From the IMG/VR virus record IMGVR_UViG_3300020185_000201, positions 1 to 28,264 of that record: 28,264 nucleotides of DNA. One strand, given 5' to 3'. Made by a program: the position numbers and the translations under genes. Positions 1 through 28,264 of the stretch are shown here, piece after piece. This DNA comes from a virus. Numbering within the stretch: position 1 is the first letter of the stretch; each line of letters opens with the position of its first letter. Below the pieces are notes generated by a model that searched no databases, was not told the DNA's origin, and saw nothing but the letters and a program-made list of their open reading frames with translations.

Positions 1-153
1 TCTGTCATTTGTCTCAAGTAGGATATCTGCAGGATGTTTGTCTTGGGTTGGATATACAAAGTCTGCATATTCCAATAGGAATGTTTGTACTAAGGATTCA
101 CCCAAAGCACCAAGTCTTGAATTACCTTGATGATCTTCCGATGTCTTTGCCAT
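1..153 (-). CDS. PD-(D/E)xK nuclease, partial (5' end only; left copy)
   Basis: Only the first 51 codons are present; the gene runs off the left edge. The ATG at 153 begins MAKTSEDHQGNSRLGALGES and the frame stays open to base 1. It reaches the PADILLE acidic motif, but the QVKTR catalytic strand seen in the full copy at 26592-27035 is lost. It overlaps the 3' end of the lysozyme gene by 32 bases, exactly as the right copy does. It differs from that copy at only a few bases, so this is the same gene cut by the contig end rather than a pseudogene. Confidence 0.8.
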   Translation of the reverse strand, partial: MAKTSEDHQGNSRLGALGESLVQTFLLEYADFVYPTQDKHPADILLETNDR

Positions 154-565
154 CTTTGTTGCATGAAGAAAGTTTTGCTGAGTTTCTATAAGCACGATCT
201 CCAACTTGTATTTTATATTTGCTATCTAACAATTCTTCTGATGCTTCTAACCACATACCCATCTCCATCAATGCCCTTGTTTTTCTAAATCCCATAAAAC
301 CATTTATGCCAAGATTGAAAGTCATATCAATGCATACTAGTTGTGCTTCTTTAGGGAAACTTCTCCAAACCGCCCAGTGTTTATCCAAGTTTTTGATGGC
401 TCTTTCTTTGTCGTTTTTAGCTAAGAACCTAGCTTCCTCTTCTGATATGCCAATATCTGTCAAGTTCCTGCCAACACCTATGCTAGTTTTCCCAGCCTTG
501 CATGTATAAAGGTTACACATCATGCCTTCATTTTTAATAAGCATATCTAGCACTTCATCACTCAT
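122..565 (-). CDS. Endolysin, T4-type lysozyme (GH24), left allele
   Basis: This is a muramidase that cleaves peptidoglycan for host lysis, 147 aa from the ATG at 565. The family motif E-8aa-D/C-5aa-T is readable near the N-terminus: Glu in KNEG, Cys at the position of T4 Asp20 (LYTC), and Ser at the position of T4 Thr26 (KTSIGVG). The GFMGFRKTRAL block and the C-terminal helices fit the fold. The start follows the holin stop by one base, suggesting coupling. A TTG at 661 would extend the frame by 32 codons inside the holin gene, but it lacks a good ribosome binding site and the extension resembles no lysozyme. Identity to the right allele is about 60% by eye. Cys for Asp is tolerated in this family; Ser for Thr is conservative but unusual. 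Confidence 0.88.
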   Translation of the reverse strand: MSDEVLDMLIKNEGMMCNLYTCKAGKTSIGVGRNLTDIGISEEEARFLAKNDKERAIKNLDKHWAVWRSFPKEAQLVCIDMTFNLGINGFMGFRKTRALMEMGMWLEASEELLDSKYKIQVGDRAYRNSAKLSSCNKDGKDIGRSSR

Positions 566-566
566 A

Positions 567-959
567 TTATTTGCTATGCACTCCTCTAAACTTCTCTGCT
601 GTCCTGAGCGATGACATGCCCAGTAACGATAAAAGTATTGTTGTAAGTTGCGAAAAATCAAACTCTAACTCTTCTAGTTTTAAATCAGTTCCATTGACCA
701 CAGCTATCCAAGTTGCGATAGGCAAGACAATGTAATGAGTGCAAAGACTAAACCCACAAACATATCCAATGCAGGGTCTCCATGACGATACAAACCAGTT
801 CCCGTTCTTCGCTTCTTCAGCATTAAGGCTAATTTGTGCTTTATCAAGCGATATAAGTTCTTTTTGTAAGTCATGTGATAATTGTTCTTTTAAATCTTTA
901 TCTTGAACAAATTTATCCAAGACGTTGTTTGCTACTTCAGCAATTTTGGTAATGCTCAT
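567..959 (-). CDS. Holin, three-TM type (GTA holin family), left allele
   Basis: This 130-aa inner-membrane protein is predicted to form the lysis pore that releases the lysozyme encoded next. An N-terminal charged helical region (about 1-55) is followed by a W-R-P motif entering two hydrophobic segments (about 60-88), and then a third (LTTILLSLLG). The C-terminus ends in an SLRTAEK-type motif; an R-T-x-E-K ending is typical of the family named for gene-transfer-agent holins (PF11351). It starts at an ATG 3 bases after the XhlA-like stop. It is about 95% identical to the right allele at DNA level, with almost all differences synonymous, so it is under purifying selection. Confidence 0.85.
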   Translation of the reverse strand: MSITKIAEVANNVLDKFVQDKDLKEQLSHDLQKELISLDKAQISLNAEEAKNGNWFVSSWRPCIGYVCGFSLCTHYIVLPIATWIAVVNGTDLKLEELEFDFSQLTTILLSLLGMSSLRTAEKFRGVHSK

Positions 960-962
960 ATA

Positions 963-1163
963 TTAAATAAGGAAATCCTTTAGCAGAATCAATAGCATTG
1001 AAATGACTATTGTTGTAAGGCCACCTTTAATCCAATTATTCAAACCAGCAATATCATCATCTAGTTTTTCAAAATGTTTGAATGCTGTAGTCCACCTCTC
1101 TGCACACTGTGTCTCATGTATTTGCAAAGATGCATGAACTTCTTGGGCGGTCTTTCTAGCCAT
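963..1163 (-). CDS. XhlA-like small membrane protein, left allele
   Basis: This 66-aa protein has a hydrophilic, probably coiled-coil N-terminal part (about 1-45) and one C-terminal membrane helix (GGLTTIVISMLLILL) ending in a short charged tail. The size and layout resemble XhlA-type haemolysin/holin-associated proteins of phage lysis cassettes, and the holin and lysozyme follow directly. Its ATG overlaps the stop of the upstream gene in a TAATG pentamer. The right-end allele shares only the start, an ERW motif and the GGLTTIV helix entry (roughly one third identical by eye), although the flanking genes are nearly identical. A lysis role (holin partner or antiholin) is inferred from topology and context. 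Confidence 0.65.
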   Translation of the reverse strand: MARKTAQEVHASLQIHETQCAERWTTAFKHFEKLDDDIAGLNNWIKGGLTTIVISMLLILLKDFLI

Positions 1164-1393
1164 TATTCTTCCTCTATTACTTCCTCTTTAGGTAGAGTCT
1201 TATCAAAGGCTTCAATCAATATATTTTTATGATTATTAATCATGTTATATAAATTGTAGCTTCTTTGTAGCTCAGCTAATTCTCTTCCAGCTACGTTTAA
1301 TTCAACAGCTAAACGAGTTTGCTCTTCGTTTAGGTCTTCTGCTGTATATTCTCTACCATTAAAATTAATGATTGTATTTTTCTCTTCACTCAT
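1163..1393 (-). CDS. Small acidic helical protein upstream of lysis genes, left allele
   Basis: This 76-aa protein starts MSEEKNTIINFNGREYTAED. A short N-terminal strand-rich part is followed by a long helix with heptad-like spacing (AVELNVAGRELAELQ...), and the tail is Glu-rich. I do not assign a function. Similar small proteins with an NFNGREYT-like start are common near lysis genes of small marine phages, but I cannot name the family. The ATG at 1393 is chosen because GGAGAG lies just upstream; an in-frame TTG at 1405 would place that site inside the gene. It is about 98% identical to the right copy at DNA level and is joined to the XhlA-like gene by a TAATG overlap. Confidence 0.75.
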   Translation of the reverse strand: MSEEKNTIINFNGREYTAEDLNEEQTRLAVELNVAGRELAELQRSYNLYNMINNHKNILIEAFDKTLPKEEVIEEE

Positions 1394-1394
1394 A

Positions 1395-1505
1395 TTACTC
1401 TCCAAGTATTTTATTTTTTATGTAAGTTAGCCATTCAGGCTTCTTCTTATTTATTATAAATAAAGATATACCTATTACAATAATTAATACTATAAAAGTA
1501 TCCAT
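1395..1505 (-). CDS. 36-aa single-span membrane peptide
   Basis: This small ORF fills an otherwise empty gap. It starts MDTFIVLIIVIGISLFIINK and ends in a basic and aromatic tail (KKKPEW...). The N-terminal 18 residues form one hydrophobic span followed by lysines, so the C-terminus is predicted to be cytoplasmic. A GGTGA ribosome binding site sits at the end of the upstream 118-aa gene, and its last codons contain the GGAGAG site of the downstream gene. Its place at the head of the lysis cassette suggests a lysis accessory role (antiholin- or spanin-like), which is inference only. The window ends before the equivalent position in the right copy. Confidence 0.55.
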   Translation of the reverse strand: MDTFIVLIIVIGISLFIINKKKPEWLTYIKNKILGE

Positions 1506-1508
1506 ATA

Positions 1509-1865
1509 TTATTCACCTATTGTTTTTGTTTCAGTCGTAGGTGTTATCTCTTCAGTAATCTTAGCATCTAAAGCAGATTTTAAGTTTGCTACTTCCTCTT
1601 CACCCATAATGCCTTCAACCCAACCAGTAACTACTGCATTGGTTAAGTCTGCAAAAGGTACAAAGTCTGTACCAATATCATCAAGTGATAATGATTGTGT
1701 GCCATAAACACTAGCTGTGTATGGTACTTCTTGACCATCTACTTCGTGTGTCTCGCTGCTCTCAGCGTTAAGTCTCCAGTGAACATTATATACTGTGTCA
1801 CTGTGTTCTTCGTATGTGGGATAAACGTCTACTGTTTTGCAATCCCAAGTGTATGTATTTGCCAT
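1509..1865 (-). CDS. Conserved small phage protein after tail fibre
   Basis: This 118-aa soluble protein starts MANTYTWDCKTVDVYPTYEE. It looks β-rich in the first 80 residues (NVHWRLNAE, YTASVYGTQSL) and has a conserved-looking acidic F-V-P-F/W-V-E segment before a helical C-terminus. Proteins with this M-x-N-T-Y-x-W start and NVHWR strand are frequent in marine phages, usually near structural or fibre genes, and are annotated as uncharacterised (I recall a DUF7936-like family, not verified). It begins one base after the tail fibre stop. I assign no function; a virion accessory or fibre-associated role is possible from position. Confidence 0.7.
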   Translation of the reverse strand: MANTYTWDCKTVDVYPTYEEHSDTVYNVHWRLNAESSETHEVDGQEVPYTASVYGTQSLSLDDIGTDFVPFADLTNAVVTGWVEGIMGEEEVANLKSALDAKITEEITPTTETKTIGE

Positions 1866-1866
1866 G

Positions 1867-4800
1867 TTATTCTCCTTTTAAGTTAGCAATTTCTTCTTTT
1901 AAAAATTCTATTTGTTCTTGTTGTTCTTTCATGCCTTTAACAAGATGTGTTACAAGTTTACTGTAATCCATTTGATAATGCTCGTCTTCAGAACCTGTTA
2001 CTGCATTTGGTACTAGCTCTTTAACTTCTTGAGCTATAAGACCTTCGTCTGCTTTACCATCCGCTTTCCAATTATACGCTACTGGGTTTAGTTTAGTAAT
2101 TACTTCTAAACCTCTAGCTTCGCCTGTAACGTCTTTTAATCTTGCATCTGATGTGGTGTTGTAGGTTGTTGCTGATGAGGTTACTGATACAGAACCAACT
2201 GTTGAGCCGTCTTTGCGGAATCTAATAATCTCCCCATCTGAAGATAATCTATCAGCAATAATTGGAATACCTGAAGCTATAGGTACGATTGTTCCTGAAC
2301 CACCAATACGAACACCTGCTGTTCCATCATCAGAAGTCTTACCCACTAACAGATTACCTGATGAGTCTATTCTCATGCGTTCTTCGGGATTAGAACCTGA
2401 AGTTCTTGTACTAAACAACATTGCTCCTGCGGTGTTTGTGCTAGTTCCGTTTTCTTTTAATCCATGAATAGCCGCAAAAGTAGTGTTAGAGTCTCCTTGT
2501 CCAGTAGTGGCTTTACCTGCAAATACAAGACCACCACCTACACCCGTTGCCATAGCTGTATTGTCAGCAAGTCGAAGCACAGAACGTGTATCACCAAACA
2601 CAGATGCAGTTCCTTCTACATGAAGAACCCTACCAGGCGAACTTGTACCTATTCCAACGTTGCCTTGACCAGTAATCGTAAAGGCTCTACCTGAATTAAC
2701 ATCAACTGACATAGCACCAGCAGTAGACAAGTTAGAAGTATGTGCCGAACTATCTACCATTAAGGTATAAGTGCCATTGCTTTTTGATGTTGCTGTAGAT
2801 GTAAATTGACCAGCAGCATTAATTGAGCCGACTGCATCTAAGGTTGCATCAGGCGAATCAGTTCCTATTCCAACGTTTCCTGTAGTACCCTCTATTCTGA
2901 ATTTTTCCGTGCCATCATCTAGCACTCTTAAATTATTTTGATAGTTTTCTATTTGGAAATAACCAGCACCACCATTTGTATTTTTAGCTGATAACTTAAT
3001 ACCTGCTGAAGCACCTGATAAATAACCATCATTTTCTATTTCTAATAATAATGGTGCATAATGTACTTGTTTAAAAATATGTAATTGTTCTTGTGGCGAA
3101 TCAGTTCCTATTCCAACGTTGCCATTGGTTAAATCAATATTTAAATTATTAGCATTTACACCAGCATTACCACCTATAGAACCTATTTGAGAACCTGTGG
3201 CTAAATAAAATGAATCTGCTGTATCGTTAATTTGAATGTAAGCAGTTCCATCTGTTGATTCAAACCTACCTACATTATTAGAAGATGTTGATGTGTGAAT
3301 AATTTCACTTGGCGAAGTTGTGCCTATTCCAACACGTTGACTGCTATCTATTCTGAGTGCTTCTTCTTGGTTGCCTGTAGACATAGTAATGTAGTTAATA
3401 TCTACACCGCTTCTGTCTACAACCATCCAGTTATTTGCATCAGTTGCCGCATCATTAACTGCTCTGAAACGGAAAGTTCCGTCAGTACCTGCGTTGTAGT
3501 CCCAAGTTTTTTCATCTGTTGGTGCGGATGTATTTTTAGTTCTAAAATATGGTGCTGAACCTTCAAGGTGTAGCTGTGTAGCTGGCGAATCAGTTCCTAT
3601 TCCAACTGAGCCATCTGATGTGATTCTTAAACTTTCCTGCAAAGGAAGAGAAGTACCTCCTGAAGGATGCGTAAAAAATGCAAGTCCAGTTACATCTGCA
3701 TCAGAACCTTCTTGTACACCTGCAATTCCAGCAACCCTAGCATTATTACTAGCAGTTCTTGAAAAACTTATACCTGCTGTATATTCTCCATCTGCAACAG
3801 TACCATTGGTTTGAATATATAATCCATCACCTGAAAAATCATTATAGGTTGTGCTAAAGTTTCCGCTTACATAGCTTTCCAATTTAGCCCGTGGCGAAGT
3901 TGTGCCTATTCCAACATTTCCATCTGACTTAATTCTCATGCGTTCTGCTAATTCATAAGCACCCGCGAGATTATCTTGTGTGAAAAATCTCATAGAATAT
4001 TCAGGTGTAGCATCTTCAGTTATAACATCAATTTTTCCAGCAATACCTGTAGAACCAGTTGTGGCATCATTACCTTCCCACTCAATAGCACCCATAACCT
4101 CATTAGCTGCAACAGCAGTATCTGTGCTTTCTAGTCTTAAAGTTGCACCTGTGTTAGCAGATAAATGTAATAGAGCATCAGGCGAATTTGTGCCGATTCC
4201 AACGTTTCCAGCAGCACTTATGGTTACTCTATCCACACCTACAAATCTGTCTCTAAAAGCTAATGCACTTGAAGCTGATGTTCCTCTATAACCAAAAGTA
4301 ACCTTTGTATCGTTTTGTACAATAATATCGCCATCTTGTATGCTTAGTTTTTCTGCTGGTGCGGTTGTGCCAATTCCCAATTTCTCAGCAGAACTGTCCC
4401 AAAATAAACCTTGAGTTGTACCTGTATCATCGTAAAAGGAGATGTCTCCGTTAGCAGCTATATTTAATCTTTGTGTTGCAAAATCATTAGCACCAGTAAT
4501 AAATTTAAAATGACCTGCTGCATCTGTTGCTCTTATGTAATTTGTACCTGCTCTTGCAAAGTTTAATGATGATGCTGAGTTTGCAATGGCTATATCGCCT
4601 TGTGAAGTTTGTACAGTCAACCCATCACTTGTAACTGTTCCTGTTACGTCTATGCCTGAACTGGTTACTTTTGTTACTTCAGAACCTGAAATTGAAGTAC
4701 GAATAAAAGGAGAGCCTGAGTTGTAATAACCTTGTATGTAAGCATAGTCATTGTCGGTTGTTGAACCAAAAACAAGAGTAGCATTATTTGCATCAGGGGA

Positions 4801-5775
4801 ATGGATAGTAATACCTGTAGAACCTGTACCCGAAACTACTACCTCATCAGCAATTATTGTTCCTGTTCCTGTGCCTGTTCCAAAATGTGCTGTGTCTGAC
4901 TCTACCTCTCCTGTTACGTCTATGCCTGTTGAGGTTGTGGCAAATTTTAAATCATTATCAAAATAAAGCTTAACAGCATTATTTCTCTGAAATCTAGCAT
5001 AAGTTTCAGCACCAGTATCATCTTGCAAATAAATATTACCTTGACCTTGTATATATAAACTACCCGTGCCACTTTCTGCTATATAACTATTACTACCATC
5101 ATGGTAGATTTCTAAATCTGAGCCTGTACCGAATATGGCTTTATCATTATCGCCAAAAGCTATATCAGTACCGCCTGTAGTATTACCATTTAAAAGTATT
5201 TCAGCTAGTGTATCTACACTGCCTATTTGACTATCTACATAAGCCTTGATTGATTCAGAAGTGGAAACTGTTGTAGCACTTGCAGTTCCAAAAGAATTAT
5301 CATCTAAAATAGCTGAACCTGTAATGCTTGTATTAATGACTGCACTTGCAAAAGTAGGTGTAGCAGTTCCTGCATCTAAGTAAGATTCAACTCTAGCATT
5401 TGTAAAATATAGATTGCTAGAACCTTCACTAACACTATCAGTGTTAAAAGATATGTTTGCAGTACCGTCAAAAGATGCACCATTAATTGTTCTTGCTGTT
5501 GCAAGTGCTGTAGCTGTAGCAGCATTACCTGTTAAGTTACCAACAAATGTATTATCTGCTGTAATGCTAACACCTGTAGTCACCCAAGCATCATTAGCTG
5601 CATTTCTTATCTTTAAAACATTGCTTGATGTATCTACCCATAATTGATGTGAAAAGGTAGTAGAAGGTGCTGTAGCACCACTATTAACTGTTACTATTGC
5701 AGATAAAGCATTGTTTAAATCTGCTCTAAAATCTGCTCCTGATTGGTTTGCTAAGTTGTAATCGTGTTGTGCCAT
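1867..5775 (-). CDS. Tail fibre/spike with C-terminal S74 self-cleaving chaperone
   Basis: This 1302-aa receptor-binding fibre is the largest gene here. The N-terminus (MAQHDYNLANQSGADFRADL) is the attachment part common in marine phage fibres. A long β-repetitive shaft contains eight VGIGT(T/D/N/S)SP-type motifs. The C-terminal 94 residues form an intramolecular chaperone of the peptidase S74/endosialidase type: SDARLKD begins near residue 1209, where Ser is the expected cleavage nucleophile. Then follow LNPVAYNWK, GLIAQEVKELVPNAV and Y-S-K-L-V, and a final coiled coil (EQQEQIEFLKEEI). By family knowledge the chaperone trimerises the fibre and is then released by autocleavage before the Ser. 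It follows the tail-tip gene and precedes the lysis module. Confidence 0.92.
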   Translation of the reverse strand: MAQHDYNLANQSGADFRADLNNALSAIVTVNSGATAPSTTFSHQLWVDTSSNVLKIRNAANDAWVTTGVSITADNTFVGNLTGNAATATALATARTINGASFDGTANISFNTDSVSEGSSNLYFTNARVESYLDAGTATPTFASAVINTSITGSAILDDNSFGTASATTVSTSESIKAYVDSQIGSVDTLAEILLNGNTTGGTDIAFGDNDKAIFGTGSDLEIYHDGSNSYIAESGTGSLYIQGQGNIYLQDDTGAETYARFQRNNAVKLYFDNDLKFATTSTGIDVTGEVESDTAHFGTGTGTGTIIADEVVVSGTGSTGITIHSPDANNATLVFGSTTDNDYAYIQGYYNSGSPFIRTSISGSEVTKVTSSGIDVTGTVTSDGLTVQTSQGDIAIANSASSLNFARAGTNYIRATDAAGHFKFITGANDFATQRLNIAANGDISFYDDTGTTQGLFWDSSAEKLGIGTTAPAEKLSIQDGDIIVQNDTKVTFGYRGTSASSALAFRDRFVGVDRVTISAAGNVGIGTNSPDALLHLSANTGATLRLESTDTAVAANEVMGAIEWEGNDATTGSTGIAGKIDVITEDATPEYSMRFFTQDNLAGAYELAERMRIKSDGNVGIGTTSPRAKLESYVSGNFSTTYNDFSGDGLYIQTNGTVADGEYTAGISFSRTASNNARVAGIAGVQEGSDADVTGLAFFTHPSGGTSLPLQESLRITSDGSVGIGTDSPATQLHLEGSAPYFRTKNTSAPTDEKTWDYNAGTDGTFRFRAVNDAATDANNWMVVDRSGVDINYITMSTGNQEEALRIDSSQRVGIGTTSPSEIIHTSTSSNNVGRFESTDGTAYIQINDTADSFYLATGSQIGSIGGNAGVNANNLNIDLTNGNVGIGTDSPQEQLHIFKQVHYAPLLLEIENDGYLSGASAGIKLSAKNTNGGAGYFQIENYQNNLRVLDDGTEKFRIEGTTGNVGIGTDSPDATLDAVGSINAAGQFTSTATSKSNGTYTLMVDSSAHTSNLSTAGAMSVDVNSGRAFTITGQGNVGIGTSSPGRVLHVEGTASVFGDTRSVLRLADNTAMATGVGGGLVFAGKATTGQGDSNTTFAAIHGLKENGTSTNTAGAMLFSTRTSGSNPEERMRIDSSGNLLVGKTSDDGTAGVRIGGSGTIVPIASGIPIIADRLSSDGEIIRFRKDGSTVGSVSVTSSATTYNTTSDARLKDVTGEARGLEVITKLNPVAYNWKADGKADEGLIAQEVKELVPNAVTGSEDEHYQMDYSKLVTHLVKGMKEQQEQIEFLKEEIANLKGE
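2636..4380 (+). repeat. Eight dispersed ~26-bp repeats within tail fibre gene
   Basis: Near-identical copies of a 23-26 bp unit (GGCGAA + TCAGTTCC/GTTGTGCC + TATTCCAAC) start at 2636, 2852, 3095, 3311, 3584, 3893, 4181 and 4358. The spacings are 216, 243, 216, 273, 309, 288 and 177 bp, all multiples of three. On the coding strand they encode the VGIGT-x-SP shaft motif. Several copies are identical over more than 20 bases, so they could support in-frame recombination that changes fibre length. They are coding repeats, not a CRISPR array. Confidence 0.85.
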
Positions 5776-5806
5776 ATTAAAATCTCTGTGTTTTATTAGT
5801 TTACTA

Positions 5807-8263
5807 TTACCAAGTGCTTATCGCCACCCTCTTCCATGTGTTTGTTGCGGTGCATACATAAATGTAGTTTGAATCCCATCTTACCTCACCTGCAGTGCCT
5901 GTACTGCTAGATGTTGATGGTGCTGATGGACTGCTTGATATTTTTAAGCCACCATCTGCATTAACCCTACCCTGTACAAATAAATTAGTGCCTTGTATTG
6001 TTATGTCTGTATCAACATCTATTAGCAAACCCGTTCCAGCTATTTCAGTAAAACCTTTAAAATTTGCATCCTCTTCAAAATTTACATCATTGGTAAATTT
6101 AACCCAATTACCTGTCTTTCCAGTAACCGTTCCATAAGTTTCAACTGTTGACATAGTAACCCCATTCATTTCAACCTCAGTTGTTTTTACTGGGTCATCT
6201 GCAATAGTAAATGTACTTGTTGTTGCTTCAGATTCAACACCTAAACCGTTGATAGATGTTATAGAGTAATTATAGTTACTACCTTTAGGAATAAAGGATA
6301 AGTCAGCAGAATTTGTATCTACCACTTTACTTATAACTGCATTGCTTGAGCTATCAGTTATATCTACTCTGAACTCTTTTACTGGAAAGTCGGTTGGCTC
6401 ATCCCAAGTTAAAGTAGGTCTGTTAATAGCTGATGCATCTGTGTCTGTAAAACTTACATTTTGTGGTGCTTTTAATGCACCTGCTGTTGGCAAGTTTACT
6501 GGGTCTACTGTTGTTTCTGTGGTTGGTACTTCCCATGAATAAATATCAAAATACTCTATAGCACTAACTGATACAAGACCATTTGGCTGTAGTTCTAGTG
6601 CTTCAATTCTAAATACGTTGTTTGAATTAGCTGTGGATAAGTCTAAGCCTGCATAAGTAATGTCAACGATATCACCAATGTTTAGTTTATACATTTCAGG
6701 TGTTCCTAAAAATTGTATTGATGTTTGTTTTCTACTTCTTTGCAAGATAGCTTTTGCCATATTTGATGCAATGTAAGGGTCTGTGATATATGGAAACTCT
6801 GCTTTTATCTCTAAGATTTCACCATCATCTGAATAATAATCAGGTGAAGCATTATGCAATTCTGTAACTGTATCTAATTCATATTTTAAATTAGCATTAA
6901 AAAACTCAACAATGACCTTGTTTGCTTTTTTGTCTTTAGTTCCATAGTCAATAGATATTCCTGAATCAGCAATAATATGGTCATCTGTAATGCTAAATGT
7001 AGAAGAACCTGTATCTTCTATTTGTAATTCATACTTGCCATTTATATAAGTAAAGATACCTCTCATGTTTGCAAGAAGCTCTTTAGCGTTATCCATGACG
7101 TTCTTATTAGTATCTACATAGCCATTACAATGAAATCTTTTAACTTGAGTAAATATAGAGCCTGATTCATCATCATAATCGCTACCAATATTATCATCTA
7201 TAATAATTTCATTTATTCTTGATTCATCAAAAAATTCATCTGTTCGCCATGCATCAATGTTTTTAGAATCTACTATAACTGTTCCGCCTGAATCCTTAAT
7301 GCTTATTACTTCATCTGTTTTATTTTGAAAAGCATCATTATAAGTATTAATTCTTATTCTATTAGTACCTGAAGTACCACTCCAAGTCACATTCTGATAG
7401 CTACTTCCATAAAAAGGTTGATTTTGTAACACATCACACTTATCAGCAGCAGTCTCAAATGTAGTCATGTTTATATCTGTTGTGGCTAAACCTTTTCCAT
7501 ATTCATCATTTTGAATGTAATCAAGGAAACATAGAGCTGCATTGCTAGACCATGCAGTATTGGTAGTTCTTGGGTCATAAACCTTTTTACCTTTTACCTG
7601 TACTGTTATTTGTGGCACTCCTTGATACATTCCCTTTTTATCATAATCAAAAGATGCTGCTATATAACAAATACCATTTAACTTATGATTAGTTGACCAC
7701 TGAGAAGGTATAGATGCTCTAAGCATTGGGTCTGCTGTTTGACTGGTAGCACCATGATGCAAGTTAAATACAAAAGAATATCTTTTTGTAGGGTCTGTGC
7801 CTAAATTACCAGCACTTTTATATTGATTATCACCAACTTGAGATGCAGTATTTAAAGAGCCTGAACCTGAAGATATCTTATCTGAGCCAACATAACCACC
7901 GCCCTTGTATATCTTGCCATCAAGAATACTATTACCATCTATTTCAATAGTTCTACCAAGTATTTCTTCACATTCACCAACTGATATTGCATAGACAACA
8001 AATAAATCTTTAGACCTATTTTGTGCTGTATCCAAGTATACAATTTGAGCACCAACCCTTCTTGTTCCATATATGACTGGTATCTTGCCACCTGCAGCAG
8101 TTTTGTTAACCATGATGTCTTGACCTTTAGCCAACATTTGCCTTGCTTGTACATAACCTTTAACACCAACTGCAAAAGTAGCAAACTGTATTGCTTTAAA
8201 AACACTTGAGCCAACAAATTTGCTTATTACCGCACCAACAGCTTTAAAAAAACTACCTATCAT
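5807..8263 (-). CDS. Tail tip/central fibre protein (lambda J / GTA gp15-like)
   Basis: This 818-aa baseplate hub protein sits at the distal end of the tail tube. A short hydrophobic N-terminus (VFKAIQFATFAVGVKGYVQA) precedes a β-rich hub region (KIPVIYGTRRVGAQIVY). A phage-tail_3-like domain lies in the middle (about 430-570, with KANKVIVEFFN and LNIGDIVDITYAGL). A fibronectin type III-like domain follows (about 600-690, PTLTWDEPTDFPVKEF). The C-terminus ends in a Ser/Thr-rich linker and a small cap (GEVRWDSNYIYVC) like those found in fibre tips. It overlaps the upstream tail-tip gene by one base (TAATG). Position and domain order fit J-like proteins, though it is shorter than lambda J (about 1130 aa). 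Confidence 0.85.
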   Translation of the reverse strand: MIGSFFKAVGAVISKFVGSSVFKAIQFATFAVGVKGYVQARQMLAKGQDIMVNKTAAGGKIPVIYGTRRVGAQIVYLDTAQNRSKDLFVVYAISVGECEEILGRTIEIDGNSILDGKIYKGGGYVGSDKISSGSGSLNTASQVGDNQYKSAGNLGTDPTKRYSFVFNLHHGATSQTADPMLRASIPSQWSTNHKLNGICYIAASFDYDKKGMYQGVPQITVQVKGKKVYDPRTTNTAWSSNAALCFLDYIQNDEYGKGLATTDINMTTFETAADKCDVLQNQPFYGSSYQNVTWSGTSGTNRIRINTYNDAFQNKTDEVISIKDSGGTVIVDSKNIDAWRTDEFFDESRINEIIIDDNIGSDYDDESGSIFTQVKRFHCNGYVDTNKNVMDNAKELLANMRGIFTYINGKYELQIEDTGSSTFSITDDHIIADSGISIDYGTKDKKANKVIVEFFNANLKYELDTVTELHNASPDYYSDDGEILEIKAEFPYITDPYIASNMAKAILQRSRKQTSIQFLGTPEMYKLNIGDIVDITYAGLDLSTANSNNVFRIEALELQPNGLVSVSAIEYFDIYSWEVPTTETTVDPVNLPTAGALKAPQNVSFTDTDASAINRPTLTWDEPTDFPVKEFRVDITDSSSNAVISKVVDTNSADLSFIPKGSNYNYSITSINGLGVESEATTSTFTIADDPVKTTEVEMNGVTMSTVETYGTVTGKTGNWVKFTNDVNFEEDANFKGFTEIAGTGLLIDVDTDITIQGTNLFVQGRVNADGGLKISSSPSAPSTSSSTGTAGEVRWDSNYIYVCTATNTWKRVAISTW

Positions 8264-8811
8264 TAGCTACCCCACCTTACATCTGATTTGGTTTGTGTAG
8301 CATATTCTAAACCTCTATCACCTGAGTAGACTGATTGCTGTGATTCATCTGAATAGTGTCTACCTTTTGTTAAGTTCCAATTCGCCCAATGAGAAGCAAC
8401 ACTCATATTTAAAACACTGCTATCTACATTTTCTGTAATATTTACGTTTTTAATTTGACCAGTAAAGTAATTTATAGCACCTACTAATGTTTCGTTATCG
8501 TCAAAGTAAGCTACATACACATTTACAACTTTATCAGTAAAAGCACCAGTTCTTACAAGTTGTCTTACTTGATTAGTAACATTAGAAAAAGATAAGTTTA
8601 TATCATTGACTTGTAGTTGCCCTGTTTCAGTAGTTGTATCAACTGCTAAAAAAGAACCACCAGCTTCATAAGAATTAGAATCATAAGTAACATCTCTATA
8701 AAAATCAGTAAGTCTTATAACAGTAGATAGATTTAATTCTACAAGGAAAGCTGTTTTAGTTTGTTGAGCAGAAACTTGAGCTTGTAATGCTGTTGATAAA
8801 CTTCTTGGCAT
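8263..8811 (-). CDS. Tail-tip protein, DUF2163-like (GTA gp13-type)
   Basis: This 182-aa β-rich protein starts MPRSLSTALQAQVSAQQTKT, then FLVELNLSTVIRLTDFYRDV and SYEAGGSFLAVD. This layout matches the N-terminal part of DUF2163/BR0599-type tail hub proteins that follow the distal tail protein in gene transfer agents and siphoviruses. Near the C-terminus is an RHY-SDESQQ-Y-GDRGLEYA motif. The Cys residues that often mark the longer family members are not seen. It overlaps its neighbours by one base on each side. The role as an adaptor between distal tail ring and tip protein is inferred from order and weak similarity. Confidence 0.7.
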   Translation of the reverse strand: MPRSLSTALQAQVSAQQTKTAFLVELNLSTVIRLTDFYRDVTYDSNSYEAGGSFLAVDTTTETGQLQVNDINLSFSNVTNQVRQLVRTGAFTDKVVNVYVAYFDDNETLVGAINYFTGQIKNVNITENVDSSVLNMSVASHWANWNLTKGRHYSDESQQSVYSGDRGLEYATQTKSDVRWGS

Positions 8812-9410
8812 TACTCAATGACCTCTCTTACATCAAAAGAAATGTTGTAGAAACCACTTATGTCTGTGGTGTATCTAATTTCATCATTTGCAAGATATAC
8901 ATTAAAAAGTGGTTTATTCACTGTAACAGCTTCATTGTCAGAAACATTAGCAACTAAGTTAGGTTGTATGTTTACTGTAGCACTACCACCTGATGCAGTT
9001 ACTTCATCTTGCACCATATAAACCTTTGAATGACCTGCAAACTTAATTAAGTCACCTGCTCTTAATGCATGATTAGTATGTGAAAAACCATCCATGGGTA
9101 CAGCACTTGCACCTGCTGATGTTGCACCGTTAACAAGGATATCAGTTTCACTATGACTAGTTCCTTTGTTGTTTAAAGGTGCTGCAATAGTAAAGTTTTC
9201 AAAGCCACCCTTTTGCTTAGATAAAAAAGCAAATATTTCTTGAGCTTTTAATTGGTCAACTGGTGGCATCTGTACTGTAAAAGAAAAGTATTGTGCACCT
9301 ATTTGTCTTGCTGACTTTTTACCTGATAATGTTTGGTTAATAAGAACTGGTCTATTATCTGTAAAAACTAATGATCTGAAATTTGGGTCTGTTGGAAATT
9401 GTCCTGACAT
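8811..9410 (-). CDS. Distal tail / minor tail protein (gpM or GTA gp12 position)
   Basis: This 199-aa protein is encoded directly after the tape measure gene, the place of lambda gpM or GTA gp12 (DUF2460-like). The outer thirds look like a tail-tube-type β-fold: FSFTVQMPPVDQLKAQEIFAF at 40-65 and RYTTDISGFYNISFDVRE at the end. A central insertion (about 85-165, LRAGDLIKFAGHSKVYMVQD) reads like a small barrel. It is expected to form the ring joining the tail tube to the tip. I recognise the position and general fold rather than a specific family. Confidence 0.65.
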   Translation of the reverse strand: MSGQFPTDPNFRSLVFTDNRPVLINQTLSGKKSARQIGAQYFSFTVQMPPVDQLKAQEIFAFLSKQKGGFENFTIAAPLNNKGTSHSETDILVNGATSAGASAVPMDGFSHTNHALRAGDLIKFAGHSKVYMVQDEVTASGGSATVNIQPNLVANVSDNEAVTVNKPLFNVYLANDEIRYTTDISGFYNISFDVREVIE

Positions 9411-11146
9411 TATACGACCCCCATCTTGCCTTGAGTATTCATGGCATTGTTAATAATTGATGTTATAAGTCCTTTTCTTGATGTTAGTAACTGGTCAAAT
9501 CCAGCAGCATCAACTGTTGATATGTTGAAGTTTACTGTAGGTGCTGTTTGTGTTGAGTTGACACCTTTTAAATCTTGATTGCTAACAATTTGCCCACCTT
9601 GATTTGGTATAAACAATTCTCTTCCTGATTCTCCAACCATATAAGGCTTACCTGCGTTTACTGCACCACCTAATGCTTTTTTGCCAAATATTCCCTTAAA
9701 GAAGGATTCTACACCACCAGTCATAGGTGCTATTATTGCTTCTTGTAAAGCTATTCTTAACATTTGCTCTATTGCATAATTTGCAAAATCTTGAAATGCT
9801 AATTTACCATTCTTAAGACCTTCCACTAAAGTATCTTCAAACTTTTTCATTGTGTTAATTGTTAGATTATCAATAGCTAAATTAGTTGCACCTAAACTAT
9901 CTTTAAATTTTGACACACCTTCAGACATTTTCTTACCACCAACTGGGTCTTCATCTGTAATTTCTTTAACCTCAAGCTTGAAATCTTTAACCTTATCGAT
10001 CATTTCATCAAAACTTTTAATAAAAGCGTTATCCTCAGGATTTATACCTTCTAGCTGTTGCTGTATTCCTATTAGCTCATTTCTTAATTGTGTTAGCTCA
10101 TAATTTGCAAATGCATCTTCAGGGTCAAAATCAAGAGTGTTCTTCATCATTTTCTGAAGCATATTCGTGTATTCTTTTTGAGTCTCTTTAAATTCTGCTC
10201 TTAATTTTGCTTGTTCATCTGCCATTTCAGGAAAGATCATTTTTCCCACTCTAGTTTGTGAAAAATCAGCTATTTGTTTTTTTATGCCATTCATAAACTC
10301 AACAAAGCCTATAAATGCACTTCTCATAAATGTGAGAATGCCAACAGCTAAATCTTTACCAAAATCTTCGAAGGTAGTATCACCACCTTTCATATCAGCT
10401 AATATTATTTGCAGTTTTTTAGAAACATCTTCAAGAACTGGAATAAATGCAGCTGTTATGTTGGCTGATATTGCTGTAATTTGTTTTTTAAGTATATTTA
10501 TAGAATTAGCAAACATTTCAGCCTTTGCAATACTTTGTCTGCTTATAATAATTCCTAAATTTTCTGCTTCTTGTTCAAATTCTCTTAAACCATCAGCACC
10601 ATCTTTTAAAGTGTTAACTAAAGAAACACCTTCAGAATCAAAGAATTTAAAAGCTAATCTTACTTGCTCTGCTGAACTTGTTGTGTTTTGTATACCATCT
10701 GCAACATCAAACAAAACATCTCTAACGTCTCTTAAATTACCATTATTGTCAGTTAGTTGTATTCCTAGTTGCTCAAATGCCCTTTTGGATTCCCCCAAAC
10801 CCTGTGCAGCTTCTGCAGCTCTTCTTATAAATCTTTGCAGACCCATATCAAGAGCTTCTACTTTTACACCTGTTTGCTCTGCAGCAAATCTCATAGCTTG
10901 TAAGAATTCAACCTCTATGCCTAGCTTAGAAGCTGTTTTGCCTAGCTTATCCATAAAGTCAACATTGACTTTAACCAATGCAGCTAAAGCAGTTGCAGCA
11001 GCAGTTGCAGCCAATCCTATTTTTGCTACACCTTTAGTAGCCTTACCAGCTGCTGAGCCAACACCCTTAAGACCTTTGGTTACTTTATCAAAAGCAGCCT
11101 TAGTAGAGTCTATTGCTTTAATTCGTATTTTATAATCAGTTGCCAT
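9410..11146 (-). CDS. Tail tape measure protein
   Basis: This 578-aa protein sets tail length and is threaded through the tube. The start is basic, Gly/Lys-rich (AFDKVTKGLKGVGSAAGKAT), followed by an Ala-rich hydrophobic stretch (about 45-60) and long helices (DKLGKTASKLGIEVEFLQAM, MGLQRFIRRAAEAAQGLGES). The C-terminus has the common tape-measure ending GGAVNAGKPYMVGESGRELFIP. At the usual ~0.15 nm per residue the tail would be near 85-90 nm, short for a siphovirus. It follows the G/GT chaperone region, whose frameshifted frame overlaps its first 11 bases. Confidence 0.9.
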   Translation of the reverse strand: MATDYKIRIKAIDSTKAAFDKVTKGLKGVGSAAGKATKGVAKIGLAATAAATALAALVKVNVDFMDKLGKTASKLGIEVEFLQAMRFAAEQTGVKVEALDMGLQRFIRRAAEAAQGLGESKRAFEQLGIQLTDNNGNLRDVRDVLFDVADGIQNTTSSAEQVRLAFKFFDSEGVSLVNTLKDGADGLREFEQEAENLGIIISRQSIAKAEMFANSINILKKQITAISANITAAFIPVLEDVSKKLQIILADMKGGDTTFEDFGKDLAVGILTFMRSAFIGFVEFMNGIKKQIADFSQTRVGKMIFPEMADEQAKLRAEFKETQKEYTNMLQKMMKNTLDFDPEDAFANYELTQLRNELIGIQQQLEGINPEDNAFIKSFDEMIDKVKDFKLEVKEITDEDPVGGKKMSEGVSKFKDSLGATNLAIDNLTINTMKKFEDTLVEGLKNGKLAFQDFANYAIEQMLRIALQEAIIAPMTGGVESFFKGIFGKKALGGAVNAGKPYMVGESGRELFIPNQGGQIVSNQDLKGVNSTQTAPTVNFNISTVDAAGFDQLLTSRKGLITSIINNAMNTQGKMGVV

Positions 11147-11620
11147 GTTTTCTCTTCTCTTCAGATAGCTCTAGATAAGCTATCCATCCTTGATATTCGT
11201 GGACACTAATTTCTTGGAGTTCTTGTAAAGTCTTTCCAAGTTTTTCAGCTAGTGCATATTGCACATATAAATTAGTATCCTTTATTAGTTTTTTTTCGTT
11301 TCCTCTATAGTCTCTTGACCCATGATTTGTGTAGCAACACCAACTAATATCTCTCTATCAACACTATTTAATAAGGCATTTTTATCACCTAAATCAAATA
11401 ACTTGTCTCCATTTGCATCTAATGCTTTGTATATAAGAACATAAGCCATCATTGTTAGATCATCTTCTTTACTCATTTTATAAAGTTTAGAAGTTTCAGC
11501 TAACGTTAATGGCTTACTAAATATCTTAAGGGGTTTATCATCCTCACCCCATTCAGGCACCTCGATTACTTTTACATCTTGCTCTGCAAAATGCTTTTTA
11601 GCGTTATCTATTACTGACAT
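11136..11620 (-). CDS. Tail assembly chaperone, -1 frameshifted long form (gpGT-like)
   Basis: A -1 shift at 11288-11294 joins the 111-aa short form to 50 further codons ending at TGA 11136-11138, giving about 161 aa. The extension begins LIKDTNLYVQYALAEKLG and continues KTLQELQEISVHEYQGW and IAYLELSEEK. This L-A-x-x-L-G-x-(T)-L-x-E-L-x-x-(I/M)-S-x-x-E-(Y/F)-x-x-W-x-A-Y pattern is that of GT-type chaperone T segments. The extension has no start codon of its own in a sensible place, fills a gap otherwise without a gene, and overlaps the tape measure start by 11 bases. The shift is inferred from sequence; the ratio of the two forms is unknown. Confidence 0.85.
11285..11620 (-). CDS. Tail assembly chaperone, short form (gpG-like)
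   Basis: This 111-aa protein lies between the tail tube and tape measure genes, the position of lambda gene G. It starts MSVIDNAKKHFAEQDVKVIE, continues with a PLTLAETSKLYKMSKEDD helical segment common in tail chaperones, and ends in TIEETKKN. It is predicted to coat the tape measure protein before tube assembly. Its last codons contain a run of eight A that forms the slippery site for the longer form. The unframeshifted product stops at TAA 11285-11287. Confidence 0.8.
   Translation of the reverse strand: MSVIDNAKKHFAEQDVKVIEVPEWGEDDKPLKIFSKPLTLAETSKLYKMSKEDDLTMMAYVLIYKALDANGDKLFDLGDKNALLNSVDREILVGVATQIMGQETIEETKKN
11288..11294 (-). promoter_or_regulatory. Slippery heptamer A_AAA_AAC for -1 frameshifting
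   Basis: In the zero frame the codons are ACG AAA AAA AAC TAA. The heptamer A AAA AAC fits X_XXY_YYZ exactly, and both tRNAs can re-pair on AAA after slipping back one base. The zero-frame stop is the very next codon, which favours pausing. I did not identify a clear downstream pseudoknot. Confidence 0.82.
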
Positions 11621-11624
11621 CGTA

Positions 11625-12011
11625 CTATGCTGTTGCTAGTGTAAGAGCAGATTTACCTTGTACAGATATAGATGCTTCAACCATACCATCGAATGATGAT
11701 GAAACACTTAAACCAGTAACAATAGCTGTACCTGTGTAATACTTATCACCAGTATCAGCTCCCTCAACATAGAACTTTAAAGTAACTTCTGTGCTAGGCT
11801 GTAATGCTTGTTGTGCTGTATCTGATTCATCCCAAAAAACATCTATGCTTCCTGAGAAAGAGGTTAAACTTGGTAGATAGTCTCTAAAACCATCACCCAT
11901 AGTTGTTACCTCAATAGTATCAGAAGTTTCCTCAACAGAATAAGACTTAATTTCAGCTATTGCATCTGTTCCTACATGAACAGTACCTTCACTTCCTTTA
12001 TGTATCGCCAT
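11625..12011 (-). CDS. Major tail tube protein
   Basis: This 128-aa β-rich protein builds the tail tube. It starts MAIHKGSEGTVHVGTDAIAE, followed by SYSVEETSDTIEVTTMGD, the strand and loop pattern of lambda gpV/GTA-type tube proteins. A FSGSIDVFWDESD strand and an ATP-free VSSSFDGMVEASISVQGK ending follow. No Ig-like extension is present, so this is the minimal tube fold. It is encoded between the terminator region and the G/GT chaperone, the canonical order. Its start overlaps the 3' end of a 56-aa gene. Confidence 0.88.
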   Translation of the reverse strand: MAIHKGSEGTVHVGTDAIAEIKSYSVEETSDTIEVTTMGDGFRDYLPSLTSFSGSIDVFWDESDTAQQALQPSTEVTLKFYVEGADTGDKYYTGTAIVTGLSVSSSFDGMVEASISVQGKSALTLATA

Positions 12012-12168
12012 TTTCTTTTACCTCGTCTTTCGACTTTTTCTTGGAAGAAGGTTTAATTTTGTCTTGCGACTGGATTGCTTCTTCCTTCCAACCCATATTC
12101 TTAAATGACTCAACTTTTGATGGTTGAGCTATTACTGAATTTTTACCATTTGGACTAATTAATTTCAT
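11998..12168 (-). CDS. Small basic protein between tail terminator and tube genes
   Basis: This 56-aa ORF starts MKLISPNGKNSVIAQPSKVE. The ordered first half (FKNMGWKEE) is followed by a Lys/Ser-rich tail (PSSKKKSKDEVKENGDT). GGAG lies 6 bases before the ATG, and the gene ends inside the tube gene start, so it is well tied into the operon. It resembles the small Lys-rich proteins seen in head-tail regions of marine phages, including in layout the 87-aa protein at 13378-13641. No function is assigned. Confidence 0.7.
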   Translation of the reverse strand: MKLISPNGKNSVIAQPSKVESFKNMGWKEEAIQSQDKIKPSSKKKSKDEVKENGDT

Positions 12169-12180
12169 AATTATCTCCTA

Positions 12181-12627
12181 TTATACTGCCACATCAGGAT
12201 TTTTTTCCTTGACATAGTAATTACTTATAAAGGTTAGAGAAACAAAACCAAGTGGCTTCTCACCTTCCGCGTTAAAACTTATTTCAGTTGATTCAATAAA
12301 TGTATCTTTAGCTAAACCACCTAACGTTCTATCAGCAGCTATAGCTTCTTCAACTTCTTTGCTTATTGTATCAATAGTATCATCAAAATTGCTTGTTGCT
12401 TTTGCATATCCCTCAACAACAACTGATAATTCTCTACTCATAACTCTATCAGTACCTATAACAATTGGCTCTGATGTTTCTGACTTTGTGTATATAACTA
12501 ATGCTGGTAGTTTAGAATTTTCTATAGGATAGACTCTTGATTCATAAACATTGGAACCAGTTGTGGATAAACCAGTTAAATTAGTACCAAAATATTCTCT
12601 TATTTGTTGTCTAATATGATTTGCCAT
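12181..12627 (-). CDS. Tail terminator (gpU-like)
   Basis: This 148-aa protein is predicted to cap the tail tube and join it to the head. It starts with a helix (MANHIRQQIREYFGTNLTGL), then has the typical SRVYPIENSKLPALVIYTKS strand-loop-strand in which P-x-L-P-x-(I/L)-x-V-Y-T is the family hallmark. RELSVVVEGYAKA, an acidic helix and a final strand (FVSLTFISNYYV) follow. The order FII-like, U-like, tube protein matches lambda. A one-base TAATG overlap links it to the upstream gene. Confidence 0.82.
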   Translation of the reverse strand: MANHIRQQIREYFGTNLTGLSTTGSNVYESRVYPIENSKLPALVIYTKSETSEPIVIGTDRVMSRELSVVVEGYAKATSNFDDTIDTISKEVEEAIAADRTLGGLAKDTFIESTEISFNAEGEKPLGFVSLTFISNYYVKEKNPDVAV

Positions 12628-12977
12628 TATGTTTCCTCTAACATTAGTGCTGTAAGACCTGTTCTGTCTTTTTGCACATCAATTATAGTATAGTTTTGTG
12701 CAGCTTTTAATATATCACCTTCAACAGTTGTAGTTGCACTTGCATTTAACAAATCACCTTGAGAAACATTTGGAACATCTATGCTTCTGCAATATGCAAT
12801 AGGTTTAGTGGCTTCAACACCAATACCTGCATCTTGTTCTACATACTCTCTATTTAAAATAATTTTTATAGCTGTAGATACGCCACTTCTTATATATGTA
12901 GCTGCAATAGCATGACCAAAATCAACATCAAAATAAGCCAACATATCTTCTTCAGTCTCTAACATATACTGTGACAT
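12627..12977 (-). CDS. Head-tail stopper-like protein 2 (gpFII-like)
   Basis: This 116-aa β-barrel-type protein has the pattern IKIILNREYVEQ, YCRSIDVPNVSQGDLL, YTIIDVQKDRTGLTALMLEE. The upstream neighbour at 12977-13378 has the same pattern, and both resemble gpFII/head-completion proteins. The final D-x-T-G-L-x-x-(V/L)-(M/V)-L-E-E strand is shared by both. It is expected at the head-tail junction, either as stopper or as a second ring. One-base overlaps link it to both neighbours. Confidence 0.68.
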   Translation of the reverse strand: MSQYMLETEEDMLAYFDVDFGHAIAATYIRSGVSTAIKIILNREYVEQDAGIGVEATKPIAYCRSIDVPNVSQGDLLNASATTTVEGDILKAAQNYTIIDVQKDRTGLTALMLEET

Positions 12978-13378
12978 TATTGTTCCTCTAAAACTACTTC
13001 AATTAGACCTGTATTATCAGGCATTACTGTTTTTATTAAAAATAATGTTTGTGGTACAAGTGTATTACCATTATTAGTAGTTATGGCATTTACTTGTATT
13101 TTGTCACCATGATTTATATATGGTGCATCTGTGGCTTTGATAATTGCTCTTGGTTGATAGCCATCTACTGGCACTGTGCCACTTGCAATACTAAAGTATT
13201 CTTGATCTATAATTATATTTATAGGATAAGCATCACCAGTATCTATATCAAACCAAGTGTCTATAAGTCCTGTTCTAGCATCCCATAAAGTAGTTTGTGT
13301 TTCAAAGAATGTAGCAGACACCCCATGAGCGTTAGGGTCTACATAAGAGTTAAAATCTGCTGAACTCTCAATAGGCAT
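12977..13378 (-). CDS. Head-tail stopper-like protein 1 (gpFII-like paralogue)
   Basis: This 133-aa protein has the pattern INIIIDQEYFS, PRAIIKATDAPYINHGDKIQ, FLIKTVMPDNTGLIEVVLEE. It aligns by eye along its length with the next gene, so the pair looks like a tandem duplication with diverged N-termini (here SYVDPNAHGVSATFFETQ). By lambda order one of the two should be the stopper that seals DNA in the filled head. What the second does is not clear from sequence. Confidence 0.68.
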   Translation of the reverse strand: MPIESSADFNSYVDPNAHGVSATFFETQTTLWDARTGLIDTWFDIDTGDAYPINIIIDQEYFSIASGTVPVDGYQPRAIIKATDAPYINHGDKIQVNAITTNNGNTLVPQTLFLIKTVMPDNTGLIEVVLEEQ

Positions 13379-13641
13379 TATTTTTTAGCTCTTTTCTTTA
13401 CTGCTTTAGTTTCAGATTTTTTTAAGCCTACACTTCTATTTGTTTTCTTTGCTTTTGGCTTTTCTTTGTATAGTTCTGCTTTTTTATTAGCTACAAGATC
13501 AAAACCTTGAGCTTGGTCTAATTCAACAACATCACCAACATATACTCTTTGTTTGTTTGCAACTGTATCTCTTAAAATTAGATATTTATGCTTTTCAATA
13601 GAGGTGGGGCTTTTAACCCCACCATTTTCTGTAGTCAACAT
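13378..13641 (-). CDS. Small basic protein after capsid gene
   Basis: This 87-aa protein has a compact N-terminal part with the motif RVYVGDVVELDQAQGFDLVA, resembling small phage proteins with a V-G-D-x-V-E-L-D-x-x-x-A-x-x-L-(I/V)-x-x-x-K-A motif found after capsid genes (DUF7210/7302-like). The C-terminus is very basic (KPKAKKTNRS, KKRAKK). By position it corresponds to lambda FI, but I see no sequence support for that function. The first codons include a 7-bp inverted repeat at 13603-13623. Confidence 0.68.
   Translation of the reverse strand: MLTTENGGVKSPTSIEKHKYLILRDTVANKQRVYVGDVVELDQAQGFDLVANKKAELYKEKPKAKKTNRSVGLKKSETKAVKKRAKK
13603..13623 (-). other. Inverted repeat / hairpin just after capsid gene stop
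   Basis: GGTGGGG and CCCCACC form a perfect 7-bp GC-rich stem around a 7-base loop, in a region that is otherwise AT-rich. It lies in the first codons of the 87-aa gene, about 20 bases after the capsid stop codon. No U-run follows, so it is not a standard terminator. It could stabilise the 3' end of capsid mRNA or lower expression of downstream genes. Confidence 0.55.
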
Positions 13642-14885
13642 TAAGCGTCTTTACCTAAACAGAATGATACTGCATTTCTTACAGCAACATCTATCATTTG
13701 AATACCAACAACTCTTACAGTACCTTTAGAAGAATTCGTGTATGGGTCTACGATTATATCGAGACCACCAAAGAATCCAATCAATAGGTCTGAGAAGTTA
13801 CCAAAGTAATGATCACCTGAAGTAGGTTGGTTAGAAACAACAACACCATAGTTGTTAATTCTTCCGTCTCTATCTACAACAAACTGAGCAGTGCCTGTAG
13901 CCTTTTCAGTTGTTTTTAGTGAACCATAATCATCAGCTCTCATAATGTATGACAAGTTACCTAGTAATGCATTATCTACAGCAACTTGGCTTTCCATATT
14001 TACTGTTTCAGCCCATGTAGGGTTAGCAGCAGCAAATGTTACAGTGTTAATACCTGTAGTATTTTTAATACCAGTTGGATTGCCTGAAGTTCCTGTGCCT
14101 TCTAATGCACCTGAATCAATAGCTAAAGCCATGCTTTGTGCTATGTCATTTCTGATAAGATTCTCAACGTCTAAAGAGCTTTGTGTTAAAAGTTGTCTAG
14201 TGACATCTGTAAAACAACCTAAGGTCTTAGGTGACATTGTGACACTACCAATAGTCATGTCTGACTCAGCAACAGCAGTTCCTTCGCTTGATACGAAAGC
14301 AGCAGTTGATGCAGCAGTTTTCTTCGGTATTTTTACGTCACCCTGTAATCCACGTAATAATGTGGCTCCAGCTGACATAACAGAAGAAGAGTTTCTTAAT
14401 GCATCAATAAAGTCTCCACCTCTGAAGTCTTGACCTACCGCACCAGCATCATCAGTTGTATTCAACTCTCTTTGATTCCATTCCCTTAATACTTCAGGTG
14501 GTAACATAAGACCCTGAGAGTTTCTACCATATGCTTCAGAAGCAGCAGCTGAACATTCAAATTCAAATTCTGCAGCTCTTTGAGCAGCTCTGTCTGAAGG
14601 GTTAGCTAGTGCATTAATTCCTCTCACTAGGCTAAATCTCTTCATTTCTTTTTTGCTTAAACCGATGTCTTTTGGAGTTTCTAGTGGTTGGCTTGCGATA
14701 GTAGCAAGTAATTCACCTCTAAATTCTTCAATTGTTTTCTGTTCGGCTACAGCTTTTGCAGCTAAGTCTTTCTGATTGTGTCTTTCGCCTAATTTATTGA
14801 TCTCTATTGAGTTTCTTTTTAATTCAGCTTTGACTTCTTCAGCAGATTCAGCTCTTACGTTGTCTAAATTGACTTCGTTTTCCAT
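13641..14885 (-). CDS. Major capsid protein from internal start within fusion gene
   Basis: A perfect AAGGAG stands 6 bases before an in-frame ATG at 14885 (MENEVNLDNVRAESAEEVKA), among the best ribosome binding sites in the window. Translation from here gives a 414-aa capsid protein without the protease. It begins at the Δ/scaffold domain, as HK97 gp5 does. This would supply hundreds of capsid subunits per few protease copies. The start is inferred from the site and from domain boundaries; whether the full-length fusion is also made is not shown by sequence alone. Confidence 0.75.
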   Translation of the reverse strand: MENEVNLDNVRAESAEEVKAELKRNSIEINKLGERHNQKDLAAKAVAEQKTIEEFRGELLATIASQPLETPKDIGLSKKEMKRFSLVRGINALANPSDRAAQRAAEFEFECSAAASEAYGRNSQGLMLPPEVLREWNQRELNTTDDAGAVGQDFRGGDFIDALRNSSSVMSAGATLLRGLQGDVKIPKKTAASTAAFVSSEGTAVAESDMTIGSVTMSPKTLGCFTDVTRQLLTQSSLDVENLIRNDIAQSMALAIDSGALEGTGTSGNPTGIKNTTGINTVTFAAANPTWAETVNMESQVAVDNALLGNLSYIMRADDYGSLKTTEKATGTAQFVVDRDGRINNYGVVVSNQPTSGDHYFGNFSDLLIGFFGGLDIIVDPYTNSSKGTVRVVGIQMIDVAVRNAVSFCLGKDA

Positions 14886-15542
14886 TTTTATCTCCTTGAA
14901 AGATTGAGAACGTCCAACTCCTACAAGTCTGCTTTGATCTGCTGGTACTGACACGCTGGATACTTCCATCGGTGACCAAGCAGCTCTATATGCAACCTCT
15001 TTAGAGTCTTTTATCCTCATTAATTTATTTACACGGTATCCGACTGAAATATTCATCCTTATACCGTCCTTTACGTCTTCAAACACTTCTGAAGCAAGCT
15101 GACTCTTACCGAATCGAACTACTGCAATTGTCCTCTTAGCAGTTTCATCTAGTCTGAAATCTTCTATAACACCTATTTGCTTGCTCATATCATGGTCAAG
15201 TAGTAATGGTGCACGTCCGCTATTAATAAATTCCATATTAATATCGTCCGCTTTATGACTTAATATTTCTAAACCAAATGATCTCTCAACTGGCTCTTCT
15301 GAAGATACGCCTATTCTTACAGTCCTTGTATCTTCATCTATAAATTTTGCTCTTGAAAGGTCAATGTTTCTATATCTTATAGGCATGTCTACAACCTTTC
15401 TTTCATCTTCAGGCTCTTCATAGTTTTCTTCTTCTATGATTTCTTCTTCAACCTCTTCGCCTTCATGTTTAGCATACTCAATAACAACAGATTCATCTGT
15501 TTCGCTTACATTTAAAATATGTCTATCTTCTTTATTTTCCAT
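13641..15542 (-). CDS. Prohead protease fused to HK97-type major capsid protein
   Basis: This single 633-aa frame joins two proteins that are separate genes in HK97. Residues 1-50 are a very acidic leader. Residues about 51-210 are an S78-type prohead protease with candidate catalytic His117 (LLLDHD), Ser166 (NISVGY) and Glu193 (SPMEVSSVSVPAD). Residues 220-633 are the capsid protein: a helical scaffold-like Δ domain, then the HK97 fold (RELNTTDDAGAVGQ, LTQSSLDVENLIRNDIAQSM, GALEGTGTSGNPTG, SYIMRADDYGSLK). The start at 15542 follows GAGGAT 16 bases after the portal stop; longer in-frame starts lie inside portal. Protease cleavage would mature the shell and remove the leader and Δ domain. Confidence 0.85.
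   Translation of the reverse strand: MENKEDRHILNVSETDESVVIEYAKHEGEEVEEEIIEEENYEEPEDERKVVDMPIRYRNIDLSRAKFIDEDTRTVRIGVSSEEPVERSFGLEILSHKADDINMEFINSGRAPLLLDHDMSKQIGVIEDFRLDETAKRTIAVVRFGKSQLASEVFEDVKDGIRMNISVGYRVNKLMRIKDSKEVAYRAAWSPMEVSSVSVPADQSRLVGVGRSQSFKEIKMENEVNLDNVRAESAEEVKAELKRNSIEINKLGERHNQKDLAAKAVAEQKTIEEFRGELLATIASQPLETPKDIGLSKKEMKRFSLVRGINALANPSDRAAQRAAEFEFECSAAASEAYGRNSQGLMLPPEVLREWNQRELNTTDDAGAVGQDFRGGDFIDALRNSSSVMSAGATLLRGLQGDVKIPKKTAASTAAFVSSEGTAVAESDMTIGSVTMSPKTLGCFTDVTRQLLTQSSLDVENLIRNDIAQSMALAIDSGALEGTGTSGNPTGIKNTTGINTVTFAAANPTWAETVNMESQVAVDNALLGNLSYIMRADDYGSLKTTEKATGTAQFVVDRDGRINNYGVVVSNQPTSGDHYFGNFSDLLIGFFGGLDIIVDPYTNSSKGTVRVVGIQMIDVAVRNAVSFCLGKDA
14892..14897 (-). promoter_or_regulatory. 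Strong internal ribosome binding site for capsid protein
   Basis: AAGGAG lies inside the protease-capsid frame, 6 bases before the ATG at 14885. It falls exactly at the protease/capsid domain boundary. Confidence 0.75.
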
Positions 15543-15558
15543 AATTTTATCCTCTTTT

Positions 15559-17067
15559 TTAGGCATCTTCATCACCGCCTTCAATTATCGGCTCTATAGG
15601 TGCTTTAGTTGCACCAAAAGGCTGATAAGCTAATTCTATACCATATTCTTTAGCTAGTTCTACCTCTTTTTGGTGTTGTTCAAATAATTCTTCAGTATCT
15701 CTACCATAAGATGCTGATATGTCGCTATAAGTTACCGTTCCATTTTGTAAACCTATGACATTTGCATTCATTTCTTTTAATGGGTCAATCCAAGCAAAGT
15801 TTCTTGGTATAAATGTTGCTGATGCAATAAATTTGTCCGCTTTGTCGCTTGGTAGTGTTAAATAGCTAGAATCTATTGCCATTAACAACCATTCTGCAAA
15901 TATTGGCTCAATCATGTGTTCAATTAAGAACTGTTGCCATATTTGGTAACTGCTTCTGTCTTCTAAACTGCCTTGACGTATAGAAGAGTAGTTAACTGAT
16001 GTTAAATCATTACTTAAAGCATGATATGAAATGTTTAAACCACTTGCCACGCTTCTTAATACGCTAGATGTAAAACCTTCAAATGCACTTGTTGGATGCT
16101 GTGGGTCAAATGATTGAAATGATACTCCTGCTGGTAATTGTTCAAACGTACCTGCATTTGCAGTTTGCACTGGGTTACCATCTATTTCTTCTGAGTCTCC
16201 AACATAACCATCGCCATCAGGTGAAGTAAAGAAACCCATTTTAGAACTTGCAACTCTTGCAGCAACAATTTCAGCTTCAAGATATGCATTTAATTGTTTA
16301 ACATTAGCCATAACAGTAGCAATATTAGTAACACCTCTTGTTTGCTCAGGTCTAGTTGGCATGTATAGGTGTATTATTTCGTCTGCTGATACAACTATAT
16401 GCTCATTCTCATTCATATATGTTTTATCAAATGGATGATTCTTATAAAGATGATATGCAACTGGTTTGTCAAACTTATCAACTTCAACACCCATCTTTAT
16501 CTCATTACCAGTTGCAGGGTTTACCTTGTTTAAATCTTCATCTAAGTGGTCTGCTTCTAAAAACTGTATTTGAAAGCCAAATGGTGATTCAGGTCTTTTT
16601 AGCTTTCTAATTAAAACCTCTCCATCTCTTGCTAATGATTCTACTGCCATTTTTTGACAATCTAAGAATGATAATCTTCCATTTGCTGTACAATTACCTG
16701 TTTTAGACCACTGCTTCCATGCATCTTCAATAAGTCTGTTAGCTCTTATATCTAATTTGCCTTGATTGACTTCATCGTCTAGTCTTACTTTTTCACTTAG
16801 TCTTATACCTGATTTGCCAACTACATTTGATATCATTAGGTTTAAATATCTTGCTATATGCGAATCATTCCTAGCTAGTTCTCTAGCTCTATCTCTTAAA
16901 ACTCTTAAATTGTCTTTTATTTCTGCATCTGCTGATGCTGAACTTGTTATAAAGTCTGCAAAAAGCCTACCAGTGTTTGCACCAGCATAGCTTCTTTGTG
17001 TTTTAAATTTACGTTTTACTGTTGGTCTTTTAGAACCAAAATTAAATACTCTGTTATACCATGCCAT
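15559..17067 (-). CDS. Portal protein (lambda gpB type)
   Basis: This 502-aa protein forms the dodecameric portal at the capsid vertex, through which DNA is pumped. It has the lambda-portal family (PF05136) pattern: a basic N-terminus, LRDRARELARNDSHIARYLN, a SNVVGKSGIRL motif, CQKMAVESLARDGEVLIR, QIQFLEADHL and a VSADEIIHLYMPTRPEQTRG segment. The clip/stem region and the ASGLNISYHALSNDLTSVNYSSIRQG motif typical of this family follow. The C-terminal part interacts with terminase in relatives. It lies one base downstream of the gpW-position gene and just upstream of the protease-capsid gene, in lambda order. Confidence 0.93.
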   Translation of the reverse strand: MAWYNRVFNFGSKRPTVKRKFKTQRSYAGANTGRLFADFITSSASADAEIKDNLRVLRDRARELARNDSHIARYLNLMISNVVGKSGIRLSEKVRLDDEVNQGKLDIRANRLIEDAWKQWSKTGNCTANGRLSFLDCQKMAVESLARDGEVLIRKLKRPESPFGFQIQFLEADHLDEDLNKVNPATGNEIKMGVEVDKFDKPVAYHLYKNHPFDKTYMNENEHIVVSADEIIHLYMPTRPEQTRGVTNIATVMANVKQLNAYLEAEIVAARVASSKMGFFTSPDGDGYVGDSEEIDGNPVQTANAGTFEQLPAGVSFQSFDPQHPTSAFEGFTSSVLRSVASGLNISYHALSNDLTSVNYSSIRQGSLEDRSSYQIWQQFLIEHMIEPIFAEWLLMAIDSSYLTLPSDKADKFIASATFIPRNFAWIDPLKEMNANVIGLQNGTVTYSDISASYGRDTEELFEQHQKEVELAKEYGIELAYQPFGATKAPIEPIIEGGDEDA

Positions 17068-17068
17068 T

Positions 17069-17686
17069 TTATGTGTAACTTGTAGGGTTGTTTGTGTTTG
17101 ATGAAGTAAACTTGGTTAATATTGTTGTTCTTGAGCTTTTACCGTTTTTAATTGCAGACTTTTTAACCTCTGCATCAAAATCTGCTTGATATCTGTCTTT
17201 TAATTGAAAAAGCTCATCTATAGACATTCTAGATAGCGATCTACCAGCAATAGACATAGAACTCTGATCCATAGTGGCTCGATTTTCGATAACCGCTTTG
17301 ACCGCATCCAATACTATCTTTGCATGGCTCCTAACTGAAGCACTTGTAGTTGCATAATTGTCTTGCACCTCTACATAACCCTCTGCCATTTTTACCCTTG
17401 CAGAATCTGAAGTCCTTGTTATGTAAGCTACCCAATTATATTCACCCTTTGTATAACTTCCAGTATCGCTTGTGGAAATTATGTATTCATCATTTGACTC
17501 TGTGGCAGTCAGGGTAAAATTAGATGCAGTCGCTCCATCAATGAGATTAAATTCATAAGACAACGAATAATCAGCAGTAGGGTAATCAGTTGCTAAGTTA
17601 TCTTTTTTCCAAGCCCAAAAATCACCCAACTGCAATTCATCAGGAACTTCAGTTGGATAGTTGGTTGAATCAAATTTGTTGCTCAA
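17069..17686 (-). CDS. Head-tail joining protein candidate (gpW position) with Ig-like N-domain
   Basis: This 205-aa protein lies between TerL and portal, where lambda has the 68-aa gpW. The N-terminal ~110 residues look like an Ig-like β-sandwich (QLGDFWAWKKDNL, YSLSYEFNLIDG, GEYNWVAYITRTSDSARV). The C-terminal half is a helical pair with MSIDELFQLKDRYQADFDAE, close to the gpW pattern of a short helix, turn and L-x-x-L-x-x-x-Y-x-x-(E/D) helix. The start codon is TTG at 17686 with GAGG 7 bases upstream. It would be a gpW-like module fused to an extra domain; this is inferred from position and pattern. Confidence 0.65.
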   Translation of the reverse strand: MSNKFDSTNYPTEVPDELQLGDFWAWKKDNLATDYPTADYSLSYEFNLIDGATASNFTLTATESNDEYIISTSDTGSYTKGEYNWVAYITRTSDSARVKMAEGYVEVQDNYATTSASVRSHAKIVLDAVKAVIENRATMDQSSMSIAGRSLSRMSIDELFQLKDRYQADFDAEVKKSAIKNGKSSRTTILTKFTSSNTNNPTSYT

Positions 17687-17767
17687 ACAAAAACCTCATA
17701 ATAAATAGATATATCTAATCTTATAATACTTGATAAATCATATTTTTCAATATGGTTACTGGTTTAT

Positions 17768-19597
17768 TTAATATTTCCATGATGTTGCAAAATTCTTTCT
17801 ATTTATACCTTTTTTAGCTTTTGCAACTCTATTTGGGTCAGGCTCCTGTGCATTACCTGTTAATAACCTTTGCTCTATGACATCAAAGTTAGGATTCAAG
17901 ATATATGCTGCAGCTAAAGCATAACAAATAGTATCTAGTGCTTCATTACGTTCTCTTATCTGTTTCCAGTACAAAGTCTTTCTTCCTTTTACAAATTTAA
18001 CAAATCTTTGCTCTGCTGTAAGTTGTTTAAAATAATCTTCATCTAGTTCACTTGCAAAATGCAAGGTAGAGTAACCATATTCAATAGCTAATCTAGAATA
18101 AATAACTTCTTTTGCTGTATCACTACCAACTGGGTATAAGGTGTTGCTTTCTTTACCAACTTTAGTTGGTTTGCCTACAACGGTCTTTCCACTTTGTGAT
18201 TGTCCTTTAATTGCAAATATTCTTCTGCCTTTCTTGTTTTTTGTGAAAGCATAGACCATTTGTGTTTGGAAACCTGAGTCAATGGTTGTACATGCTATGT
18301 TCATAGCTCTACCTGACAGTGTTTTAAATTTAGTCATCAAATATCTGTCTAATTGACCCCAAACATCCTGTTGACCTGTAGAACCATACAAAATCTTGTA
18401 TTCAACCACCCACATTTCATAATTATGTGAAAATGCTACAACTTGACACTCTAAACGGTCTTTTTGGACATCTACCCCACATGTAAGCACTAATGCTTCA
18501 TCAGGTATGCTTTGACCATCATAGCTCTCTCTTCTTGATAGTAGCCCTTCTGCTTCTACTGCTTCTTCAGGCTCAGGCTCCCATGTCTCACCCAAACTAG
18601 TATTTATAAATGTTTTTAACATTTCAGGCTGTTTCTTAGATTCTAAGAAGTTTTCTGCCATTGATGCCCATGTGCTAAACACTGAGTAAAGTTCGTTTAA
18701 GTGGAATCCTGCTGTTTTCTTAGTTTCTGCTGTAGCTCTCCACTCACCATTCTTTAGCATCTTATGTTTCTTAGATTCTTCAATGACACATCCATTTTCT
18801 TCACATGTGTATATTGCAGTTTCAGGTTGATTGTCTTCCCATATCACATTTGACCATTTAAGTGTTTGCATATGTCCACATTCAGGACAAGGCACATAGT
18901 AGTATCTTTTATCGCTTTCCTCAAAAGCAGCTTCAATACGAGATAGACCCTTTACTGTTGGTGTGCTACATAAGTAGATTTTGCGATTAAAAAAGGTTTG
19001 CGTACGTTTTGTCGCTAATAGCACTGGGTCACCTTCACTTCCTACACTTGCTTCCATTCTATCAACTTCATCAATACATAATAATCGCACTGCTCTACTA
19101 GCAACTGATGCAGCAGAATTAGAACCAACCATGTTTAGCGTAGTTCCACCTAAGAACTTCTTTGATAAGACTGTGTTTGAGCTATCTTTGCTTTTTGACT
19201 CATTAAGTCTTGCTTTTAGAACTGGTGTATCTCTTAGCATGTTTGCTAGTTTCTCTTTACTGTAAGCCTGAGCCATCTGCAATGTGGGTTGCATAACTAA
19301 AATTGGTGAAGGTTGCATGTGAACGTAGTAACCAACAACATTGTTCAAAATTTCCGTGGCACCCACCTGTGCTGATTTCTGCCAAACTATACGTTCTATC
19401 TTAGGGTCAGTGAATACATCCATAATCTCTTTTTGATATGGTGCATAATCAGTTCTGTACTTTCCGCTTATGGCTGATGATTCAGGTGATAAGAATCTAT
19501 ATTTGTCTGCCCACTCAGATATCTTCAGTTCTGTTGGTGGTTTCCACTGCTCTTGTACTTGTTTCAGTACGTTCTGCATATTCTGCTGGTATTCCAT
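17768..19597 (-). CDS. terL: Terminase large subunit (lambda gpA type)
   Basis: This 609-aa packaging motor and cos-cutting nuclease belongs to the GpA family (PF05876). The ATPase has a deviant Walker A (QKSAQVGATE, about 73-82) like lambda gpA and a Walker B IDEVD (175-179). A zinc-binding insert follows (C237-x2-C240 and C265-x4-C270). The nuclease carries LTCGVDVQKDRLE (about 371-383), TTIDSG and a C-terminal RNEALDTICYALAA. Its first 83 bases overlap the TerS gene. This family makes cohesive ends, so a cos-type packaging site is expected. An 81-bp gap before the next gene holds only a short CATATT-GAAA-AATATG hairpin. Confidence 0.95.
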   Translation of the reverse strand: MEYQQNMQNVLKQVQEQWKPPTELKISEWADKYRFLSPESSAISGKYRTDYAPYQKEIMDVFTDPKIERIVWQKSAQVGATEILNNVVGYYVHMQPSPILVMQPTLQMAQAYSKEKLANMLRDTPVLKARLNESKSKDSSNTVLSKKFLGGTTLNMVGSNSAASVASRAVRLLCIDEVDRMEASVGSEGDPVLLATKRTQTFFNRKIYLCSTPTVKGLSRIEAAFEESDKRYYYVPCPECGHMQTLKWSNVIWEDNQPETAIYTCEENGCVIEESKKHKMLKNGEWRATAETKKTAGFHLNELYSVFSTWASMAENFLESKKQPEMLKTFINTSLGETWEPEPEEAVEAEGLLSRRESYDGQSIPDEALVLTCGVDVQKDRLECQVVAFSHNYEMWVVEYKILYGSTGQQDVWGQLDRYLMTKFKTLSGRAMNIACTTIDSGFQTQMVYAFTKNKKGRRIFAIKGQSQSGKTVVGKPTKVGKESNTLYPVGSDTAKEVIYSRLAIEYGYSTLHFASELDEDYFKQLTAEQRFVKFVKGRKTLYWKQIRERNEALDTICYALAAAYILNPNFDVIEQRLLTGNAQEPDPNRVAKAKKGINRKNFATSWKY

Positions 19598-20045
19598 CTC
19601 CTGATAACTCCTCTAATGCTTCATGTATACTATTTTTAATTAAATCTGTTGCTTGGTTGTAATCTTCTGCTGCTAAAACCTGATGTGCAAGATTTGTTGG
19701 TATATTTAAGAATTTAGCATGTGCATTGCCTACCAAGCTACTCCAAGTGTCTCTAACAAGTGATGCAGGTATTAATTTTCCTTCTAACTGATTAACTTCT
19801 AGTTCTGCCTTGTCTGCTTGGAACTTTTTCAGTCTTGTAGACTCTTCAACAATATCTCCACTGTTACCACTCTTTTTGTAGTGATTCTGTGTTTTTCTTA
19901 AATGTTCTAAATATTCACGTCTTGCAAAATCTATGTCTACTGGCGATCTGCCTTTACGTATTGTAATTATGCCATTTTTAACGAGGTTTCCCACCGCTTG
20001 AGGTGATATAAACAAATGTTCAGCTAAATCCTTCTGCGTAGCCAT
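19515..20045 (-). CDS. terS: Terminase small subunit (Nu1 type)
   Basis: This 176-aa DNA-recognition subunit has an N-terminal winged helix-turn-helix (MATQKDLAEHLFISPQAVGN, then LVKNGIITIRKG). A central charged helix follows (STRLKKFQADKAELEVNQLE, then GKLIPASLV), which is the standard Nu1/small-terminase signature. The C-terminal Glu/Thr-rich tail probably contacts TerL, whose gene overlaps it by 83 bases. It should bind cos-type sites near its own gene. No Shine-Dalgarno is visible before the ATG, so coupling to the preceding 31-aa ORF is possible. Confidence 0.9.
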   Translation of the reverse strand: MATQKDLAEHLFISPQAVGNLVKNGIITIRKGRSPVDIDFARREYLEHLRKTQNHYKKSGNSGDIVEESTRLKKFQADKAELEVNQLEGKLIPASLVRDTWSSLVGNAHAKFLNIPTNLAHQVLAAEDYNQATDLIKNSIHEALEELSGDGIPAEYAERTETSTRAVETTNRTEDI

Positions 20046-20112
20046 ACGTTAACGTGAATAAACCTGATTTTGTTGACCTTCGTCTACAAAAATAAAAAAA
20101 TCGCAACCTTCG
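20046..20112. other. Candidate terminase-recognition/cos region
   Basis: Just upstream of TerS lie a perfect 10-bp palindrome, ACGTTAACGT (20046-20055), and two direct copies of ACCTTCG (20076-20082 and 20106-20112) spaced 30 bp apart. In lambdoid phages the cos nick site and TerS-binding repeats flank the small terminase gene. This stretch also contains a possible 31-codon ORF. Assignment as cos is speculative. Confidence 0.25.
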
Positions 20113-20144
20113 ATGCATCCTCTTGCTAGTAAGAACCTACTCAT
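20049..20144 (-). CDS. Possible 31-aa peptide between gpZ-like gene and TerS
   Basis: This ORF starts MSRFLLARGCIEGCDFFIFV and ends DEGQQNQVYSR. It begins in an ATGA overlap with the stop of the gpZ-like gene and ends three bases before the TerS start, which is what a coupled coding gene would do. There is no recognisable motif; two Cys and a short hydrophobic stretch are visible. It may instead be chance in a region needed for DNA packaging. Confidence 0.4.
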   Translation of the reverse strand: MSRFLLARGCIEGCDFFIFVDEGQQNQVYSR

Positions 20145-20740
20145 TTTGCTAAAGCCTTCTTAATCTCTTTATCTAGCTCTTTTTTGTATGTGCTATCGAC
20201 AACACTCTTACCAATCTTGAAAAAGTCTAAGAACTTTCTATGTTTGATGAATGGTTTAGATACAGCCAATAACTTGCTCTTGCCATTACCAATGTTCTTC
20301 CATAGTGCATTGTTAGCATAGTGTATTTTTTTAGGTGCATCAGCTTTATTGCTTTTTTTACCTATAATGTTACCAAACTTATTCAACCTTTCACCACCAG
20401 CTGATGTAACTGGTACAAGCATAGATGTTTTGTTAGCGTTCTCTATACCACCCTCATATACATATCTTAAATACTTGGCTGCAATATCTTTAACAAACAC
20501 CAGTGCTGCAAGATCATTAGGCTTTGCTTGAAACTTCTTAGGCATTACCACTGACTTAGTTGTAAATGGTGTTGGTCTATCTAACTTCTTAGTTAGCTGT
20601 GCAATCTCTGCCTTGACTACCTTATGACCCACATTGTTTATAGCGTTTGCCATTGCTTGGGGTGCATGTTTCTTTTTGAACAGACTAAGTTCTTTCTTGA
20701 CCTGTCTCTCGTTTGTATTTATTTTAATTGATACAGTCAT
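20141..20740 (-). CDS. Minor tail protein Z-like (tail completion)
   Basis: This 199-aa very basic protein starts MTVSIKINTNERQVKKELSL, then has AMANAINNVGHKVVKAEIAQ, which matches the A-M-A-x-A-(I/L)-N-x-(V/T) start of lambda gpZ-type proteins. TPFTTKSV and LAALVFVKDIAAKYLRYVYE are the next conserved-looking blocks. The Lys-rich C-terminal half fits this family. gpZ acts at the head-proximal end of the tail. Here the gene lies upstream of TerS rather than beside the terminator, an unusual place. Its ATG overlaps the DUF3310 stop (ATGA). Confidence 0.75.
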   Translation of the reverse strand: MTVSIKINTNERQVKKELSLFKKKHAPQAMANAINNVGHKVVKAEIAQLTKKLDRPTPFTTKSVVMPKKFQAKPNDLAALVFVKDIAAKYLRYVYEGGIENANKTSMLVPVTSAGGERLNKFGNIIGKKSNKADAPKKIHYANNALWKNIGNGKSKLLAVSKPFIKHRKFLDFFKIGKSVVDSTYKKELDKEIKKALAK

Positions 20741-20970
20741 AGTTCCTCATAATGTGCTATCAACTTATCAATATACCATTTAGCCTTTTGTAAGTCTTGT
20801 ATGTTGGCATCCTTCATGCGATGCCTGTGTATGTACTTAATTGCCGAGCCTTCTAGATAACTAGGAAACTCTTTACCTAACTGTTGTTTAATATACTCAA
20901 TGCACTCAACCTTACCGTTGTTATAGTGTGCAGGACGTGACACTGGGTCATGCTTCTTCTTCATACTCAT
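20737..20970 (-). CDS. DUF3310 protein
   Basis: This 77-aa protein carries the DUF3310 core: KHDPVSRPAHY, a CIEYIKQQLG helix, GSAIKYIHRHRMKDANIQDL and KAKWYIDKLI. The family (PF11753) is widespread in phages and is sometimes labelled nucleotide kinase without firm evidence, so its function remains open. The ATG at 20970 is chosen because AAAGGAG lies 10 bases upstream and it gives the usual M-x-x-KKHDPV start. The frame stays open further up; an ATG at 21054 would add 28 basic residues, overlapping the GGKGS gene. Confidence 0.85.
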   Translation of the reverse strand: MSMKKKHDPVSRPAHYNNGKVECIEYIKQQLGKEFPSYLEGSAIKYIHRHRMKDANIQDLQKAKWYIDKLIAHYEEL

Positions 20971-21034
20971 TTTTACTTTACTCCTTTTGCTAATCTTATT
21001 TGCAGTCCTTTGGAATGACCACTCAAAAAATTTA

Positions 21035-21166
21035 TCAATTGCTTTGTTTATCATTTTTCTTCTTCTTCTTCTTTTTCTTACCAAAGATAGCTTCATAGTT
21101 ATCTTGGTATTTCTTATTATCCTCAGGCTTTCTACCTGAACCCTTACCGCCATGCCACTTAGACAT
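21035..21166 (-). CDS. 43-aa GGKGS-motif phage protein
   Basis: This short gene starts MSKWHGGKGSGRKPEDNKKY, continues with QDNYEAIFG and ends in a run of eight lysines plus NDKQSN. The GGKGS-x-R-x-x-(D/N)-x-x-x-(Y/F)-x-x-x-(Y/W)-(D/E)-x-IFGK pattern is familiar from many small phage proteins of unknown role. It overlaps the end of the upstream 164-aa gene by 8 bases. The lysine run is encoded by AAG/AAA repeats that could slip during replication. Confidence 0.75.
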   Translation of the reverse strand: MSKWHGGKGSGRKPEDNKKYQDNYEAIFGKKKKKKKKNDKQSN

Positions 21167-21653
21167 GATCAATTATTTTAAAGTTTACTGACTTATCTAA
21201 TTTGCTTAGTAGCTGTTTAGCTTCCATAAAATCTTTTGGTATGCATCTTAATAATTCTTCTACACTAAATATCATCATATCAGGCTCATTCTTATGTATT
21301 TTAATTAGTATTGGCTTCTCATCATCAGTATCACAAACTATTGCTGTTTTCTTATCAAAGTTAAAACATCTGCTACTTGGTTGAATCATTGTGTAACCAC
21401 TCTCTTCACATTTAATGTTAAGTGAATCAAATGCTCTTAACATCATCTCAACCATCTGCAATTTCTTTTTTGTATGTGCATCGTGCAATATATCTTTTAA
21501 CATTATTTCTGCTCTACAAAATTTTATTTCAAACTTAACACCGACCATTTTAAATATTCTTTTTCTATTACCCCATTTCTCGTAGGTTTCAGATTCGTAA
21601 ATTCTTAATTCCTTTAACTTTGTCTCTAATGTTTCATCTAAATATGTTTTCAT
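21159..21653 (-). CDS. Uncharacterised 164-aa protein
   Basis: It starts MKTYLDETLETKLKELRIYE at the ATG 21653, with AAGG 8 bases upstream; an in-frame longer version would run into the upstream hairpin. The predicted make-up is mixed: an N-terminal helix, WGNRKRIFKMVGVKFEIKFC, a helical HDAHTKKKLQMVEMMLRAF, a β-rich middle (TAIVCDTDDEKPILIKIHKN) and a C-terminal helix. I do not recognise a family. It is the first gene after the iteron region and is followed by small genes of phage type. Confidence 0.7.
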   Translation of the reverse strand: MKTYLDETLETKLKELRIYESETYEKWGNRKRIFKMVGVKFEIKFCRAEIMLKDILHDAHTKKKLQMVEMMLRAFDSLNIKCEESGYTMIQPSSRCFNFDKKTAIVCDTDDEKPILIKIHKNEPDMMIFSVEELLRCIPKDFMEAKQLLSKLDKSVNFKIIDHV

Positions 21654-21690
21654 ACCAAACCTTGTTTTTTGATCATTTACTTGGGGTGTT

Positions 21691-21716
21691 GGGGTGTTCC
21701 TAAAGGAACACACCCC
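21691..21716 (-). other. G/C-rich hairpin upstream of 164-aa gene
   Basis: TGTTCC and GGAACA (21695-21710) pair around the loop TAAA. After a two-base bulge, GGGG pairs with CCCC. A second GGGGTGTT copy precedes it on the plus strand. No U-run follows on the transcribed side, so it is not a plain terminator. It could be a regulatory hairpin or part of an origin. Confidence 0.5.
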
Positions 21717-21761
21717 ACCCTACCCAAACAAATTAATGATTTACACCCCATATAACCTAGA

Positions 21762-21797
21762 TTTACCCTGTGTTTTACCCCAAGTTTTACCCTAAGT
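21762..21797 (+). repeat. Three tandem 12-bp iterons
   Basis: TTTACCCTGTGT, TTTACCCCAAGT and TTTACCCTAAGT stand head to tail with an exact 12-bp period. A looser TTTACACCCC lies 22 bp before the first. They lie immediately after the primase-helicase stop, in the largest noncoding gap (21654-21800) of the window. Phased repeats beside a replication gene suggest an origin or an operator for a phage DNA-binding protein; this is inference. Confidence 0.65.
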
Positions 21798-21800
21798 AAT

Positions 21801-23810
21801 TTAAACATCTTGATTATCTCGCTCATTTTTATCTCTAAATTTTGACATCATTTCACCATAATCTGTATGTTGATAACCTATGGTTTCTTTATGCTTTAAT
21901 AAATTTTTTCTTTTTAATCCTTTTAAGCATTCTGCAATTTGTGTTTTAGTTAAAAATTTATCTTTGTGCTGTACTTTGCCTTCTAAATCTTTAGGCAGAT
22001 ACATGCAACTTTCAGGGTCATTAGGATTGTCTTGTAATGGCAATTTTCTTAATGCTTCTAATACTGGTGCTTCTTGTGGTGATGGTTTATTTGGTTTAAT
22101 AATAATTGGCACTTCATTTTCATTGATTTTTACAAGGACTGCTGATTTTTTATCCTGTTTTTTGCCAAGATTTTTAATAGTGTCCATTCTAAAATTTATA
22201 GGTGCTATATTCATATCTTCTTTATTTAAAGTTTGGCTCATCTTTACATACATAACCTTATCTTCTAAAGCCAACATTCCAGCTTGAGTGTCCTTATCAG
22301 TCCTTTCAATAAAAAACTCAGAATCTAACGAAGCAGGTAAAACGCTAGAACCCCTACCTCTTTTCATACCATTAGACTTGCTTCCTGCATGTCCTGTATG
22401 ATGAACCAACATTACACATGCACCTGTTTCAAATTTAAGTCTGTCGATTCTTTGTATGAAAAGATTCATGTCTGACGTACTATTTTCATCTCCTGAGCCA
22501 AAGTTTCTTTGAAGGGTGTCTATAACAATTAATCCTAAACTACCTAATTCTTTTTTTACTTCATGTGCTTTTTTAAGCAACTTTTCATAATTTGTATCAT
22601 CTAATATTCTCACTGGTCTTTTACTTACTCTAAATTTAGCACCTCTTAAACTACCATATTCATCCATAAAGTTTTTTTCCCAAGCTAAAATCCTTTTAAA
22701 TATAGACTTTTCACCCTCTCCACATAAATATAAAACACCTGATTTTTTGTTTACCTCATAACCATACCAATCTTTACCTGAAGCTATAGAAAGCATCATT
22801 GATATACCAACAAAACTTTTACCAGCCTTAGGCTCAGCATATAAACTTGCCACGCTGCCTTTTTCTATAACTCTATCAATAATCCACTCAGGCGGAGTAT
22901 CATTCATTTCCATTTCATCATAATCAGCAAACTCTACATCTTCATTGGGTATATACTCAAGATTTTCTTTTACATATTCCTCAAAAGATTCTGTATCACC
23001 AAAAAAAGAATTTTGATACGCGTCATAAAGATCGTCTTTCTCTGCAAATTCAATAGGTGGTCTTATCACGCTAACTTTGCATTTATGTTCTTTTAAAAAA
23101 TTATGTATATCTATAGCACATTTTCTACCAGCTTCATCATTATCGGGAAATATCCAAACATTCCTACCATATATAGGTGACCAATCTGCCTTTTGCCAAC
23201 TATTAACCCCACCATGCCACGTTGCACAATCGCCTTCATATATCTTTTCTGCAGCAAGTGTAGCTTTTTCGCCTTCTGATATAAGTATAGGCTTGTCTTT
23301 ATTTTCATTTTTAAAATAAATTGGCATCAAGCCTTCAGGTCTTTTCATTGACCAAGAACCATCTTTGTTCTTTACAAATGGTGCATACTTTTGTTTTATA
23401 GGATGACCATCAGGAAACCTCATAACTGTAAAGCTATTTGTGTAGCGTAAATACACTATAGATTCACTTCTAAGTCTATGCATGTCTTTATCTTTGAATG
23501 ACCTAGCATTGCCTTTGTTAACGACTATTTGGGGAGTCTCGTTAACGTTGAGTAAGGAATCAGAAGACAATGCTTGATCATAACCAAACTGCTTTAAAAC
23601 TGTTGAAACATCTGCATCAAGATATTTAATTAAATCTGTAACCCCACCACCAAAGCCCTCTTCAAAACTATAAAAAGTGCCTTTCTCTAGGTTAAGAACC
23701 ATACTGCCATGAGTACCCCATCGATGTTCAGTCGATGAAATACTCTTAGGCTCACCTAGAAGCTGCTTTGCAACTTCAGGTGCTATTTTTACCCAATCAA
23801 CAGACTGCAT
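21801..23810 (-). CDS. Primase-helicase (Toprim + RecA-like ATPase)
   Basis: This 669-aa replication protein has several domains. Residues 1-80 resemble a zinc-ribbon-type primase front domain without the cysteines (TFYSFEEGFGGGVTDLI). A Toprim domain follows (about 172-255: LISEGEKATLA with Glu179, WIFPDNDEAGRK with Asp223/Asp225). The RepA/AAA_25-type ATPase has Walker A EPKAGKS (326-332), Walker B LIVIDTLQRNF (Asp431) and a HHTGHAGSKSNGMKRGRGSS loop (about 470-490). The C-terminal ~100 residues look like a winged helix (LTKTQIAECLKGLKRKNLL). With no phage polymerase in view, it probably primes and unwinds for the host replisome. It overlaps the SSB stop (TGATG). Confidence 0.9.
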   Translation of the reverse strand: MQSVDWVKIAPEVAKQLLGEPKSISSTEHRWGTHGSMVLNLEKGTFYSFEEGFGGGVTDLIKYLDADVSTVLKQFGYDQALSSDSLLNVNETPQIVVNKGNARSFKDKDMHRLRSESIVYLRYTNSFTVMRFPDGHPIKQKYAPFVKNKDGSWSMKRPEGLMPIYFKNENKDKPILISEGEKATLAAEKIYEGDCATWHGGVNSWQKADWSPIYGRNVWIFPDNDEAGRKCAIDIHNFLKEHKCKVSVIRPPIEFAEKDDLYDAYQNSFFGDTESFEEYVKENLEYIPNEDVEFADYDEMEMNDTPPEWIIDRVIEKGSVASLYAEPKAGKSFVGISMMLSIASGKDWYGYEVNKKSGVLYLCGEGEKSIFKRILAWEKNFMDEYGSLRGAKFRVSKRPVRILDDTNYEKLLKKAHEVKKELGSLGLIVIDTLQRNFGSGDENSTSDMNLFIQRIDRLKFETGACVMLVHHTGHAGSKSNGMKRGRGSSVLPASLDSEFFIERTDKDTQAGMLALEDKVMYVKMSQTLNKEDMNIAPINFRMDTIKNLGKKQDKKSAVLVKINENEVPIIIKPNKPSPQEAPVLEALRKLPLQDNPNDPESCMYLPKDLEGKVQHKDKFLTKTQIAECLKGLKRKNLLKHKETIGYQHTDYGEMMSKFRDKNERDNQDV

Positions 23811-24436
23811 CAGAATGGAATGTCATCGTCAGTTAATTCTGTCTTTGCTACCATTTCAGCAACTTTGTCTGCAAGTCCTTCATTTGGTGACACAAAACCA
23901 TCATCATCATCAGCTGGTGCATTTGGGTCTATGTACCATTCGGGTATGTTATTACCATCAAATCTATCAGCCCATTTACTAAACTTAAATGAAAGCTCAG
24001 AAGAACTACCCATGCCTACTTGTATAATTTTAGAACCAGTAAACTCTACAACTGGCAACATGCCTGCGGCTCTAGGCCTTTGATTCCAAAACAAATCTAA
24101 AATACTATCAAAAGCACTAGATTCAGCATAAGTAAACCTCTGCCATAGATAAGCATGTTCTGCACCATGTGGCATTACCCAACATGAAAAGGCTCTTTTC
24201 CAATCATCAGCAGGCTTAGGCTCAACTGAACCAAACTTTGCATCCCATTTATATTCAAAACCATCAGCCTTTGTATACCTACCCCATCCTGATTTAAAAG
24301 TCTCAGGGTCTAGCTGTAGATATTTAACATCAACCTCAGTTTCACCATTAGCAAAAAACTTCTGACCCATTGTCTTGAATCCTAAGTAAATTTGCTGTTT
24401 GTTTTCGGTATTTCCCATACCACCCAATATACTCAT
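23810..24436 (-). CDS. Single-stranded DNA-binding protein
   Basis: This 208-aa protein ends in DDDIPF, the acidic tip by which bacterial SSBs bind partner proteins. The body has β-rich segments (QIYLGFKTMGQKFFANGETE, KRAFSCWVMPHG, SKIIQVGMGSSSELSFKFSK) that fit a diverged phage OB-fold SSB, followed by an acidic linker (DPNAPADDDDGF). It sits directly before the primase-helicase, overlapping its start. The ATG at 24436 has GGAG 9 bases upstream; an ATG at 24451 forms a TAATG overlap with the previous gene and is the alternative. Confidence 0.8.
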   Translation of the reverse strand: MSILGGMGNTENKQQIYLGFKTMGQKFFANGETEVDVKYLQLDPETFKSGWGRYTKADGFEYKWDAKFGSVEPKPADDWKRAFSCWVMPHGAEHAYLWQRFTYAESSAFDSILDLFWNQRPRAAGMLPVVEFTGSKIIQVGMGSSSELSFKFSKWADRFDGNNIPEWYIDPNAPADDDDGFVSPNEGLADKVAEMVAKTELTDDDIPF

Positions 24437-24450
24437 ATTATTTTTCTCCA

Positions 24451-24663
24451 TTAATGTATCGTTAAATTCTCGATACTGTTTATATAATCAGTTTCAAGTT
24501 GGGTATAACACCTTTCCTTAAAACCTTCATAATCCTCGTCATTTATGATTCCTAAGAATTCACATGCAACTTGGATTTTTCTGTAGGATTCCCTACAAAA
24601 CTCTTCAAAATCTTCTTGTAGCAAATAACTATGTAAGTCCATTCGCCTTTTGTATGACTTCAT
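24451..24663 (-). CDS. Uncharacterised 70-aa helical protein
   Basis: It starts MKSYKRRMDLHSYLLQEDFE and appears helical throughout, with alternating charged and aromatic residues (FCRESYRKIQVACEFLGI, YEGFKERCYTQLETDY). GAGAGG lies 4 bases before the ATG, which supports this start even though the gene overlaps the preceding nuclease by 35 bases. An alternative start is ATG 24642. No family recognised. Confidence 0.65.
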   Translation of the reverse strand: MKSYKRRMDLHSYLLQEDFEEFCRESYRKIQVACEFLGIINDEDYEGFKERCYTQLETDYINSIENLTIH

Positions 24664-25054
24664 CTAACCTCTCACAAACCTCTGCTAGTGGACACATATA
24701 GAATTGCTCCCAATTCTTTTTATAACCGCTTTCCATAAGGTATAAAGGAATCACACACATAATCTTACGCCTATCGTATTTGTAAATAAGTAAAGGTATT
24801 AAATTATCATTTGCACTCTCAACCGCTTGATTCCACCAGTCATTTTTAAAGACATCACTTTTGCCATTACCCTTATATCTTTTACATTCAATGGCTAAGT
24901 TACCCCAGTAGATATCAGCCATGCCTTTTGTTTGATATTGGTCTAGGTTTCTTTTAACAGTCTCAGTGCTACCTTTAGATGCAAGATAGGTGTTTATCTT
25001 CTTACAAATAACCCTTTCAAATGCTGCACCTTTTGTTCTGCTGTTAATTGGCAT
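24629..25054 (-). CDS. PD-(D/E)xK nuclease, Holliday-junction-resolvase-like
   Basis: This 141-aa protein starts MPINSRTKGAAFERVICKKI, the S-R-x-K-G-x-x-x-E-R start of Hjc-like and phage resolvase-type nucleases. Candidate active-site residues are Glu13, Asp47 (GMADIYW), Glu56-x-Lys58 (LAIECKRY) and Gln76 (WWNQAVESA). It is predicted to cut branched or recombining DNA in the replication module, perhaps clearing junctions before packaging. It overlaps the upstream 58-aa gene by 11 bases. A role in restriction or host DNA breakdown cannot be excluded. Confidence 0.78.
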   Translation of the reverse strand: MPINSRTKGAAFERVICKKINTYLASKGSTETVKRNLDQYQTKGMADIYWGNLAIECKRYKGNGKSDVFKNDWWNQAVESANDNLIPLLIYKYDRRKIMCVIPLYLMESGYKKNWEQFYMCPLAEVCERLDEVIQKANGLT

Positions 25055-25220
25055 CTATTATGATCTCCTGTCTACCAGTATCGTGATAAGTTTTAGTTAA
25101 AGTATCTCCGTTCTTAACCTCTGTGTAACCAGCACCATTATTAACGTGGATATACCATTCATCCTTCTCTTTGTTTAGCTTTAGCCTTTGAGTTTCTACA
25201 AGGTCTTTATACTGAGTCAT
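25044..25220 (-). CDS. Uncharacterised 58-aa protein
   Basis: It starts MTQYKDLVETQRLKLNKEKD and ends in a probable small β-domain (EWYIHVNNGAGYTEVKNGDT, then TYHDTGRQEIIID). AGAGGGG stands two bases before the chosen ATG 25220; the frame is open further upstream (25253), but that part overlaps a better gene in another frame. It overlaps the RHH gene by 14 bases. No function assigned. Confidence 0.6.
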   Translation of the reverse strand: MTQYKDLVETQRLKLNKEKDEWYIHVNNGAGYTEVKNGDTLTKTYHDTGRQEIIIDAN

Positions 25221-25371
25221 AACCCCTCTCTGCTTCATAAGTAACCATGCCAAGTTTAATTAGCATTTGTGTTGCTTGTTCTATTGTTAAGCTATTTTGT
25301 ATTGCGAAGATTTTTATATCTTTGTGTAGCTCTTCAGGTATCCAAAGTGCTTTTTTTATTAGTTCATCCAT
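25207..25371 (-). CDS. Small ribbon-helix-helix DNA-binding protein candidate
   Basis: This 54-aa protein starts MDELIKKALWIPEELHKDIK, then IFAIQNSLTIEQATQMLIKL. The pattern of a short strand, P-E-E-L-H-K-x-I-K-x-(F/Y)-A, a turn and L-T-I-E-Q-A-x-x-x-L-I is that of CopG/Arc-like repressors. GGAGAG lies 9 bases before the ATG, and the gene overlaps its neighbours on both sides by a few bases. It is the only candidate transcription factor in the window and might act on the early promoter or the iterons, which is inference. Confidence 0.65.
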   Translation of the reverse strand: MDELIKKALWIPEELHKDIKIFAIQNSLTIEQATQMLIKLGMVTYEAERGYDSV

Positions 25372-25504
25372 GATTTCGACTCTCCTTTTTTATATTAAAA
25401 TTAATTTGGTAATAAAGCAAAGACTTTGTACTATCTTTAGCTAAAAACCTTATACTATCTATAAGGGCATTTGATAAACTCTCCATACTTCTAAATACTC
25501 TCAT
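25364..25504 (-). CDS. Possible 46-aa basic protein
   Basis: It starts MRVFRSMESLSNALIDSIRF, is amphipathic and helical in its first half, and ends in KKESRNHG overlapping the RHH gene start by 8 bases (ATGGATGA). AAGGG lies upstream near the RecE-like stop. It fills the gap exactly between two operon genes, which favours a real gene, but it has no recognisable motif. Confidence 0.5.
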   Translation of the reverse strand: MRVFRSMESLSNALIDSIRFLAKDSTKSLLYYQINFNIKKESRNHG

Positions 25505-25521
25505 TATCTATTTGCCCTTAC

Positions 25522-26349
25522 TCACAAAACCAACTCAACAACATTAGGACTATTGTAAACACTTAGAGTTTTACCCTTCTGATATTCTTTATAGTTCTCT
25601 AAGTAAGTCTGCATAATTGACCAGCCAAAATCCATCTGCTCTTTAGTCATTACAAATACTTTAGATGCATAAGGATATGTTTTCTCTTGAGCTACAAAAA
25701 CAAATGAATCTACTTTATACCCAGCAGCTTCCATACCTCTTCTATAGAATGATGCTTGTAAATCATATCTAAACTTCTTGACTGACATTGCAAAAGAATA
25801 AGGCTCAACTGATTGAGTTGTTTTATAATCCACTATGACTACTTCATCTGTGCTATTTGGATTATCTAAAGGTGGACATATTAAATCAGGTCTACATTTA
25901 CATAAGACATCATCTTCATACCAATAAAAACTGCTTTCTGCCACTTTGCCTTTAGCATCAAGGTAAGCATTACCCTCATAGATCATTTTGTCTTTCATTT
26001 TAAATATAGTATTTGCATCATCTTCTTTCATTACTATATAACCAAGGGCTTCCTGTTCAACCTTCTCTTCTTTATATGCTTTTGTATATGGTGAGCCACT
26101 CATAACCCATACCTCTTTATCAAATGCTTCCTGACCTTCTACAAGCAATGAATGAGCTGCAGTTCCAAACTCCATAGCAGGTGTTGTCTTTTGCTTATGT
26201 TCTATAGCATGTAATTGTGATTCACCAAACCTTCTAATAAAGCTACTGCTAATACCTATGCCTTTATGATAATCCTTATTAGGTATGTCATTACAAACCC
26301 AAGCCTTGCCACGTTGCTTAGGTTGGTATTGTTTTAACTCTTCTATCAT
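25522..26349 (-). CDS. RecE-like exonuclease (PD-(D/E)xK)
   Basis: This 275-aa protein resembles the C-terminal nuclease of RecE/exodeoxyribonuclease VIII (DUF3799 type). The order of motifs is ISSSFIRRF, MEFGTAAHSLLVEG with His66, Glu139, CRPDLI with Asp155, VVIVDYKTTQS with Asp174-x-Lys176, and YDLQASFYRRG with Gln198. It should resect double-stranded ends to give 3' single strands for annealing or recombination. No recognisable RecT/Redβ annealase is nearby, although the SSB or an unassigned gene may take that role. Its ATG overlaps the stop of the 61-aa gene (ATGA). Confidence 0.85.
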   Translation of the reverse strand: MIEELKQYQPKQRGKAWVCNDIPNKDYHKGIGISSSFIRRFGESQLHAIEHKQKTTPAMEFGTAAHSLLVEGQEAFDKEVWVMSGSPYTKAYKEEKVEQEALGYIVMKEDDANTIFKMKDKMIYEGNAYLDAKGKVAESSFYWYEDDVLCKCRPDLICPPLDNPNSTDEVVIVDYKTTQSVEPYSFAMSVKKFRYDLQASFYRRGMEAAGYKVDSFVFVAQEKTYPYASKVFVMTKEQMDFGWSIMQTYLENYKEYQKGKTLSVYNSPNVVELVL

Positions 26350-26531
26350 TGCACCACCCCCATAAGGTATGCGATCTCTGTCAAAGACTCTCTGACCTTA
26401 TGTTCAGAATCGCCAACTTGCACCAAGGTATCACCAGTTATAAAGTCTTTGTAGTAACCCCTTATTTCTCTTTTAGGTAATCTAATCTGCCCAGCACCAA
26501 CTATGTTAAATACTACTTCGTTTGTTTCCAT
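26346..26531 (-). CDS. Uncharacterised 61-aa protein, first gene of early operon
   Basis: It starts METNEVVFNIVGAGQIRLPK and appears β-rich, continuing REIRGYYKDFITGD. A perfect AAGGAG lies 5 bases before the ATG, and a candidate promoter lies 30-60 bases upstream. It is coupled to the RecE-like gene by an ATGA overlap. Being first behind the promoter suggests early, strong expression. No family recognised. Confidence 0.68.
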   Translation of the reverse strand: METNEVVFNIVGAGQIRLPKREIRGYYKDFITGDTLVQVGDSEHKVRESLTEIAYLMGVVQ

Positions 26532-26559
26532 ACTAACTCCTTATTTAATTAATATATAA

Positions 26560-26588
26560 ATATTAAACTAGGAATATATAAATAGCAA
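26560..26588 (-). promoter_or_regulatory. Candidate sigma70-type early promoter
   Basis: On the transcribed strand TTGCTA (26583-26588) and TAATAT (26560-26565) are separated by 17 bases, each matching the -35 and -10 consensus at four of six positions. It lies in the 60-bp very AT-rich gap between the nuclease stop (26592) and the early operon start (26531). The AT-richness makes chance matches likely. Confidence 0.45.
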
Positions 26589-26591
26589 GTG

Positions 26592-27035
26592 TTATTTTAA
26601 AGGATTAAGAACTGGCACTTGGCTAAGTGCATCTAATGTTTCTTGTAGGGAATCTATTTCTAGGGTTGGGGTTATTATCTTTTTGTCAAAAGTAAAGTAG
26701 GTTTGCGAAGTAGTATTTGGCTTGAAGATAATTCGCTTATGTTCTTGGCTAAAGAAAACAAAAGCAAGAATATCACAATGGTAATTCTTATAAAGCTCTG
26801 ACATTTGCCTTGATGTTTCTGATGCAAAAGTGTATTTGCCTTGTTTAGACTCTCTTCTTGTTTTGACTTGTACTGTATATTTTCTACCATTTGTCTCAAG
26901 TAATATATCTGCAGGATGTTTGTCTTGGGTTGGATATACAAAGTCTGCATATTCCAATAGGAATGTTTGTACTAAGGATTCACCCAAAGCACCAAGTCTT
27001 GAATTACCTTGATGGTCTTCCGATGTCTTTGCCAT
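26592..27035 (-). CDS. PD-(D/E)xK nuclease (PDDEXK_5-like), intact copy
   Basis: This 147-aa protein starts MAKTSEDHQGNSRLGALGES. The Hjc/PDDEXK_5 pattern is visible: Glu in LGALGE, Asp in PADILLE, then YTVQVKTRR in which Gln replaces the usual Glu of E-x-K. The Q-V-K form is normal in the PDDEXK_5 (PF11645) group. The C-terminal part has HCDILAFVFFS and a β-rich end. The ATG at 27035 lies inside the lysozyme 3' end (32-base overlap); an upstream ATG at 27098 is less likely. Its place between lysis and early genes suggests it is an accessory nuclease, possibly acting in recombination or on competitor DNA. A shortened copy is at the left end. Confidence 0.78.
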   Translation of the reverse strand: MAKTSEDHQGNSRLGALGESLVQTFLLEYADFVYPTQDKHPADILLETNGRKYTVQVKTRRESKQGKYTFASETSRQMSELYKNYHCDILAFVFFSQEHKRIIFKPNTTSQTYFTFDKKIITPTLEIDSLQETLDALSQVPVLNPLK

Positions 27036-27447
27036 CTTTGCCACATAGTGCAAGTTGTCTTGAATTGTAATTTGCCCTGTTTGCAGTCTGTATAGCATAT
27101 TTGCTATCTAGCAGCTCTTCTGATGCTTCTAACCACATACCCATTTCCATTAAGGCTCTTGTCCTTCTAAAGCCCATGAATCCCTGTATACCCATCTGAA
27201 AGCACATATCAAGGCAAACCATTTGACCACGCTTTTCAAAAGAACGCCATACAGTCCAGTATTCATCCAATTGATTCATAACTCTTTTAATATCGTTATC
27301 AAGCAGATACATAGCTTCTTCTTCTGTGATACCTCTATCGCTAAGATTCCTGCCAACACCAATTGTCCATTTATCTTCTGTGCATTGATAAAGGGTACAC
27401 ATAGTTCCCTCATGCCTTATAAGCATTTCTTTAACTTCATCGTACAT
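27004..27447 (-). CDS. Endolysin, T4-type lysozyme (GH24), right allele
   Basis: This is a 147-aa muramidase. The catalytic motif here is Glu (RHEG), Cys (LYQC) and Thr (KWTIGVG), i.e. E-8aa-C-5aa-T, so this allele keeps the Thr that the left allele has changed to Ser. It shares the block GFMGFRRTRALMEMGMWLEA with the left copy but differs widely elsewhere (about 60% identity by eye). It starts one base after the holin stop. As in the left copy, the frame stays open for 32 codons upstream inside the holin gene. Confidence 0.88.
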   Translation of the reverse strand: MYDEVKEMLIRHEGTMCTLYQCTEDKWTIGVGRNLSDRGITEEEAMYLLDNDIKRVMNQLDEYWTVWRSFEKRGQMVCLDMCFQMGIQGFMGFRRTRALMEMGMWLEASEELLDSKYAIQTANRANYNSRQLALCGKDGKDIGRPSR

Positions 27448-27448
27448 A

Positions 27449-27841
27449 TTATTTGCTGTGGATTCCTTTTGTTTTTTCAAATGTTCTAAGTGATGACATT
27501 CCAAGAAGTGATAAAAGAATAGTTGTAAGTTGCGAAAAATCAAACTCTAACTCTTCTAGTTTTAAATCAGTTCCATTGACTACAGCTATCCAAGTTGCAA
27601 TAGGCAATACAATGTAATGTGTGCAAAGAGCAAACCCACAAACATATCCAATGCAAGGTCTCCATGACGATACAAACCAGTTCCCGTTTTTCGCTTCTTC
27701 AGCATTAAGGCTAATTTGTGCTTTATCCAAAGATATAAGTTCTTTTTGTAAGTCATGTGATAATTGTTCTTTTAAATCTTTATCCTGAACAAACTTATCC
27801 AAGACGTTATTTGCTACTTCAGCAATTTTGGTAATGCTCAA
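27449..27841 (-). CDS. Holin, three-TM type, right allele
   Basis: The 130-aa product is near-identical to the left copy (FALC for FSLC, and RTFEKTKGIHSK for RTAEKFRGVHSK). The aligned start codon is TTG at 27841, not ATG, and it overlaps the XhlA-like stop as TTGA, a coupled arrangement. An ATG at 27907 in the same frame would add 22 residues that overlap the upstream gene and have no match in the left copy, so TTG is preferred. Confidence 0.82.
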   Translation of the reverse strand: MSITKIAEVANNVLDKFVQDKDLKEQLSHDLQKELISLDKAQISLNAEEAKNGNWFVSSWRPCIGYVCGFALCTHYIVLPIATWIAVVNGTDLKLEELEFDFSQLTTILLSLLGMSSLRTFEKTKGIHSK

Positions 27842-28038
27842 AATAGGCCTTTTACTATTAAGGTAAATAATGCAACCACTATTGTAGTAAGACCGCCAAC
27901 TAGCCAAGCCTTAGTGCTATTGACTGAGCTTTGCAAATCATCTGTTTTGCGATAGATGGTTTTCCAGCGTTCTTGGCAAATCGCATCATGCTTTTCTAAG
28001 TCAGATGCTACTGATGCGATTGTCTTACGTTCGGCCAT
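27838..28038 (-). CDS. XhlA-like small membrane protein, right allele
   Basis: This 66-aa protein starts MAERKTIASVASDLEKHDAI. A coiled-coil-like N-terminus is followed by a C-terminal membrane helix (GGLTTIVVALFTLIVKGLF). It has the same length and topology as the left allele, but only about a third of positions agree by eye. The shared parts are the start, the C-x-ERW motif and GGLTTIV. Its stop overlaps the holin TTG. It belongs to the lysis cassette; holin partner or antiholin is inferred. Confidence 0.65.
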   Translation of the reverse strand: MAERKTIASVASDLEKHDAICQERWKTIYRKTDDLQSSVNSTKAWLVGGLTTIVVALFTLIVKGLF

Positions 28039-28264
28039 TATTCTTCCTCTATTACTTCCTCTTTAGGTAGAGTCTTATCAAAAGCTTCAATCAATATATT
28101 TTTATGATTATTAATCATGTTATATAGATTGTAGCTTCTTTGTAGCTCAGCTAGTTCCCTTCCAGCTACGTTTAATTCAACAGCTAAACGAGTTTGCTCT
28201 TCGTTTAGGTCTTCTGCTGTATATTCTCTACCATTAAAATTAATGATTGTATTTTTCTCTTCAC
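28038..28264 (-). CDS. Small acidic helical protein, right copy (5' end cut by window)
   Basis: The frame is open to the window edge and gives all but the first one or two residues of the 76-aa protein found at 1163-1393. Only about four bases differ over 227, at third-position or otherwise conservative sites. The ATG and ribosome binding site lie beyond the window. The stop overlaps the XhlA-like start as TAATG. Confidence 0.78.
   Translation of the reverse strand, partial: EEKNTIINFNGREYTAEDLNEEQTRLAVELNVAGRELAELQRSYNLYNMINNHKNILIEAFDKTLPKEEVIEEE

Follow-up and report, generated by a model that had tools for sequence, protein, structure and literature searches.

Nested in-frame genes that pair a protease with an assembly protein are known from phage lambda (C/Nu3) and from the herpesviruses (UL26/UL26.5), where the long product consists of a protease plus an assembly part and the short product of the assembly part; UL26.5 is expressed from an internal promoter, and the lambda C protease has a different fold from the protease described here. 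In phage HK97, the prohead protease (gp4) and the capsid protein (gp5, with a delta domain at its N terminus) are encoded by two separate genes, and the protease is recruited to the prohead separately. Fusions of protease and capsid into one gene are also already known, namely PHROG 617 (Roseobacter CRP phages, Jilinvirus, VP882, phiHAP-1, R4C, and S-CBS1/3) and two other NCBI families, NF045541 and NF045540 (PHROG 4523 and PHROG 133), which are single-gene protease-scaffold-capsid fusions; the Gifsy-2 type fusion is presumably NF045540. Such genes are common; their annotation names one product, the major capsid protein, and the proposed model is an autocleaved polyprotein. A paper on Nocturne116 calls them natural fusions and cites an autocleavage proposal for Pseudomonas phage PAJU2 (PMC8306868), and the R4C structure paper models the mature shell only, without mentioning the word protease (PMC10276861).

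The fusion gene analyzed here lies in a virus record of 28,264 bases (the window). It has the protease family, shell fold, and N-terminal capsid delta of HK97 but in a single fused frame, and it contains an internal start site whose product, judging by the gene, would be a capsid subunit with delta, whereas the short product of C/Nu3 and UL26/UL26.5 is a scaffold. The internal start is the new part. In the literature searched, which did not extend to the Gifsy-2 capsid gene paper, we found no description of internal initiation in protease-capsid fusions, of a short capsid product, or of its recurrence across fusion lineages.

Genomic setting and domain architecture

The minus strand of the window carries a head region of the lambda type, with terminase GpA, a head-tail joining protein, a lambda-family portal, the fusion gene, two head-closure genes, and tail genes. 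The fusion frame runs without a stop from 15584 to 13641 and encodes 633 residues from the ATG at 15542 (13641–15542, minus strand). An alternative ATG at 15566 is overlapped by the upstream portal gene (15559–17067, minus strand), which ends 16 nt before ATG 15542, and has a stronger Shine-Dalgarno (SD) sequence (−8.5, compared with −5.8 at 15542), so that the start of the long form, 15542 or 15566, is uncertain. The two adjacent genes at 12627–13378 on the same strand both resemble the head-closure/attachment family PF05354 (PHROG 82), which suggests a tandem duplication.

An AlphaFold2 prediction (mean pLDDT 83.7, 76 sequences) together with profile searches resolves the frame, all on the minus strand, into an S78-type prohead protease, a disordered linker, a helical delta/scaffold region, and an HK97 shell domain. 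An acidic disordered segment (residues 1–60, 15363–15542, pLDDT < 50) precedes the protease domain (residues ∼61–213, 14904–15362), which matches Peptidase_S78 (PF04586) at residues 110–205 with 22.6 bits, above the cut-off of 21; the TIGR01543 match, at 30.2, falls under its whole-protein cut-off of 59. Every one of 76 relatives has His117 and Ser166, which we take, in line with the S78 family, to be the catalytic residues of the protease. The disordered, poorly conserved linker (residues 214–226, 14865–14903, pLDDT < 50) leads into the delta/scaffold-like region (residues ∼226–355, 14478–14867), which has predicted helices at 226–338 and is assigned its position on the model of the delta domain in HK97, and then into a flexible stretch (residues ∼356–375, 14418–14477; low pLDDT at 357–375) in which maturation cleavage would be expected. 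The shell domain (residues ∼376–633, 13644–14417) matches Phage_capsid (PF05065) at residues 377–631 with 144.6 bits and TIGR01554 with 125.1 bits, both above cut-off; its top Foldseek match is the R4C capsid (8gta, E = 2.7e-21), followed by D3, GTA, and HK97, and the alignment with the R4C virion shell sequence in 8gta begins at fusion residue 369.

The whole protein belongs to PHROG 617 (residues 56–632 against profile positions 9–623, 472.9 bits), whose members share its full-length protease-capsid architecture at 32–57% identity, and falls outside NF045541, which it matches with 131.8 bits over residues 68–301 only, against a cut-off of 525 bits over the full length. Fifty-seven phage records match it over 80% of its length. 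Most of them, like most PHROG 617 records, are named "major capsid protein," and the internal start is annotated in none of the PHROG 617 records examined. Single-sequence scans with the R4C and FoX3 proteins gave no matches, and a profile query did find relatives. Several relatives (L021, L026, L049, L080, and L082) have an extra in-frame module of ∼100 residues before the protease that the window lacks (PTxGMKxEAxRGLxWRxEFGRGGT...FFSRHEVDKxAEGF...NGRIAWALWGGDAG), and CRP-811 has an additional TUDOR-like match (PF11160) in its N-terminal part.

Where the protease ends, the minus strand reads TTC AAG GAG ATA AAA ATG, that is, an AAGGAG SD (14892–14897) separated by a 6-nt spacer (ATAAAA, 14891–14886) from an in-frame ATG (14883–14885, Met220), which opens a putative capsid precursor of 414 residues. 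Residue 220 falls in the disordered linker of the AlphaFold2 model, between the protease and the first delta helix (residue 226). The first-pass annotation had proposed both that protease and HK97-type capsid share one frame and that AAGGAG and an in-frame ATG lie at the domain boundary, and both proposals are borne out, the former by the open frame and the Pfam matches to the two domains and the latter by the position of 14897–14883 in the linker after the protease. Taken by itself, the window sequence provides modest evidence for an internal start: when the SD was randomized synonymously, the rank p value was 0.057. This value, and the resemblance of Lys, Glu, and Arg codons to an SD, would fit a coincidence in which linkers rich in Lys and Glu and containing a Met yield SD-like codons by composition.

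Conservation and codon choice at the joint

In the S78-HK97 fusion family, 261 fusion genes with a locatable protease-end motif form 123 clusters at 75% identity; even after clustering, related sequences are not fully independent. Because about 40% of any 20-codon stretch contains an ATG, so that an ATG in the linker is uninformative by itself, all tests were based on SD strength. An SD of −4 kcal/mol or stronger with an in-frame ATG is found within 60 codons after the protease in 104 of the 123 clusters, compared with 20–40 for equal 60-codon control windows elsewhere in the same genes; at −7 kcal/mol or stronger, the numbers are 37 for the linker and 0–5 for the control windows. The strongest SD-ATG of the gene is located in the linker in 68/123 clusters, against ∼10% expected from its length.

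The coincidence reading was addressed by picking the first linker ATG blind to the SD and comparing it with synonymous shuffles in which the amino acid sequence is unchanged. An SD of −4 or stronger is present at 95 of 116 such ATGs, and the linker SD exceeds that of the shuffles by 1.95 kcal/mol, whereas at control ATGs it is weaker than in the shuffles by 0.30 (Mann-Whitney p = 6e-15, with clusters that are not fully independent). Across clusters, then, SD strength goes beyond what the encoded residues demand, and with control ATGs devoid of such an excess, coincidence is strongly rejected and in our judgment extremely unlikely. Codon use points the same way in 28 close relatives, where AAG GAG is invariant despite a preference for AAA and GAA, although synonymous diversity in close relatives alone gives a weak signal (rank 58/628 for the KEIK window). 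The site is also more open: the opening cost is 8.2 kcal/mol, compared with 15.4 kcal/mol at control sites, in part because the GC content is lower (44% versus 58%).

The start persists although no segment of the protein is less conserved than the linker (mean identity 0.19–0.24). In the 80 closest viral loci, ATG and SD are kept while the linker residues vary (KEIKM, IEVKQM, NKDIIM), and the internal site is retained at 32–68% protein identity. A clear SD is absent from the internal site in ∼15% of clusters, including cyanophages; S-LBS1, S-CBS1, and S-CBS3 retain the internal ATG without an SD. In a cyanophage-like clade (L084, L091, L092, L164, L237, and L238), the ATG is followed by a conserved M-E/D start, again with no SD, and SD-independent internal initiation is possible there. 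Apparent internal stops in seven relatives turned out to be gene ends, a start effect, or a stop inside the shell domain (in one Helicobacter prophage, L102), and none lies at the boundary.

Other fusion lineages have the same feature. An internal SD-ATG is found in 32/35 clusters of S78 protease fusions to PF25209 capsids (NF045541) and in 16/16 clusters of ClpP-fold protease fusions to PF25209 capsids (as in NF045540), compared with 0–15 in control windows for the two types; both differ from the window in capsid family and the latter also in protease fold. In the Lactococcus phage c2 gene l5 (PHROG 3270), a protease-capsid fusion from a remote lineage with a Gram-positive host, AAAGGAG stands before an unannotated ATG at codon 131, just past the protease and ahead of the known mature start at codon 206, and in lactococcal phage Q54, GAGG precedes ATG 144. 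The protease folds are not related to one another, yet lineages have capsid or protease parts in common, so the internal start may have been carried along by the capsid module or may have arisen more than once. The expectation of the first-pass annotation that relatives keeping the fusion would also keep the internal site thus holds in nearly all of them, and in several fusion lineages. In a Haematospirillum prophage (L141:2438-5396), a second copy that consists of the capsid part alone and lacks the protease lies in tandem behind the fusion gene.

Split relatives and the polyprotein model

In Faecalibacterium phage FP_Epona and Dulem virus 34, protease and capsid protein are encoded by two genes, and the break falls at the same point at which the fusions are joined. 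In both, the protease stop codon overlaps a strong capsid SD, TAGGAGG or TGAGGAGG (L278:3500-3530, L366:2970-2995), which suggests coupled translation of the two genes. The two genes of Dulem virus 34 share one frame, so that losing a single stop codon would be enough to produce the fusion, its internal start already in place, and the fusion arrangement likely arose by such a loss between adjacent genes. These split relatives, with the same break and in one case the same frame, could also be read as showing that the internal start is a relic, an old capsid start that persists without function once the stop codon was lost. A start without function would be expected to decay in the most variable stretch of the protein, yet the site survives the divergence seen among relatives and its SD is under selection; we consider a functionless relic very unlikely, while the part of the idea that concerns origin may be correct.

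A polyprotein would make the full-length product only, with a protease on every subunit, autocleavage freeing the protease and delta, and a silent internal ATG. This is the view proposed for PAJU2 and cited in the Nocturne116 paper (PMC8306868), and it predicts, as nested genes do, that the mature domain alone is found in virions, as is the case for R4C, where the shell domain is all that the virion structure contains, and for c2 (start at codon 206). It leaves unexplained why ATG and SD are kept in a fast-evolving linker, why the SD exceeds coding needs, and why the site recurs in several lineages. In addition, taking the known dimensions of HK97, we estimate that over half of a T=7 prohead would be occupied by 415 protease-plus-delta units. 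We regard the polyprotein as unlikely, and conservation, recurrence, selection on the SD, and the split relatives together indicate that the "polyproteins" are most likely nested genes with two products.

A probable nested gene for protease and capsid precursor

A conserved internal in-frame start with a ribosome-binding site at a domain boundary is an arrangement of the lambda C/Nu3 kind. With a second ribosome start conserved at the joint in hundreds of related phages, the gene appears to make two proteins, and on the sequence evidence it probably comprises two nested in-frame genes, one for a protease-delta-shell protein and one for a 414-residue delta-shell capsid precursor. We infer that the internal start is used for translation; the working internal start envisaged in the first-pass annotation finds support in an SD beyond coding needs, low RNA structure, and the two split relatives. 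It is, in our assessment, somewhat probable that the same applies to all tailed-phage protease-capsid fusions, whose proteases have two unrelated folds and whose capsids come from two or more families, and that these are nested two-product genes rather than polyproteins, in which the boundary start is kept or regained because it sets the number of proteases per prohead.

In the proposed mechanism, initiation at the upstream start would yield the protease-delta-shell long form, and initiation at AAGGAG-N6-ATG (14885) the 414-residue delta-shell protein, which would be the real capsid precursor. The long form, presumably rare, would be incorporated as the prohead grows, by way of the delta and shell regions that it has in common with the short form, and co-assembly would fix the protease inside in a limited number with no separate targeting signal. 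Once the prohead is complete, the fused protease would remove delta from all subunits, leaving a shell protein of ∼265 residues, and the linker would let the protease reach its neighbors or be released. Two products from one frame would in this way place a few proteases in the head without a separate targeting system. Among annotated phages, the mean SD strengths of the long start (−5.5) and the internal start (−5.3) are similar, so the sequence gives no clear prediction of few versus many copies.

Use of the internal start would mean a different capsid precursor, a different protease dose, and a different route for the protease into the prohead, as well as a product that current annotations omit. 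Protease copy number and entry would become a direct genetic question, and these genes would provide a clean example of a gene fusion that retains separate dosage control.
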